Source: Lachnospiraceae bacterium (lineage in GTDB: Bacteria; Bacillota; Clostridia; Lachnospirales; Lachnospiraceae). From it: a stretch of 64,000 nt of DNA. Shown piece by piece: positions 1 to 64,000 of this stretch. Position numbers and translations under genes: made by a program. The DNA lies in the NCBI GenBank assembly GCA_017621815.1, contig JAGASK010000033.1, positions 1-64,000 of the forward strand. Direction: 5' to 3'. How positions within the stretch are numbered: the stretch's first letter is position 1; the number at the start of each line of letters is the position of its first letter. Below the pieces are notes generated by a model. It was given only the letters and a program-made list of their open reading frames with translations, was not told where the DNA came from and searched no databases.

Positions 1-260
1 ACCTCTTTGAAAGTGCCGCTGATATGCAATGTCCGGTTATGAAGCGAGTGATTCTCGTTCAGAAGGAGAGCGCGAAGGAACACCTCAAGGAACTCCGTCG
101 TTTCATGAATGCCGTTTTTCAGATCGTTATAGTTTGCCCTGACAAGTGAATTCCGAAAATACCATGCGTTCTCGGCAAAAATGTCATTCGTTACGTCAAA
201 GCCCAGCGTACGCAGATACTTGATGAAGAATACTGCCGTTGTTCTGGTATTACCTTCATC
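1..260 (-). pseudogene. Fic family protein, C-terminal fragment (broken in the active-site motif, runs off left edge)
   Basis: Reading the minus strand from about 257 to 1 gives an uninterrupted peptide starting EGNTRTTAVFFIKYLRTLGF and continuing through an AENAWYFRNSLVRANYNDL stretch to the window edge. Fic enzymes, which AMPylate or otherwise modify target proteins, carry HPFxxGN(G/T)R. Only the second half (EGNTR) remains, and one codon upstream an in-frame TAA (263-261) closes the frame. The HPFR half and everything N-terminal to it are absent. The adjoining 261-383 is AT-rich and has no gene. I read this as a recombination break through the catalytic motif, so the fragment should be inactive. 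The fragment continues past base 1, so its C-terminus is not visible. The family call is confident from the conserved block after the motif. Confidence 0.75.
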
Positions 261-351
261 TTATGTCAAGTATGGGACAAAATTTTATCAATTCTTCTGT
301 ATCTCATTTTATAATCCACCGTTTCATAATATCCTAATTATAAAATCTTGC

Positions 352-362
352 ATTTATGATAT
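352..362. other. Possible third rlmH-like attachment core
   Basis: The 11-nt string ATTTATGATAT is identical, in the same orientation, to bases 13538-13548 in the 3' end of rlmH. It lies about 90 bp from the point where the Fic gene is cut. The flanking bases do not continue the match. It may be a degenerate attachment site or chance in AT-rich DNA. Confidence 0.25.
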
Positions 363-383
363 ACCTAAGTTTATATGCTCCTC

Positions 384-896
384 TTAGTCAATTGAATATC
401 GATACCCTGGAGACTGAACTAAATCATTATCTGTTATATATGTTTTGTAAACACTTTGTATAGTTAACCTATGTTTTCGTGGATCAAAAGGGGTCTCCAA
501 AATACTTTGGCTCATTCTAATTAACATATTTGAAAACTGGTTCCCTAATGTCATGAAATCACAATCAACAATTACACCGCTTGTATTATTTACCAAAGCT
601 ATGAATAAAGGTAATCCTTTTCCTTCAGGTAAAAACTCTGGCAACTCCGTTTTCATTAAATATGGCGAAAACGGAGCCGCTGCCCATGGATTGTTTTTCG
701 TCTTAACTGCAAAAAAAATCACGTTATTAAATTTCTGACACCAAAAATCATAATGACCACCCAGCTTAAATGACCGTAACTGCAATGGACTCATATTGAA
801 AATTAATGTCGCACTTTCACTCCCCATATCAAACATAATTCCCGTATCCATGCCTTTAAACTGTTTAAGTATTGTCCCTACTTGCAAGATTTGCAT
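384..896 (-). CDS. Hypothetical protein, 170 aa
   Basis: Not recognised. The start at 896 has a good ribosome site (GGAGGG, 5-6 bases before the ATG). The protein is soluble-looking, with no signal peptide or membrane segment, and alternates short hydrophobic strands with loops, including IVDCDFMTLGNQFSNMLIRM near residue 110. It begins 15 bases after the stop of the NucS-like nuclease gene on the same strand, so the two are probably cotranscribed. The local DNA is clearly AT-rich, like the nuclease gene. The context (nuclease, phosphoesterase, recombinase remnant, McrBC) suggests an accessory or defence role, but nothing in the sequence gives a function. Confidence 0.6.
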   Translation of the reverse strand: MQILQVGTILKQFKGMDTGIMFDMGSESATLIFNMSPLQLRSFKLGGHYDFWCQKFNNVIFFAVKTKNNPWAAAPFSPYLMKTELPEFLPEGKGLPLFIALVNNTSGVIVDCDFMTLGNQFSNMLIRMSQSILETPFDPRKHRLTIQSVYKTYITDNDLVQSPGYRYSID

Positions 897-911
897 GATA
901 TCCCTCCATTT

Positions 912-2648
912 TCATATATAAAATAAACCATTTTCACTATTTTTTAATGCTAACGAAAGTTCCTTCATAAATTCCGTCTCTTCCTGTATGAACTGCTCAT
1001 AACTATGTTGCAAGATATCGGAATCTATCGAGCATTCAATATACGAATCACGTAAGAAATCATATTTTTTATAAATCGGCGGCTCATTACAATAATGGAG
1101 AATCTGATAGTTATTTCCATCTAAATGTACAGGGAAATAATTCAGAATTATCTCCTTATACACAGTACATTCAAATCCCATATCATATGCAATTTCTAAA
1201 TTATCCTCACGATAACCATCAAACATAGCACCTATTCGCAAGTGCGCTATTGAATTATCATAATATTTTTCTATTATTTTACTAAACGGCAATGATTTAT
1301 GTGTTTTCTCATAAATACAAAGATATTTTATTTGTTCTATTTTCTTCTCTATTGAGTCAAATGTACGATAAAGCAGAATCGTTCTGGGCAATAACGAGTC
1401 AGGTGTTTTATCTATTGAATACAGATATAAATATTTTAATATAGACATTTGATCTACATATTTTATACAACCATCTGAAGTCTGAATCTGTTGATTCTCG
1501 ACATCTTCCAGAACTTGCAACAGTGGAATTCTCCAGTATGAATTGCATTCCAGATATTGCTTCAAAATTTGCTGTGCATGGTGAACACTAGAACGATTAT
1601 CTGTTTTAAACTTCAAACACACCTTCCGCCTGTCAGTTGTTTCATTTCCAAGTAATTCCTTTTTTATTGTCTCATTTGATAAAAAATGATTTTGCTCATA
1701 AACGGAACCACGAATAAGTTCTTCTATTTTCCATCCACTCTCATTTATATACGCTGATAATTTTGCAGGTTCACCAATCTCAATATAACTCCAATTCATC
1801 CCAAAATCCCATATGTCATGATATAAAGCCTTATTATGCAAATAAAACAGTGGTACCTCTTCCGCAGTTTCATATCCTTCTTTAACAATGATTCTCTGAA
1901 TTTCATAGCTATCTTTAATCATTATCAAAAGTTCATCTTGAGAATGACTTTTAGTGGCAATGCAAAGAAAATAAAGTGGTGATTGATATTCGTCTACTGA
2001 AATACTTATACCAAGATTTTGCTCCATTTGACTCATTGCTTTTTTTTCATTAACTTCAAAATTTTCAGGAGCTTTCAACTTTAGAACTATGTAACTACCA
2101 TACTCTCTTTTTTTATAATAATTTTTAACAAAAGAACACATTTTTTCAACAGTTTTTTCATTCCTACACCAAAGAAAAAGCATACAATCACTAAAAATTC
2201 TACCAGAAGACACTTCTACTTGTTGGATTTTCTCGATTTTTTTAATATCATTTTCATCATTTATGAAAATCTGATAACCTTCCAAATTCATATATGACTG
2301 AGCATAAAAACTGGAAAATGGTATGAGCAATTCGGTCCAATCAGTCGCAACCAGCATCAAACGTATTTCCGATGGAGACATGCCAAATTGCATTTGAAGA
2401 TACTCTGAATATTTAATTAACTCATGGATTGCTTCTCGTGTTGTTGAGCGCCTTGTTTTCAATTCAATTACTACAGCGCATCCATACCTATCTTTTGCCA
2501 GTATATCAATAAATCCTCTGGTTCCATAAGCTGGAGCTTTCAAATAACACTCTTTTTCACATAACACTAATCCATCTTCGATTTTATATAGATTATTACA
2601 AAGTTTATCTCGAATCAAATGTTCATCAATTGTTTTTACATATTTCAT
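912..2648 (-). CDS. NucS-like PD-(D/E)XK nuclease-domain protein, 578 aa
   Basis: Residues 1-145 resemble the endonuclease NucS / DUF91 fold. RGFIDILAKD (D48) is followed by VVIELKTRR (E62-L-K64), the spaced acidic-ExK triad of this nuclease superfamily. The remaining ~430 residues match no family I recognise; they are rich in charged and aromatic residues, lack membrane segments and may form a recognition or effector region. I chose the ATG at 2648 because TTAAGGAG lies about 8 bases upstream and this removes a 38-base overlap with the phosphoesterase gene; an upstream in-frame start at 2699 is less likely. The gene sits between the phosphoesterase (13-base gap) and the 170-aa gene (15-base gap), all on the minus strand. 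DNA-end or branched-DNA cleavage is inference from the fold only. Confidence 0.65.
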   Translation of the reverse strand: MKYVKTIDEHLIRDKLCNNLYKIEDGLVLCEKECYLKAPAYGTRGFIDILAKDRYGCAVVIELKTRRSTTREAIHELIKYSEYLQMQFGMSPSEIRLMLVATDWTELLIPFSSFYAQSYMNLEGYQIFINDENDIKKIEKIQQVEVSSGRIFSDCMLFLWCRNEKTVEKMCSFVKNYYKKREYGSYIVLKLKAPENFEVNEKKAMSQMEQNLGISISVDEYQSPLYFLCIATKSHSQDELLIMIKDSYEIQRIIVKEGYETAEEVPLFYLHNKALYHDIWDFGMNWSYIEIGEPAKLSAYINESGWKIEELIRGSVYEQNHFLSNETIKKELLGNETTDRRKVCLKFKTDNRSSVHHAQQILKQYLECNSYWRIPLLQVLEDVENQQIQTSDGCIKYVDQMSILKYLYLYSIDKTPDSLLPRTILLYRTFDSIEKKIEQIKYLCIYEKTHKSLPFSKIIEKYYDNSIAHLRIGAMFDGYREDNLEIAYDMGFECTVYKEIILNYFPVHLDGNNYQILHYCNEPPIYKKYDFLRDSYIECSIDSDILQHSYEQFIQEETEFMKELSLALKNSENGLFYI

Positions 2649-2661
2649 TTCAGTCTGCTCC

Positions 2662-3375
2662 TTAACTCTCCATTCCACAAAACACCCCAAAATTCTCAAA
2701 CATTATCTCCACCCTCCCCACCTTCTTCTCCGTATGATAATGCCCGCAGTACCACTTCTGGTAATCCAGCCTGTCCTCAATCCCATCCAGCCACTCTTCC
2801 GTAGACTTGTCCACCTTACTCTGGTCCACCCCGGCCATGAACACCTCCACCGGCTCATACTTCAACGGCGTAGTATGGCTCAGCACCACATCCACCTTCC
2901 ACTCCATTTTATCAAGCTGGCTCTCCACATACCGTTTGATCTCATCAGACGGCTGTTCATCCGGCCACCAAGCATATCCATATATCAGCCGGATCATTTT
3001 ATCAATACTGTAAGCACCACCCATGACAATGGTCTGCTTCCCATCTAAATCAAACACTTCCCCATCCTTCGCAAAAAGCAGATTCGGATACTCTTCCTCA
3101 TAATACACAGTACCGCCACGCCACTGTTTTTCCCGATAACTGTCTATGGTCTGCGGTCTCTGCTCATGGTTCCCATGGATGCAGAAAAGCGTAATCGGCA
3201 GGGATTCCAGGAACCTTTTCTTTACACAGTCACGGTTCCATCCGCTAAAGTTAATCCCCGCATCACCTAAAATAATCAATATATCTTCACGGCTTGTCCC
3301 GAATCTCTCACAGAATGTCTCTATGCGCCCGAACTGCCCATGGGTATCTCCTGTTATGTAAATCATTCCATTCAT
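2662..3375 (-). CDS. Calcineurin-like metallophosphoesterase, 237 aa
   Basis: The classic metal-ligand blocks appear in order: GDTHG (9-13), GDAG (37-40), GNHE (67-70), SHTTP (about 165) and GHYH (about 212). These coordinate a dinuclear metal centre that hydrolyses phosphomono- or diesters. The length fits a stand-alone bacterial enzyme. The protein has no signal peptide and should be cytoplasmic. It is the first gene of a tight minus-strand group with the NucS-like nuclease and the 170-aa protein. The coding DNA is visibly more GC-rich than those two genes, hinting at a separate origin. The substrate cannot be told from sequence. Related phosphoesterases occur both as housekeeping enzymes and in mobile-element cargo. 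Confidence 0.85.
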   Translation of the reverse strand: MNGMIYITGDTHGQFGRIETFCERFGTSREDILIILGDAGINFSGWNRDCVKKRFLESLPITLFCIHGNHEQRPQTIDSYREKQWRGGTVYYEEEYPNLLFAKDGEVFDLDGKQTIVMGGAYSIDKMIRLIYGYAWWPDEQPSDEIKRYVESQLDKMEWKVDVVLSHTTPLKYEPVEVFMAGVDQSKVDKSTEEWLDGIEDRLDYQKWYCGHYHTEKKVGRVEIMFENFGVFCGMES

Positions 3376-3435
3376 CCTTTCCGGATGCCTGCCCTCCGGC
3401 AGACATCCTCATTATACCATCACTATCCCTGCATT

Positions 3436-4894
3436 TCACCTAAAATCTTTTCGTAAAATCTTTTCGTAAACATCCTGATGCTTCCAGGTTACTTCCAGCC
3501 TGTCTTCACCCATCACTTTTGCACTCTCAATCAAAGATGCCATCACCGCTTTATCAAACTGTTCCAGATGCAGATATTTCTTTATTCCAAATGCTTCACC
3601 ATATTTCCGCTGGCTGTCATCTTCCACAAGCTCCTGTGCTTCCAGTTCCGCTGCTGCCGCAGATAACTCCTGCCGCCGCAGATCAGACGCTTTTTTCCGT
3701 TCCAGGAACATCTCCCGTGTGAGCTTTCCTTCCTTATAGCTTTCGTAATCAGAGACTTTCGCCTCTTCCAGCCGCCTGATCTCTGCCCTCATGCTCCCGA
3801 CGTCCTTGCCTTTCTTTGGCTTATTCTTCTATTCTTTCAGCATCTGTTCTGCCGTCACCAGAAGCTGTGCCTGCGTCCGTACAAGCTCTACCAGTGTCTG
3901 CTCCGCCATATCTTTCCGTATCTTTACCTCACTGCATGGGCTGTCCCGGTGCATCCTCCCCGTTAGGCAGTACATAAAACCGTCCTGCAGCTTCCTCGGT
4001 CTGAGTGTCAGCCCGCAGTGCGGGCATACGATCACGGAAAAATTCTTCTTCGTGGATGGGTTCTTTTTCTTTCCCTGCACCACGTCCCTAATATTGGCAT
4101 TTGCCCGGTCAAATTCCTCCTGTGTCACGATTCCCTCATGGGTATTTCTGACCACGATCCACTGGGATTTATCCACGCCCACCTGACGTTTGGAATCAAA
4201 GCTCTCGTATACTTTCTTGTGTCCCACCATATACCCAGCATACCGTTCATCACGGATGAGCTTTGCCACCATAGAGGTATTCCAGCCGCCCTTTTTCCCG
4301 TCCGGGAACCAGCCTCGTGTGCAGTCCCTCCGCTGTTTATATATAGCTGCTGTCGGCACGTTTTCCTCATTCAGTATCTTGACAACCTCTTTCCTCTGCA
4401 TCCCATCCCCGACCATCAGAAAAATCCTCCGGACGATTGCCGCTGCTTCTTCATCTATCACCAGCTTATGCACATCCTTTGGGTCCTTCTGATATCCGAA
4501 AATCCCATAGGGACCGATATATTCCCCACGTTTTATCCGTGTATTCACCGCACTTTTCACTTTATTGGAAAGGTCCCTGCTATAAAGGTTGTAGACCAGA
4601 TTCTTAAAAGCCACATCCCCCCGCCTGTCTGCCCGATAAAGGAATCGCTGTCATAACCGTCATTCACAGAAATACCCGGATGCCTAGGAAGGGGAATACC
4701 TGCTCCAGCAGGTTCCCGACTTCCACATAATTTCTCCCAAGCCGTGACAGGTCCTTCACCACAATGCTGCCGATTTTTCCCATCCGGCACTGCTCCACCA
4801 TCTTTTGGAAACCAGGGCGTTCAAAGTTCCGACCCGTGTACCCATCGTCTATGTAAACGCTGTCTTTGATACAAGGGAAATCCCCAATAAACAA
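3436..4894 (-). pseudogene. Large serine recombinase, decayed
   Basis: Three collinear pieces rebuild one site-specific serine recombinase. 4894-4664 holds the rear of the resolvase domain (DDGYTGRNFERPGF, VKDLSRLGRNY). 4664-3829 holds the recombinase domain and zinc ribbon (RIKRGEYIGPYGIFGY, CPHCGLTL, ending CS at the last ligand). 3792-3436 is the C-terminal coiled coil. The breaks are a 1-base loss near 4671-4673 (IRVFL-stop versus expected IR-ISVND), a frameshift in the C6 run 4617-4622, and an in-frame TAG at 3831-3829 within LKE-stop-KNKPKK. The N-terminus with the catalytic serine is missing upstream of 4894. Such enzymes move integrative elements, including SCC-type and Tn4451-like ones. 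This copy cannot be active. Confidence 0.85.
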
Positions 4895-4936
4895 GGGCTT
4901 TCAGCGGTTTTGCGCCGCCGGAAGCCCTCTTTTTTT
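4894..4936 (+). terminator. Hairpin plus T-run beside the recombinase remnant
   Basis: AGGGCTT (4894-4900) pairs with AAGCCCT (4922-4928), with an inner CGG/CCG pairing, followed by a run of seven T. It has the form of an intrinsic terminator on the plus strand, but no plus-strand gene precedes it, so it is probably a relic of the lost part of the element. It marks where the recombinase homology stops. Confidence 0.45.
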
Positions 4937-5019
4937 ATGCTCATTTTCAGTTTTCCGATGACTTTGCCCGTGAGAATTTGAACCAGGCTGAAACCTTGAT
5001 TTGAACCCTCCCGATAAAA

Positions 5020-5070
5020 AATCAAAAGGTATAGGCAAAATCAAAATGTGTGAGGAATAATCAAATAGTA
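5020..5070. repeat. Three short direct repeats, ATCAAA-type, 19-20 bp period
   Basis: ATCAAAAGGTATAG (from 5021), ATCAAAATGTGTGAG (from 5040) and ATCAAATAGTATAG (from 5060) are spaced 19 and 20 bp apart, about two helical turns. They lie in the gene-free stretch 4937-5076, between the recombinase remnant and the end of the zinc-ribbon gene. They could be protein-binding iterons of a former element or simple AT-rich coincidence. Confidence 0.35.
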
Positions 5071-5076
5071 TAGACA

Positions 5077-5286
5077 TTATGCCGTAGTGTGGTTATTGCC
5101 GTCAGAATTGTTATTTACAAGCGCAACCGCACTAAGTGCTGTCATCGCAAGACCGCCGACAATTCCACCAACCTGTCCCACCTTATTCCGTCCTTCAAGT
5201 ACGCACCTTCTGCAAAAGGGCAGCTTTTCATCAAGGAGCAATTTCCCACAAGATTTGCAACGGCATTCTTTCTCTTCATTATTCAT
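5077..5286 (-). CDS. Zinc-ribbon small membrane protein, 69 aa
   Basis: The N-terminal half has two CxxC pairs (CKSCGKLL, FCRRC) forming a probable zinc ribbon. A glycine/alanine-rich hydrophobic segment follows (VGGIVGGLAMTALSAVAL), then a polar tail NNNSDGNNH. I chose the ATG at 5286, which overlaps the stop of the 358-aa gene by 8 bases (ATGAATAA), a typical coupled start. An in-frame start at 5304 would lie inside that gene. The membrane segment suggests it anchors something at the membrane. It is the last gene of the McrB-to-here minus-strand run. Family not recognised. Confidence 0.6.
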   Translation of the reverse strand: MNNEEKECRCKSCGKLLLDEKLPFCRRCVLEGRNKVGQVGGIVGGLAMTALSAVALVNNNSDGNNHTTA

Positions 5287-6355
5287 TTTCCGAACCCTCC
5301 ACATCTATGTAAAAGACATCCTTATCTTTTTGCGTCAGCATGGTTTCATAGGAATCAATAACTCCAAGCATCTGCTTGGGCTTCTCAAGCCAGAAGTCAA
5401 CATTCTCCTCGTCATAAGGATAGTTTTTATGGATTAACTCTAAAGCTGTGTACTTTCCGTCTCCAAGTTTCCGCTCTGCCAACGTTTGAAGCTGATAGCG
5501 ATATTCACCGAGAATACGATTTGCATCGTCCGCTTTGCCACGGTAATTAAACAGATACACCCTCAACCCAACATACCGCGGGATCATCTGCATATCCTCG
5601 TTGATATATGAGAGAATTGAGTCAATGGCCTTAACGCTTGCGAAGGGCCCTTTTATCTCCGCTAAAGCCTTAACCTGCGCATTAACATCTGAATATAAGT
5701 CGGTGAGACCTTCCATTAAATATGTGTCTGCCTCTTTTAAATATAGTTCTCGTTCCTCTTCTGATGCCGTGGCTGCGAGCATTATTTTATCTCTTGCGTA
5801 AATGAACTTATTACTCAAAGCCTCACGTCGAGTAAAATCAATCATACCTTTTACATCTCTGCCGATGTCTTCAATTTGAGAAGATATCCTTTGAAGAGAT
5901 GCCTGCATAGATAATGTTGAAATGTCTGAAAGAACGCTTGAAGGATTTACCGCCTTCTTCAATGTGAAGAATTTTACCAAGTGTTCATTCTCGTCCAATA
6001 TGGCAGGACGAAGATTGCCCGCAACCTCTCTGGACTGCCCAACATGATAGATTCCTTCTTTAAGTCCATCAATAATGTCCTGGCTGAAATGAGAATAGTC
6101 TGCAACAAGCATTCCCATTTTAGATATGTCGAAACCGCCTTTAATAGCGGCAGCTATTTCACCGACGAAACCCTCAATATTATGGAACACCTCCCACGCT
6201 GTATCAGCTCTCATTTCAGTCTCAATCTTTCCGATGAACACTTCAAAGAAGTCAGACATAGCCAGCAGATCGGTTCCTTTTTTATCTTCCTCTTCAGTAA
6301 AGATGTTCAGCAGCTCGCCCTTACCGGCTTCTATGATTTCATTGTTCTCTGCCAT
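5279..6355 (-). CDS. Hypothetical protein, 358 aa, alpha-helical
   Basis: Not recognised. The start at 6355 follows a strong ribosome site (AAGGAGAACGTGT-ATG). The protein is acidic and mostly helical, with no signal peptide. It has a glycine-containing amphipathic stretch (VGEIAAAIKGGFDISKMG, around 65-82) and a later heptad-like helix (ISTLSMQASLQRISSQIEDI), so it may be a scaffold or coiled-coil adaptor. Its stop overlaps the start of the zinc-ribbon membrane gene, implying coupled translation. It lies 82 bases downstream of the ADP-ribosylglycohydrolase gene in the same direction. The conserved gene packing with McrBC is the main clue to a defence-island role, which is inference. Confidence 0.6.
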   Translation of the reverse strand: MAENNEIIEAGKGELLNIFTEEEDKKGTDLLAMSDFFEVFIGKIETEMRADTAWEVFHNIEGFVGEIAAAIKGGFDISKMGMLVADYSHFSQDIIDGLKEGIYHVGQSREVAGNLRPAILDENEHLVKFFTLKKAVNPSSVLSDISTLSMQASLQRISSQIEDIGRDVKGMIDFTRREALSNKFIYARDKIMLAATASEEERELYLKEADTYLMEGLTDLYSDVNAQVKALAEIKGPFASVKAIDSILSYINEDMQMIPRYVGLRVYLFNYRGKADDANRILGEYRYQLQTLAERKLGDGKYTALELIHKNYPYDEENVDFWLEKPKQMLGVIDSYETMLTQKDKDVFYIDVEGSENE

Positions 6356-6437
6356 ACACGTTCTCCTTTAGGATTATTACTTGTTTGCTACTCCCTGTTT
6401 GATGCAACAAGCCCATTCAGGCTAAATACCCCCACAA

Positions 6438-7295
6438 TCAGTCTCTTGAAATAAACTTCTTCCACCTTCTGAGTACGTCCTTCAGCGGCTCATCCAGATA
6501 GGAATAGGCCTTGTTCTTAATCCAGTCAGGGATGCCGTATGCCGCCTCTGCTATGCTGCCTGTGATTGCAGCAAGGGTATCGCTATCACCTCCGAGAGAA
6601 ATAGCATTTCGTATTGCATCCTCAAAGTCTGTGCTTTCCAAAAATGCGATAATAGCTTGCGGAACAGTATTCTGGCAGATCTCATTGAAGCGGTATGTCG
6701 GACGGATTTCATCCAGGGTGTGGGAAAGGTCATATCCGTATTCCTGCTCAATATGCTCTTTGATGCGCTTTTTACATTCAGTTGGATCATCATTGATAGG
6801 CTGCTCATAGTCGCCATAATAGCCACCAAAATAATAACGGCACATGAAGATTGCATCGGCTGTTGCCATAGCGCCTTTGATGCCCTCCGGGTGGTTATGT
6901 GTTACCTCTGCAGACATCTGCGCACCAGCTCTGCCATTGGACGGCCACATACCTGTTCTTGCACAAAAACCACAATCCATCACCCATGCGCAGGGTGAAA
7001 CACGCATCGCAGAACCGTTGCTGTAACTATTGTACGGTTCACGGTCATCGGAAAATACCCATGTACCAAATCTACCGCCATATCCGGCATCCGGATACAT
7101 TCTGCCATATTTCTTCATTGCATCGATGAAGTCATCCCTTTGCCCACCGTTCATGATGGCTTCTGCAACAGCACAGGTCATGACGGTATCATCTGTAAAA
7201 AAACAGTCGTCACGGAACAAAGGAAAATCCTTCGTTTTTATATTGTGCCGCTCGTAGACAGAGCCTACGATATCGCCGACTATTGCTCCAAGCAT
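6438..7295 (-). CDS. ADP-ribosylglycohydrolase family protein, 285 aa
   Basis: Belongs to the DraG / ADP-ribosylglycohydrolase family, which removes ADP-ribose from proteins or small molecules using a binuclear Mg centre. The signature blocks are present: GAIVGDIVGSVYE (3-15), FTDDTVMT (33-40, metal ligands) and SLGGDSDTLAAITGSIAEA near residue 232. The length matches the family. A ribosome site AAAGGTGG precedes the start. It follows the 87-aa zinc protein by 3 bases and precedes the 358-aa unknown, so it is part of the McrBC-led unit. No ADP-ribosyltransferase partner is seen nearby. The hydrolase could reverse a self- or phage-directed modification, but that is speculation. Confidence 0.9.
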   Translation of the reverse strand: MLGAIVGDIVGSVYERHNIKTKDFPLFRDDCFFTDDTVMTCAVAEAIMNGGQRDDFIDAMKKYGRMYPDAGYGGRFGTWVFSDDREPYNSYSNGSAMRVSPCAWVMDCGFCARTGMWPSNGRAGAQMSAEVTHNHPEGIKGAMATADAIFMCRYYFGGYYGDYEQPINDDPTECKKRIKEHIEQEYGYDLSHTLDEIRPTYRFNEICQNTVPQAIIAFLESTDFEDAIRNAISLGGDSDTLAAITGSIAEAAYGIPDWIKNKAYSYLDEPLKDVLRRWKKFISRD

Positions 7296-7298
7296 ATA

Positions 7299-7562
7299 TC
7301 AAAACCACCTTTCTCGCATCGCTCCCAAGAATTCATCTGTAAACGGATACCCAGCACTTTCCGGCAAAATTGCATCTATGCCACAGTATGGGCATATAGC
7401 TGTCGCTTCTTCGCCTTCATCCAGTTCAGGACACCATTCCACGATCTCAGACGGTGAAAATACCTTGAGACAATAGAAGCAGCCGCATTTACTGTCTTCC
7501 CTAAGTATATCCTTATTGAATCTTGCCGCTTCATGTGCGGCGGTTAAGTCATATTTTTCCAT
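7299..7562 (-). CDS. Small zinc-ribbon cytoplasmic protein, 87 aa
   Basis: Carries CGCFYCLKVF and CPYCGIDAILPES, two cysteine pairs spaced as in a zinc ribbon, plus a WCPELDEGEEA linker. Small proteins of this type occur widely in gut bacteria, often labelled cytoplasmic protein, without known function. The ATG at 7562 has GAGG about 6 bases upstream; the alternative at 7574 is a TTG. It sits 17 bases after mcrC and 3 bases before the glycohydrolase gene, so all three are almost certainly on one transcript. Confidence 0.7.
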   Translation of the reverse strand: MEKYDLTAAHEAARFNKDILREDSKCGCFYCLKVFSPSEIVEWCPELDEGEEATAICPYCGIDAILPESAGYPFTDEFLGAMRERWF

Positions 7563-7579
7563 ATTCTGCCTCAAACATA

Positions 7580-8899
7580 TTACGTCATTGCAAATTCCTG
7601 AATAAACTCCTGCTCATGAGTTTTCATCTTTGCGACAAAGCCCGCGTAGTCAGCTACTTGTACAGGAATTTTCAAACCGTGTTTTGTAATGCTGATATCA
7701 TCACGCGGCATGACATTCGATTCGTAGGTTGATCCGCGATTCATCCACAGTTTAAGATCATCCGAGCCTTCCGCTTCTGGATAAAGGTAGTACCCTGCTT
7801 TGGCATCAAAGCGGAACATATATGCCAACACCTGCAGGTAATCTCTGTTTCCGATATTATCAAGAGGCTTGTACTTGGCGTCTGCTATTATTCTTACCTC
7901 ATTATTACGGCTGATAAAATCAGGATATATTAACCCAATATTGCCTGCAAATAGCCGCTGGGCTCCTTTGCCGCCCTTGTTCATCGGATGATAAAAAATA
8001 TCCTCGATGAGAGAATTAACATATTCCTCCCACAACCATGCTCCGTCAAACAAAATGCCGTATATCTGTCTCGAACCAAGACCGATCTGATGTTTCTGAT
8101 GCCGGAGAATCAAAAGGCACAATCTCTGAAGAGCCAGGTACTCACGGAAATACGCATGACGAACCGCATTCTTTTTATTCTGTTCGATAATCCGTTGCCT
8201 GTCATATGGCTCATATCCCGGAGTGGCGTCAATAACAAATTTCACCTCATCCTTTACTTTGACAAGGAGATTATTCCCATAGGGTTTTCTTTTGATAAAT
8301 TCGATGGTATGGCGCACCAGTTCCATGAGGCTGTTATCGTAAGAAAACTCCCTCTGTGAGTACGCAACACTCCCGGTGAACGGCGTGTTCTTCTCTATGT
8401 GTCTTGCGATGTCGATAGCACCTTTCAAATTCCCGTCATTGTATCTGTGACGGATGTACTTCTTAAACAAACCTTTCCTCATTGCTGTTTTCAGATAATA
8501 CGGAAAGAGGAAAAGCAGAAAATTAAACAGCCGATTATCCTGATTGGCGTCGGAATCCAAGTCCACAATGTTCGGAAAGTCCATCACTCTGTCAAGGAGA
8601 TATTGAAAAAAGAAATCATCCTCCTCGCCGCCAAAACGTGATTCAATAATAAGCCGTTCATCCCCGCAGCCAAGAAATCCCATCACATTGCCTGACCGAT
8701 AAGTATCGTTAACACTCTGGATAATCATCTGATCCCGCGTTATGCCCTCGGCATCCTTCACGATTTCCGGAAACACAAACACACCTTCCCGTTCAAATTG
8801 CTCTAACGTCTTATCGGCAATCTTGCCCACAAGGGTTCCTATATCAGAAAAGGCATCTTTTTTATGTTGTGAATTATCCTTGATCTTGAGCAGTTTCAT
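7580..8899 (-). CDS. mcrC: McrC-like restriction subunit, 439 aa
   Basis: McrC is the nuclease partner of McrB in modification-dependent restriction. The C-terminal third contains the PD-(D/E)XK core YPDFISRNNEVRIIADAKYK, with D327 and D340-A-K342. The N-terminal part is the expected McrB-contacting region. The start ATG at 8899 lies inside the 3' end of mcrB (26-base overlap), typical of coupled McrBC pairs. Length is close to other family members. The protein should act in the cytoplasm as part of a GTP-driven McrB ring, cutting methylated or otherwise modified DNA. Specificity cannot be predicted. Confidence 0.88.
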   Translation of the reverse strand: MKLLKIKDNSQHKKDAFSDIGTLVGKIADKTLEQFEREGVFVFPEIVKDAEGITRDQMIIQSVNDTYRSGNVMGFLGCGDERLIIESRFGGEEDDFFFQYLLDRVMDFPNIVDLDSDANQDNRLFNFLLFLFPYYLKTAMRKGLFKKYIRHRYNDGNLKGAIDIARHIEKNTPFTGSVAYSQREFSYDNSLMELVRHTIEFIKRKPYGNNLLVKVKDEVKFVIDATPGYEPYDRQRIIEQNKKNAVRHAYFREYLALQRLCLLILRHQKHQIGLGSRQIYGILFDGAWLWEEYVNSLIEDIFYHPMNKGGKGAQRLFAGNIGLIYPDFISRNNEVRIIADAKYKPLDNIGNRDYLQVLAYMFRFDAKAGYYLYPEAEGSDDLKLWMNRGSTYESNVMPRDDISITKHGLKIPVQVADYAGFVAKMKTHEQEFIQEFAMT

Positions 8900-10970
8900 T
8901 CACATCACCCTCAACAGGCTTTTTATAACCGTATGCTTTCGCAAAACGATTCATAAGCCCTTCCTCATCATACATTCCTTGGATGTATTCCTGCAGGAGC
9001 GGTTGCAGATAATCTGTCCAAAGCTGGTCAAAATCAAGAGTCTTCAGCTTCAAAAAGTATGATGCGCCGATTTGGTAATTCTCGTTCAAGTCCTCAACAC
9101 TTGCAATTTCCTTATTGAGCGCAGCCATTCTCTTGATAGCCTCGGCCTCCAGTTCTTCATTTTCCAAATAAGCCAGCATTTCAAGGCGCTCATCCGCTCG
9201 GAGTTCCACGAATCGGAAACGCCTACGCATAGCAAAATCAAAGCTGTCCACAGAACGATCGATATCGTTCATGGTACCAATAATGTATACGTTCTCCGGG
9301 ATATAAAACTTCTCATCCGGGTCAGAATGCAGATTGGAATACTGCGTGGAAATTTCTCCGACTCTGCCGCGATACCCAGGGTCTATTGCAAAGAACAGTT
9401 CGCCGAATATCTTTGAAATTTCACCACGGTTAATTTCATCGATAATGAAGATGTATTTTTTCAATTCTTCCTGCTTTGCCTTTGCTTTAAAAGCAGCGCT
9501 TTTCTTTGCCCTGATAGCCTTGTAGATTGCGAAGTCATAGGAATACGCCTGTGTTGCAAACGACTTCCCGAAGAAGGTCGTGATATCCTTAATCTTGTCG
9601 AACTTCTGCCCGGACTCCAGCATCTTCCTGACCTCGTCCAGATTCAAGGTGAGCTTATTGGCGGTAGCGTTTCCGGGTATGGAGATAGTAATGTGTTTGT
9701 CATCCACGCTGGTAATGGTGAACTCATTGCCATTGATCGTCTTAAAGGTATCAACGCCAAGTTCAATATTGGAGAAGAACTCTGTCATTGATTCCTGTGC
9801 GGAGATTTCCTTCTCTATTGTTTCCTTGGACTTTTGGGAATCCTCATAGTTCTTTCTTGCACGGGCAACGAACTTCTTGAAAATGCCATCCTGCAGTTCA
9901 AAGCCCATAGTACCGTCATCATTTACTTTCGGTCTCAAGCCCTCAACAAAATCAGAGTAATCATAGCTTGGATGGAACTGAACAAACTCCACCTGCTTCT
10001 TCTGTTCATCGGTGAGCAGCGTATAATCATCAAAGTACCCGTTACTGATAATATCCGTAGCAATTTCCTTTGCGAGGTAAGACTTGCCGGTACCCGGTGC
10101 GCCTCTGAAAATCAGATTCTTCGAAGCGATCAGCATAGAGGAGAAGGGATTTCTGTATCCCTTAAACTGCTGAACAAGTTCCTCCTGTGCAGCTGCCTCT
10201 GTCTCCGCAGCCTCGGTTTCCTTTTCATCCTTCTCACGGTAGGTAAGGATAAATTGATCCCCTGGCTCTCCGAAACGCTTCAAGCATTCCTGAACGAAAA
10301 TAATCGTGGAGAAGATATTCCAGCAATAGATAACGAACCATCTGCCGTTATCGTAGCCATACGTCAGGTACTCTATAGTGTTGCGATGCTTCTTGAACTC
10401 ATCCACGCTGGAGAAAATTCCGCAAATCATATCGCTGTCAGGATTGTATTTACAGATAGGAAAGTTCTCCTTGTCCTCAACTGACATCCCGGATATCTGC
10501 TTTTCAAAAACCTGAAAAGCAATACGAGGCATCGTCTGATTGGAGTTTCTTCTTTCGCCTTTACTATAGGAACGCTTTATCACATCGCCATTTGCCTTCT
10601 TGAAAAAGACATCAAGCGGTTTATAGTTATCACCGAGACTCAGGTTGTCCATCATGAACCGCTCGTCAGTTGATTCAACACTCTCGGCAGTAACAGACAA
10701 TTCAAACTTTTCCTGCTGCTTTATCTCAATCGTAAAGCCCTGTCCTTCCAGATAGCGCTTTGCCTCCACAGCATCAAAGCCTTTCGTGGAAATATCCGTA
10801 CCGTTTGCTATATGGTCAGCCACGGCCACCACATACTTCGGCGGATACCTCTTTCCATCCTCTGTCACGAGTTCATACTTCGTGCTCTGATTATGGAAAG
10901 GCACTCCGTTCTCATCGATGTACTTTAGGGCATCGATGATATCCTGCTTTTTGATTTTTGGTATAGCCAT
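8874..10970 (-). CDS. mcrB: McrB-like AAA+ GTPase, 698 aa
   Basis: Walker A GAPGTGKS at 290-297, Walker B FIIDEINRG at 508-516 and the GTMNDIDRS block at 565-573, followed by FDFAMRRRFRF, are the McrB-type AAA+ motifs; McrB uses GTP to translocate DNA for McrC cleavage. Residues 1-85 form a separate N-terminal domain (IDALKYIDENGVPF, KRYPPKYVVAVADHI) that resembles the head domain of McrA/McrB-type proteins and probably reads DNA. Residues 100-250 form a second accessory region. An acidic Glu/Ala linker (248-265) joins these to the motor. It is encoded 27 bases after the metallopeptidase remnant and overlaps mcrC. This is likely the recognition and motor subunit of the system. Confidence 0.88.
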   Translation of the reverse strand: MAIPKIKKQDIIDALKYIDENGVPFHNQSTKYELVTEDGKRYPPKYVVAVADHIANGTDISTKGFDAVEAKRYLEGQGFTIEIKQQEKFELSVTAESVESTDERFMMDNLSLGDNYKPLDVFFKKANGDVIKRSYSKGERRNSNQTMPRIAFQVFEKQISGMSVEDKENFPICKYNPDSDMICGIFSSVDEFKKHRNTIEYLTYGYDNGRWFVIYCWNIFSTIIFVQECLKRFGEPGDQFILTYREKDEKETEAAETEAAAQEELVQQFKGYRNPFSSMLIASKNLIFRGAPGTGKSYLAKEIATDIISNGYFDDYTLLTDEQKKQVEFVQFHPSYDYSDFVEGLRPKVNDDGTMGFELQDGIFKKFVARARKNYEDSQKSKETIEKEISAQESMTEFFSNIELGVDTFKTINGNEFTITSVDDKHITISIPGNATANKLTLNLDEVRKMLESGQKFDKIKDITTFFGKSFATQAYSYDFAIYKAIRAKKSAAFKAKAKQEELKKYIFIIDEINRGEISKIFGELFFAIDPGYRGRVGEISTQYSNLHSDPDEKFYIPENVYIIGTMNDIDRSVDSFDFAMRRRFRFVELRADERLEMLAYLENEELEAEAIKRMAALNKEIASVEDLNENYQIGASYFLKLKTLDFDQLWTDYLQPLLQEYIQGMYDEEGLMNRFAKAYGYKKPVEGDVNETAQDQG

Positions 10971-10996
10971 GCCGCACCTCCGTTAATTCGTTTTCT

Positions 10997-11200
10997 TTAT
11001 ATAATTTCCATCAATTTCTTATTTACCTTCAGCCACTCCTGTTCATCCTCATAGGTAGGCAGTACGGTTTTCACCCTCGCCCAGAATGCAGGACTGTGGT
11101 TTTTATAGGTAATGTGACTCAGTTCATGTACCACAACATAATCAATCACAGAAAGAGGGCACATGATAAGCCGCCATGCAAAATTCAGAGTGCAAACCCA
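10997..11200 (-). pseudogene. YgjP/SprT-like zinc metallopeptidase, C-terminal remnant
   Basis: One minus-strand frame reads TLNFAWRLIMCPLSVIDYVV, then VHELSHITYKNHSPAFW and a C-terminal tail ending at the TAA 10997-10999. HELSH with a downstream H in NHSPAFW is the zinc site of the YgjP (DUF45) family, whose genes often accompany restriction systems. The usual preceding WGSC-type block is replaced at about 11198 by unrelated sequence that forms the end of the Nudix-like gene in another frame. The N-terminal half is missing, so this is a deletion remnant whose 3' end still leads into mcrB. Confidence 0.75.
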
Positions 11201-11679
11201 TTAATTTTACTGGGTTTCTCTAACCTTGTCCCAATTATAACATCAGAATCTCCGAATACATGGATCTGCCACAGTCTGGATACGAATACAGCAAGGTGAT
11301 GGATAATCTCATCCATCGAGAGGTTTTTATAGGAAAACTTCTTCTCCTCCGAGAAATCATAGTCCAGCGTCGCACACGGGAAAAATATCTCTCCAACTGC
11401 AATAAGATGGTCTATCTCAATTTGGGCATGAAGCTCCTCTTCAAATTCTCTCTTTAGAGCTTCCTGCGTTGTCTCCATACTTGATATATGCCCACCGATA
11501 ATAGCTTTTGTATTCGCCTTCACTGCTGTGAAAAACGCATTGCTGACCGGATACAAATGACCGTCTCTCTCTCCTGGCATCAAAAAGAGGCATCCGATCA
11601 TTATATAATACTGCATATGCAAAACAGAACACTTTATATGCTCTGCCTGTAACTGTTCTTCTTTGCTTCCATCAATCAT
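11185..11679 (-). CDS. Nudix-box protein, 164 aa
   Basis: The segment IIGGHISSMETTQEALKREF followed by EEELHAQI fits the Nudix box (G-x5-E-x7-REUxEE), which binds Mg and hydrolyses nucleoside-diphosphate-linked compounds. The first 30 residues and the region after the box fit the family poorly, so part of the frame may be altered. Its last codons overlap the metallopeptidase remnant in another frame, so the C-terminus has probably been set by the deletion junction. The start at 11679 has only a weak AGGAA close to the ATG. Substrate unknown; it may be a degraded gene. Confidence 0.45.
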   Translation of the reverse strand: MIDGSKEEQLQAEHIKCSVLHMQYYIMIGCLFLMPGERDGHLYPVSNAFFTAVKANTKAIIGGHISSMETTQEALKREFEEELHAQIEIDHLIAVGEIFFPCATLDYDFSEEKKFSYKNLSMDEIIHHLAVFVSRLWQIHVFGDSDVIIGTRLEKPSKINGFAL

Positions 11680-11717
11680 TTCCTGACACTAGCGGCTTCT
11701 TTCCGGCAGGATTCTTT

Positions 11718-12407
11718 TCAGTAGTTTTTCATCCTTATTTCAAATAACCCATCATAAAAAAGCTCTTTCACAACTTGCTCTTCCAACTCATATTTTTCCA
11801 CTGCCAGCTTTTTAAGCATTTCATATATTGCAGATGTTTTTTCTTCCCCTTGCATCTGAAAGTCCTTCTCATTATGAATGCCAAGACCTTCCAAAAGTTC
11901 CGCGGCAGCCACAGCCGCTTCCTGCTTTTGGACAAGCTTCTTTAATTCTGCCTCTGAGCCCAAATAAATATACTTTTGTTCAGGTATATATAATTGTTTA
12001 TGGTCTGTAATTTCAAACAGTTCGCTTATCATGGACGGAATCCCCTTACAAAACTGTATTAAGCTAAGCTCATGATGTCCGCGCATAGCATGGTCAACAG
12101 GCTGTGTTTTGTAAGTCGTGAAAAAGCACAAAACTTTTGATGGACATTTTTGTATTGAAGTATGCTGAATTTTTCGGTTCTTGCTACATGCAATCGCTTC
12201 ATACTCCTGACCCATGGGTATATCTTTCTCTGCGTATTGATGATGAAAATACATGCTGTTCGCCGCAAATTTATTTTTTTGATAAGCGTCATAGGCTGTT
12301 TGTGAAAATATCCCAAACTCTTTACAATTTTTTTCAATCTCAGGAATTAACTCCTGTCTAACAAATGCCGGACTAAACCACGCCCATAAAACTAAATATT
12401 CTCCCAT
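11718..12407 (-). CDS. Hypothetical protein, 229 aa
   Basis: Not recognised. The N-terminus is aromatic (YLVLWAWFSPAFVRQEL). A middle region contains several His/Cys residues (YFHHQYAEKD, CFFTTYKTQP, MRGHHELSL), and the C-terminal 80 residues are Glu/Lys-rich and predicted helical (KLVQKQEAAVAAAELLEGL). There is no signal peptide or membrane segment. It lies in AT-rich accessory DNA, 38 bases upstream of the Nudix-like gene on the same strand. Downstream reading frames agree with a complete, unbroken gene. Confidence 0.5.
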   Translation of the reverse strand: MGEYLVLWAWFSPAFVRQELIPEIEKNCKEFGIFSQTAYDAYQKNKFAANSMYFHHQYAEKDIPMGQEYEAIACSKNRKIQHTSIQKCPSKVLCFFTTYKTQPVDHAMRGHHELSLIQFCKGIPSMISELFEITDHKQLYIPEQKYIYLGSEAELKKLVQKQEAAVAAAELLEGLGIHNEKDFQMQGEEKTSAIYEMLKKLAVEKYELEEQVVKELFYDGLFEIRMKNY

Positions 12408-12487
12408 ATTATTTTATCTCTTTGTTACACCATAATGTTAAAATACGTTCTTAAAATTTTTTCTTATTTTCCATAATCTCATATACT

Positions 12488-12631
12488 TCAATATCTCCTC
12501 AAACTCCAGCTCTTTTCATATTCTACCACTTCCATACTCCTGATACCATGTCCTCCCCTCGGAATCTGAATATCTGTATTCCCTTTTATACAGATATATC
12601 CATCCACAGATGCACAATTATTCCGCTCAAA
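12488..12631 (-). pseudogene. Short open fragment, possible gene remnant
   Basis: Within the otherwise gene-free 12408-12723, one minus-strand frame stays open for 47 codons with protein-like composition (NNCASVDGYICIKGNTDIQI, then PRGGHGIRSMEVVEYEKSW) and ends at TGA 12488-12490. It opens directly after an in-frame TGA with no start codon or ribosome site. It may be the 3' end of a lost gene cut by recombination near the 12661 repeat. The rest of the stretch shows nothing further. Confidence 0.25.
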
Positions 12632-12660
12632 TCACTTCTGCACACTTTCTTCCTGTTTTC

Positions 12661-12678
12661 TTACTTATGATATGGTTC
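12661..12678 (-). repeat. rlmH-end direct repeat (candidate attachment site copy)
   Basis: On the minus strand this reads GAACCATATCATAAGTAA, codons E-P-Y-H-K-stop, matching 16 of 18 bases of the rlmH terminus at 13536-13553, with both differences at third codon positions. It resembles the SCC attachment consensus ending TATCATAA. No gene uses these codons here. Confidence 0.6.
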
Positions 12679-12723
12679 CACATGTCATACCCAGGTGCGT
12701 AACTGAACCAAACAGAAATCAGG

Positions 12724-12933
12724 TCAGCAGAGCTTACCATAATATTCCTTCAGATAATTTTTTATAACTTGCGGTGTGACGGGAATTTCTGTATCAAAAA
12801 GAGGATATTCTAAATGTACTTTTTTGTCATCAGATATAATATGCACTCTATGCCCATTATTGTTTACTCGCACATACCAATAATAGATTGCGCCCTCATA
12901 TTCTATTTTACGCTTATTTTTCCTGAATACCAT
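12724..12933 (-). CDS. Hypothetical protein, 69 aa
   Basis: A small basic protein beginning MVFRKNKRKIEYEGAIYYWY, with a likely beta-rich core (HRVHIISDDKKVHLEYPLF) and a short C-terminal helix (VIKNYLKEYYGKL). Not assigned to a family. It lies 12 bases after the Imm42-like gene and is probably cotranscribed. The ribosome site is weak. It is one of only two genes between the two rlmH-end repeats. Confidence 0.5.
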   Translation of the reverse strand: MVFRKNKRKIEYEGAIYYWYVRVNNNGHRVHIISDDKKVHLEYPLFDTEIPVTPQVIKNYLKEYYGKLC

Positions 12934-12945
12934 GTCTCATTCCGC

Positions 12946-13440
12946 TCAACCGCAAACTACACTATCATAAAAAATAGTGATTTTTGATTTTATTTCAGCA
13001 TATTCTTGTATAGAGATTTCTGTACAATCAACCAAATTTATGTTTTCAAATTTCCATCTGCCAACAAGTATTTTGACATTTATACCATTTGATATGATAA
13101 AAAAATTATAGCCCGAATCACTAATTTCATGGAAAGGAATAAGGTATCTATAATCATTATCATTTTCCAAATCATCGGGAAATGTAATATCAGCCATATA
13201 CCGGAACAATTCTAAATCACTTTTATTGTACAATTCTTTATCAATTGAAGGATTCATAAAAGCTGAATTAGAATTGAGAACATCAGTAAATTCACTATTA
13301 AAAGTAGTTGTACGCATTTCTTTAGGATATATTCCATCATTAACAATAACAAACATTATTCCATTTTTCCAGTAATCTACTTCCCAATCCTGTATTCTTT
13401 CTATCAGGAAAGCAAATTTCAATGGATTTCCAATTATCAT
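12946..13440 (-). CDS. Imm42-like immunity protein, 164 aa
   Basis: The opening MIIGNPLKFAFLIERI, the central RTTTFNSEF and the C-terminal YLIPFHEISDSGYNFFII plus GRWKFENI pattern resemble immunity protein family 42, which protects cells against polymorphic toxins delivered between bacteria. The match is from memory of the family, not from a search. It is soluble and acidic with a clear ribosome site (TAGGAGAAGAA-ATG). No toxin gene is visible beside it. It lies between the two rlmH-end repeats, so it looks like captured cargo or an orphan immunity gene. Confidence 0.5.
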   Translation of the reverse strand: MIIGNPLKFAFLIERIQDWEVDYWKNGIMFVIVNDGIYPKEMRTTTFNSEFTDVLNSNSAFMNPSIDKELYNKSDLELFRYMADITFPDDLENDNDYRYLIPFHEISDSGYNFFIISNGINVKILVGRWKFENINLVDCTEISIQEYAEIKSKITIFYDSVVCG

Positions 13441-13535
13441 TTCTTCTCCTAAATTCCTATTGTTGCATCACTTTCAACGCATAAAAATAATCATTCTATC
13501 TAAAGCATTTCCTGCCCACTTCCTAACTTTCGCCC

Positions 13536-13553
13536 TTATTTATGATATGGCTC
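13536..13553 (-). repeat. rlmH 3' end, candidate integration site
   Basis: GAGCCATATCATAAATAA forms the last codons of rlmH. SCC-type elements in staphylococci integrate at exactly this part of rlmH. A near copy in the same orientation at 12661 brackets 875 bp holding two small genes. Confidence 0.55.
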
Positions 13554-14015
13554 CCCTGAAATAATCCGGTATCCCCTGTAAATCTGCTCCAGCAAAATCA
13601 CCCGCATAAGCTGATGTGGAAACGTCATATCAGAAAAACTGATTTTTTCATCCGCCCTTGCGGAAACACTGCTGTGTAAGCCCAGGGAACCGCCAATCAC
13701 AAACTGAATATGGCTTCTTCCATAGGTTGCCAGTTTTTCAATGGTATTTGCAAAAGCAACTGAATTCATCTTTTTTCCCAATATTTCAAGGGTAACAACA
13801 AAGGCGTCCTCTTTGATGTATCTCAAAATCCGGAACGCCTCTTTTTCCTTAATCTGTTCTTCCATAGCTTCACTTGCATTGTCAGGAGTTTTTTCATCCT
13901 GAACTTCTATTATTTCCAGCCTGCAATATTTTGAAAGCCGCTTTTCATATTCCGCTATGGCATCCCTGAAGTATTTTTCCTTCACTTTTCCCACACAGAT
14001 AATTGTTATTTTCAT
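13536..14015 (-). CDS. rlmH: 23S rRNA (pseudouridine-1915-N3)-methyltransferase RlmH, 159 aa
   Basis: A SPOUT methyltransferase that methylates pseudouridine 1915 in helix 69 of 23S rRNA on assembled ribosomes. The full-length family pattern is present: ICVGKVKEKYFRDAIAEY at the N-terminus, FVIGGSLGLHSSV (the SAM-binding knot, about 104-116), FPHQLMRVILLEQIYRGYRI and the invariant tail GEPYHK. Its start overlaps the stop of the zinc-ribbon membrane gene by 4 bases (ATGA). It is the last core gene before the accessory block, and its 3' end is the probable insertion site. Confidence 0.97.
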   Translation of the reverse strand: MKITIICVGKVKEKYFRDAIAEYEKRLSKYCRLEIIEVQDEKTPDNASEAMEEQIKEKEAFRILRYIKEDAFVVTLEILGKKMNSVAFANTIEKLATYGRSHIQFVIGGSLGLHSSVSARADEKISFSDMTFPHQLMRVILLEQIYRGYRIISGEPYHK

Positions 14016-14755
14016 GCCTGCCTGTCCTCAAAAATCTCAGGATAAATTTCATCTATCAATCTGTCCAGATATGCTTCATCCAGATTCATAAACTGATTTT
14101 GTATCATAGATTTCACCGCTTCAAAACGCCCGAAATATTTCAGTTCTTCCGCAGCCCCTTCCGGAAAAGAAAGGGTTTTATCCACACTTTCTTTGGACAA
14201 ATTATCACGGCACCATCTTTTTATTTCAAGTGTCAGGTTGTTTTCCTTACGTGCCTTGCCTGCCAATATCCTGGAATTTTTCATGGACACAAGCCCCATA
14301 ATGATAAACAACACAAACATGACTCCCATAACGCCGCTAATCATGTATTTGCTCACCATAGCCATATGAATAGGGAGAATATCGAAGAAAAACAATATAA
14401 CAGCAATAAAGCCGATACCGCCTACAAAAAGCAGTGTATAGGCGGAAGTTCTGTTTTCCTCTGCTTTTTCTTCATTGTTTACATATATTCCGGTGTATTT
14501 TGCTTTTTCTTCCGCTTCGTCCAATGCAAAGCCGAATTCGTCTGCTCCATCCACACCTTCTAAATGCCCCTCAGAAGCACTTTCCTCCCATGCCTGTTTG
14601 AAAGCAGCCAGCATTTCCACATCTTCAAAATCTGCACTTTCTAAATCTGCTTCCTTTTTTTCATCTTCAAGGCTGTCTACCAGCTCACAGCCGCAGTCCG
14701 CACAGACCTTAATCCCATCTACATATTCGCTCTTACATTTCGGACACCATGCCAT
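14012..14755 (-). CDS. Zinc-ribbon double-membrane-segment protein, 247 aa
   Basis: The N-terminus has CPKCKSEYVDGIKVCADCG, a zinc ribbon. An acidic linker follows, then two hydrophobic helices (about 104-125 and 133-153) and a cytoplasmic C-terminal region (EEYLDRLIDEIYPEIFEDR type). It would sit in the cytoplasmic membrane with both ends inside. It lies directly upstream of rlmH and overlaps it by 4 bases. The ribosome site is AGAGG. Function unknown; similar zinc-ribbon membrane proteins are common next to housekeeping genes in Lachnospiraceae. Confidence 0.7.
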   Translation of the reverse strand: MAWCPKCKSEYVDGIKVCADCGCELVDSLEDEKKEADLESADFEDVEMLAAFKQAWEESASEGHLEGVDGADEFGFALDEAEEKAKYTGIYVNNEEKAEENRTSAYTLLFVGGIGFIAVILFFFDILPIHMAMVSKYMISGVMGVMFVLFIIMGLVSMKNSRILAGKARKENNLTLEIKRWCRDNLSKESVDKTLSFPEGAAEELKYFGRFEAVKSMIQNQFMNLDEAYLDRLIDEIYPEIFEDRQA

Positions 14756-14832
14756 ACTCCATACCTCTCTTTAGTATCATTCATATAACACCCCATTAGT
14801 TATATGATACTCCACTTTGCAGGAATATGCTA

Positions 14833-15930
14833 CTAATTTTTGTTTGCAGAAATCAAACATGCTACTCCTATATTTTTATTTTCGGAAGGGCTCATCCAGA
14901 TATAGTTTTCAGGATTTCTGTCCTCCACCTGAACAGGTCTTCTCCCCTTTGAATCCTTATTTTCATTCTGATAAACCCATGAACCATGGTTTGCCTGTGC
15001 ATACCATTCCTTTACGTTTCCGTCGCTGTAGATGTTGGTAATATAAAATTCTCCGTCAATAAGGCCTTCTGAATAGCTCCCAATCAGATTCGTATTATAT
15101 CCCACATTTTCCACGAACAACTCAGTATTATAATCATAGTGCTCGGAACCTTCCCCATCAGGCAAGTCATTTTTCCAGGAGCCTGTGTACTGATGGTAAG
15201 TGTACAAGTCTGTTGTACTGGGTGTGGCATGCATGTGATAATGAATCCATGTACCGTTTCCGCTTCTTTTTCCGTTTGTCCAGCCTCCGTAATAGTACTG
15301 GTTATCGGCATAAACTGCTATTCCTGTTCCGTTCGGCTGTCCGTTTCCGTCCACATCTCCATAATAGAAGAAATCCTTTGTTCCCCGCAATTTCCAGCTC
15401 ATGGCCTTAAAACGGTCAAGATTAGCCAAATCATCCAGTGCTTTCTGATTATTGTCAGCCCAATATACCATCATTTCCTTAAGCTGCTCATCCTTATCAA
15501 AGGATATCTTGTCATAATTTACAGAACCGGATTCCATAATCTCCTTATAAGGCGTAGGCGTGCTTACAGCTTCCGGCTGAGACGTAGCTGCAGGCTCTTT
15601 TACGTTTTCTTCCTCTGTGTTTTCATTTTTAACATTTTCATCTTTTTCGGACGCAGGAGTTGCTGCCGCCATACTGCCCGCCTCTACATTTTCCGGCAAA
15701 TTGCTGTCGGCATATTCCTTTATGCTCTCCTGTAATTCTTCATTGTCCTGCTGAAGCTTTTTATTTTTAGAGCTGCTTACAATCAGAATAACCGCTAAAA
15801 TAAGAATAATAAGCACGAACGGAACGATTGTTACCAGTATTCTTGCTTTTTCAGGACTAATAGATGTAAGTCCCCTTTCCTGTTCATCTAAATCTTCTAA
15901 TTCATCATCTAAATCATAATTTTTTTTCAT
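14833..15930 (-). CDS. Membrane-anchored MORN-repeat protein, 365 aa
   Basis: A short acidic cytoplasmic N-terminus, one membrane helix (about 32-52) and a coiled stretch (KKLQQDNEELQESIKEY) lead to a Glu/Thr/Pro-rich linker. The extracytoplasmic C-terminal half has MORN-like repeats: GNGQPNGTGIAVYADNQYYY, GGWTNGKRSGNGTW and YTGSWKNDLPDGEGSEHYDY. MORN repeats usually bind lipids or organise protein contacts. It precedes the zinc-ribbon protein and rlmH by 77 bases. A perfect TATAAT lies upstream at about 15963, but the -35 is weak. Function unknown. Confidence 0.7.
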   Translation of the reverse strand: MKKNYDLDDELEDLDEQERGLTSISPEKARILVTIVPFVLIILILAVILIVSSSKNKKLQQDNEELQESIKEYADSNLPENVEAGSMAAATPASEKDENVKNENTEEENVKEPAATSQPEAVSTPTPYKEIMESGSVNYDKISFDKDEQLKEMMVYWADNNQKALDDLANLDRFKAMSWKLRGTKDFFYYGDVDGNGQPNGTGIAVYADNQYYYGGWTNGKRSGNGTWIHYHMHATPSTTDLYTYHQYTGSWKNDLPDGEGSEHYDYNTELFVENVGYNTNLIGSYSEGLIDGEFYITNIYSDGNVKEWYAQANHGSWVYQNENKDSKGRRPVQVEDRNPENYIWMSPSENKNIGVACLISANKN

Positions 15931-16085
15931 AGTCCACTCCGCTTATTTTATTATTATCATGATTATAAAACACTTTTTTTAATTTCATGCATATAAATTA
16001 TTAATATTTTCTTATTTCTGATTATCTTTCTTCAAGTCAAACATCCCGCCGCAGGCAGCGGGCATCAAACTTAACAGCCCCTCAG

Positions 16086-16119
16086 GAAAAAACTGTGCCG
16101 GAACCCGGTTCCGGCACAA
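16086..16119 (-). terminator. Intrinsic terminator of the nfn unit
   Basis: TGTGCCGGAACC (16094-16105) pairs perfectly with GGTTCCGGCACA (16107-16118). On the minus strand it is followed by a T6 run, so it ends transcription coming from nfnB. Confidence 0.85.
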
Positions 16120-16134
16120 TATTTCATCTGGTAT

Positions 16135-17520
16135 TTATTTGTTTTTTAAATATTCGTCGATGCCCTTTGCACCTGCTTTTCCGGCGCCCATAGCCAGAAT
16201 TACGGTAGCTGCACCTGTTACCGCATCGCCTCCGGCATATACACCTTCTTTACTTGTCCTGCCATACTCTTCATCTGCCACAATACATTTCCACTTATTA
16301 ACTTCCAGGCCTTCCGTTGTGGATGAAATAAGAGGATTGGGAGATGTCCCGAGGGACATAATCACTGTGTCCACGTCAATGGTAAATTCCGAACCGGGTA
16401 CTTCTACAGGACGCCTTCTTCCTGAATCGTCAGGTTCTCCAAGTTCCATTCTGATACATTTTATTCCTGTTACCCACCCCTTCTCATCTGAAAGAATTTC
16501 TACGGGATTTGTAAGCAAATCAAAGATAATGCCCTCTTCCTTTGCATGATGCACTTCTTCCACTCTGGCAGGCAGCTCCTCTTCACTTCTTCTGTACACA
16601 ATATGAACTTCCGCTCCGAGCCGGAGTGCTGTTCTTGCAGCGTCCATGGCAACATTTCCGCCGCCTACTACAGCAACTTTTTTACCTCTCATAATAGGAG
16701 TTGTTCCGTTTTCATCAAACGCCTTCATCAGATTGCTTCTGGTCAGATATTCGTTTGCAGAGAATACTCCGTTTGACTGTTCTCCCGGAATTCCCATAAA
16801 CTTGGGAAGCCCTGCACCGGAACCGATAAATACCGCATCAAAGCCTTCTTCATCCATCAGCTCATCTATAGTAACAGATTTTCCTACTACCACATTGGTT
16901 TCTATCTTAACACCAAGTGATTTTACATTTTCAATTTCCTTTGCAACTACCTTTGTCTTGGGAAGCCTGAATTCAGGAATTCCGTAAACAAGCACGCCGC
17001 CTGCTTCATGAAGGGCTTCAAAAATAGTGACATCATATCCAAGCTTTGCAAGGTCGCCTGCACAGGTTAAACCTGCCGGTCCAGAACCGATTACCGCTAC
17101 TTTTTTGCCGTTCTTTGCTTCTGCGCCATGAGGTTTAATTCCGTTTTCGGAGGCCCAGTCAGCTACGAAACGTTCCAGCTTACCGATGGAAATAGGCTCT
17201 CCCTTGATACCTCTGATACATTTTCCTTCACACTGGCTTTCCTGAGGACATACACGCCCGCATACTGCAGGAAGGGCTGAGGATTCGCTGATAACCTGAT
17301 AAGCTGCTTCTATATCTCCTTCCTTTACTTTTTCAATAAAGCCGGGAATATTAATGGCTACGGGACAGCCCTTAATACACTGCGCATTTTTACAGTTAAT
17401 ACATCTGGCTGCTTCTTCCATAGCTTCTTCTTTATTATATCCTAAACATACCTCTTCAAAATTTTCTGCTCTTTCTTTTGCATTCTGCTCTCTGACAGGT
17501 ACTTTCTTCAATACGTCCAT
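16135..17520 (-). CDS. nfnB: NfnB / GltA-like NADPH oxidoreductase subunit, 461 aa
   Basis: Resembles the small subunit of glutamate synthase and NfnB. An N-terminal Fe-S domain has Cys pairs CINCKNAQCIKGCP and CGRVCPQESQCEGKC. Two Rossmann nucleotide sites follow: FAD-type VIGSGPAGLTCAGD (about 143-156) and NADPH-type VVGGGNVAMDAARTA (about 283-297). A C-terminal GGDAVTGAATVILAMGAGK binds FAD. Adjacent to a DHODB-like subunit this is more likely NfnB, the NADPH-side subunit of electron-bifurcating ferredoxin-NAD(P)+ transhydrogenase, than a true glutamate synthase. It starts where nfnA ends (TAATG). The terminator lies 16 bases past its stop. Confidence 0.88.
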   Translation of the reverse strand: MDVLKKVPVREQNAKERAENFEEVCLGYNKEEAMEEAARCINCKNAQCIKGCPVAINIPGFIEKVKEGDIEAAYQVISESSALPAVCGRVCPQESQCEGKCIRGIKGEPISIGKLERFVADWASENGIKPHGAEAKNGKKVAVIGSGPAGLTCAGDLAKLGYDVTIFEALHEAGGVLVYGIPEFRLPKTKVVAKEIENVKSLGVKIETNVVVGKSVTIDELMDEEGFDAVFIGSGAGLPKFMGIPGEQSNGVFSANEYLTRSNLMKAFDENGTTPIMRGKKVAVVGGGNVAMDAARTALRLGAEVHIVYRRSEEELPARVEEVHHAKEEGIIFDLLTNPVEILSDEKGWVTGIKCIRMELGEPDDSGRRRPVEVPGSEFTIDVDTVIMSLGTSPNPLISSTTEGLEVNKWKCIVADEEYGRTSKEGVYAGGDAVTGAATVILAMGAGKAGAKGIDEYLKNK

Positions 17521-18407
17521 TAGTCATTACCTCCGCAATTTCCGCATCCGCCGTGATGAGTATTTCCTTCTTTTGCTGCAAGGAAAGCTCTTCCTTCTGC
17601 GGTTTTATATATCTGCTGACGCTGCATTGCTTCGTCAAAGTTTACCTGATGTCCGTCAAATTCAGGACCATCCACGCAGGCAAATTTCACTTTGCCGCCT
17701 ACGGTCACACGGCAGGCGCCGCACATTCCCGTACCGTCTACCATAATGGGATTTAAGGATACAACAGTGGGAATATTAAGTTCTTTTGTAAGCTTGCAGA
17801 CAAACTTCATCATAATCATGGGACCGATTGCAATACAAACATCATAGTGCTTTCCCTCGTTTACCAAATCGGTAATTGTCTGTGTAACCATACCGCTTCT
17901 GCCATAAGAACCGTCATCTGTAGTAACATAAAGATTTCCTGCCACGCTTGCCATTTCTTTTTCAAGAATCAGCAAATCTTTTGTTTTGGCACCTACAATA
18001 ACATCTGCCGCAATTCCTCTTTCATGCAGCCATTTAACCTGAGGATAAACCGGAGCTGTACCCACACCTCCTGCCACAAACAAAATACTCTTTTTCTTAA
18101 GGTCTTCCACATCTTCCTTCACCAAATCGGAAGGACAGCCAAGAGGACCTACAAAGTCATGGAATGCATCGCCTTCTCCCAGATGCGCCATAACCTCTGT
18201 TCCTGCACCTACTACCTGAAATACAATTGTTATTGTTCCTTTTTCCCTGTCATAATCGCAGATTGTCAGAGGAATTCTTTCAGAATTCTCATCCGTTCTT
18301 ACAATTACAAACTGCCCGGGCTGACATGCCTTTGCAACTCTTTTTGCTTCCACTACCATATAATAGATATTGGAAGTAAGTTCTTTTGCTTCTAAAATCC
18401 TATACAT
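17520..18407 (-). CDS. nfnA: NfnA, ferredoxin-NADP reductase-like subunit, 295 aa
   Basis: A DHODB/sulfide-dehydrogenase-type protein: FAD-binding RIPLTICDYD (RxxS/T-type, about 50-59), NAD-binding FVAGGVGTAPVYPQ (about 110-123), GAKTKDLLILE, and the C-terminal 2Fe-2S motif CGACRVTVGGKVKFACVDGP. With NfnB it forms the soluble complex that couples NADH and reduced ferredoxin to NADPH. It lies 41 bases downstream of the TPR protein gene and is joined to nfnB by a 1-base overlap. In a fermentative or acetogenic cell the pair balances the NADPH used by FolD and biosynthesis. Confidence 0.88.
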   Translation of the reverse strand: MYRILEAKELTSNIYYMVVEAKRVAKACQPGQFVIVRTDENSERIPLTICDYDREKGTITIVFQVVGAGTEVMAHLGEGDAFHDFVGPLGCPSDLVKEDVEDLKKKSILFVAGGVGTAPVYPQVKWLHERGIAADVIVGAKTKDLLILEKEMASVAGNLYVTTDDGSYGRSGMVTQTITDLVNEGKHYDVCIAIGPMIMMKFVCKLTKELNIPTVVSLNPIMVDGTGMCGACRVTVGGKVKFACVDGPEFDGHQVNFDEAMQRQQIYKTAEGRAFLAAKEGNTHHGGCGNCGGND

Positions 18408-18448
18408 CTTTAATCCCTTTCCTGTTTATTTTAATAAAAATTATTAAC

Positions 18449-19924
18449 TCAGTCTTCTAACGATATCAGTCCCATCTGCCCCTGCTCATCATAGATAAGC
18501 CTGTTAGGACTGCCGGTATATACTTCTACGGCATACATCCTGTCCGCTTTTGTCTGGCTTCCGTTCGTATCTTCGTAAAACTCACTTAATATATAATAAT
18601 AGGTTTCATTCAATTCTACAATAGAATCATACTTAAAAATGTATTTTCCAGTAACTCCCTGCGCATGCCCCTGAACATCAATAAGCACATTTCTTTTCAT
18701 CAGAGCTTTCATAACATTAAAAATCGCATCATCTACAGACACATCCGTTTCCATTCTGAATTCATAGCTGCGGCTTATTGTCTCGCTCCGCACGCCCTCT
18801 TCCGAAATAACAGTAAATTTGAAATTGCTTCTGCCAAGAGGCATTTCAATGGGGCCGGAATATTGCAGGCTGTCCGTATTTGGCTCTGTTCCGTCAGTTG
18901 TATAGTAGACTGTTTCCGCTTCCGGACAAATTACTTCAATCATGGTAGGAACCACATATCTGCCGCTGTACTGCAGTACCTGGGGAGGATCCGGAACAGT
19001 AAGATTAATTTCATACCAGTTTTTAACAACCTTACTTTCAATTCCGTAATCATTTATAAAAAGCGCACTCACCTGATATTTCCCTGATTCCAGAAAAATA
19101 GGAGCTGTATAAACCCGACTGTATCTGGTGGGTATGCTTCCGTTCAGCGTATAGTAAATCTTCCCCGTCGTATTGGCACTGAGTTTTAAGGGAATTACTT
19201 CATCATAGCTTCCCCCCACATAACTGAATTCCGGCGGAAGCGCAAGATAACGCTGGAACAAAGTAACTATTTCCTCATTGGAACAATTCAAAAGCAGCTC
19301 ATTAATATCTTCATATCTCTCCTGCTCATCATAAATAGAAATAATATTTTCATATGCTCTTTCGGCATCCTCATATGTCAGATATTCTTTTTCAATCAGG
19401 GAAAGCAGGATTTCAACTGCTTTTTCAGGCTCTCCTGTCAGGTAATAATAATTTGCCTGCAAAAATATAGTTTCATTATTATCAGAATCCAGCCTGATAG
19501 CTTTATCAAGATACTTAATAGCCTCCTGATATTTCCCAAGTTCTGCATATTCCCTTGCTTTCTTTATCTGATAAGGAACTGAATAATTAAAGTACATCAA
19601 AGAACCGATTCCGACAGCAATCAGCACAATAAATACAAAAGTAATTACCCCCAGTATAATCCTGTTTTTATCCGGTTCTTCTTTAAAAAACTCATCCTGG
19701 CTGCTGTTTTTACCAGACTTCTTTTTCTCAGTATCCGTTGCTTTGCTTCTGTCTTCACTCTTTGAGTTGTTTACTTCTATTTCTTCTGCAACAGTAGAAA
19801 GAGTCTCCGTTATGCTGTTTTCTATTTCAGGCTCAAAATCAGGCACTATCCTGATTTCCATTCCGCATTTTTCACAATATAAATGCCCGGCCTGTATCTC
19901 CTGACCGCAATTGGGACATTTCAT
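18449..19924 (-). CDS. Zinc-ribbon, TPR and chitobiase-C-repeat membrane protein, 491 aa
   Basis: N-terminal zinc ribbon CPNCGQEIQAGHLYCEKCG, then an acidic/Ser linker and one membrane helix (about 90-112). TPR-like helices follow (GKYQEAIKYLDKAIRLD, PEKAVEILLSLIEKEY). Two beta-sandwich repeats with YTLNGSIPTRYSRVYTAPI and YYTTDGTEPNTDSLQYSGPI match the chitobiase/beta-hexosaminidase C-terminal type. A final domain of ~100 residues is unassigned. The extracellular half probably binds wall or glycan. I chose ATG 19924, which has GGAGAG 7 bases upstream; the upstream alternative is TTG. It sits between folD and nfnA. Confidence 0.75.
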   Translation of the reverse strand: MKCPNCGQEIQAGHLYCEKCGMEIRIVPDFEPEIENSITETLSTVAEEIEVNNSKSEDRSKATDTEKKKSGKNSSQDEFFKEEPDKNRIILGVITFVFIVLIAVGIGSLMYFNYSVPYQIKKAREYAELGKYQEAIKYLDKAIRLDSDNNETIFLQANYYYLTGEPEKAVEILLSLIEKEYLTYEDAERAYENIISIYDEQERYEDINELLLNCSNEEIVTLFQRYLALPPEFSYVGGSYDEVIPLKLSANTTGKIYYTLNGSIPTRYSRVYTAPIFLESGKYQVSALFINDYGIESKVVKNWYEINLTVPDPPQVLQYSGRYVVPTMIEVICPEAETVYYTTDGTEPNTDSLQYSGPIEMPLGRSNFKFTVISEEGVRSETISRSYEFRMETDVSVDDAIFNVMKALMKRNVLIDVQGHAQGVTGKYIFKYDSIVELNETYYYILSEFYEDTNGSQTKADRMYAVEVYTGSPNRLIYDEQGQMGLISLED

Positions 19925-19955
19925 ACATGTTCTCTCCAACTAAATGATACTCATT

Positions 19956-20798
19956 TTATTGTAAATTCACAGATTCAAGGCAATTATTAAGAAGCATTGC
20001 TATTGTCATGGGACCTACGCCTCCCGGTACGGGAGTAATAGCGCTGCTAACCGGTGCAACATCATCAAAATCAACGTCTCCGCAAAGCTTTCCATCCTCA
20101 TTACGGTTAATACCCACATCGATTACAACTGCGCCCTCTTTTACATAATCTCTCGTAACCATCTTGGGCCTGCCTATTGCAACAATTAAAATATCCGCCC
20201 GCTTTGTTACTTCCTTTAAATCTGCTGTTTTTGAATGGGCAATGGTCACTGTGGCATTTTCACGCAGCATTAAAAGAGACATTGGCTTTCCTACGATATT
20301 GCTTCTGCCGAGAACCACGCATTCCTTCCCTGCAAGCTCTATTCCTGAGCGTTTTAAGAGCTGGATAATACCTGCCGGGGTACAGGATACAAAACCGGGC
20401 TGTCCTATGCACAAAGCACCGACACTCTGAGGGTGAAATCCATCCACATCCTTTTTCGGGTCAATAGCCTTGATAACTTTATCTTCATCAATATGTGCAG
20501 GAAGGGGAAGCTGTACTAAAATACCGTTTACATCCTTCCGTCCGTTTAACTCATTAATCAGGTTCAGCAGCTCTTCTTCTTCTGTTTCTTCAGGAAGTTC
20601 ATAAGAAAGAGAACCGATTCCTATATATTCACAGCCTTTCTTTTTATTGTTAACGTACACAGTAGATGCAGGATTATTACCCACCTGAATTACTGCAAGC
20701 GTAACCGAAATGCCATTTGCTTTAAGTTCACTTGCTTTTTCCTTTAATTCATCCTTTATCTGCTTTGAAATTGCTTTGCCGTCTATAATTTTTGCCAT
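19956..20798 (-). CDS. folD: Bifunctional FolD, 280 aa
   Basis: Methylenetetrahydrofolate dehydrogenase / methenyltetrahydrofolate cyclohydrolase, interconverting 5,10-methylene- and 10-formyl-THF with NADP(H). Typical motifs: catalytic VYVNNKKKGCEYIGI (Lys in the KKK stretch), GILVQLPLPAHID, KDVDGFHPQSVG, CVVLGRSNIVGKPMSLLML and the C-terminal ITPVPGGVGPMTIAMLL. Length is normal. It lies 13 bases downstream of fhs, so the two enzymes supply one-carbon units (and the methyl branch in acetogens) from one transcript. Confidence 0.97.
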   Translation of the reverse strand: MAKIIDGKAISKQIKDELKEKASELKANGISVTLAVIQVGNNPASTVYVNNKKKGCEYIGIGSLSYELPEETEEEELLNLINELNGRKDVNGILVQLPLPAHIDEDKVIKAIDPKKDVDGFHPQSVGALCIGQPGFVSCTPAGIIQLLKRSGIELAGKECVVLGRSNIVGKPMSLLMLRENATVTIAHSKTADLKEVTKRADILIVAIGRPKMVTRDYVKEGAVVIDVGINRNEDGKLCGDVDFDDVAPVSSAITPVPGGVGPMTIAMLLNNCLESVNLQ

Positions 20799-20810
20799 GC
20801 TGTCATCCTC

Positions 20811-22481
20811 CTAAAACAGTCCGGTAATTACACCGTCATCATTAACATCAATATTAAATGCCGCAGGCTGCTTCGGAAGTCCCGGCATGGTCATAACCGT
20901 ACCTGTAAGCACTACCACAAATCCGGCGCCTGCAGATACATAAGCCTCACGCACATTAATCTGAAAATCTGACGGTCTTCCCAAAAGTGAAGGGTCATCA
21001 GAAAGCGAATACTGTGTCTTTGCCATGCAGACAGGAAGATTTCCGAAGGAAAGCTCTTCCAGTTTTTTCAGCTGTTTTTCTGCCGCTGATGTATAATTCA
21101 CTCCGCAAGCGCCGTAAATTTCCCTTGCAACGGTTGCGATTTTTTCTTTCAGGGAGAGTTCATCCCCATACAGAACCTTAAAATGACTTTCCTTGTTTTC
21201 CAGAGTGGACAATACCTTCTTTGCCAGGGCAATACCGCCCTCACCGCCCTTTTCCCAAACTTCTGAAATAGCGAAATCACAGTTTCTCTCTTCGCAGAAC
21301 TGCTTTACAAAATTAATCTCATTTTCCGTATCGGTAATAAAGCTGTTAAGAGTTACCACCACAGGCACTTCATACTTCTGCAGGTTTTCTATATGCTTTT
21401 CAAGATTTACAATTCCTTTTTTCAGGGCTTCCAAATTTTCCTGTCCCAAATCGGCTTTTGCCACACCGCCGTTATATTTAAGCGCCCTTACTGTTGCTAC
21501 AAGCACCACGGCATCCGGCTTAAGTCCTGCCATCCGGCATTTAATATCAAAAAACTTCTCCGCTCCAAGGTCTGCGCCGAAGCCTGCCTCTGTAATCACA
21601 TAATCAGCCATTTTAAGTGCAGTTTTAGTTGCCCTTACCGAGTTACAGCCGTGTGCAATATTAGCAAAGGGACCTCCATGCACAATGGCAGGTGTGTGCT
21701 CAAGGGTCTGAATCAGATTGGGCTTTAACGCATCCTTTAACAGCGCCGCCATAGCCCCTACAGCTTTTAAATCAGAAGCAGTTACCGGCTCTCCTTTATA
21801 ATTGTAAGCAACTACCATTTTCCCAAGGCGTTCTTTTAAATCCTTCATGTCACTTGCAAGACACAGAACTGCCATAATCTCAGAGGCAACGGTAATCACG
21901 AAATGGTCTTCCCTTACAAAGCCATCTGTCTTGGCTCCTAATCCTACAACGATATTGCGTAATGACCTGTCATTCATATCAAGACACCGCTTCCACACTA
22001 CTGCTCTTGTATCGATTCCAAGCTCATTTCCCTGCTGAATATGATTGTCGAGCATCGCTGCAAGCAGATTATTAGCAGAGGTAATTGCATGAAAGTCACC
22101 TGTAAAATGAAGGTTCAAATCCTCCATAGGCACTACCTGGGCATATCCGCCTCCTGCAGCGCCTCCTTTTACCCCAAAGCAGGGTCCGAGCGAAGGTTCA
22201 CGAAGGGCTATTACTGCTTTTTTGCCTAATTTCCCAAATGCCTGCCCCAGGCCTACACTGGTAGTGGTTTTTCCCTCTCCTGCAGGAGTGGGATTAATAG
22301 CCGTTACCAAAATTAATTTTCCGTCTTCATTGTCCTTAATCTTGTCCATAAATTCATCGGATATTTTGGCCTTATACTTTCCATACAGTTCAAGTTCATC
22401 TTCAGAAATCTGAAGTTGCTCCGCAACTTCCGTAATCGGTTTCAACACCGCTTCCTGTGCAATTTCAATATCAGTCTTCAT
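20811..22481 (-). CDS. fhs: Formate-tetrahydrofolate ligase, 556 aa
   Basis: ATP-dependent ligation of formate to THF giving 10-formyl-THF. The ATP loop [14 protein letters not shown], the block [20 protein letters not shown] and FAVSGAGFVV-type C-terminus are those of FTHFS; length is the usual ~556. I chose ATG 22481 because GAGGAGG sits 6 bases upstream; an in-frame ATG at 22496 overlaps that ribosome site. It lies between ftsK and folD with short gaps. This enzyme is essential for the Wood-Ljungdahl methyl branch but also serves purine synthesis in non-acetogens. Confidence 0.97.
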
Positions 22482-22499
22482 ATTCGTCCTCCTCATGCA

Positions 22500-25298
22500 T
22501 TATAGACACTCTTCTATGTACTGTTCAAACTGTTCCAGACTCATAAGTACCTTACGTGGCTTGGTTCCTTCTTCTTCCCCGACTACACCTGCCTCACAAA
22601 GCTGATCCATTATTCTGGCTGCTCTGTTAAACCCGATTTTAAATACTCTCTGAAGCATACCGATAGATGCCTTATCCTTATCAATAATAAATTTTCCGGC
22701 CTCTACGAAATATTCATCTCTTTCCTGACCTCCGTCACTTCCGCTGCTTCCTCCTGAGGTACCGATATTTGCTATTTTCTCCTGAATATCTTCGCTGTAA
22801 ATATTACCAAGCTTTTGATTCTTTAAAAATTCCACCACATCCGAGACTTCCTTATCCGATACAAAAGCCCCTTGAACTCTGGCGGGCTTACTGTATCCCT
22901 GGGGATAAAAAAGCATATCGCCTTTACCAAGCAGCTTCTCCGCTCCGTTCATATCCAGAATCGTTCTGGAATCCACACCGCTTGATACGCTGAAAGCCAC
23001 ACGGCTGGGCATATTTGCCTTAATTAAACCGGTAATAACATCTACAGAAGGTCGCTGGGTCGCAATAATCAAATGAATTCCTGCTGCTCTTGCAAGCTGT
23101 GCAAGACGGCAGATAGATTCCTCCACTTCTCCCGGCGCTACCATCATAAGGTCCGCAAGCTCGTCCACGATAATAACAATCTGAGGCATCTTGGCAGGAG
23201 CATCCGCATCTCCCTTAGCCTTCATTTCTTCCACTTTCTTGTTATATCCCTTCAGGTCCCTGACATTGAAATCCGCAAACTTCTGATAACGGTCTGTCAT
23301 TTCCGCTACGCCCCAATGAAGCGCCGCAGCTGCCTTTTTAGGATCTGTTACAACCGGAATAAGAAGATGGGGAATTCCATTGTAAACACTTAATTCCACA
23401 ACCTTGGGATCCACCATAATCATCTTTACATCATCAGGATGGGACTTATATAAAATACTCATTATCAATGTATTAATGCAGACTGATTTTCCCGAACCGG
23501 TTGCTCCTGCTATCAGCATATGGGGCATTTTGGCAATATCCGCCACCACTGTCTTACCTGCAATATCCTTTCCTACTGCAAAGGCAATATTAGACGGAAA
23601 TTCTTTAAATTCTTTTGCTTCCAGTAAATCGCGGAGGGCAACCGAAGAATTTTCTTTGTTGGGCACTTCAATACCGATTGCTGCCTTACCCGGAATAGGA
23701 GCTTCCATTCTGATATCGGTAGCTGCCAGATTCAGCTTTATATCATCCGTAAGACCTACTATCTTGCTTACCTTCACACCCTGCTCCGGCTGAAGCTCAT
23801 ATCTTGTAACCGCAGGTCCCTGGCTGATATCCGTAATCGTTACCTTTACCCCGAAGGTTTGAAGCGTCTGGCGAAGCCTTTCCGCTGTTTCCTTTAATTC
23901 CTTTGTGGAATCACCGGACTTGCCTGCCCCCTTCTTTAAAAGATTTATAGGCGGGAAAATATATTTCTTTACAGGTTTATTAGCCTGCATCTCTTTATAC
24001 ATTTCACCGGTCACTACCGTGCCCATGGCGCCGGAGGAGCTTCTCACAGTTTCTGCAGGCTTCTTCAATTCAGCTACAGGCTTTTTAAACTCTGAAATCT
24101 TTCCTGTATTTCCTCTGTAACCTTCTGAAGCTGCAGCGATTTCATTCTCCTGAACATCCGCGCTCTCTTCCAAAAACTCCTGCCCGGCATCGGCTTCAGT
24201 ATTTGCATTGTAATTTACATATTCATTTCCTGAAAATTCCTCTTCCGGTTCATCGAATATGCCTGTAATTTCAGACATATCATCGCTTGTCGGCTCCGCA
24301 TCATTTCCATATACACTGCCTATTCTGATTTTCTCAAAATCAAATTCATCCTCTGATAATTCTTCCTCGGATACAGGCTCGCCTGCCGGCACCGGATGCT
24401 CTATTCTTTCATCAAAATCCTGCAGATTTATTTCGTGAATATCATCCCTGTTCTTTTCTTTATGTACCTCTTCTTTTACAAGAGAAGTATCTATCATCAC
24501 GCCGCTCACTTTTTTATCCATACGCAGGATTTTTTCATTTTCAATTTCTTCCTCCCGCAGCAGCTTCTCTTCCCTGCGGAGACGTCTTTCCTCTTCCAGC
24601 TCTTCTTTTCTTATTCTGGCTCTTTCCCTCCGGTATTCGGCATCTTCCCTGGTGCGTTCATAAACCTTACGTCCGCCGCTCTTTACTCCCGAAACAAAAG
24701 ATTTTTCCGTTAATACCACAACGGATATAATCGCTCCCACCAGAACGGATAATACCGTACCTATGAGACCAAGAAAATGATACAACAAATAAGCCACACT
24801 GCCTGAAATTACGCCGCCGCCGTTTTTCTCCCGGCTGCAGCTTTCATAAATCTCTTTTATCTGATAGCTTTCCGCACTTGACGGCTTTCCGGTAAACAAT
24901 TCAAAAATCACGCCTATAATTAACAGAAGCACAGCGCCTGCAACCAGTTTTCTGGCTGCTATGGCATTGCCGCTGTTTACCATTCCGAAAGCAATCATCA
25001 GAAAAAGTACCACAGGCATAATATAAGCTATGATTCCGAAAATTCCAAACATAACTCCGCTGATTACATTTCCTGCAACGCCGATAATTCCAAAATTACA
25101 TAAAAAGAGAAATACGGATACAGCAAACAAAACAATCAGCAGAATTTCATTTCTGATTGCAATATCCATAGGTTCACTGTTTCGCGTATTTCTTCTGGTA
25201 TTTGCCAGCTTTTTCTGACTGGACCCGGCTGAACTGTTTCTTTTTCCTGAAGAAGATGTTGTTCCTTTGCCGGTCGTATTTTTCTTTGTCTGTGCCAT
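22500..25298 (-). CDS. ftsK: DNA translocase FtsK/SpoIIIE, 932 aa
   Basis: Four or five N-terminal membrane helices (about 45-200), a long Glu/Arg-rich and acidic linker (200-480), then the RecA-like motor with Walker A GATGSGKS near 597 and Walker [14 protein letters not shown], and a C-terminal winged-helix gamma domain ([19 protein letters not shown]) that reads KOPS/SRS-type DNA. It pumps chromosome DNA through the division septum. I prefer the ATG at 25298 (MAQTKKN), with AAGGGG nine bases upstream, over 25334. It follows a ClpP-like gene as spoIIIE follows tepA in Bacillus, and leads into fhs. Confidence 0.93.
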
Positions 25299-25387
25299 AC
25301 AATAAAACCCCTTCAGTACTTTCAAAAGTACCACATAATCTTATATAGTATAGCATTTTAAATTTATCTTGTCACCCTTTGAAAAGA

Positions 25388-26098
25388 TTATTTTTTCTTT
25401 TCAGATTTTTGAATTTTCTTTTTCTTATCTATTAATGTATGCAGTTTTGACATTGCTTCCTTTATTCCCCCTGTTTCATCAATAATGCCTTCTTCTACAG
25501 CTTCTTCTCCCACAAGGATTGTCCCCACATCCTTGGTCAGCACTCCTGTTTCCATCATCAATTCTTCAAAACGCTCCTTATTGATATCACAATGCTCACA
25601 TACAAAACCGGTAATCCTGTTTTGTATCTGTTTGAAATAATCAAAGGTCTGCGGTACTCCGATTACCATACCATTCATCCGCACCGGATGAATCACCATA
25701 GTTCCCGTGGGCACTATGAAAGAATAATCTGTGCTGACGGCAATCGGAACACCAATAGAATGACTTCCGCCTAAAACAAGAGAAACTGTAGGCTTACTTA
25801 AAGAAGCAATCATTTCAGCTATGGCAAGTCCTGCTTCCACATCACCGCCCATAGTGTTCAGTAAAACCAGCAGGCCGTCTATTTCCCTGCTGTCTTCAAT
25901 AGCAGCAAGTTGCGGAAGAATATGCTCATATTTTGTTGTCTTGGAATTGCTTCCCAAGTTATCATGTCCTTCCACCTCACCGATAATCGTAATTAAATGA
26001 ATGCTGTTTTCCTTTCCGTTTCTGTCAAGCGTAACCTGTCCGCTTTCTTCTATCCTTTCGCTTCGATGCTTTTCTTCTTCCACCTTTTTCCCCGACAT
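25388..26098 (-). CDS. ClpP-like serine protease, TepA type, 236 aa
   Basis: A ClpP/crotonase-fold protease: LLVLLNTMGGDVEAGLAIAE forms the substrate groove, LVLGGSHSIGVPIAV carries the nucleophile Ser, and MVIHPVRMNG the catalytic His. The long charged N- and C-terminal tails (poly-Lys at the end) are typical of the TepA/YmfB group rather than true ClpP. The pairing with ftsK/spoIIIE matches the Bacillus ymfB-spoIIIE order. In Bacillus the homologue is tied to protein translocation/processing. It is probably first in the unit, since a terminator lies 33 bases upstream. Confidence 0.82.
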   Translation of the reverse strand: MSGKKVEEEKHRSERIEESGQVTLDRNGKENSIHLITIIGEVEGHDNLGSNSKTTKYEHILPQLAAIEDSREIDGLLVLLNTMGGDVEAGLAIAEMIASLSKPTVSLVLGGSHSIGVPIAVSTDYSFIVPTGTMVIHPVRMNGMVIGVPQTFDYFKQIQNRITGFVCEHCDINKERFEELMMETGVLTKDVGTILVGEEAVEEGIIDETGGIKEAMSKLHTLIDKKKKIQKSEKKK

Positions 26099-26131
26099 GC
26101 CTATACCTCACTTCCGTCATTTTTTAACGTC

Positions 26132-26160
26132 AAAAAGGACTGGGTTTTCCAGTCCTTTTT
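26132..26160. terminator. Bidirectional intrinsic terminator
   Basis: AAAAAGGACTGG (26132-26143) pairs with CCAGTCCTTTTT (26149-26160), giving a 12-bp stem with T runs on both strands. It ends the rex-to-membrane-protein unit on the minus strand and separates it from the ClpP-like gene. Confidence 0.85.
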
Positions 26161-26202
26161 AGTATGTTTTACATATGATTTTTTATACATAAAATTTATT
26201 TA

Positions 26203-27399
26203 TCAAATATCAAAATCGTCATTCTTATCAACTTCGATATCGAAATCATCTTTTTTTTCATCCAGCTTAAAATCCAGAACTCTTTTCACGTGCTTTTTAG
26301 GAAGAGGCAAAGGATTCTTTATATAATTAATCTCTCTTTCTTCTTTTTCATCCATATCCTTTTTCCTCTTTTCTGTTTCCGTTTTTTCCTCCGGAACATC
26401 TTCTTCTTTTACTTCCGTACTTTCTGCTGCAGACACTAATTTTTTCTGTCTGCCGTATTTATTGACTATGGCCTGAAGCACCGCCCCTGCCAGAAGCACA
26501 GCCGGCAGCCCAATCACCAGCCAAAGCTCCATATCCTGCCATCTGCCGTTTTCAAACCTGTAAAGCTGCAAAAACCACCATTCCAGCTGTTCCTTAATAA
26601 AATTACCGGTAATTCCTGTATATTTCATTAATGTACAATATCCGCCAACAAACATTCCCGAAATAAGAATAAAAAGCTGTGAGGAAACGGGCATAATCTC
26701 CTCCCGTTCATCAGGCTCCCAATCCTCACCTTTTATCAGCCGTTCCATTTCAACTGCATCCAGCTGGTTTTTCCTTCTTTCATTTAATCCCGGCTCATTT
26801 TTAACCGCAGCATAAATCATAAAGAAAAGCAGCAAAAAACCAAGATGATGCCAGATACAGATAATTCCCATGAAAAAACCTGTTATCATAAGATAAGCTT
26901 CTCCCCGGTTATTTCTATACCAGCCATCGTCCTTTGTTTTCTTATAAAACAGCCCCAGCATCATAAAAACCAGCGACCAGACGGACAAATACCAGGTTTC
27001 TGAAGAGACTTTAAATATACTTGCTATCATCCATGGTGAAAAAGAAAATAATGCCATTTCCAGAAAAGCGGCAGTCCTCCCAAAAAACCAACGGCAGCCC
27101 AGAAATAAAAATAAAAAAGCTGCCGCCTGCAGGAGCATATGGTATCCTGCAATGATTTCCATTCTGTTACCGGTAAACTTTAAGATATCCGATAAATTCT
27201 CCGTATATGCAAAGGCATTTCCCGAAGTCATAACCGGTTCTTCTTCCTCCGTCTGAATTACGGAAGCCTGATAATATCCCCAATCATCAGTAACCGCCAT
27301 CTGATCTGATATCATAAAAAAGAGCCTGATGCCTAATGCCATGGCCAAACATAAAATTACACAAGAGCTTTCCTTTACTACTGCAGAAATATTATTCAT
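26203..27399 (-). CDS. Polytopic membrane protein, 398 aa
   Basis: About eight to nine hydrophobic segments from residue ~12 to 330, followed by a highly charged tail (Lys/Glu-rich, ending [15 protein letters not shown]). The layout of an early extracytoplasmic loop with acidic residues ([14 protein letters not shown]) recalls GT-C-type glycosyltransferase/mannosyltransferase membrane enzymes, but the family is not certain. I chose ATG 27399, which overlaps the yebC stop by 8 bases (ATGAATAA), over the in-frame start at 27450 inside yebC. The terminator lies just past its stop. Confidence 0.7.
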
Positions 27400-28120
27400 C
27401 CCAATTATGGTACACCGCCTGTACGTCATCGTCTTCGTCAAGTAAATCAAGAATTCTGTTCAGATTCTTAACTGCTGTTTCGTCTGTTAATTCCACATAA
27501 TTCTGAGGAATCATTGTAACTTCGGCAGATACAAAATTAATTCCTTCATTCTGTACTGCCTTTAATACATCATCGAAAGTTTCCGGCTGAGTAATAATTT
27601 CATAGCTGTCTTCCTCCTCCGAAAAATCTTCCGCACCGGCATCCAGTGCCAGCATCATTAATTCGTCAGCATCTCCCTCATACTCTTCCTTATCAATGAT
27701 AATCTGTCCTTTCTTATCAAACATAAAGGATACGCAGCCGGGAGTTCCAACATTTCCGTTTCCTTTTGTAAAAGCATTCCTTACATTGGCAGCTGTTCTG
27801 TTCTGATTATCTGTAAGCGCATCTACTATAATCGCAATCCCGTTTGGTCCATAACCTTCATATGTAATATATTTGTAATTTACATTTCCGATATCCCCTG
27901 CCGCTTTCTTAATTCCTCTGTCAATCGTATCGTTCGGCATATTATTTGCCTTTGCCTTTGCAATTACCTGTGCCAGCTTGGAATTATTGGCAGGATCCGG
28001 ACCGCCTTCTTTAACCGCTACCGCAATTTCCCTTCCTATAATAGTAAAAATTTTTCCCTTTGCAGCATCATTTTTTTCCTTTTTATGCTTTATGTTTGCA
28101 AATTTTGAATGTCCTGACAT
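27392..28120 (-). CDS. yebC: YebC/PmpR-family protein, 242 aa
   Basis: The start [22 protein letters not shown] and the blocks [32 protein letters not shown] and [17 protein letters not shown] are diagnostic. The family was long annotated as a transcription factor and more recently linked to relief of ribosome stalling at proline runs. Length is typical. It begins 1 base after the CNNM gene stop with a strong GAGGAG ribosome site, and overlaps the membrane-protein start. Confidence 0.95.
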
Positions 28121-28121
28121 G

Positions 28122-29510
28122 TTAATTATTCTCCTCTTTATCCTGATTACTATTTTTTTCTCTTGTTTTGTCAGCCAGCTTCTTTACCAGAACGCTTTTT
28201 ATCATCCTGTTCTCCACCGACAATATTTTAAATTCATAACCGCCGACATCAATGGAAAACTCCTCATTTTCTTCAGGAATTTTATCCATTTTAGATATCA
28301 GAAAACCGTTTAAAGTTTCAAATTCCTGCTCCCCGAAAGAAATTCCGAATTTTTCCTGCAGTTCCTCAAGGGGAGTGATTCCTTCTATAATATATTCATC
28401 CGCATTTTCTGTTTCTTCAATGTGCTCCTCATCTTCATCATATTCATCCATGATGTTTCCCACGATTTCTTCCAGAATATCTTCCATTGCCAGAAGTCCT
28501 GATGTCTGTCCGTATTCATCCACTACAATTACCATCTGTGTTTTGGTCTGCTGCATAATACGGAACAAATCATCTATATTCTTAGTTTCCGGTATAAACA
28601 TGGCATCCCTGATAAGCCCTTCAATTTCACCTACCGGAAGTTCCATATTTCCGGGCACCTTATGAGCGCGCATCGCATCCCTGAAATGAAGAATACCCAC
28701 AATATTATCAATATTTTCATCATAAACAGGAAAACGGCTTTTGCTTTCCTTCAGCATATAATCAATAGCTTCCGAAAGCGACATTGTCTTGTCTATGGCC
28801 ACAATATTCGTGCGGTGCGTCATAATATCCTGCGCTTCCTTATCACCGAATTCAAAAATATTGGTAATCATTTCCGCTTCGGTAGCAAGCAGCACTCCCT
28901 GTTCATGTCCTTCATTAACCATGGAAATAATTTCTTCTTCCGTTACATCCTCGGAATTATCATCTGCATGAATGCCGAACAGCCGCAGCACCCCTTTTGA
29001 GGTTATTGATATTCCCCCTGTAATGGGAGCAAAAATCCATGTAATATAATAGATAGGATTGATACAGGCAAAAGCCCATTTTTTTGCATATCTGACTCCC
29101 AGCTTCTTGGGAATCAAAACACCGAATGTCAATAATATGTATAAAAGCAAGGCTCCCGATAAAATCAATGATAATACCGAAAGCAGCAGCGGTTCAAGAT
29201 GTGCGCCAAAAAATCGTCCTGCAATTTCTTTATCAATCAAAGCCTGTAAATGCCCTTTCCACATGCTTAAGAAAAAGCCGCCCATAATAAGATTAATCAG
29301 GGTTATCACAAGCTGTACCGTATTAATATATCTCTCAGGATTGATAACAATATCATAAAGCCGCTTTGCTTTTTTACTTTCCTGCGCCTGTTCTGCCAGT
29401 TCTTTGGAATTCAGCTCCTGTACCGCTGCGCCAAAGCCGAAGAACAGCATATCAATCAGCAGTAATGCAAAAAATATGATATAACTGGCCGTAGGCCCAC
29501 CATCGTCCAT
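28122..29510 (-). CDS. CNNM/CorC-family transporter-like protein, 462 aa
   Basis: A DUF21 membrane domain (about 1-190, four helices; [14 protein letters not shown]), two CBS domains (about 200-335; [39 protein letters not shown]) and a C-terminal CorC_HlyC domain (about 350-430). The family exports Mg2+ or acts in divalent-cation/Na homeostasis; older names are hemolysin-like. I chose ATG 29510, with AAGGAG eight bases upstream, over the in-frame start at 29540. It is cotranscribed with yebC (1-base gap). Confidence 0.88.
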
Positions 29511-29601
29511 TTTCCCATCTCCTTTTATCCTAAAATACAAAATATCACTGTAAAATATATCATTTCCTTACCCCGCCGTCAAGCTTTCCTGACAATACAG
29601 C

Positions 29602-29943
29602 TTATGTAGTAAGCTCCAGACTAATCATCAGCCCTCTGTTTACCTCCTTCATAATCTCCTCATCCAGATGGCAGATTTTATCCTTTAAACGCTGTTTGTC
29701 TATAGTCCTGAGCTGTTCCAGCAGGATGACGGAATCCTTTACCATATCATATTTCCCGGCACTTAATTCTATATGGGTAGGCAGCTTTGCCTTATTCATT
29801 TTTGATGTAATCGCCGCACAGATTATGGTAGGACTATGTCTGTTTCCCACATCATTCTGTACTATCAGAACTGGCCTTATTCCTCCCTGTTCCGAGCCGA
29901 TTACCGGCCTTAAATCAGCATAATAAATATCCCCTCTTCTCAT
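29602..29943 (-). CDS. MazF/PemK/EndoA-type endoribonuclease, 113 aa
   Basis: Full-length toxin fold: [60 protein letters not shown] and [15 protein letters not shown], as in Bacillus EndoA, which cuts mRNA at a short sequence. It lies downstream of alr as in many Firmicutes. The usual MazE-type antitoxin gene is absent: the 116 bases between alr and this gene hold no plausible reading frame. The antitoxin must be elsewhere, or the enzyme is tolerated as a weak or regulated RNase. Confidence 0.9.
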
Positions 29944-30059
29944 TTAACACACACCCTTCATTCCAACAGGATATTTTCAGTCCATAAGGCGGCCGCAAAG
30001 CCTGCAGCCGTTGGTTAGTATGTAGTATAACCGTATTGTCAGAAGGTATTCAATTTCAG

Positions 30060-31253
30060 CTAAAAATCCTGATAATAATCTTTCGTACACAGGACTTTGC
30101 CGCCTTTTTCATATACTCTCGGTATTCTTTTTCCAAGGTCACAGGCAAGCTCATAATTAAAGCGCCCGGAAAGATTTCCTAACTGTTCCATAGTAATTTC
30201 TTCATTTCCGTCTTTCCCTATCATTGTGACCAAATCCCCTTCGGCAGCCTCCCCTATATGGGATACATCCACCATAAACTGGTCCATACACACTCTTCCG
30301 AGAACAGGAGCCTTTTTCCCATGAATCAGCACATATCCCCTGCCTGAAAGTCCCCTGGGATATCCATCTCCGTAACCAACAGGAATGGTGGCAATTCTCA
30401 TTTTTTTATCTGCCGTAAAGGTACCGCCGTAGCTCACAGCAGTTCCCTGTTCTATCTCTTTCACATAGACAATATGACTGTATAGTGAAAGTGCCGGTTT
30501 AAGCGCTACAATATCCTTCCTTACCTCTTCGGAGGGCCATAAGCCATAAAGCGTGATTCCCGCTCTTACCACATCCATGTTCGCTTCAGGCAGTTCTATA
30601 ATCCCCGCACTGTTTGAACAATGTTTGACCGGCACACAGTAACCGGTTTCTTTTTCAATCCTGCCGATAAAGTCCTTAAAAAGCGTCAGCTGTCTGTATG
30701 CAGCCTCTTTATTCATTTCGTCGGCTCTTGCAAAATGAGTAAAAATTCCCTCTACCTCTATTCCTTCCGTCAAAAGTGCTTCCTTTACAAAAGAAAGTCC
30801 CTCTTCATCCGGTCTGACACCGATACGGCTCATTCCCGTATCCACTTTAACATGAACCTTGGCCTTTACATCCTTACCCTCACCGGCAAGCTCCTTAACA
30901 GCCCCGGAAAGTTCAGATAAAGTATCCCGTCTGAATACGGTTATTCTGATTTCCTGCTCTATCAGCTGTTTATAACTGTAGGGAAAAGTAAATCCCAGAA
31001 TCAGAATCGGTTTCCTGATTCCGGCTCTTCTCAGAATAAAGGCTTCCTCCGCTGTTGCCACCGCAAATCCAAACATATAGTCCACAGGCTCCAGCTCCCT
31101 TGCAATGGGTATGGCGCCATGTCCGTAACCGTCTGTTTTAATGACTCCTATCATTTTTGTTTCCGGATCAATATTGGCCTTCATATTATCCATATTTTCC
31201 CTGACTGCATCCAGATTTACCTTCGCATATACTCTTTGATACTCCTCACGCAT
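30060..31253 (-). CDS. alr: Alanine racemase, 397 aa
   Basis: PLP-dependent interconversion of L- and D-alanine for peptidoglycan. The PLP lysine is K39 in GVIKTDGYGHG; the catalytic Tyr lies in AVSYGGTFTADKKMRI; the GRVCMDQFMVDVS block is present. Length is normal. It starts 28 bases after nnr, with GAGGG upstream. Nnr-alr-mazF order is a common Firmicute arrangement. Confidence 0.96.
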   Translation of the reverse strand: MREEYQRVYAKVNLDAVRENMDNMKANIDPETKMIGVIKTDGYGHGAIPIARELEPVDYMFGFAVATAEEAFILRRAGIRKPILILGFTFPYSYKQLIEQEIRITVFRRDTLSELSGAVKELAGEGKDVKAKVHVKVDTGMSRIGVRPDEEGLSFVKEALLTEGIEVEGIFTHFARADEMNKEAAYRQLTLFKDFIGRIEKETGYCVPVKHCSNSAGIIELPEANMDVVRAGITLYGLWPSEEVRKDIVALKPALSLYSHIVYVKEIEQGTAVSYGGTFTADKKMRIATIPVGYGDGYPRGLSGRGYVLIHGKKAPVLGRVCMDQFMVDVSHIGEAAEGDLVTMIGKDGNEEITMEQLGNLSGRFNYELACDLGKRIPRVYEKGGKVLCTKDYYQDF

Positions 31254-31280
31254 CTTTCTAGCACCCTCTTTTCTTCTCTG

Positions 31281-32789
31281 TCATCTGAGAACCTGACAGA
31301 TTTCATCTATAATATCAGAAGCCGTCACTGCGTAACGACCTTTCTTTTCCGCGGCTTTTTCTCCTGCACTGCCGTGAAGACAGCAGCCGATGCATGCCGC
31401 CTCAAAAAAAGCATTGCCCTGAGCCAGAAGCCCTCCGATAATTCCTGCCAGCACATCGCCGCTTCCCGCTGTTGCCATGCCGTCATTTCCCGAAAGATTC
31501 ATATAAACCTGTTCCACATCAGGAGATGATACAAGTGTTACCGCATCCTTTCCCACTACCACACATCCGAAATACTCAGCCAAATCCCTGACAGCCTGCC
31601 TTGGATTTTTCTTGTATTCCTCCATGGAAATTCCTGACAGCCTGATAAATTCTCCCGGATGAGGCGTCATAATAATATGCCTTCTGTCATAAGCACGGAC
31701 AGCCTCCTGCAGTTCTTTGTTTTCAGCTATCAGATTTAATCCGTCAGCGTCTATAACCATAGGCAGCTTTCCCTGTTTTAAAATCTGCCGCATCAGCAAA
31801 CAGGCGTTTTTCTCCCTGCCGATTCCCGGACCTGCTACCAATACATCCGCCCACTTTACCGCCTCTTCCACCTTTGCCTCATCAGGCTTATCTTTGAAAG
31901 TATAAAGCATGGCTTCCGGCAGAGAATTCTGTATAATTTCCCTGTTATCCTCCGTTGTAATAACTTTCACCATCCCGGCACCGGTCCGGAGAATGCTTCT
32001 GCCGCATAAAATGGCAGCTCCCGCCATATCATGACTTCCGGCTGTCAAAAGCACTTTGCCGAAGGTTCCTTTATTTCCTGCCGGATTTCTTTCAGGAATT
32101 AAATTTCTTATTTCATCTTCAGAAAAAGAAAAATAAGATGTTTCCTTTTCCTTCCGGGCTTTTCCGGAAATCCCTATCTGCCTGATAAAAAGTTCTCCTG
32201 TCATTTTTCTGCCCGGGTAAAAATAGTGCCCTGCTTTACCGTATTCAAAAGTTACTGTAAAATCCGCTTTCACACAGCAGCCTAATATTCTGCCTGTATC
32301 CGCGCAGACACCGGAAGGAATATCCACGGCCGCAACAAGCGCTCCTTTTTCCTTCAATCTTCCGATATCCTCTATTGCTTTTTCATAAATTCCCGTTATT
32401 TCCCTTGCAAGACCGATACCAAACAATCCGTCTATAACAATATCATATTCCGCATCCGGCATTTTGCGCAAAATGGAAAACCCTAAATTTCTAAGGACCG
32501 AAAGCTGCTTTTTTGTTTCCCTGCTTGCCTTTTCCTCGTCTCCCGGCATATAAAACGTAACATCAGCCCCCTGCTCCGCTAAAAGCCTTCCCACCGCCAG
32601 AGCATCTCCGCCGTTGTTTCCTGTTCCTGCAAATATAATAACACCGGAATTTTTCTTTATATATTTCTTTACAACGGCAGTCATTTCCATGGCTGCTCTT
32701 TCCATCAGCAAAAGAGAAGGAATTCCGATTCTGTCTATGGTATAGCTGTCACAAAATTTCATTTCTTCGGCGGTAACAATATATTGCAT
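31281..32789 (-). CDS. nnr: Bifunctional NAD(P)H-hydrate repair enzyme, 502 aa
   Basis: Repairs hydrated NADH and NADPH. The N-terminal epimerase domain (1-215) has FAGTGNNGGDALAVGRLL and VAAVDIPSGVCADTG; the C-terminal ADP/ATP-dependent dehydratase domain (about 235-500) has KVLLTAGSHDMAGAAILCG, IMTPHPGEFIRLSG and NGMATAGSGDVLAGIIGGL-type (GSGD near 442). The fused order is usual in bacteria. It is encoded between the 203-aa coiled-coil gene and alr. Confidence 0.93.
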   Translation of the reverse strand: MQYIVTAEEMKFCDSYTIDRIGIPSLLLMERAAMEMTAVVKKYIKKNSGVIIFAGTGNNGGDALAVGRLLAEQGADVTFYMPGDEEKASRETKKQLSVLRNLGFSILRKMPDAEYDIVIDGLFGIGLAREITGIYEKAIEDIGRLKEKGALVAAVDIPSGVCADTGRILGCCVKADFTVTFEYGKAGHYFYPGRKMTGELFIRQIGISGKARKEKETSYFSFSEDEIRNLIPERNPAGNKGTFGKVLLTAGSHDMAGAAILCGRSILRTGAGMVKVITTEDNREIIQNSLPEAMLYTFKDKPDEAKVEEAVKWADVLVAGPGIGREKNACLLMRQILKQGKLPMVIDADGLNLIAENKELQEAVRAYDRRHIIMTPHPGEFIRLSGISMEEYKKNPRQAVRDLAEYFGCVVVGKDAVTLVSSPDVEQVYMNLSGNDGMATAGSGDVLAGIIGGLLAQGNAFFEAACIGCCLHGSAGEKAAEKKGRYAVTASDIIDEICQVLR

Positions 32790-32857
32790 AGTTTTTATCT
32801 CCCATACTATTCATGACAAAATGCGCCATATCCCTGTTAAGACAATGACGCATGCAG

Positions 32858-33469
32858 TTATTCCTCTTTATTCAAATATTCCATATCAAACACATCAATA
32901 ACATCCGCTCCGAAAATATTATGCATATAGGTATATAATTCCTGATTTAAAAGTTCCTGCTCCTGCTTCCGGATCAGACGCTTTTTTAATTCTATCCTGA
33001 CTGCCGTAATCCACTTGGCAGTTTCTTCTATTTCTGCTTTGTTCCTCTTCAATGTGTCATAGCATACATCCATGGTTTTCAGCATCAGCTTCTTATTAAC
33101 ACTGTCTATCTGCCTTGGAAGCTCAATCAGTTCATCCTCATATTCTTCCAGCTTCTCATTGCATTCGCTGATCAGCCGCTTATTTTCCTCAATTTTACTT
33201 TCTGCCTTCTTATCTTTGCCGCTGGACGCTTCATCGGCTTTTTCTACAATCTCATCCATCAGCTTTTTCTTTAAAGCTTTTATCTTTTTTATCTCTGTAC
33301 CTGCTTTTCCCTGTCTTTTCATAAGCTCATTCAACTCATCCTGAAGCTTTAAAAGCTGTTTATCAGGCTCTGTTTTTGTAAAAAGCTGATGCCATTTATT
33401 ATCCAGGGTCAATATCGGAATTTTTTTACCGTCCAGCGCTGCTTTAAACTTCTCATCCGATTTTGACAT
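32858..33469 (-). CDS. Coiled-coil hypothetical protein, 203 aa
   Basis: A highly charged protein dominated by heptad-like helices (LLKLQDELNELMKRQGKAG, KRLISECNEKLEEYEDELIEL), with a final helix and an acidic tail. No membrane or signal segment. Function unknown; members of this family in Lachnospiraceae sit beside rex in the same way. Spacing: 46 bases after the rex stop. Confidence 0.65.
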   Translation of the reverse strand: MSKSDEKFKAALDGKKIPILTLDNKWHQLFTKTEPDKQLLKLQDELNELMKRQGKAGTEIKKIKALKKKLMDEIVEKADEASSGKDKKAESKIEENKRLISECNEKLEEYEDELIELPRQIDSVNKKLMLKTMDVCYDTLKRNKAEIEETAKWITAVRIELKKRLIRKQEQELLNQELYTYMHNIFGADVIDVFDMEYLNKEE

Positions 33470-33515
33470 ATGACCGCCTCCTGCCTAAAAAACCCATTCA
33501 AAGCATAAAAATCAG

Positions 33516-34160
33516 CTAAATATTCCCGTTCTGTTCATATCTGTTTATATTATAAGTGAGCTTCATCAGACTGTCTGACAAATGCACATTTTCAACCTGT
33601 ATACTTTTCGGCACATTAAGGTCTACATGGGCAAAATTCCAAATTCCCCTGATTCCGTCCTTTACCAGCTGTTCAGCTACTGCAACTGCTCCCGACTTGG
33701 GAATTGTTAAAACAGCAATATCAATGTTATTTTCTCTGACAAATGCCGACAATTCCTCCATGGGTCTTACTTCCATATCCCTGATTTTCTTTCCGAAAAG
33801 CGCCGGATTATTATCAAACATGCCTTTAAATAAGAAACCGCGTCTTTCAAAATTCATATAATTGGCAAGTGCCTGACCTAAATTTCCTGCACCGATAATA
33901 ATAAGATTATGTTTCTTGTCAAGCCCAAGGATTTTGCCGATTTCCTCATATAAATATTCCACCTTATAGCCATAACCCTGTTGTCCGAAACCGCCAAAAT
34001 TATTAAAATCCTGGCGAATCTGTGAAGCCGTCACCTTCATGATATCGCTGAGTTCCTGGGATGAAACACGCTCAATTCCCTCATCCTTTAATTCTCCTAA
34101 ATATCTGAAATATCTTGGTAAACGACTGATTACCGCCTGAGAAATTTCTTTATTTTCCAC
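33516..34160 (-). CDS. rex: Redox-sensing transcriptional repressor Rex, 214 aa (GTG start)
   Basis: Winged-helix N-terminus (ISQAVISRLPRYFRYLGEL, VTASQIRQDFNNFGGFGQQG) and a Rossmann domain that senses NADH/NAD (LIIIGAGNLGQALANYMNF, FKGMFDNNPALFG). Rex represses fermentation and respiratory genes when NADH is low. I set the start at the GTG 34160, with AGGGGG seven bases upstream, giving the usual family length. In-frame ATGs at 34214 and 34196 lie within or at the edge of the promoter 34203-34231, at or upstream of the predicted transcription start, so cannot be used. A weak Rex-box-like TTGACAT...TTAACAT overlaps the -35, allowing autorepression. Confidence 0.93.
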   Translation of the reverse strand: MENKEISQAVISRLPRYFRYLGELKDEGIERVSSQELSDIMKVTASQIRQDFNNFGGFGQQGYGYKVEYLYEEIGKILGLDKKHNLIIIGAGNLGQALANYMNFERRGFLFKGMFDNNPALFGKKIRDMEVRPMEELSAFVRENNIDIAVLTIPKSGAVAVAEQLVKDGIRGIWNFAHVDLNVPKSIQVENVHLSDSLMKLTYNINRYEQNGNI

Positions 34161-34202
34161 TTCGACTGCCCCCTGATAACTTAATAAATTACCCATGTTA
34201 TT

Positions 34203-34231
34203 ATCATATCTCAATGTTAAAAAAATGTCAA
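34203..34231 (-). promoter_or_regulatory. rex promoter (TTGACA-17-TATGAT) with possible Rex box
   Basis: On the minus strand TTGACA (34231-34226) is followed by 17 bases and TATGAT (34208-34203), predicting a start near 34196. The minus-strand stretch 34231-34214 (TTGACATTTTTTTAACAT) partly matches the Rex operator TTGTTAA-N4-TTAACAA. The -35 is shared as a palindrome with the divergent promoter. Confidence 0.75.
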
Positions 34232-34235
34232 TTCA

Positions 34236-34264
34236 TTGACAGAACTGTTTTCAACCGTTAAACT
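34236..34264 (+). promoter_or_regulatory. Divergent promoter of the ABC-F gene
   Basis: TTGACA (34236-34241), 17-base spacer, TAAACT (34259-34264). TGTCAATTCATTGACA (34226-34241) is a perfect 16-bp palindrome in which the two -35 boxes face each other four bases apart, so the two promoters probably compete for polymerase. Confidence 0.7.
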
Positions 34265-34309
34265 GTAACAGGAAATAAGGAAATATGAAGAAAAAAAGGA
34301 TGTGGCATT

Positions 34310-36223
34310 ATGATTTTATCCTGTCAGAATATATCAAAAGCATTTAATGAAAAAAGTATATTAAGAGACGTTTCCTTTCATATTGAAGATTATGATAAGG
34401 CTGCCATTGTGGGCATCAACGGTGCGGGCAAAACAACCCTTCTTCGGATTATTGTCGGTGAACAGCCCGCCGATACGGGTATCGTTACTCTTTCCAAAGG
34501 AAAAACCCTGGGATATCTTGCCCAAAATCAGGCCGTAAACAGCGACAATACTATCTACGACGAACTGCTGAGCGTAAAAGCTGACGTAATTGATTTGGAA
34601 AAACAGCTTCGTAAAACAGAAGCAGATATGAAGACAGCCGATGAAAATAAATTGATTCAGCTTATGGAAAGCTATACCCGTCTTAACCACGCCTTCGAGC
34701 TTGCAAACGGCTATGCCTATAAAAGTGAGCTTACAGGAGTATTAAAAGGCCTTGGCTTTTCAGAAGAAGAATTTGATAAGCCCATTGCAGCTCTTTCCGG
34801 CGGTCAGAAAACAAGAGTTGCCCTTTCCAAGCTTCTGCTTTTAAAACCGGATTTAATCATCCTGGATGAGCCTACTAACCACCTTGATTTAAACTCCATT
34901 GCATGGCTTGAAACTTATCTTCTGAATTACAGAGGAGCTGTCATCATAGTATCCCATGACCGCTATTTTCTTGACAAAATCGCCAATAAAGTCATCGAAA
35001 TTGACCAGACAAAGGCTACTGCCTTCAGCGGTAATTATTCTGATTATGCTGTAAAAAAAGAACAGCTCAGAATTGCAGCATGGAATGCCTATATGAATCA
35101 ACAGCAGGAAATCAAGCATCAGGAAGCAGTTATTGAAAAGCTCAGAAGCTTTAACCGTGAAAAATCCATTAAGCGCGCTGAAAGCCGTGAAAAAATGCTG
35201 AATAAAATTGAGGTTCTTGACAAACCAGCACAGACCCGCAGCGATATGCATATGGTCCTGACCCCAAAATGTACAAGCGGTAATGATGTGCTCCATATTG
35301 AAGGTCTTTCCAAATCCTTCGGTTCCCTCTGCCTTTTTACCGATATTGAAATGGATATCAAACGTGGGGAACATGTTGCCATTATCGGAGATAACGGTAC
35401 AGGCAAAACTACCATACTGAAAATAATAAACGGACTTCTGGAAGCCGATAAAGGCAGCATTACTCTCGGCAGCAATGTTCACATCGGCTACTATGACCAG
35501 GAACACCACGTACTTCATCCTGACAAAACATTATTTGAAGAAATTTCGGATGCTTATCCTTCCCTTACAAATACGGAAATCAGAAATACACTGGCTGCCT
35601 TCCTTTTTACCGGAGAAGATGTTTTTAAACAGATTAAGGACTTAAGCGGCGGAGAAAGGGGACGTGTTTCCCTTGCAAAACTCATGCTTTCCGAATCTAA
35701 TTTCCTGATTCTGGATGAGCCTACCAACCACCTTGATATTATGTCAAAAGAAATTCTTGAGGATGCTGTTAATTCCTATGAAGGAACTGTTCTTTACGTA
35801 TCCCATGACCGTTACTTTATTAACCGCACCGCCACCCGGGTTCTGGATCTTACAGGACATAAGCTGATTGGCTATCTTGGAAACTATGATTATTATCTGG
35901 AAAAAAAGGAAGCCCTTGAACAGGTTTATCTCTCTTCTTCAAAAATGCCTTTGCAAAAAGAAGAATCTGTTTCCGAAGGAAAGCTTGACTGGCAGTCCAG
36001 GAAGGAACAGCAGGCAAAAATCCGTAAAAAAGAAAATGACTTGAAGAAATGTGAAGAAAAAATTTCCATGCTGGAAGCCCAGCTTTCCGAAATTGATGAA
36101 GAGATGCAAAAACCCGAAGTTGCCACTGATGTTGCAAAGCTGCAGGAGCTGACTTCCAGACAAAGCACAATTAATGAGCAGCTCTCAGATTTGTATGAAC
36201 TATGGGAAACCTTAGCCGAATAA
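34310..36223 (+). CDS. ABC-F family ATPase, 637 aa
   Basis: Two ATP-binding cassettes: Walker A GINGAGKTTLLR with signature LSGGQKTRVALSK, and Walker A GDNGTGKTTILK with signature LSGGERGRVSLAK, each followed by LDEPTNHLDL/I. Between them is an interdomain linker rich in Lys/Glu (KSIKRAESREKMLNKIEVLD). The C-terminus is a coiled coil (QQAKIRKKENDLKKCEEKIS). There are no membrane segments. Such proteins act on ribosomes, easing stalls or protecting them from antibiotics. It has its own promoter divergent from rex. Which ABC-F subgroup it joins is not clear. Confidence 0.93.
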   Translation: MILSCQNISKAFNEKSILRDVSFHIEDYDKAAIVGINGAGKTTLLRIIVGEQPADTGIVTLSKGKTLGYLAQNQAVNSDNTIYDELLSVKADVIDLEKQLRKTEADMKTADENKLIQLMESYTRLNHAFELANGYAYKSELTGVLKGLGFSEEEFDKPIAALSGGQKTRVALSKLLLLKPDLIILDEPTNHLDLNSIAWLETYLLNYRGAVIIVSHDRYFLDKIANKVIEIDQTKATAFSGNYSDYAVKKEQLRIAAWNAYMNQQQEIKHQEAVIEKLRSFNREKSIKRAESREKMLNKIEVLDKPAQTRSDMHMVLTPKCTSGNDVLHIEGLSKSFGSLCLFTDIEMDIKRGEHVAIIGDNGTGKTTILKIINGLLEADKGSITLGSNVHIGYYDQEHHVLHPDKTLFEEISDAYPSLTNTEIRNTLAAFLFTGEDVFKQIKDLSGGERGRVSLAKLMLSESNFLILDEPTNHLDIMSKEILEDAVNSYEGTVLYVSHDRYFINRTATRVLDLTGHKLIGYLGNYDYYLEKKEALEQVYLSSSKMPLQKEESVSEGKLDWQSRKEQQAKIRKKENDLKKCEEKISMLEAQLSEIDEEMQKPEVATDVAKLQELTSRQSTINEQLSDLYELWETLAE

Positions 36224-36293
36224 CCATGACAAGTTCTTCCGCGTATTTCCGTCTATAAAGAACATATTTTTTGAACTTACTGCCATACATAAA

Positions 36294-36336
36294 AAATCCG
36301 CATATAACAGATCTCCTGTCTGAAATATGCGGATTT
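36294..36336. terminator. Bidirectional terminator between ABC-F and icd
   Basis: AAATCCGCATAT (36294-36305) pairs with ATATGCGGATTT (36325-36336) over 12 bp. It is T-rich on the plus side and preceded by an A run (T run on the minus strand), serving both convergent genes. Confidence 0.8.
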
Positions 36337-36356
36337 CTTATATTCATGTCTGTTTC

Positions 36357-37562
36357 TTACATCGCATCAAAAGTATCCCTGATTGCCTTAATAAAATCAA
36401 GGCTGTTTAAAATCACAGGATTTTCACAGGTTGAAATCAGTGACAGGCTCTTTGTCATCTTGCCGTCTTCCACTGTCTTAATACATGCTTTTTCAAGCTT
36501 ATCGGCAAAAGTAACCAGTTCTTCAATTCCATCCAGTTCCCCTCTTTTTCTAAGGGCGCCTGTCCATGCAAAAATAGTTGCAATGGAATTGGTAGAGGTC
36601 TCTTCTCCCTTTAAATGCTTATAATAATGACGCTGTACCGTTCCATGTGCTGCTTCGTATTCATATACGCCGCTGGGTGATACCAGTACGGAAGTCATCA
36701 TGGAAAGGTCACCGTAGGCAGTTGCCACCATATCCGACATAACATCGCCGTCATAATTTTTACATGCCCAGATAAATCCTCCTTCTGAACGGATTACCCT
36801 TGCCACGGCATCATCAATCAATGTATAAAAATACTCTATTCCAAGCTGTTCAAACTTCTCTTTGTACTCTGCATCATAAATTTCCTGGAAGATATCCTTA
36901 AAGGTATGGTCATATTTCTTGGAAATCGTATCTTTGGTTGCAAACCATAAATCCTGCTTCGTATCAATGGCATAATTAAAACATGCCCTTGCAAAACTGG
37001 AAATGGATTTTTCCGTATTGTGAATGCCCTGAATGATTCCGGCGCCGTCAAAATTATGTATTAATTCCCTTACTTCCGTTCCGTCTTCCGCAGTAAATAC
37101 CAGCTCTGCTTTTCCTTTTCCCGGAACCTTAATTTCCGTATTCTTATAGACATCGCCGTAAGCATGACGTGCAATGGTAATAGGTTTCGTCCAGTTTTTC
37201 ACATAAGGGATAATACCTTTTACAAGAATGGGAGCACGAAATACAGTACCATCCAGAATTGCACGAATTGTTCCGTTAGGGCTTTTCCACATTTCTTTCA
37301 GATTATATTCTGTCATTCTGGCTGCATTAGGAGTAATGGTTGCGCATTTAACGGCTACACCGTATTTTTTCGTTGCTTCTGCACTGTCCACTGTTACTTT
37401 GTCATCTGTTTCGTTCCTGTGTTCCAGGCCAAGGTCATAATATTCCGTCTTCAAATCGATATAAGGCAAAAGCAGCTCATCCTTAATCATTTTCCACAAG
37501 ATTCTGGTCATTTCATCCCCATCCATTTCAACCAGGGGAGTTGTCATTTTGATTTTATCCAT
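36357..37562 (-). CDS. icd: NADP-dependent isocitrate dehydrogenase, 401 aa
   Basis: Oxidative decarboxylation of isocitrate to 2-oxoglutarate. It belongs to the eukaryote-like class: [71 protein letters not shown] and [19 protein letters not shown]. Length is typical. It is the last gene after the GntR regulator (17-base gap) and the Re-citrate synthase. Together they make glutamate precursors from oxaloacetate; the aconitase is not in the window. Confidence 0.95.
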
Positions 37563-37579
37563 TATACTTTTCCTTCCTT

Positions 37580-38272
37580 TTAGTCTTCCTTCTTATAAAT
37601 ATCGTACAGTCCGTTTTTTACCATATTATCATAAGCATTGTTCATATGCAAGGTAGCCAGCCTTTCGGCTTCCTGTGGGTTCTTTGCTTTAATCGCTTCC
37701 ATAATCTGCCTGTGCTCCTCATTGGAAGCAATTCCCCTTTCCTTTGTGGAAAGTGTTTTTTTACGGATTCGTATGACATACTGGTGAAAATCCTGAAGAA
37801 GATTTTCAAGCATTTTGGAGTTGCAGGCTTCATACAGAATATGATGAAAACGGTTATCCAGCTCCGTCATCTGTTCCATATGTCCCTTGGAAGCATGAAA
37901 GCTTGCAAGATATACATTCTCTTCCAGCTCTTCAAGCTGCTCCAGCGTAATATTTTCAGTAGCCAGTCTGGCACACATTCCTTCAAGAGATGAACGGATC
38001 ATGTAGATGTCTTTTACATCCTTGGCAGTAATCCCGGTTACATAAGCTCCTTTATTGGGAACTATCTGAATCAGTCCTTCTAATTCAAGCTGCCTGAAAG
38101 CTTCCCGCACGGGAGTCCTGCTTACGCCAAGCTCCTCTCCGATTGCCACTTCCTTCAATTCTTCATTTTCTTTGTATTTACCGCTTAAAATATCCTCCCG
38201 CAGACGGTTGAACACCCTGCCCCGCAGCGAATACTTATCCGTTACTTCTTTTTTTAAATCATAACTACTCAT
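37580..38272 (-). CDS. GntR-family regulator, FadR/FCD subgroup, 230 aa
   Basis: An N-terminal winged helix ([39 protein letters not shown]) and a C-terminal FCD ligand domain (helical, with [14 protein letters not shown] metal-ligand pattern). Such regulators sense small carboxylic acids. It lies inside the citrate-synthase/icd unit, and a perfect palindrome upstream of that unit fits its class of operator, so it probably controls the unit in response to a citrate-related metabolite. The ligand is inferred only from context. Confidence 0.88.
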
Positions 38273-38304
38273 TTTTCAGTTTACGCTTGCCTTTCTTTAC
38301 CGGA

Positions 38305-39717
38305 CTAGCCAATGGTCGTATTGAGCAGCTTACATGCAATCGCTATCTGCTCAATTAACTCAGAATCCGTAATAACAGTTACACGGCCTTCTTCATACTG
38401 CTTGTCCACCCACTTTTTAACCTCTGCAACCACCGGGTCAGCTTTGTCAAGCTGCTTCTCCCCTTTCAGTTTGAAATAGGTATTAATCCAATGAGCAATG
38501 CCTGCAAGACCGGAAGTGTTGGATACTGCACAAAGCACCGGCCTGTTCAGGAATTTATCCGTATCAAAAATATTATAAATTTCTTCGTTTTTAAGAAGAC
38601 CGTCCGCATGGATGCCGGCTCTGGTCACATTGAAATTCTTACCCACAAAAGGAGTTCTTTCAGGAATATGATAGCCGATTTCCTTCTCATAATATTCAGC
38701 CAGTTCGGTAATCACTGTTGTATCCATTCCATTTAAATCGCCTTTAAGCTGCGCATATTCAAATATCATGGCTTCCAGAGGCGTATTTCCCGTTCTTTCA
38801 CCGATGCCGAACAATGAAGTATTTACACCTGAACAGCCATACAGCCAAGCTGTGGTGGAGTTCACAACTGCCTTGTAGAAATCATTATGCCCATGCCATT
38901 CAATCAATTCATGAGGCACACCTGCATGAGTATGAAGGGCATATATAATCCCCTGAACACTTCTGGGGATAACGGCACCCGGATAATTGACTCCATATCC
39001 CATAGTATCGCAGGCACGAACCTTGATCGGAATCTTATACTCATCCATCAGTTTCATTAATTCCAGGCAGAACGGCACAACATAACCGTAAATGTCTGCA
39101 CGGGTAATATCTTCCAAATGACATCTGACGCTGATTCCTTCTTCCAGACAATCCCTTACAACACTTAAATAGTGCTCCATAGCCTGCCTTCTGGTCATTT
39201 TCAGCTTTAAGAAAATATGATAATCGGAACAGCTTACCAAAATACCGGTTTCTTTCATGCCGATTTCTTTTACCAGCTTAAAATCTTCCTTGCTGGCGCG
39301 AATCCAGCTTGTAACCTCCGGGAATTCATATCCCCGTTCCATACATTTGTAAACCGCATCCCTGTCCTTTTTACTGTAAAGGAAAAATTCACTGGCACGT
39401 ATCATGCCGTTAGGACCGCCAAGCCTGTGCATATAATCATAAATCTTTACAATCTGCTCCGTAGTATAAGGCGCCCTTGATTGCTGACCGTCACGAAATG
39501 TGGTATCTGTAATCCAGATATCCTTCGGCATATTATGCGGTACAATTCTATCATTAAAAGGAATCTTCGGTACCTCCGAATAGGGAAACATATTTCTGAA
39601 TACATTGGGTTTTTCCACATCATCCAATATATACATATGCTCTTCAATTTCAAGCAGATTATTTTTAGTATTCAGCGATACCGGTCTGTCTAAGAAAAGA
39701 TCATTTTCTGGAGCCAT
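38305..39717 (-). CDS. Re-citrate synthase-like / homocitrate-synthase-family enzyme, 470 aa
   Basis: A DRE-TIM aldolase-type acyltransferase: DTTFRDGQQSRAPYTTEQ (metal and catalytic R/D), LEDITRADIYGY, HGHNDFYKAVVN and AGIHADGLLKNEEIY. It is much closer to the clostridial Re-citrate synthase described in Clostridium kluyveri than to isopropylmalate synthase, and its operon partner icd supports citrate as product. It condenses acetyl-CoA with oxaloacetate. I chose ATG 39717, with AAGGAGGAG about 8 bases upstream; a 39771 start would lie over the operator. Confidence 0.82.
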   Translation of the reverse strand: MAPENDLFLDRPVSLNTKNNLLEIEEHMYILDDVEKPNVFRNMFPYSEVPKIPFNDRIVPHNMPKDIWITDTTFRDGQQSRAPYTTEQIVKIYDYMHRLGGPNGMIRASEFFLYSKKDRDAVYKCMERGYEFPEVTSWIRASKEDFKLVKEIGMKETGILVSCSDYHIFLKLKMTRRQAMEHYLSVVRDCLEEGISVRCHLEDITRADIYGYVVPFCLELMKLMDEYKIPIKVRACDTMGYGVNYPGAVIPRSVQGIIYALHTHAGVPHELIEWHGHNDFYKAVVNSTTAWLYGCSGVNTSLFGIGERTGNTPLEAMIFEYAQLKGDLNGMDTTVITELAEYYEKEIGYHIPERTPFVGKNFNVTRAGIHADGLLKNEEIYNIFDTDKFLNRPVLCAVSNTSGLAGIAHWINTYFKLKGEKQLDKADPVVAEVKKWVDKQYEEGRVTVITDSELIEQIAIACKLLNTTIG

Positions 39718-39760
39718 CGCTATCTCCTCCTTAAGATTGTATTTTAAAAACTCTTGTATA

Positions 39761-39772
39761 ATTGTATACAAT
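39761..39772. promoter_or_regulatory. Perfect palindrome, probable GntR operator
   Basis: ATTGTATACAAT is a perfect 12-bp palindrome 44 bases upstream of the citrate-synthase start, with an extended TTGTATA on its left side. FadR/FCD regulators commonly bind such sites, and the adjacent regulator gene makes it the likely target. It sits directly past the subtilisin stop, in the only gap before the unit. Confidence 0.6.
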
Positions 39773-39780
39773 AGCTCCTG

Positions 39781-40692
39781 TTATGTCAACAAGTAATTTA
39801 TTTGCAGCATTCCAAATCCTTGCTTGTTCCACGGCTCCTTTAAATCTCTTGCCGTGTTTTGAAGCTTTCTTTTTACCTGTTCATTTGAATAAAAAGGATA
39901 TTTTTGCAAAAGAAGCGCTATTGCTCCCGAAACAATGGGCGTCGCCATGGAAGTACCGCTTTTTGCAACATATGCATTTCTGTAACGCCATCCTCTTTTT
40001 TCCAAAAATGCATTACAGGAAATAATATCCGTTCCGGGAGCTACAATATCCGGCTTTTTCATTTCATACGGACTGGGACCTCTTCCTGAATAACTTTCAC
40101 ACAAATGCTCCCTGTTTCCAAAATATCCTCCCTCATGACATCCTACTGTAATTACCCTTTTTCTTGCACCTAAAGGTGAAATTGTCATAGGCTTCGGTCC
40201 TGCATTGCCTGCCGCACATACTACAACAAGACCGCATCTCCACGCCTCATCCACCAGTTCAAGAAGTGCGTTCATTCTGTCTTTATCTGCCGATTCACCC
40301 ATTCCAATGGAAATATTTAAAATACGTATATCATATTTCTTTCTGTTCTTAAGAACCCACTCTATGCCGACTGCCATATTTTCTATAATGCCGTCACCTT
40401 TATAATCAAGCACCTTTCCTACAACCAATCTGCTTTCAGGAGAAATTCCCTTATATTTTCCTTCCGAAAGCTTTCCGCTGCCGCACATACAGCCCGCTAC
40501 ATGCGTACCATGTCCGCTGTCATCATAAGCCTCCGGCCTGCCGTTTACAAAATCCCTGAAAGCAATTATTCTATTATCAAAATCCGGATGAAATGCAATT
40601 CCTGTATCCAGCATGGCAATGGTAATGCCGCCTTTTCCGCAGGCTCTTACAAGCTCATCGGAACATCCCAACTGATTTCTTACCCGAAGCAT
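39781..40692 (-). CDS. Subtilisin-like serine protease (S8), leaderless, 303 aa
   Basis: The catalytic triad blocks are complete: Asp in AMLDTGIAFHPDFD, His in DSGHGTHVAGCMCG, Ser in SGTSMATPIVSGAIALLL, with oxyanion Asn in CAAGNAGPK. No signal peptide or pro-domain is present, so it is probably intracellular. Length fits the compact peptidase domain. It follows the sortase-substrate genes by 56 bases on the same strand. Its ribosome site is buried in a hairpin (40697-40735). It may process cytosolic proteins rather than the surface ones. Confidence 0.9.
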   Translation of the reverse strand: MLRVRNQLGCSDELVRACGKGGITIAMLDTGIAFHPDFDNRIIAFRDFVNGRPEAYDDSGHGTHVAGCMCGSGKLSEGKYKGISPESRLVVGKVLDYKGDGIIENMAVGIEWVLKNRKKYDIRILNISIGMGESADKDRMNALLELVDEAWRCGLVVVCAAGNAGPKPMTISPLGARKRVITVGCHEGGYFGNREHLCESYSGRGPSPYEMKKPDIVAPGTDIISCNAFLEKRGWRYRNAYVAKSGTSMATPIVSGAIALLLQKYPFYSNEQVKRKLQNTARDLKEPWNKQGFGMLQINYLLT

Positions 40693-40696
40693 AAAG

Positions 40697-40735
40697 AAAC
40701 TCCCGGCTTTTTTGATTATGATATGCCGGAAGTTT
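40697..40735 (-). promoter_or_regulatory. Hairpin sequestering the subtilisin ribosome site
   Basis: On the minus strand AAACTTCCGGC (40735-40725) pairs with GCCGGGAGTTT (40707-40697): 11 pairs with one G-U. The GGGAG ribosome site (40704-40700), seven bases before the ATG, lies fully inside the stem. It could lower translation or act as a terminator; the trailing T run is short (CTTT). Confidence 0.55.
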
Positions 40736-40748
40736 CATAAATGTTTCT

Positions 40749-43493
40749 TTATTTTTTTCGTACTGATATATGCTTTCCTCTATAGAAGAATAACGCTACG
40801 GCAGCAGCCAGAAGTCCCATTGCCAGAAACCATTTCGGATGAATTCCGTCTCCCGTATCAGGCGTATCATCCTTGTTTCCAGCCATGCTGACAAAGACTT
40901 TTCCATTCGCTACTACGCCCTGCCCGTTAATACCTGAATATTGGTAAATTCCATAAGGTGAAAAATGATGCGCTGTAAACTGAATGTAATCTCCGTCTTC
41001 CAGATTGACAATTCTGTATTCCACTGCCTCAAGCTGACCGTCACTGTCAAGTGTTACTACATGGAGCCCCTCTGTGCTCACACTTTCCGGTTTGGGAATC
41101 TGTACCGTAACATACTGTTTTCCCAATTTCGTAATAGGTATCTGTCCCGTACTGTCATACAGGGTTATATCAAATCCAAGCAGTCCTGCTGGTTCCCGTC
41201 CTCCGTATATTTCTCCGTAACTTTGTGCAATCCTGGCTGCTGCATCATCAGAATCCCTAATCGCAAGAACAAAATCATTTTCATTACCTGCCAGCGTCGC
41301 CATTGCATTTTCTCTGCCGGAAGCGATTACTTTACTGTTAATCTGCAATGAAATGCCATCTGAAGCTGCCTTGGAGACTCCCTGAGTTAAATCTCCAAGT
41401 ACATCACCCGTTTCATTGCAAATAATGCCATGGAACCCAAACTTTCCGCTTTCAAGCACTGTTCCTTCAAAACCTGAAACCAGATTCGACACAATTGCTG
41501 TTTTACAATTTCCAAATGCATAGGTTCTTGCTTCTTCATTGAACAGTCTCCCGGCATTATCACCTATAGTCAATACAGGAAGTTCTTCTCCTTCAAAAAC
41601 TACCGTATCCGTGCCTCCCGAGGATGCATATGCGCCAAGTCCGATTTCCTTCATGGCTGCCGGAACAACTATCTGTGATAAAGGACAGTTAAAGAATGCC
41701 CTGTCACCAACTTTCGTAAGCTGACCGCCTCCGTTTACCGTTTTCAGATTCTTACAGCCGCTGAAAGCAGCTTCTCCTATTACAGTTACAGAATCAGGGA
41801 TATTCACAGCTGTAATTCCCATATGATCTTTAAACACTTCCGCACCTATCTGCTTCACTCCGTCAGGAATATTCACCACACTGTCGGTTCCTGTATAGGA
41901 AAGCAAAATACCGTCGCCTGCAATAACAAAATCAGAAGAAGCATTGCCCCTTTCCGCATCCAGCCATGGTGTATTTACAAAAGCATTGGCAGCAATCTCC
42001 TTTACACTGTCCGGAATGGTTACACTTGTTAAACTGTCACAATGATAAAAAGCTCCATAACCGATTTTTTCCACACCTTCAGGAATTACAATGGAATTAA
42101 GTCCCGATCTTGAAAAAGCAAAATCCCCGATTTCAGTAATTCCCTCCGGTATTTCATATTCGGCCAGTGTATTATCCTGATAATAAGCCTGTGAAGCAAT
42201 CTTATTTCCTGCAATGGTATATTTGGGAAAATCCTTACCTTTTTCAGCATTGTCAGAAAGAATATTTCCGATAGCTTCCACCGTTTCAGCCGGGCTGTCA
42301 CTATCTTCACTTTCCACTCCCAAATCAATTTTCTGCTTTTTTTCATTACTGCCTGCCGCCGGCCGTGCATTATCAATAAACACTACTGCACGTCCTGCTA
42401 CAATACTGGATTCTCCCAATAATCTTCCACTACCGGAGCTTCCGTTTATAGTGGTAGGCGATTCCGGAGGCATTGTTTCTGTATCTTCCGGCCGGGGCGT
42501 TACTTCCGTTTCATTTGTTTCATTTTCCGGTGTCTGATTCTGTTCAGTATCGCCTGTAATTTCATCTGCGGAAATTACCTGTGAATCCTGGACATCCTCA
42601 TACTCAATGCGTTCCACCTCTGATGCTTTACGCAAAGCTGCATATTCCGCACCATAGGTTCCCGGCGTTGCTTCAAATTCCACATGACTGCAGCCGTCAA
42701 ATGCAGTAGCATGAATATTATTCATGGAATCCGGCAGCGTAACTGTGGATAAGCTTACACAATCTTCAAAGGCTTTCGCTTCTATACTTCTTACCGGCAA
42801 AGGAATCGTCACCGAATCAAGATTCATACAGTTTGAAAATGCATATGCCGGAATACTGCTTAAATTACTGTCAAGGGTTACATGTTTCAAATAGGGATTT
42901 CCCCAAAAAGCATATGCATTAATCTCTTCCACCGTTTCAGGCACTGTAAACGCTTCTTTTTCATAATCAGGCATCAGCGCAAACAGTATCTTTTTTTCAT
43001 CATCATACAAAATACCGTCACTGTAAGCTAAATACGAATTATTCTCTGATAAGGACAGTTCCGAAAGCTGGCTGCAGCCTGCAAATACACCGCTCCCTAT
43101 CTTTTTAAGCCCTGCCCCCAAAGTTACATTTCTTAATTCCCTGTTATTGCTGAAAGCGGCTGTCTCCAACTCCTCGACCGAATCCCCCACCTGAATTGTT
43201 CTTAAATTATCACAATCGGCAAAAGCACGGTAGCCGACCTTTTCCACCTGACCGCCTATAGTAACCTTTACAAGATTATCGTTGCCAGCAAAGGCTTCTT
43301 CCCCGATTTCTTTCACATTATCAGGAATAGACACGACTTCCGCCGTGCCTGTATATTTTAATAATTTATTTCCTTCCATTTGAAAATCAGATGCAGGAGC
43401 CACAGCTTCTACATCTGACACAGGTATCTGAGTGACTGCTATTGCCATAGCAATCAGCAGTGCACTCAGAATCTTTGCCATTTTTCTGTTCAT
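40749..43493 (-). CDS. Sortase-anchored BspA-type leucine-rich surface protein, 914 aa
   Basis: N-terminal signal peptide (KILSALLIAMAIAVTQIPVS). Two BspA/LRR_5 repeat arrays follow (about 40-285 and 430-690; repeating AFxxCxxLxxVTIPDSVxxI units, such as GYGAFYHCDSLTSVTIPDSV), separated by a Glu/Thr/Pro-rich linker. A C-terminal domain (about 730-860) is shared with the 2053-aa neighbour (ITLYDSTGQIPITKLG, FTAHHFSPYGIYQY). The end is TPDTGDGIHPKWF (877 on), a TPxTG-type sorting signal, then a membrane helix and a basic tail. Likely covalently fixed to the wall by the class B sortase encoded upstream. Function: probable adhesin, inferred. Confidence 0.88.
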   Translation of the reverse strand: MNRKMAKILSALLIAMAIAVTQIPVSDVEAVAPASDFQMEGNKLLKYTGTAEVVSIPDNVKEIGEEAFAGNDNLVKVTIGGQVEKVGYRAFADCDNLRTIQVGDSVEELETAAFSNNRELRNVTLGAGLKKIGSGVFAGCSQLSELSLSENNSYLAYSDGILYDDEKKILFALMPDYEKEAFTVPETVEEINAYAFWGNPYLKHVTLDSNLSSIPAYAFSNCMNLDSVTIPLPVRSIEAKAFEDCVSLSTVTLPDSMNNIHATAFDGCSHVEFEATPGTYGAEYAALRKASEVERIEYEDVQDSQVISADEITGDTEQNQTPENETNETEVTPRPEDTETMPPESPTTINGSSGSGRLLGESSIVAGRAVVFIDNARPAAGSNEKKQKIDLGVESEDSDSPAETVEAIGNILSDNAEKGKDFPKYTIAGNKIASQAYYQDNTLAEYEIPEGITEIGDFAFSRSGLNSIVIPEGVEKIGYGAFYHCDSLTSVTIPDSVKEIAANAFVNTPWLDAERGNASSDFVIAGDGILLSYTGTDSVVNIPDGVKQIGAEVFKDHMGITAVNIPDSVTVIGEAAFSGCKNLKTVNGGGQLTKVGDRAFFNCPLSQIVVPAAMKEIGLGAYASSGGTDTVVFEGEELPVLTIGDNAGRLFNEEARTYAFGNCKTAIVSNLVSGFEGTVLESGKFGFHGIICNETGDVLGDLTQGVSKAASDGISLQINSKVIASGRENAMATLAGNENDFVLAIRDSDDAAARIAQSYGEIYGGREPAGLLGFDITLYDSTGQIPITKLGKQYVTVQIPKPESVSTEGLHVVTLDSDGQLEAVEYRIVNLEDGDYIQFTAHHFSPYGIYQYSGINGQGVVANGKVFVSMAGNKDDTPDTGDGIHPKWFLAMGLLAAAVALFFYRGKHISVRKK

Positions 43494-43501
43494 AGGGTCT
43501 C

Positions 43502-46500
43502 CTATGCGGCTTTCGCTTTAACTAAATTCTTATCCCGCTTAAAGAACAATACCAGTGAAATACATGCCATTCCAATGGCTAAAAACCATTTAGGATGTAT
43601 GGGGTCACCTGTTTTAGGAGTAGCATCTATTGTGCCCGCCGTTAAATTGGCTGTATCCACATAAATTACATAAGGTGAAAAATGGGAAGCCGTAAAATTA
43701 ATACATGGAACACCGTCAACTGTTGTAAATCTTGTGTTCAAATCCTCTAATGCTCCGTTTACCACTGCAGCAGCCCTGTTATTGCCTGCATACTGCACTA
43801 AATCATCAGGGAGCGGAATCGTAATATTCACGGAAAGTCCTGTTGTATCCGCAATCTTCGTTCTTCCGGTAGAATCATACAGGCTAATATCCATAGGCAG
43901 GTATTTAATTCTGCTTATATCACCGTATCTTGCCTGCAATGCCGCAATTACTGCATCCGTTGCAGCCTGGTCTTCAGTTATCTTTACAACAAAGTTATCC
44001 GTTGCACCGCTTACAGTTGCACCTGCAAGACCTGTATTGGATATTCCGGGCTTCGTAATCTCTACTGTGGTACCGGAATTATTACTTCCTCCAGTATTTC
44101 CATTGCCGCCTGTATTTCCGGCAGTTCCGGTCTGGGCTGCAGTTGTTCCGCTACCTGTTTTGTAAGTTGCGGTAATAGCAACATTGGCTGCCGGCATTGT
44201 AAATGTAGTGGAAGAAGCCTCTGCATTTGCAAATCCTACACCTGCCGTGGACGTAGTCCATTTATCAAAATTCTGGCCCGTTCCCATATAATAGGCATTA
44301 ATTGCAACAATACTGCCTGCTGCATAGCTTCCGCTTCCGCTTCCTCCTGAAACGGATACGGTATATTTCCTCGTCTCTGGCTCTCTGTAAATAATCTGAG
44401 GAGTCGGTGAAGCTGTGGATGATGCCCCGCCATTATTATTGTTGTTATTGTTGTTATTATTGTTATTGCCGTTATTTCCTGAAGGTGCTGGAGATGGAGA
44501 TACAGCTGACACAGGTACAAATTGTGCGTATATATCCAAATCCTTCGTTACATTATTCCAGGTTACCGGCTTCCAGCCTTCAAACGTGTATCCTGTCCTT
44601 GTAGGATGAACCGGTTCCACTGCGCTTTCACCTGATGATACCTTTTGAACACTGATAACCGTATCATCATAATTATAGAAGGTTACCGTAAATTTAGTAT
44701 CATCAGAGTCAATCTTTTCATATTCTGCATAAACAGTTGTATCTTTTGTAATATTGTCATAAGCAGGACGCCAGCCTTTAAAAATATATCCGTCACGAAC
44801 CGGTGCCTGAGGCGTTCTTGCGCCTTCCCCTGCCACTACATCCTGTTCATCCAGTACAGTATCATCCCAGTCAAGGAACGTTACATGGTACAAAGTTGCC
44901 CCGATAAGCGCATATCTTGCATATACGTCCGTATCTCTGGATATGCCTGTATAATTTGACCAGCCGGTAAAATTATATCCATCATGAACCGGTGCTTCCG
45001 GAGGCACTGCATCCTCACCATCCACTACATCCTGTGTATCAATCAGAACAGGATTATCCTCATCCAGCAAATCATCCCAGAAATAAACCTTATGGGTAAT
45101 AATCGGCCTGTAATAAGTTGGATTTATATAGTAGTAATTGTCCGCATAAGTATCTGCGGCATTTCCTTCGGTACAATAGAAGGTAATAGTACTGTGTCCC
45201 GAAGTCCTATTCTGAATTTCCGCTCTTCCTTCACTGTCTACCACAATTTCTTTAACGGTTTTTATCGGAATATTATTACTGTTAGACACTACCACATCTT
45301 CTTCTTTTACATTTCCGAAGGCATCCGTTTCAATCAATGTAACGCTGGAAGGTATTTCCATATAAGAAACCTTACTGTTCCAGAAAGCCCCCTGTTTAAT
45401 GCTTTTAGCAGTTTCAGGAAGAAGAACGCTGTAAAGGCGGTCTGTCTGCGCAAAGCACTGCTCCGGAATAGATGAAATTGCAGAAGAAGTAAGGTCAACG
45501 CTTCCGATTCCGTCACAGTCCTTAAATGCTTCCTGCGCAATTTCCGTTATGCCTGCCAGTTCCTCCGGTCCAACTTTGGTATTTCCCGATGTTTCACCGC
45601 GGGCTTCCAGACATTCCACAAGCTTTGTTTTTACCCCGTCAGTTACTCCATATATAACCATATCTTCACAGACAAAGTTGGGATTCCCGTCAAAATTTAC
45701 ACTTGTAAGTTTATCGCAGCCTGCAAAAGGCCTGATACCCAGCTCGGTTACGGTAGATGCCACATTTACGTTCTGAAGCTCTGTACAGTTCTTAAATGCA
45801 TAATCATCAATCTTGCTTCCACCGGACATATAAAATCCACTCAAGGCCGTACAGCCTGAGAATGTATAAGGGTCAACCGTATCTACCGTATTCATGGTGA
45901 TGGATTGGATATCCTTATTAGCACTTACCGGTTTCTGTGTTGCTCCGTCATCTCCTTCACCCGGAACACTCTCATATATTTGTTCATTGTCACTGTTAAC
46001 ACCGGAGAAAATACCCTCCGCAATGGCCTCTATCCCAGCAGGAAGATTAATATTCAAAGCCGAATTAATAATGTCCATCTCATTTTGCGTGGGCTGTCCG
46101 CCGGTTCCTGCCAGATAAGCTTCGTAAGACTGCACCGCTTTTGAAGCAGCCGTCACATACTCATTTGTCATGTAAGGATATGATTCTTTTGTATATTTAC
46201 CCAAATCATCATATCTGGGGTAATCTGTCAATTCATTTTTATCCGTATCAGGATTGTATTTTACCGTAAGATTACTGGGCCATCCGCTGTAATATGTAAT
46301 GTATGTTCTCGGCTGTGAACCCACATTTATTGTATTGTGGGGATTCATAGCATACTGGAACGGAACGGATGTGGGCGAAACACTGCCCGTAAAGGTTAAT
46401 TCCGGTACTTCCGCCACACTCTTATTCGGACACTGGGTATTATGGAAAGCAACATCCTGAGTATTAAATGCATTTTCCTGTATTACCAGTTTCGGATTTT

Positions 46501-49500
46501 CCGGCTGTCCAAAAATAACGTCTTTTAAGTTATGGCATCCCTTAAATGCATTGCTCTCAATTAATTTTACGGTTGCCGGAATATGAATTTTCCTCAGGAA
46601 ACAATTATTCTGGAATCCTGTTGAAGAAATTGTTTCAATTCCATATGCACCGATATTGGACGGAATTTCTATTTCTCCGCACTTAGGGTCAATCTGCATC
46701 TCTATCAGCTGATTCTGAGAGTTTACAATAAAGGTTGCCTCATGAGGTCCGTCATTTTCTGTTTCCGGACACAGTACCACCTTTTCAAATTTATCCTGTC
46801 CTAAATACTTAAAAGCAGCTGAATGGGCTTTTGCCGTATTATGAATTTCGGAAATCTCCGGTCCTTCAAAATAAAAGATACTGGGAACTGACTTTATAAA
46901 TTCTTCAATATCGCAGCCCGTTTTATCTTTATCATAGTTACTGAACTTATCATGGTTTGATTCATCTGTTCCGCTGTCTATAATATCCAGAGTGGAATTT
47001 TGAATCTTTATATACTGCAGGGAGGTACATCCGTTAAAATAAGAAACAGGTATCTTACCCTCTTCAGCATCTCTTATATCTTTCCAGTCACTTCCGAGCG
47101 GATATGACTGGGTAAAATTGTCAGGAAATGTTATTGACGTTAAATTGGTACAATTTTCAAAGGCCTTATATCCAATAATGCTGAGCAGTACTTTTGCCCC
47201 ACCTCCGCACAGATCAATTGACTGCAGCCCGTCACAGCCCTGGAAACAATAATCACCGATTGCCTCCACATTAACAGGAATTACAAGGCTGGTTAAACTA
47301 CGACAGTTCATAAAGGCATCTTTTCCGATTGTCTTAATTGCCGAATGCAGCTTCATATTACATTGAAGCATATTAACACAATTACCAAATGCTCCATTTC
47401 CCACTGTACTTAAACCATTACCTAAAGTTACGCTGTTAATACCACTGCATCCATAAAATGCATAATCGCCTACACCGAGAAGATTGTCTCCGATTATAAG
47501 GTTTACAATCTGTCCCTTGCCTGCAAAAACTCCGTTTTCGGGATTTGCGCTGGTAACTTCGCCCGCTACTCTCCATTCACCGTCATTTCCTATAAGATAC
47601 TGTCTTCCGATATACTGAACCTTTGCATCATGTATTCTCTGATTATCTTCAGTCGTTGCACGGGTAAAATACTGTGTCTGGGTAGGGTCATCCTGCACCT
47701 TGGGCGTAGAGGTTGGTGATGCTGTCGGCTCCGGTGTTGCCTGCACATCACTATATTCCGCTGTTATTGTCACATTCCATGCAGGCATAGTGAAAGTTGT
47801 AATAGCAGCTACTTCATTTGCAATCTGAAGACTGTTATTATTAGCTGTCCATTTACTGAAGATTTTTCCCTCTGGTTCATCCGCTGTAATCGTCACAGTA
47901 CCGCCTTCTTCACATTCCTCCTTGTCTGGGGTTCCGCCTTTAACGGTAATTGTATATTTCGTTGTCTGTACCTGCTCATAGAGCGCAGTTACCTCCACAT
48001 TTTCACCCGGCATAGTGAAGGTTGTTTCTTCCGCCTTGGAATTCGTCAATGTAACCTTATCCGTTCCGACCGTTACCTTCCATTCCTTAAACTGCTCACC
48101 GGGCTGCGGTGTATCAGCTGTAATTGTTACTTTATCATTTTCTGCATATTCCGTCTTATCTGCTTTTCCATTTGTAACAGTAACTGTATACGTCACTGCC
48201 TGAACCGTAGCATATCTCGGCACCGCTGTTACCGCACATTCAGGCATGTTAAATTGAATCGTCCTTTGCTTTAATACATCTTCCGAAAGAGAAATGCCGG
48301 TTACTTCCCATTTTACAAAACTTTTTCCATCTTTCGTCTCATCTGCAGTAAGGCTGACCTGGTCTCCTGCTTTTTTCTCTCCACTATCTGCTCCAGAACC
48401 ATCATCACCCACGGACAGTGCATACAATATCTGCGTTTCCAGTTCTGCACCGCATACTGTACACACTTTATGCTGTCCGGAAGCTGCTTCTGTCGGCAGT
48501 TTATCCTCAGGAATATCCTCCCAATCGCCTTCCGCATGGGAGTCATAACCATACTTATCTTTATTATCTGTCTTATCACAGCCTGCATTTTTACATTCAT
48601 GCCAATGATATGTATCATCATACTTCCATTCCGTACCCCATTCATGGATATGGGTGCCTGCATCGCTGCCATCGCCTGCATCGTCACCTGTGTCTTCAGT
48701 TTGCCCGCTTATACCTCCGTTGATATTGGTATCGCCATCGCCGGTACTCTCCGCACCAGACTGTATTGTTTCGACGCTGACATTCTGTACCTCATTATTT
48801 GTCATAATTGTCTCGTCATTCAATACCTCTATTGTTTCCGTTTCATACGGAATCTGAATAGAAGATGTGGAAGGTCCTGATGAAGGTCCATTCCAATAGT
48901 ACAGTTCATTGTCCGCCATGCTGCCCCATTCGCTATAGCTGTCATAATAGCACGGGAAATACTGGTCTATCATTACAGGAACAACCGCATACGTTTTCTC
49001 CACTTCAGTCGGCTGTCCATCAACAGTTTCTGTTTCCATTCTGACATATTCATAAGTCACTCCGTCATCCTTCAGCCTTAAATGACTGTCATACTGTGTA
49101 ATAGTCTCATCACCCAAAATCGTAGGCACTGTAAAAAGCAGATGACCGCTCGCGTTCGTCTGCTGTACCTGCTTTTTATAATAAAGGAATTTATCATTTC
49201 TGCTGATGGCAACATATCCTGTGCTCGTGGTATTAGCAGTATATTTCCTATATGCATCAACAGTCTCAGGAATCTCCAGCTTTCCATCATCCGGCAGATT
49301 GGTAACATTGGAGCCTAAAATAACCGCTACCTCATCCCTGGCCGTTGAACTGGGCTTAACAAAAGCAAACTGAAACATACCGTCCCCGGTAGTATAAATC
49401 ACTTCATCTGACCCCACATAAGGAATTGTACTCTGCCAGGATGCCGGAGCCTCCTTGCCGCCGATAGTTTCATAAGCCGTCATATTCTTATCAGTGTAAT

Positions 49501-49663
49501 TGACAACTGCAACTCTTTGGGGCGCTTCTTCTATATTAGCACTTACATCCGGTACCGGAACAGCCGCTACTACAATTGCTGATGCCATAAACAAAGCGCC
49601 TACCGTCTTACGGGCTTGTCTTCTTAACTTTCTGTTCTTTTTCTTAGTTACACCCTTTGTCAT
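43502..49663 (-). CDS. Giant sortase-anchored repeat surface protein, 2053 aa
   Basis: Order of parts: long-n-region signal peptide (to about 43, PVPDVSAN); unique region; a Gly/Asp linker; a His/Cys domain (338-408, HIHEWGTEWKYDDTYHWHEC and VCTVCG); three divergent InlB-type repeats (413-635, each ending TTFTMPxxNVxxTA); a Pro/Thr linker; BspA/LRR_5 repeats (668-1500); three InlB B-repeats (1519-1710, GYxFxGWxP); a poly-Asn tract (1732-1744); one more divergent repeat (1762-1837); the shared C-terminal domain (1880-2002, FTASHFSPYVIYVD); then TPKTGDPIHPKWF, a membrane helix and a basic tail. It lies 9 bases before the 914-aa gene and after the sortase gene. Likely a large adhesin. Confidence 0.88.
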   Translation of the reverse strand: MTKGVTKKKNRKLRRQARKTVGALFMASAIVVAAVPVPDVSANIEEAPQRVAVVNYTDKNMTAYETIGGKEAPASWQSTIPYVGSDEVIYTTGDGMFQFAFVKPSSTARDEVAVILGSNVTNLPDDGKLEIPETVDAYRKYTANTTSTGYVAISRNDKFLYYKKQVQQTNASGHLLFTVPTILGDETITQYDSHLRLKDDGVTYEYVRMETETVDGQPTEVEKTYAVVPVMIDQYFPCYYDSYSEWGSMADNELYYWNGPSSGPSTSSIQIPYETETIEVLNDETIMTNNEVQNVSVETIQSGAESTGDGDTNINGGISGQTEDTGDDAGDGSDAGTHIHEWGTEWKYDDTYHWHECKNAGCDKTDNKDKYGYDSHAEGDWEDIPEDKLPTEAASGQHKVCTVCGAELETQILYALSVGDDGSGADSGEKKAGDQVSLTADETKDGKSFVKWEVTGISLSEDVLKQRTIQFNMPECAVTAVPRYATVQAVTYTVTVTNGKADKTEYAENDKVTITADTPQPGEQFKEWKVTVGTDKVTLTNSKAEETTFTMPGENVEVTALYEQVQTTKYTITVKGGTPDKEECEEGGTVTITADEPEGKIFSKWTANNNSLQIANEVAAITTFTMPAWNVTITAEYSDVQATPEPTASPTSTPKVQDDPTQTQYFTRATTEDNQRIHDAKVQYIGRQYLIGNDGEWRVAGEVTSANPENGVFAGKGQIVNLIIGDNLLGVGDYAFYGCSGINSVTLGNGLSTVGNGAFGNCVNMLQCNMKLHSAIKTIGKDAFMNCRSLTSLVIPVNVEAIGDYCFQGCDGLQSIDLCGGGAKVLLSIIGYKAFENCTNLTSITFPDNFTQSYPLGSDWKDIRDAEEGKIPVSYFNGCTSLQYIKIQNSTLDIIDSGTDESNHDKFSNYDKDKTGCDIEEFIKSVPSIFYFEGPEISEIHNTAKAHSAAFKYLGQDKFEKVVLCPETENDGPHEATFIVNSQNQLIEMQIDPKCGEIEIPSNIGAYGIETISSTGFQNNCFLRKIHIPATVKLIESNAFKGCHNLKDVIFGQPENPKLVIQENAFNTQDVAFHNTQCPNKSVAEVPELTFTGSVSPTSVPFQYAMNPHNTINVGSQPRTYITYYSGWPSNLTVKYNPDTDKNELTDYPRYDDLGKYTKESYPYMTNEYVTAASKAVQSYEAYLAGTGGQPTQNEMDIINSALNINLPAGIEAIAEGIFSGVNSDNEQIYESVPGEGDDGATQKPVSANKDIQSITMNTVDTVDPYTFSGCTALSGFYMSGGSKIDDYAFKNCTELQNVNVASTVTELGIRPFAGCDKLTSVNFDGNPNFVCEDMVIYGVTDGVKTKLVECLEARGETSGNTKVGPEELAGITEIAQEAFKDCDGIGSVDLTSSAISSIPEQCFAQTDRLYSVLLPETAKSIKQGAFWNSKVSYMEIPSSVTLIETDAFGNVKEEDVVVSNSNNIPIKTVKEIVVDSEGRAEIQNRTSGHSTITFYCTEGNAADTYADNYYYINPTYYRPIITHKVYFWDDLLDEDNPVLIDTQDVVDGEDAVPPEAPVHDGYNFTGWSNYTGISRDTDVYARYALIGATLYHVTFLDWDDTVLDEQDVVAGEGARTPQAPVRDGYIFKGWRPAYDNITKDTTVYAEYEKIDSDDTKFTVTFYNYDDTVISVQKVSSGESAVEPVHPTRTGYTFEGWKPVTWNNVTKDLDIYAQFVPVSAVSPSPAPSGNNGNNNNNNNNNNNNGGASSTASPTPQIIYREPETRKYTVSVSGGSGSGSYAAGSIVAINAYYMGTGQNFDKWTTSTAGVGFANAEASSTTFTMPAANVAITATYKTGSGTTAAQTGTAGNTGGNGNTGGSNNSGTTVEITKPGISNTGLAGATVSGATDNFVVKITEDQAATDAVIAALQARYGDISRIKYLPMDISLYDSTGRTKIADTTGLSVNITIPLPDDLVQYAGNNRAAAVVNGALEDLNTRFTTVDGVPCINFTASHFSPYVIYVDTANLTAGTIDATPKTGDPIHPKWFLAIGMACISLVLFFKRDKNLVKAKAA
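44431..44470 (-). repeat. Trinucleotide repeat coding a poly-Asn tract
   Basis: A run of ATT/GTT triplets on the plus strand (AAT/AAC codons on the minus strand) encodes about 13 consecutive Asn in the linker before the last divergent repeat. Changes in copy number keep the frame, so the linker length can vary without loss of the protein. Confidence 0.75.
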
Positions 49664-49685
49664 TATTATTACTCCTTCTTGGATT

Positions 49686-50885
49686 CTAAATCCTTTTAGC
49701 TACCACAACAAACCTTCCGTCCGTCTGGGAACTGTCACAGGTGGACAAAGTCAACAGGCTGTCTCCGTAGCTGGCGGTTACTCCTGTATAATACAGGCTT
49801 AAAATCGACATTTCATTCATATAATAATTAAATTCCTCTTCCGAATTCGCATTAATAAATTGATAATATTTAAAAACAATATCGTTATCATTGTATACCT
49901 GGGAGCGGAAAACAAACATTACCTGATAGGTTGATTTTTCATATATCGTATCAAATTGAATAATTGCATGTTCTTTACCATAAGACTCTTTTGCGTACTT
50001 TTGAAGCTGCCCGAACATCTTCCCCGATTTCATATGATGTCCATACAGAATCAAATTGGTGCTTCTGGGATAAATGCTGCAATTACAATCCATAAAGATA
50101 CTGCCGTTTTTATCATATTCCTGATTATAATTATGTTCCAGATAATAATCATTATCAGATGTCTGCATTACAGGATAATCTATATTTGTATCGTCAATTT
50201 TCAGCCATCCGATTAGCTTTTTATTTTTTTCATATAAAGTTTTATATTCATCAAGTACATCAGGCAGCTGAAAACCTGTTTTATGCAGAGAAACTTCATT
50301 TTTACCCGGCGCTGTCGAAAGCACATCACTCCCTTTCAGAGAAGCAAGGGTTTCATAATCCATGCTTGTACGGGCGCTGAAAAAATAGTAAACTCCAAAA
50401 TATCCAAAGCACAAAACCGCAACAAGTGAAGCCAGTACCACAATCAGCTTTCTTCTTTTTTCTCTTTTCTGCAGTTCATTCAAAATCTGCCTGCGCAGTT
50501 TCGCATCATCCGCAATACCGGCCTTCTTATCCGGCACTTTTTTGGAGTTTTTTTCCCCATTTTCTTTTTTTATCTTCTTTTTTTCAGATAATTTCTTTTT
50601 CTTGCCGGCACTGCAAAACTGCCCTGCATTCTGCGGCGTAATGCCTCTCTTTTTCAGGTCTTCAACTTTTTCATATATTTCATCATCAAAATCAGTACCC
50701 ACAATCGTTTCAAAACGATATGTACCGCTTTTCAATTCACTGAATAGTTCATAAAGCTGCTTGGGATTATTTAAATCTTTCTCTGTTTTGATGTGCTTTA
50801 TTTTTTCTTCATCACGCAGGGCAGCTTCATAATCTTTTCTGGTCCTAAACCGTCTTCCGGCAACCGTCAGTTCATCTGCCGTCAT
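49686..50885 (-). CDS. srtB: Class B sortase with long cytoplasmic extension, 399 aa
   Basis: A sortase domain from about 195 to 399: LIGWLKIDDTNIDYPVMQTS, LILYGHHMKSGKMFGQL (catalytic His), TLSTC with C383 and R391 in DGRFVVVAKRI. One membrane helix (about 144-167) precedes it. Residues 1-143 are unusual for a sortase: a helical, highly basic cytoplasmic region (KKKKLSEKKKIKKENGEKNS). It is the first gene of the operon with the two TPxTG proteins, which are its likely substrates; it attaches them to peptidoglycan. A sigma-A type promoter lies at 50919-50946. Confidence 0.92.
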   Translation of the reverse strand: MTADELTVAGRRFRTRKDYEAALRDEEKIKHIKTEKDLNNPKQLYELFSELKSGTYRFETIVGTDFDDEIYEKVEDLKKRGITPQNAGQFCSAGKKKKLSEKKKIKKENGEKNSKKVPDKKAGIADDAKLRRQILNELQKREKRRKLIVVLASLVAVLCFGYFGVYYFFSARTSMDYETLASLKGSDVLSTAPGKNEVSLHKTGFQLPDVLDEYKTLYEKNKKLIGWLKIDDTNIDYPVMQTSDNDYYLEHNYNQEYDKNGSIFMDCNCSIYPRSTNLILYGHHMKSGKMFGQLQKYAKESYGKEHAIIQFDTIYEKSTYQVMFVFRSQVYNDNDIVFKYYQFINANSEEEFNYYMNEMSILSLYYTGVTASYGDSLLTLSTCDSSQTDGRFVVVAKRI

Positions 50886-50918
50886 GGCGCACTTTCTCCT
50901 TTATGACATATATAATTT

Positions 50919-50946
50919 ATTTTACTATATATTGAAATTTATTCAA
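50919..50946 (-). promoter_or_regulatory. Promoter of the sortase operon
   Basis: Minus strand TTGAAT (50946-50941), 16-base spacer, TAAAAT (50924-50919), 34 bases before the srtB ATG, with AAAGGAG as ribosome site. Confidence 0.55.
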
Positions 50947-51053
50947 GCTTTTGCCAAGATATTGTGCGAAAAAATTTTTATAAAATGAGGAAACACATAC
51001 AAGCCATAGTACATATGATAAACCATAAATAAAAACCTTTTGGAGGCAATACA

Positions 51054-51302
51054 ATGAGTGATTTAACAGCTACAGGATGCGGATGCGGAACATCTCCCTC
51101 TTCCAACAACGGATGCGGATGTGGATGTAACAACTCCTTTATTTGGATCATCATCTTACTTTTCTTCTGCGGCGGATGCGGCAACAACAGCGGTTTCTTA
51201 GGCAGCAACTCTGACTGCGGATGCGGATGTGGATGTGACAGCATTATCATCATCCTGTTACTTCTTTTCTGCTGTGGCGGTAACGGCTCCTGCGGATGCT
51301 AA
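51054..51302 (+). CDS. Cys/Gly-rich CGCG small protein, 82 aa
   Basis: Composition is striking: about 16 Cys in GCGCG/CGCGCG clusters alternating with Asn/Ser loops and two hydrophobic runs (FIWIIILLFFCGGCG and IIIILLLLFCCGGNG). Similar clostridial proteins are annotated as chorion-class high-cysteine proteins, and the hydrophobic/glycine layout recalls the small YjcZ spore proteins. Ribosome site TTTGGAGG lies 7 bases before the ATG. A CATATGATA upstream (about 51012) resembles a mother-cell sigma -10, but the -35 is weak. A terminator follows. Role unknown; spore-coat or surface use is a guess. Confidence 0.75.
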   Translation: MSDLTATGCGCGTSPSSNNGCGCGCNNSFIWIIILLFFCGGCGNNSGFLGSNSDCGCGCGCDSIIIILLLLFCCGGNGSCGC

Positions 51303-51415
51303 TACCTGATTCTTTTCATCATGTCTAATGAGAGTTCTTTAAAGAGCTCCCGCGCTGCCTGAAAAATGCTTCAAATTAACTGTTTACTATTCCGGCATGC
51401 GCATCCTTTATTTGC

Positions 51416-51455
51416 GGTTCCCGGGAAACATTGTTTTTCCCGGGAGCCTGTTTTT
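51416..51455 (+). terminator. Intrinsic terminator after the CGCG protein gene
   Basis: GGTTCCCGGGAAA (51416-51428) pairs with TTTCCCGGGAGCC (51436-51448), followed by TGTTTTTC. Confidence 0.8.
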
Positions 51456-51517
51456 CTGCATACGGCCGCAATTTCAAACATAAATATAACTAATCATTTC
51501 AGGATAAAGGAGCAGCC

Positions 51518-52102
51518 ATGGATTCAAATGAACAAAACAAAGTAATCGCATTTGATACTCTCTTCAGTACAAATCATATTTCAATGCTGAAGGTTATGCT
51601 GCCCTATATGGACAATCAGATGCAGAAATCTATGGCTGTTTACATTAAATTTCTTGAATTGAATTATACCATTGATTTCTACAAGCAGCATCCATTCCCC
51701 CTATGCGGCTGCATGGAAAAAGAAAACGCTCCTGATTTGCTTAAATTATGTACAGAACTGCTTCCTTATTGCACTGAAACAGAAAAAAAGCAATTGGAAC
51801 AAATCCGCGGTATATTCCAAAGTATGGAAATGTATAAAGAAATGTCAAAAACAATGGACTTGATGAAAGATTTCATGCCCGATATGAACAGCTTTTTTCA
51901 GTCAGCAGAAAACGGCAAAGCTGCTGACAACAATTTTGCTGACAGCAGTTCATCTGACAACAGCGCCTCCGGCAATGATGCATCCCCGGCTTCTTCCGGC
52001 GGCTTTAACAGTCCTGATATGATGAGCATGCTGATGAATATGCTGACACCGGAGCAAAAAGAAATGTTTAACTTATTTGGAGGTAATAATCATGACAAAT
52101 GA
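51518..52102 (+). CDS. Hypothetical protein, 194 aa
   Basis: An N-terminal helical region (HISMLKVMLPYMDNQMQKSM) is followed by a Ser/Asn/Asp-rich linker (ADSSSSDNSASGNDASPASS) and a C-terminal helix with Met-rich repeats (DMMSMLMNMLTPEQKEMFNL). No signal peptide or membrane segment. Family unknown. Ribosome site AAAGGAG. Its stop overlaps the start of the next gene by 11 bases, so the two are probably coupled. Confidence 0.6.
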   Translation: MDSNEQNKVIAFDTLFSTNHISMLKVMLPYMDNQMQKSMAVYIKFLELNYTIDFYKQHPFPLCGCMEKENAPDLLKLCTELLPYCTETEKKQLEQIRGIFQSMEMYKEMSKTMDLMKDFMPDMNSFFQSAENGKAADNNFADSSSSDNSASGNDASPASSGGFNSPDMMSMLMNMLTPEQKEMFNLFGGNNHDK

Positions 52103-52364
52103 ATGGATGAAGGATGAATCCTTAAAAGATATTGATGCCTATAAGCTTGAGTTTTTACAGGCACTTGTCTTTGAAAGCAGTAATTTGAAAAAAGAACAGC
52201 TGCTTCCCTTTTTTATGGCAGTTGCCAAGCGTGGACAGGAAAAAAATGTTACTTTTTCCGATGCGGAAATGGAAGCAATTATTAATGTTTTAAAAAAACA
52301 TGCCACCCCCGAAGAAATTGGTAAAATGGAGAAAATACTGGCAATGCGCGCTAAAAGCAGATAA
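52092..52364 (+). CDS. Hypothetical helical protein, 90 aa
   Basis: A short all-helical protein: MTNEWMKDESLKDIDAYKLE opens it, and a later HATPEEIGKMEKILAMRAKS region closes it. The ATG at 52092 has GGAGG 8 bases upstream; an in-frame start at 52077 lies within that site. It overlaps the 194-aa gene by 11 bases and shares its transcript, which ends at the 52375-52422 terminator. Function unknown. Confidence 0.65.
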   Translation: MTNEWMKDESLKDIDAYKLEFLQALVFESSNLKKEQLLPFFMAVAKRGQEKNVTFSDAEMEAIINVLKKHATPEEIGKMEKILAMRAKSR

Positions 52365-52374
52365 TGCATCCCTG

Positions 52375-52422
52375 AAAAGAGAAGTGTACATATCCTGCAA
52401 CCGGAATGTACACTTCTCTTTT
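52375..52422. terminator. Strong bidirectional terminator
   Basis: AAAAGAGAAGTGTACAT (52375-52391) pairs perfectly over 17 bp with ATGTACACTTCTCTTTT (52406-52422). It ends the small-protein unit from the left and leuS from the right. Confidence 0.9.
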
Positions 52423-52457
52423 TCTTCACACTGCATACTTAAAATGCAGCAGCTTGT

Positions 52458-54869
52458 TTATTTTTGAACAATGTTTACGATTCTGCCGGGGACATAGATT
52501 TCTTTTACTATGGTACCGGTCAGTTTATCTGCCAGAATTTCTTTTGCCTTTGCAATAACAACGTCCTTTTCTTCTGTCTTACTGATATTTAAAGTAGCTC
52601 TTGTCTTTCCGTTAATCTGAACTGCTATTTCAACATTTGTCTCCTGTGTTTTAGCTTCATCATATTCAGGCCATGTTGTCTGATAAATTCTTCCCTCATA
52701 GCCCGCATTCTGCCAGATTTCCTCTGTAATATGAGGCGCAACAGGATTTAACAAAGTAAGCAGAGTCTTAAATTCACCTCTTGTAACAGCGTTTTTCTTA
52801 TAAAAGTCATTAATAAGCGCCATCATAGCGGCAATTGCCGTGTTATACTTCAGATTTTCAAAATCATTGCTTACCTTCTTAATGGTCTGATGCATCTTTA
52901 CTTCCATATCGGCTGAATAATCATCGCCATCCGCCAGAATATCCTGCAGCTTCCAAACCCTGTCAAGGAATCTGCGGCAGCCCTTTACGCCGTCTTCGGA
53001 CCAGGATGCACTAAGATCAAAGGCTCCGATAAACATTTCATAGGTACGCAGTGTATCTGCGCCGTAATCCCTTACAATATCATCAGGATTTACCACATTT
53101 CCACGGGATTTACTCATTTTTTCGCCGTTGGAACCGAGAATCATGCCGTGTGAGGTTCTCTTCTGATACGGTTCCGGACAAGGCACTACTTTCTCATCAT
53201 ACAAGAATTTATGCCAGAACCGGGAATATAACAAATGCAGCGTGGTGTGCTCCATACCGCCGTTATACCAGTCCACAGGCATCCAGTAGTTCAGGGCTTC
53301 CTTACTTGCAAGTTCTTTATCATTATGCGGGTCTGTATATCTTAAGAAATACCAGGAAGAGCCTGCCCACTGAGGCATGGTATCTGTTTCTCTCTTAGCC
53401 GGACCGCCGCAGCATGGACAGGTTGTATTCACCCAATCAGTCATAGCAGCAAGAGGTGATTCACCATTATCCGTAGGCATATAGCTTTCTACCTCGGGAA
53501 GTTCCAGCGGCAGCTCACTTTCAGGCAGTGCCACATAGCCGCATTTCTCACACTGCACAACAGGAATCGGCTCACTCCAGTAGCGCTGTCTGGAAAATAC
53601 CCAGTCACGAAGCTTAAAGTTGGTTTTTTCATGTCCGATTCCTTTTTCTGTCAGGAATTCAATAATTTTTTTCTTGGCATCCGCTACGGAAAGTCCGTTC
53701 AGGAAATCGGAATTAACAAGCGTTCCGGTTGCAACATCCGTAAACACAGCTTCATTTACATCTACCGGGCTTCCTGCAACCACTTCAATAATAGGCATAT
53801 TGAATTTCTTTGCAAATTCCCAGTCTCTTTCATCATGGGCAGGCACTGCCATAATCGCGCCTGTTCCATAGGTCATAAGCACATAATCGGAAATCCATAC
53901 AGGAATTTCCTTGCCGTTTACAGGATTCACTGCCGTAAGTCCATCCAGCATAACCCCGGTCTTATCCTTAGCAAGTTCAGTACGCTCAAAATCTGACTTT
54001 CTGGCTGCCATTTCCCTGTACGCAATTACATCATCCCAGTTTTTAATATCATCCTTGTATTTATCAATAAAAGGATGTTCCGGGCTCATAACCATATAAG
54101 TAACGCCAAACAAAGTGTCAGGTCTGGTAGTATGAATGGTAAGCTTGTCTTCTTTTCCCTTTAAAATAAAATCAACTTCTGCTCCGGTGGATTTTCCAAT
54201 CCAGTTTTTCTGGGAAACCTTAACTCTTTCCACATAATCAACAGTATCAAGTCCCTGAATCAATTTATCCGCGTAAGCAGTTATTTTAAGCATCCACTGG
54301 CTTTTTACCTTACGGACAACTTCAGAACCGCATCGCTCGCATACGCCATTCACTACTTCTTCATTGGCAAGTCCTACTTTACAGGAAGTACACCAGTTAA
54401 TGGGCATTTCTGTTTTATATGCCAGTCCTGCGTTAAACAGCTTTAAGAAAATCCATTGGGTCCATTTATAATAATTTACATCAGTAGTATTGATTTCTCT
54501 ATCCCAATCAAAGGAATAACCGAGGGAATGGAGCTGTCCCTTAAATCTTTTTACATTATTCTCCGTTACAATTCTGGGATGAATATGATTTTTAATCGCA
54601 TAATTTTCTGTAGGAAGTCCGAAAGCATCCCAACCCATGGGATAAAGCACATTATATCCCTGCATCCTTCTTTTCCTGGCAACGATATCAAGTGCCGTAT
54701 ACGGTCTTGGATGTCCCACATGAAGTCCCTGTCCTGAAGGATAAGGAAATTCAACCAGTGCATAATATTTGGGTTTGGAATAGTCATCAGAAGTTTTGAA
54801 CGCCTTTTCATCGTCCCAAATCTTCTGCCATTTTGTCTCCACTTCTCTGTGATTATATATTTCAGCCAT
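52458..54869 (-). CDS. leuS: Leucyl-tRNA synthetase, 803 aa
   Basis: Class Ia synthetase charging tRNA-Leu. The HIGH-type motif is [14 protein letters not shown], the KMSKS motif is [15 protein letters not shown], and the editing domain with its TTRPDTLFG threonine-rich loop is present, as is the zinc-type [22 protein letters not shown] insertion. Length is normal. It has its own promoter (TTGACA-17-TAAAAT) and no T-box leader is visible in the 200-base gap upstream, which is unusual for Firmicute aminoacyl-tRNA synthetases. Confidence 0.96.
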
Positions 54870-54911
54870 GTTTAACGTCTCCTCTCATAATGGCATAATA
54901 AATCAGTCCTA

Positions 54912-54940
54912 ATTTTACCTATTCTGCCGTAACTTGTCAA
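54912..54940 (-). promoter_or_regulatory. leuS promoter
   Basis: Minus strand TTGACA (54940-54935), 17-base spacer, TAAAAT (54917-54912), 42 bases before the leuS ATG. A GAGAGGAG ribosome site precedes the start. Confidence 0.8.
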
Positions 54941-54990
54941 GAAAATATGCAAGTTACAGTTCAGCCGGTCAGAATTGATTGTAAGGATTG

Positions 54991-55032
54991 TTACAAAAGA
55001 AAGGATGCTGTATACCCCCATATACAGCATCC
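54991..55032 (-). terminator. Intrinsic terminator of the EF-G-like gene
   Basis: GGATGCTGTATA (55003-55014) pairs with TATACAGCATCC (55021-55032). On the minus strand it is followed by TTTCTTTTGTAA. Confidence 0.75.
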
Positions 55033-55073
55033 CGCTTTACCTTCTTCTAAAAAGAATCTATATTTTTTCTTTT

Positions 55074-57164
55074 TTAATCATCACTGCCTTCAGCTACCTT
55101 GGCTGCCCTTGCCGCCACTTCTTTTTCCTGTACATCGGAAGGAGCCTGCTCATAACGTGCAAATTGATATTCATATTCGCCCCTGCCGCCTGTCATGGAA
55201 CGAAGGTCGGTACAATATCCAAACAATCCCATCATAGGTACGTCAGCTTCAATCACCTGCTTGCCTCCTGCTATGGGATTCATCCCCAGGACACGGCCTC
55301 TTCTCTTATTTAAGTCACCCATGATATCTCCGGTATAAGAATCGGGAACGGTCACCTTAAGTGAAACAATAGGCTCTAAAAGAATCGGACCAGCTTCCAT
55401 AAATCCTTTCTTAAATGCCTGAATGGCAGCTGTCTTAAAAGCCATTTCAGAGGAATCTACCGGATGATAAGAACCATCATAAAGGATTGCCTTTACTCCC
55501 ACTACAGGATAAGCAGCCAAAGGTCCTTTCAGTACGGATTCCTGAATTCCCTTTTCTACAGCAGGGAAATAATTCTTAGGCACTGCACCGCCTACAACCT
55601 CCTGCTCAAATTCATATGCTTCCTCAAGATTTCCGGAAGGCTCAAATCTCATCTTAACGTGTCCGTACTGTCCATGTCCGCCGGACTGTTTTTTGTATTT
55701 ATATTCCACATCGGATTTTTTCTTAATTGTTTCCCTGAAGGCTACCTTAGGCCTGCTCAGTTCAATTTCTACCTTATATTCATTAAGCAGCTTGCTGGCA
55801 ATTACCTCTAAATGCAAATCACCCATGCCATACAAAAGCATCTGCCTGTTTTCGGAATCATTCACATACTGCATTGTTAAATCTTCATGTGAAATCTTCT
55901 GGAGGGCCTGTGAAATTTTATCCACATCTCCCTTGTTCTTGGGCTTATATCTCATATATGTATAAGGCTTCGGCATTTCCCATTTTCCAAACTTAATGGT
56001 AGTTGTCTTTGTGGAAAGGCTGTTGCCTGTTCGTGCTGCTGTCAGCTTGGCAAGGGCGCCGATATCTCCTGCGTGAAGTTCTTTTACCTCAATGGCCTTA
56101 CTTCCCTGCATCACATACAGCTTGCTGATTTTCTCTTCAATATCCTTATCCACGTTGTAAATCATATCATCCGTTTTCAAAACACCGGAATTCACTTTAA
56201 TCAGAGAATACTTTCCGATAAACGGGTCTACGATGGTTTTCCAGATATAAGCGGATTTTGCCTTGGAAAAATCATAATCCGCATGATAAATTTCATTGGT
56301 TTTCATATTAATTCCGGCAACTTCCCTGTTTTCAGGGCTGGGGAAATATTTGATAATGTCATCAAGCAGAGTATACATACCCTGGCAGAGAACATTGGAA
56401 CCCATAGTCATCGGAACGATACTGCCGTCACATACGTTGATGCGGAGCGCAGCCCTTATTTCTGCCTCTGAGAAGGTTTCTCCTCCAAAATAACGTTCCA
56501 TCATCTCTTCACTTGTTTCGGCAACTGATTCCATTAAAGTATCACGGCATATCTGCAGATTGGGCTTATTGTATTCAGGGACTTCACATTCCACTACTTC
56601 CTTGCCCTGCCATCTGTTTCCTGTTTCCGTGATGACATTAACATATCCCACGAATTTTTCATTTTCACGAATCGGCAGATGGAAAGGCGCCATTTTCTTT
56701 CCGAACATAGCCGTCATATCCTCCACAACCTGACGGAAGGATGCATTATCAACATCCATATTACTTACATAAATCATACGGGGCAGTTTATACTTTTCAC
56801 ATAACTCCCAGGCTTTCTGTGTTCCCACTTCCACACCGGATTTGCCGTTTACAACAATAATAGCTGCTCCTGCTGCGCTGATTGCTTCTTCCACTTCTCC
56901 CGCAAAATCAAAAAAGCCGGGTGAATCAATAATATTTATCTTATAGCCTGCCCATTCAATGGGAATAACGGAAGAACTGATAGATATCTTACGTTTCTGC
57001 TCTTCCTTACCGAAGTCACTGACAGTATTTCCATCTTCCACTTTACCGAGACGTGATGTAATGCCTGATAAATATGCCATTGCTTCTGCCAGACTGGTTT
57101 TGCCGCAGCCGCCATGTCCCAGCAAAACAACGTTTCTAATCTTGTCAGTTGTGTAAATATTCAT
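55074..57164 (-). CDS. EF-G-like translation GTPase paralogue, 696 aa
   Basis: Has the EF-G domain plan: GTPase domain, domain II, and domains III-V (FGKWEMPKPYTYMRYKPKNK, HGQYGHVKMRFEPSGNLEEA, ending in a QFARYEQAPS-type C-terminus). The G1 loop is GHGGCGKTSLAEA and G3 is DSPGFFDFAGE, but the G4 NKxD of EF-G is replaced by SNMD (YVSNMDVDNASF). This places it with the divergent EF-G-like group rather than the main fusA product. It probably acts on ribosomes in a specialised way. Own promoter at 57252-57280. Confidence 0.88.
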   Translation of the reverse strand: MNIYTTDKIRNVVLLGHGGCGKTSLAEAMAYLSGITSRLGKVEDGNTVSDFGKEEQKRKISISSSVIPIEWAGYKINIIDSPGFFDFAGEVEEAISAAGAAIIVVNGKSGVEVGTQKAWELCEKYKLPRMIYVSNMDVDNASFRQVVEDMTAMFGKKMAPFHLPIRENEKFVGYVNVITETGNRWQGKEVVECEVPEYNKPNLQICRDTLMESVAETSEEMMERYFGGETFSEAEIRAALRINVCDGSIVPMTMGSNVLCQGMYTLLDDIIKYFPSPENREVAGINMKTNEIYHADYDFSKAKSAYIWKTIVDPFIGKYSLIKVNSGVLKTDDMIYNVDKDIEEKISKLYVMQGSKAIEVKELHAGDIGALAKLTAARTGNSLSTKTTTIKFGKWEMPKPYTYMRYKPKNKGDVDKISQALQKISHEDLTMQYVNDSENRQMLLYGMGDLHLEVIASKLLNEYKVEIELSRPKVAFRETIKKKSDVEYKYKKQSGGHGQYGHVKMRFEPSGNLEEAYEFEQEVVGGAVPKNYFPAVEKGIQESVLKGPLAAYPVVGVKAILYDGSYHPVDSSEMAFKTAAIQAFKKGFMEAGPILLEPIVSLKVTVPDSYTGDIMGDLNKRRGRVLGMNPIAGGKQVIEADVPMMGLFGYCTDLRSMTGGRGEYEYQFARYEQAPSDVQEKEVAARAAKVAEGSDD

Positions 57165-57251
57165 ATAGGTTCCTCCAATTTATGTGTTATTTGGGCATTT
57201 TGCCAACTTTTTCAGCAATTTTTATTTCTTCACCAGAAAACCCATGAGTAT

Positions 57252-57280
57252 ATTTTACTAAATTTTCAAACTTTTTACAA
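57252..57280 (-). promoter_or_regulatory. Promoter of the EF-G-like gene
   Basis: Minus strand TTGTAA (57280-57275), 17-base spacer, TAAAAT (57257-57252). The gene-free gap 57165-57467 also holds a TGCA-rich imperfect dyad (57325-57349) and the divergent tyrA promoter. Confidence 0.65.
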
Positions 57281-57384
57281 GTAAAATGATGCACTTTACA
57301 CATATTTTTATCACAGGCATTTCATGCAAAATTATGCATAAAAATTGCACGCATCTGCACCTTTTATCTTTCTCAACGCTCATA

Positions 57385-57413
57385 TTGACTTTCACACGTT
57401 AAAGTGTTATATT
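57385..57413 (+). promoter_or_regulatory. tyrA promoter
   Basis: TTGACT (57385-57390), 17-base spacer, TATATT (57408-57413), predicting a start near 57420, 48 bases before the tyrA ATG. Confidence 0.7.
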
Positions 57414-57422
57414 TTTGAGTGA

Positions 57423-57441
57423 ATTGAAGCATTGCTTCAAT
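57423..57441 (+). promoter_or_regulatory. Inverted repeat in the tyrA leader
   Basis: ATTGAAGCA, one T, TGCTTCAAT: a perfect 9+1+9 dyad covering about +4 to +22 of the predicted transcript. Its single-base loop makes a protein operator more likely than an RNA hairpin. Confidence 0.5.
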
Positions 57442-57467
57442 GATTCTTTTTCTGAGAGGAATTTACT

Positions 57468-58574
57468 ATGAAAAACAAGAATTTAACCTGCGGCTTCATC
57501 GGCCTTGGTCTGATAGGCGGTTCCATCGCCAGAGCACTTCGCCGGTTCTATCCGGACTGCGAATTAATCGGATATGACATTCAGCAGAAAGCTACCATGC
57601 TGGCAGTCAGGGAAGGAGTGCTTAACACTGCCCTTCCTGAAATAAATGATGCCTTTAAAGAATGCGACTATATTTTCTTATGCGCCCCTGTATCCTTTAA
57701 CGACGAGAATCTGTTAAAGCTGAAACAGTTTCTCTCCCCTGACTGTCTTTTAACGGATGTGGGCAGCGTAAAAACAGATATCCATAAACATATAGAAGCG
57801 CTGAATCTAAGCAGCCAGTTTATCGGCGGACATCCCATGGCCGGCAGCGAACGCACCGGTTATGCAAATTCCAAAGCAATTCTGCTGGAAAATGCCTATT
57901 ATATTCTTACCCCGACAAATGAAGTCCCCCGGGAGAAAATTACCGCTTACAGGGAACTGGTGGCATCACTGGGCGCAATTCCCCTTGTTATTTCCTACAA
58001 ACAGCATGATTATGTAACAGCTGCTATCAGCCATCTTCCTCATGTAATTGCAGCCTCCCTGGTCAATCTTATCAAGGATTCCGATTCTCCTGAAGGCATT
58101 ATGAAAATGATTGCTGCAGGGGGCTTTAAGGATATTACGCGGATTGCCTCTTCTTCTCCCGCCATGTGGCAGCAAATCTGCATGACCAATACGGAAAATA
58201 TAGTTGAGCTCCTGGAAACCTATATTGAATCTCTCAAATCCATTCAGGAAAAAATCAGGCAGCGTAAAGAAGATTCCGTTTATGAATTTTTTGATCAGGC
58301 AAGACGTTACCGTGATTCCTTTATTGATGCTTCAAGAGGCCCTATTAAAAAATCCTATTCCGTCAGCATTGAAATTGCCGACGAACCGGGCACTCTTGCT
58401 TCCATTGCCACTATTCTTGCAGATAACAGCATAAGCATTAAAAATATCGGTATTATTCATAACAGAGAACAGGCAAGCGGCGCTCTCGGAATTGAATTTT
58501 ATGACCCCGAAAGCATTGAAGCCGCAAAGAACATTCTCATTCCCAAAGGATACATAATACACGAAAAGGCTTAA
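57468..58574 (+). CDS. tyrA: Prephenate dehydrogenase with ACT domain, 368 aa
   Basis: NAD-dependent conversion of prephenate to 4-hydroxyphenylpyruvate in tyrosine synthesis. The N-terminal Rossmann motif GFIGLGLIGGSIARALRR (about 9-26), the catalytic HPMAGSERTGYANS and the HLPHVIAASLVN block are present; residues 298-368 form an ACT domain (SIEIADEPGTLASIATIL) for feedback control by tyrosine. Length matches ACT-bearing forms. It is the only plus-strand gene here. Its stop overlaps that of the convergent fucokinase fusion. Confidence 0.93.
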   Translation: MKNKNLTCGFIGLGLIGGSIARALRRFYPDCELIGYDIQQKATMLAVREGVLNTALPEINDAFKECDYIFLCAPVSFNDENLLKLKQFLSPDCLLTDVGSVKTDIHKHIEALNLSSQFIGGHPMAGSERTGYANSKAILLENAYYILTPTNEVPREKITAYRELVASLGAIPLVISYKQHDYVTAAISHLPHVIAASLVNLIKDSDSPEGIMKMIAAGGFKDITRIASSSPAMWQQICMTNTENIVELLETYIESLKSIQEKIRQRKEDSVYEFFDQARRYRDSFIDASRGPIKKSYSVSIEIADEPGTLASIATILADNSISIKNIGIIHNREQASGALGIEFYDPESIEAAKNILIPKGYIIHEKA

Positions 58575-61500
58575 AATATCAGTTCACTGTCCCAGATGGC
58601 GGCGCCTGTACCCTGAAATACTTCATTAAGGCGCCGGTTTATCTGCTCTTTTGTAACTCCCTTTTTCATGATGATCTGCAAAAAGCCGCCTCCGCCGGCA
58701 CCGGCAATAAACCTGCCGTCAATCAAATCCTCCATTACCATAAAAATCTGGTCAATACAAAGATTTGTCGCTCCTTCATCCAGCTGCAGGGATAATTCAA
58801 AATGACGGTTAAACAATCTTGCCAGTTCATCAATATCTCCCTTTTCCAACGCTTTCCGCATCATAAAGGCGGTCTCCTTCATTGCCGATAAAGCCTCCAC
58901 TGATGCCTTTCTGCCTCCCACATAATTTCCTACCACTTCACGGAGCAGATTCCTTGCCAGCCTTCTCTGCCCTGTATATACAATGGCAAATCTTTCGTTA
59001 AGCTCCTTTTTCGCTTCCTCCGGTACGACAATATAATCCACATGAAGAATCTGGCGGACTCCCGGCTTACTGGTAATCATTTTAATACCGTTCGTCATAC
59101 CTCCCACCTGGTCCTGCCAGCCTCCTCCTGTACTCATAATCTGTTCCATGCAAAGCACAATATCATAGAGCGCACTTTCCGTCACACTGCTTCCGGTAAA
59201 AGCAAGAAGGGCTTTTGCGCAGGCTCCCGCAAGAATACTGCTTGTACCAAGACCTGACCCCTTCGGCACGCCTACCACCTTAGTGGAAAGATAAATACCG
59301 CCTCCCAGCTCCTTAAGCAATTCCTCCAGCCGGGGTTCCTCCTTTTTCTTTTCATAAGAAATAATGCCGCAGGCTAAAAGAGCTGCCTTATGCAGCGCAA
59401 AGTGATCATAAGGATTCATACAGTCCCTGATTTCATCGGTGCTGTGTATAGTTGTCTTTACATCAAGGTCCGCACTTTCAAATTGAATTTCCGGTTCATC
59501 CAGTTTACGCACCGTGACCTGAACCGGTAAAATGCCGTTCAGCTTAATCGCTGCATTTAAAACCACACCGCCCTGTTCATTGCAGTAGGGCGGAGTATCC
59601 GTCCATCCACCTCCCCAGTTTACCCTTAGAGGCAGAGAAACAAAAACCTCATTTTCCGTAATTTTCAGCTTGCTTTCTTCTCTTCTGTTTTCCAGTGCAC
59701 TTTCAAAAACCTGCTTTTTTATGGTATCAAAGCATTTACTTTCCATGCCCAGGGCATAATAAATGCGCATGGCAGTTTTATAATCACTTTCTTCTGCCCG
59801 CTGTACCAGCCGGCGTGACACCTTTTCAGGTATTTCTCCTCCGAAAATCCTTAGCGCATCCTTATAATACACTCCGGCAGTCAGCTTTTTCACAAATACA
59901 TCCGCCAGAATTTTATTCCTGAGTTCTGTTTTATATGGCAGCACCGCTTCTACATCCGCCTGATTAAAACTGCTGAACAAACTGGTTCTTTTCAGCCGGA
60001 GCCATTCTTCCGTTTCCTTCTTATCAGCTTCTCCTCTTGCCATTTTAACTAAAAACAAAGAGCTTTCCACTGCCTTTTGTCTGTCGGCACAGACAGGATA
60101 CAAATCCGCAAACCAAAGATAATGTTCCTCATCCTTCCAGACAGCTTCCACGGGTACCTGATAGTAATCCAGCACGTCCTTAAGCCAGCCGCCCAGAAAG
60201 GACGTGTTTCCCTCATAAGTTCCTTTAGGATTATCCTCTGCTCCGTATACTCTTGCCACAAACTGTCCGTCAGTTTGTTTTACGCAATGCACGACTACAT
60301 TTTCCGGTATTACAACCTTATCGATTTCCACCTGGGACAGTATAGCTCCGGATTTCACCCGGGCATCGGGACCCACATAGCTGTCCTCCAGATAACAGCC
60401 CTCTCCAATGCACTCTTCCCTGCACACGAAGCTGTTATGGGAAGCAAATCTTTTCTGTTCCACATTAGAGCAAATGCAGCTCTGCCAATTCAGAAATTCA
60501 TAATCAGCCATTTTATCCGTAACCAGATGCAGAAGCTCCTTTGTTGTTCCGAAATGAATAAACTCCGCCGGAGATAAACAGATTACCTTCATGGAAAAGC
60601 CGGATAAAGCTTCCCAGATTTTTTTCCTGCATTCAGCCAGTTCTTCGCAAAAGCTCCCCTCCGGCGCCTGCTTATAAAAATCCTCAAGAGTGGATTTTTT
60701 TGCAAGGGGATAAAGAAAATCTCCGTAAAAACTGATTCTTGAACGCTCATTTACAAAACTGTCATACTTAACATCATCTATTTTTCCATCGGTACTGATT
60801 AATGACATCAGGGAATTTAATAAATCACAATCGAATAAAACAGCTCCCGTATCCAGGTCCACATTTCCCTGCTCATTCACCGCTCCCAGGCTGCGGAGCT
60901 GCTCTTCCGACTGTTTATGCAGGAAACGTTCCACCATCCCGTCTTCTCCCCGCAGAAAAACGCCGTGTTCTTTTCCTGTGCTGACATGCTCCTTAATGGA
61001 AATGGCAGCTGCCCCTTTAAACTGAAAATCAAGCTGCAGGGAATTGAACAAAAGCAGTACATCACCTGATAATACCAGCATGCCGTCACGAATTCTTCCT
61101 GCCACAGCAGACATGACAATCATAAATTCATCAAAAAGAGTGGAAGGTTCCCCATTGGGAAGCTGTCTCGGCACGGGTGAAAAAAGTTTTCCGCAAACAC
61201 TGTACTGAGGCACACGCTTGCTGTCCCCACCGGAATGAATTACCAATACCTTTTTGCCCGCAAAGCAGGTTCCTGTATCTCCGCCATTCTCCTGTGCCAG
61301 ATATTTAAGCACATTAAAGGTTGCACCGCCTGAGCCCACTCTCTTTCCTTCCGGATCAGGCAGCACCACATACTTACAATGGGCAGGCAGCATTTTCTTT
61401 TCCAGCCGGTAAGATATCTCAAGACGATAGCTTAAAGCCTGGGCTTCATTGGATGCCGTCAGTATGACATAATCCCAGCCCCTGCCTTCCCGGACTGCAA

Positions 61501-61579
61501 TTTCGTAATCCTTCCATGCTTCTATATAGCTCTGTCTCAAAAACAGATTTTTGATTCTCGTTCCCGAATACGCGCCCAT
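58571..61579 (-). CDS. fkp: Bifunctional fucokinase / fucose-1-phosphate guanylyltransferase (FKP-like), 1002 aa
   Basis: The N-terminal half resembles L-fucose-1-phosphate guanylyltransferase (YVVLPDPEGKRVGSGGATFN with the nucleotide loop, ILSQVEIDKVVIPENVVVHC-type beta-helix turns). The C-terminal half is a GHMP sugar kinase: VNWGGGWTDTPPYC (about 652-665), GVPKGSGLGTSSILAGACA (about 768-786) and FIAGAGGGGFLQIIM. The fusion matches Bacteroides Fkp, making GDP-fucose directly from fucose by salvage. ATG 61579 is preferred; the frame's earlier start is a TTG. It overlaps the VanZ-like gene by 43 bases. Confidence 0.85.
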   Translation of the reverse strand: MGAYSGTRIKNLFLRQSYIEAWKDYEIAVREGRGWDYVILTASNEAQALSYRLEISYRLEKKMLPAHCKYVVLPDPEGKRVGSGGATFNVLKYLAQENGGDTGTCFAGKKVLVIHSGGDSKRVPQYSVCGKLFSPVPRQLPNGEPSTLFDEFMIVMSAVAGRIRDGMLVLSGDVLLLFNSLQLDFQFKGAAAISIKEHVSTGKEHGVFLRGEDGMVERFLHKQSEEQLRSLGAVNEQGNVDLDTGAVLFDCDLLNSLMSLISTDGKIDDVKYDSFVNERSRISFYGDFLYPLAKKSTLEDFYKQAPEGSFCEELAECRKKIWEALSGFSMKVICLSPAEFIHFGTTKELLHLVTDKMADYEFLNWQSCICSNVEQKRFASHNSFVCREECIGEGCYLEDSYVGPDARVKSGAILSQVEIDKVVIPENVVVHCVKQTDGQFVARVYGAEDNPKGTYEGNTSFLGGWLKDVLDYYQVPVEAVWKDEEHYLWFADLYPVCADRQKAVESSLFLVKMARGEADKKETEEWLRLKRTSLFSSFNQADVEAVLPYKTELRNKILADVFVKKLTAGVYYKDALRIFGGEIPEKVSRRLVQRAEESDYKTAMRIYYALGMESKCFDTIKKQVFESALENRREESKLKITENEVFVSLPLRVNWGGGWTDTPPYCNEQGGVVLNAAIKLNGILPVQVTVRKLDEPEIQFESADLDVKTTIHSTDEIRDCMNPYDHFALHKAALLACGIISYEKKKEEPRLEELLKELGGGIYLSTKVVGVPKGSGLGTSSILAGACAKALLAFTGSSVTESALYDIVLCMEQIMSTGGGWQDQVGGMTNGIKMITSKPGVRQILHVDYIVVPEEAKKELNERFAIVYTGQRRLARNLLREVVGNYVGGRKASVEALSAMKETAFMMRKALEKGDIDELARLFNRHFELSLQLDEGATNLCIDQIFMVMEDLIDGRFIAGAGGGGFLQIIMKKGVTKEQINRRLNEVFQGTGAAIWDSELIF

Positions 61580-62055
61580 CCTCTTTTGATTCCTTTCACA
61601 CAAAGTATTATTATTATTCCCATTGCGCCGCCTGAGACATCAATAAACACATCCCTGACTGACGCATGTCTTCCCGGCACAAAATATTGATGCAGTTCAT
61701 CCGCACCTGCCGAAACAAAAAGTTGTAAAAGCACAAGAATAAAGCCTGCCCTTAAATTTTTCATCCACATGACCACTATGCCGTAAGACAAAAAGCCCAC
61801 CGCCATATATTCCGTAAAATGGGCAAGTTTTCTGATAATATCTTCTGCCCCGTCTGCCGCCGCATATATCACTTCCGCGCTGTTTTCTCCCACAAACAGC
61901 TTGTAATAGGTATTCATTAAAAATTCTGTAACCCTCATGCTGAGGGCTGAGGAACTTTCCCCGTCATCTGCCGAAAACTGAAATATCATGACATATACCG
62001 CTGCAAGCAGAATGAGCCCAAGGACAGTAATTATTTTCTTTGTATATTTTTGCAT
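61537..62055 (-). CDS. VanZ-like membrane protein, 172 aa
   Basis: Four hydrophobic segments with the VanZ family landmarks KLAHFTEYMAVGFLSYG and ADELHQYFVPGRHASVRDVF followed by IDVSGGAMG. VanZ proteins alter teicoplanin/lipoglycopeptide response in some bacteria, but most chromosomal members have no known role and some act in cell-surface assembly. It is translationally joined to the fucokinase fusion (43-base overlap), hinting at surface-glycan work. The ribosome site is weak (GGCGG). Confidence 0.85.
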   Translation of the reverse strand: MQKYTKKIITVLGLILLAAVYVMIFQFSADDGESSSALSMRVTEFLMNTYYKLFVGENSAEVIYAAADGAEDIIRKLAHFTEYMAVGFLSYGIVVMWMKNLRAGFILVLLQLFVSAGADELHQYFVPGRHASVRDVFIDVSGGAMGIIIILCVKGIKRGWARIRERESKICF

Positions 62056-62069
62056 AATCCGCCAATCTT

Positions 62070-62102
62070 AAAAATACCATAAGCTGCACTTATGGTATTT
62101 TT
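62070..62102. terminator. Bidirectional terminator after queA
   Basis: AAAAATACCATAAG (62070-62083) pairs perfectly over 14 bp with CTTATGGTATTTTT (62089-62102), loop CTGCA. It follows queA on the minus strand. The VanZ-like gene starts 15 bases beyond it, with no clear promoter in between, so some read-through or an upstream internal promoter is likely. Confidence 0.75.
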
Positions 62103-62115
62103 ACTTAATGGAATT

Positions 62116-63177
62116 TCATAAAAAACTATCTGTAAAAAAACAGGCATCCCCAAAGGAGAAAAACCGGTATTTTTCCTTAATCGCTTCTTCATACGCACTG
62201 AGCACATGCTCTCTTCCCGCCAGAGCTGAAACAAGCATCACAAGAGTGGACTCCGGCAGATGGAAATTAGTAATCAGACAATCAAGTACCTTAAACTGAT
62301 AACCGGGATAAATAAAAATTTCCGTATTTCCGCAGCACTCTTTAAGCAGGCCGTCTTTGTCCGCAGCGCTTTCAACTGTACGGCAGCTGGTGGTTCCCAC
62401 ACAGATAACACGTCCGCCGCTTTTTTTTGTATCATTAATCATATCCGCTGCTTCCTGTGATATCTGATAATATTCCGAATGCATATGATGCTCCAGTATA
62501 TTTTCCGCCTTAACGGGACGAAAAGTTCCAAGGCCTACATGCAAGGTCACATAAGCAAGCTTTATCCCTTTTTCTTCTATCCTGTCAAGCAGCTCTTTTG
62601 TAAAATGAAGTCCTGCCGTAGGGGCAGCTGCGGAACCGTCATATTTGGCATAAACTGTCTGATAGCGGTTCTTATCCTGAAGCTTATGGGTAATGTAAGG
62701 AGGAAGGGGCATTTCACCCAGCTTATCCAGCACTTCCTCAAAAATACCTTCATATTCAAACCGAATCAGCCGGTTTCCTTCCTCAACAATATCTGTCACT
62801 TCTGCCTTCAGTAGTCCATCACCAAAAGAAATTCTGGTGCCCGGTTTCGCTTTTTTACCGGGCTTTACCAGAGTCTCCCAAATATTTCCTTCCCTTCTTT
62901 TAAGGAGAAGCACTTCAATAGATGCCCCTCCCGAAGAACTCCCTGCACAGCCCGAATTTTCCTTCACACCCATAAGCCTTGCCGGCAGCACCTTTGTATT
63001 ATTTAGTACGAGACAATCTCCCGGATGGAGATAATCTATAATATTCCGGAAAACCTCATGCTTTATTTCTCCTGTGTTTTTATCCACCATGAGAAGTCTT
63101 GAAGCGGAACGGTCCTTAAGCGGGTCCTGGGCTATCAGCTCCTTAGGCAAATCAAAATAAAAGTCTGAGGTTTTCAT
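62116..63177 (-). CDS. queA: S-adenosylmethionine:tRNA ribosyltransferase-isomerase QueA, 353 aa
   Basis: Transfers and isomerises the ribosyl part of SAM to 7-aminomethyl-deazaguanine in tRNA, forming epoxyqueuosine. Motifs: [72 protein letters not shown] and a C-terminal [19 protein letters not shown] short Cys/Ser/Gly insertion ([13 protein letters not shown], about 80-92) is not usual. ATG 63177 follows AGGAG by 6 bases; the upstream ATG 63192 overlaps the preceding stop. Confidence 0.95.
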
Positions 63178-63191
63178 TTCTGCTCCTGTCA

Positions 63192-64000
63192 TTACAGCTT
63201 AGCTCCTTTTAAAAAGGCAACATAACCTCTTTTGGTCTCATATACGTCAGCCTTGCTGGTAGCTTCCCAGGGTGCATGCATGTTGAGAACAGCCACACCG
63301 CTGTCAATCACATTCATACCGTACAGCGCCAGAATATAAGCAATGGTTCCGCCGCCTCCAAGGTCTACTTTTCCAAGCTCCGCTGTCTGGAAATTAATGT
63401 TTTCCTTATCAAATATTTCCCTTAAATGAGCAAGATATTCCGCATTGGCATCATTGGAGCCTGATTTTCCTCTGGATCCCGTAAACTTATTAAATACCAT
63501 GCCGCCGCCTAAGTAAGCCACATTTTTCTTATCAAAGCTTGATGCGAAGGAAGGGTCAAAGGCACTGCTGACATCAGAAGAAAGCATACAGGAATTGGTA
63601 AGGCATCTTCTGAGCGCCAGTTCACTGTACTGTCCGAGAAGATTCATCACTTCCGCAACAGTATTTTCAAAGAATCTTGACTGCATACCGGTAGCGCCCA
63701 CACTTCCGATTTCTTCTTTATCCACCAAAAGACAGCAGGCTGTGCGTTTTGATTCTTCCACTTCCAGCATTGCCTTCAAAGATGAGAATGCACATACCCT
63801 GTCATCCTGTCCGTATGCCAGAATCATGCTTCTGTCAAAACCGGCTTCCCTTGCTTTTCCTGCAGGTACAACTTCCAGTTCCGCAGAAATAAAATCCTCT
63901 TCTTCTATTTCATAATTTTCTTTCAAAATAGCAAGAATTCCCTTCTTTACAGCTTCTTTTGCCGCACCTTTTTCTTCCTTATCCTTTTTTTCTTCCTTAT
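63192..64000 (-). CDS. M18-family aminopeptidase, C-terminal part (runs off right edge)
   Basis: The frame remains open to base 64000, so the N-terminus lies outside the window. A Lys/Glu-rich stretch ([20 protein letters not shown]) leads into the catalytic half: [32 protein letters not shown] and [17 protein letters not shown]. The DKEEIGS and MHAPWE blocks are zinc ligands and catalytic residues of M18 aspartyl-type aminopeptidases (ApeB-like). It cuts N-terminal residues from peptides in the cytoplasm. Its stop shares bases with the region just ahead of queA, suggesting one unit. Confidence 0.88.

Follow-up and report, generated by a model that had tools for sequence, protein, structure and literature searches.

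A probable ccr-less, pseudo-SCC-like mini-cassette at the rlmH hotspot of a Lachnospiraceae genome

The window analyzed here is a stretch of 64,000 nucleotides (positions 1-64000 of contig C21) from the 52-contig draft genome of a Lachnospiraceae bacterium. We consider, with a probability of roughly 80%, that it carries a pseudo-SCC-like mini-cassette without ccr, situated in an rlmH hotspot that serves SCC-type elements of a Lachnospirales branch. The unit comprises 875 bp between two copies of an attachment core (12661..13535, minus strand), is inserted at the 3' end of an intact rlmH, and is the only unit in the window with a site on both sides. It contains an Imm42-family gene of 164 aa (12946..13440, minus strand; PF15593, 113.5 bits), of which no relative was found among the compared stretches of other genomes, and a 69-aa ORF (12724..12933, minus strand) without a family match. 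The unit works like a pseudo-SCC and is not classed as an SCC, because a recombinase of its own was looked for and no ccr genes were found within it. In the whole window genome, no Ccr-type gene was detected by the CcrB model at E 1e-40 (four of five candidates scored) or by a search with the G041 enzyme at 1e-25, and for this reason the mobility of the window unit, including recombinase action, mobilization in trans, and excision, is something that we infer.

The putative attachment site is the 3' end of rlmH (13536..14015, minus strand; PF02590, 205.7 bits). The sequence-only reading had claimed that this terminus recurs downstream with its codons preserved, and both points were borne out. 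The terminal 18 bases (core 1, attL-like, 13536..13553, minus strand), which form the last six codons E-P-Y-H-K-stop, are repeated on the same strand at 12661..12678 (core 2, attR-like) with 16 of 18 bases identical, and the two differences, GAG/GAA and AAA/AAG, are both synonymous. A search for the 18-base end at up to three mismatches gave two matches in the window against 0.12 expected. The degenerate codon pattern GARCCNTAYCAYAARTRR, to which core 2 has no mismatches, matched just cores 1 and 2 when one mismatch was allowed (0.01 expected by chance), and none of 100 shuffles held two copies of it. No tRNA, tmRNA, or Rfam RNA that could act as an integration target was found in the window.

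Such preserved codons would also be expected if the 12661 copy were a piece left by an rlmH gene that had been duplicated or acquired, its neighbors having arrived by unrelated events, and one congener does hold a second, divergent rlmH of 49% identity (G011:C37). We regard this origin as highly improbable. The in-frame DNA upstream of the 12661 copy contains two stops and lacks any RlmH peptide, which excludes it from being part of a second rlmH, and its flank agrees with site copies from other genomes that are not rlmH ends. An 11-nt match at 352-362 had been pointed out as well; the match exists, but it is not a site or an element end. Taken as an 18-bp site it has four mismatches to the codon pattern, and the 19.4-kb insert in which it lies holds 11 matches at up to four mismatches against 6.4 expected, an ordinary rate. 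Under a model of real sites it scored -31.8 with unremarkable arms, and the insert continues past it into another contig, C49.

That 55-position site model was trained on 41 copies from other genomes that were not classed as rlmH ends and had a GAA distal arm; these were sorted by a rough rule, at least one of them (L157) being assigned elsewhere to rlmH and L201 being uncertain. A long imperfect dyad surrounds the core in the training copies. The 25-bp proximal arm of core 2 (12679..12703, minus strand) was found to be element-like, with a score of 12.3 that placed it in the top 4e-5 of window positions; it had played no part in site discovery, and the model had been trained on other genomes. 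The outer arm of the 12661 site failed the model at -11.0. After the rlmH stop, the element-like distal arm GGGCGAAAGTTA (13524..13535, minus strand) ranked in the top 8e-6 of window positions, although distal-arm scores are partly circular because GGGCGAA was picked after the window, G015, and G020 and was required for much of the training set; the proximal-arm scores are free of this circularity. Repeats of the rlmH end with dyad arms, as in SCC/ECC, flank the window unit: the core is present at both ends, and at 12661 the proximal but not the outer arm fits. From their arm scores, rlmH looks like attL, the 12661 copy like attR, and a further copy at C49:3200 like an internal site, the arm before C49:3200 outscoring every window position.

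Since the window starts at C21:1, its left end is also the contig end. Positions 1..101 are the exact reverse complement of C49:1-101, and this 101-nt overlap sequence occurs in the genome only at the ends of C21 and C49. For draft contigs, the overlap is strong evidence, short of proof, that the two are adjacent. C49 carries pdp, yqfC, yqfD, and phoH, the same genes that come after rlmH in congeners, and across the joined contigs the rlmH stop would lie 19,407 bp from the start of pdp. Beyond the 875-bp unit, this insert would hold approximately 18.5 kb more accessory DNA, a third core at C49:3200 (one mismatch, then GGGTGAAGG), and then pdp, with the right-hand site absent from the approximately 2.7 kb that separate C49:3200 and pdp.

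The sequence-only reading had also placed all accessory genes and a serine recombinase remnant on the 3' side of rlmH, which the window ORFs and their family matches confirmed. The accessory DNA at 1..12660, inside which no bounding sites were resolved, encodes, among others, a 229-aa ORF (11718-12407), a NUDIX ORF (11185-11679), McrB (8874-10970), McrC (7580-8899), an ADP-ribosylglycohydrolase (6438-7295), a phosphoesterase (2662-3375), a NucS_C protein (912-2699), and a large serine recombinase broken into three ORFs (3436..4894, minus strand). The remnant was considered as the ccr of the element and was rejected on its scores, since its largest piece reached 28.1 bits on CcrB versus 39.6 on XisF, outside the Ccr branch. 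PADLOC, applied to ten proteins, returned partial or weak matches to three of them. Relatives of several insert genes were encountered near site copies elsewhere: one of the 229-aa ORF (82% over 155 aa) about 1.1 kb from a copy in L216, one of the NUDIX ORF (83% over 36 aa) 52 nt from a copy in G015, and one of C49:2044-2550 (45% over 153 aa) 50 nt from a copy in L152.

We then compared the rlmH downstream region across 36 genomes of the genus, namely 35 congeners and the window's own, with congener G330 left out. The closest congener RlmH is 79% identical, and the comparison is therefore genus-level and not same-species. At this level, the proposed check found empty sites: rlmH is joined directly to core DNA in 31 of the 36 genomes, the next core gene following its stop within 260 bp (pdp in 17; yqfC in 14, with no pdp found between). 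The other five genomes are the window genome, G020 (pdp 3453 bp after the rlmH stop), G025 (pdp at 1484), G013 (yqfC at 7585), and G015, where the contig stops 1.6 kb past rlmH. A second exact copy downstream of rlmH was found only in the window genome, G015, and G020, at 875, 974, and 1,182 bp from the first copy, respectively. The gene between the copies encodes a 5'-3' exonuclease-domain protein in G015 and a PD-(D/E)XK-family protein in G020. Using a site model trained without the genus (40 sites), the top score in the stretch of up to 9 kb past rlmH was 32.3 for the window, 40.5 for G015, and 36.5 for G020, compared with at most -2.9 for the other 33 genomes; the scan was shorter where contigs end (G006, G015), and this split partly repeats the search for second exact copies. 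The empty sites of G001 (13.7) and G011 (9.3) also have fairly element-like arms.

No second site was found in the inserts of G013 and G025. ICE/IME-type tyrosine integrases use rlmH in streptococci, and the gap between rlmH and pdp might be a general hotspot for other integrases or IS events, the site copy reflecting an enzyme of that sort. These two inserts would fit such an account, as would the recombinase in the window insert, which is not Ccr-like. We nevertheless judge it unlikely, given that the recombinases found overlapping rlmH or lying within 3 kb of copies form one serine clade and that the dyad surrounding the core agrees with the one reported for SCC/ECC (PMC6222049).

Those recombinases come from other Lachnospirales, in which the sites flank units of 8-21 kb with Ccr-branch serine recombinases as well as tandem single-gene units of about 1 kb. 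The search for ccr-like recombinases beside rlmH, suggested together with the empty-site check, succeeded in other Lachnospirales, at rlmH or within 3 kb of copies. In G036, a 19.7-kb unit contains a pair of neighboring large serine recombinases along with DUF1643, RadC, and a D5-type primase, and in G041 and G133 a large serine recombinase overlaps the rlmH end. Two tandem units of about 12 kb lie behind rlmH in G332: in the first, Pfam detects DUF1643, a recombinase, and a SymE-like gene, together with PDDEXK_2 at a score slightly below the cut-off, and the second has similar ORFs with the recombinase split; an 837-aa protein of G332 has no family match. The G331 units measure 9.4 and 8.1 kb, and the recombinase of the second is open. 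By homology, the units of G332, G331, and G036 hold a Ccr-type recombinase inside boundaries formed by rlmH ends, at scores under the cut-off: the site-linked recombinases reach 248-441 bits on NCBIfam CcrB, below its equivalog cut-off of 900.

In a CcrB-model survey of 295 genomes, scoring at most four candidates per genome, the four best matches all had an exact copy within 3 kb. When 40 recombinases were placed in a tree, seven att-linked enzymes fell on one branch (support 98/98; none of 500 shuffles as low), a set that includes near pairs and two members, G331 and G332, that were identified through their similarity to another of the seven. In the plasmid collection, the G332 enzyme had its best-ranked relatives in three staphylococcal records, at 35.6% identity over 92% of the query, and a Paenibacillus piece there was 42.9% identical over half. 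Within the genus of the window, Ccr-type matches were recorded at E 1e-25 in 19 of 37 genomes, the strongest (31-34% identity, >200 bits) in seven; among the matches listed none was beside rlmH, the closest on the same contig being approximately 197 kb away (G019).

The site itself was surveyed across 295 genomes sampled from the order. Most matching genomes had a single copy and some had up to eight, compared with 0 or 1 per genome for the reversed pattern. More than one copy was present in 36 genomes (84 extra copies by hand count), versus 11 matches of the reversed control, which in a separate search gave two matches in G027. Genomic surroundings were examined for part of the extra copies, and stray ones were noted inside a glycosyltransferase-like ORF of G015:C9 and inside an ORF of G029:C127. 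Copies often form same-strand series. In G219, rlmH is followed by three single-gene units of 1014, 988, and 908 bp (APH-family, GNAT, and YaaA), and arrays can also begin away from rlmH, the first copy coming after a HAD-type gene in the G036 and G061 stretches. Between consecutive exact copies we counted 47 segments in 32 stretches (median 2,526 bp), which is not a census because the stretches were chosen for having several copies. Of these segments, 21 were shorter than 2 kb; in 13 of the 21 there was one ORF only, directed away from rlmH, and in 18 every ORF had that direction, as did 159 of 190 ORFs overall. A nuclease-gene unit is shared between G020 and G293, a genome of another genus: its DNA is 87.6% identical over the 1,043 bp that lead up to the site, while the rlmH genes of the two genomes align at 66%.

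When the core followed by GGGCGAA was searched for in a species-genome collection, 78 stretches were recovered against a chance expectation of about 0.1 (our own arithmetic, not a control). The titles of 47 named Lachnospiraceae, and the others included six Paenibacillus, Cohnella, Rossellomorea, assorted Clostridia, and two actinobacterial records. The rlmH end is itself a copy in 58 of the 78 stretches, and none was so assigned in the other 20, L201 being uncertain among these. Viral contigs yielded no stretch with this sequence.

Taken with the arm at 12661, the empty sites and the Ccr-branch recombinases in relatives support the proposal that an SCC-like layout at rlmH exists in Clostridia. 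On this reading, SCC/ECC-type elements of a Lachnospirales branch would use the 3' end of rlmH as their attB. A Ccr-branch large serine recombinase would join a roughly 50-bp dyad site (near CGCACTTAGGTATGTTATGGA-GAACCATATCATAAGTAA-GGGCGAAA) to the rlmH end, a copy of the core would remain at the far end after insertion, and rlmH would stay intact because the core encodes E-P-Y-H-K-stop. As the 875-bp unit has no recombinase, insertion in trans by a Ccr-branch enzyme that was later lost is its most likely origin, to which we give about even odds, and otherwise it may be a deletion remnant. In the latter case, the unit and the rest of the insert would be the inert relic of one full SCC-like element, with no mobilization in trans, which we hold to be a serious but somewhat doubtful possibility. 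The broken recombinase, the long site-free stretch, the eroded outer arm at 12661, and the site-free inserts of G013 and G025 all agree with a relic. So does the gene adjoining the site in full elements of Lachnospiraceae: it encodes the type of nuclease found in the mini-units of G020 and G293, an arrangement that deletion would produce. Against this, small units that keep intact sites are seen repeatedly with different single genes (exonuclease, APH-family, GNAT, YaaA, phosphoesterase), and the tandem stacking in G219 is poorly explained by deletion alone.

The preferred reading, a ccr-less mini-cassette in a shared hotspot, invites comparison with known systems. Insertion at the rlmH 3' end, the site core TATCATAA (given in PMC6222049), and composite arrays with several site copies are shared with SCC and pseudo-SCC, as are DUF1643 and Ccr-branch recombinases in relatives of the window unit. 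The window unit differs from SCC in its 875-bp size and lack of ccr, and the Lachnospirales recombinases fall far short of the cut-offs of the staphylococcal models. The staphylococcal distal arm is GCGGTTTTT, whereas Lachnospirales sites have GGGCGAAA. In PMC6222049, rlmH targeting, rlmH-end repeats, and composite arrays are already described for ECC elements of 21-78 kb with ccrAB. Other likenesses to that account of ECC are the CcrAB-type pair, as in G036, and repeats of about 50 bp with inverted repeats in attR and several attR copies; the window unit differs in being below 1 kb without ccrAB and in belonging to another bacterial order (PMC6222049). SCC-like islands with PolA-SSB pairs in further Bacillota likewise show large serine recombinases, insertion downstream of rlmH, rlmH-end repeats, and tandem composite arrays, but section 3.1 of that paper does not describe mini-cassettes, and the two clostridial islands it names there, from C. 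difficile and C. perfringens, sit in ssrA (PMC10061031). Other Bacillota are thus known to have SCC-like elements directed at rlmH, and what looks new is the Lachnospirales branch with its mini-cassettes; a literature search of limited coverage found no case of an rlmH-linked cassette chromosome in Lachnospiraceae or Lachnospirales, so priority is not firm.

A wider and more tentative suggestion is that gut Lachnospirales have an integron-like serine-recombinase system, in which short cassettes, often of a single gene and lacking a recombinase, would accumulate in stacks behind rlmH and be exchanged there. These cassettes, with their dyad sites of about 50 bp, would be moved in trans by Ccr-branch recombinases from the 8-21-kb elements that use the same sites. 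The analogy with integron gene cassettes concerns layout only: both have short, often single-gene units in one orientation behind a fixed site (as in G219), whereas the Lachnospirales units use serine-type enzymes and dyad sites. These results would extend the SCC/ECC mode of gene gain, familiar from methicillin resistance, to gut Clostridia, and they offer a distinct recombinase clade and many units of about 1 kb, which the site model can detect in draft genomes. They also provide a testable route by which small immunity, nuclease, and acetyltransferase genes may gain access to one chromosomal port although they bring no recombinase with them.

A tandem array of single-gene cassettes was found behind rlmH in the compared genome G219 (L129, G219:C1:705000-724000; array at 5887-8814), where four exact copies of the rlmH 3'-end core, the proposed attachment site, are spaced approximately 1 kb apart and each interval between copies holds one gene. 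In stretches of G332, G331 and G333 (L227, L229, L233 and L234), a PD-(D/E)XK nuclease-family gene was repeatedly the final gene ahead of the site, and it was often preceded by a SymE-like gene. Within the window, the first part of the 595-aa protein encoded at 912-2699 contains a NucS C-terminal nuclease domain; the long remainder matched no family, and the protein's PADLOC matches were only weak.

Among the same-genus genomes, inserts of 7.6 kb in G013 (L064) and 1.5 kb in G025 (L050) followed rlmH, and a second recognisable site was absent from both. One congener, G011, possessed a second, divergent rlmH (49% identical) on a 4.6-kb contig (C37; L066).

Copies were also encountered away from rlmH. 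The first copy of the array lay approximately 105 bp past a HAD-family-like gene in both G036:C10 (L073, 10962) and G061:C1 (L147, 2972), and these array starts possibly mark a secondary chromosomal port. In G055 (L081, G055:C11:861000-880000), a reverse-strand copy at 9475 was located approximately 570 bp past an smpB-like ORF; the region after this ORF might contain ssrA, placing an rlmH-type site close to another known island port.

Paenibacillus solani (L163, NZ_LIUT01000008.1) contained three exact copies inside 5 kb (585, 2700 and 5226), and therefore small cassettes of the same kind occur in Paenibacillus too.
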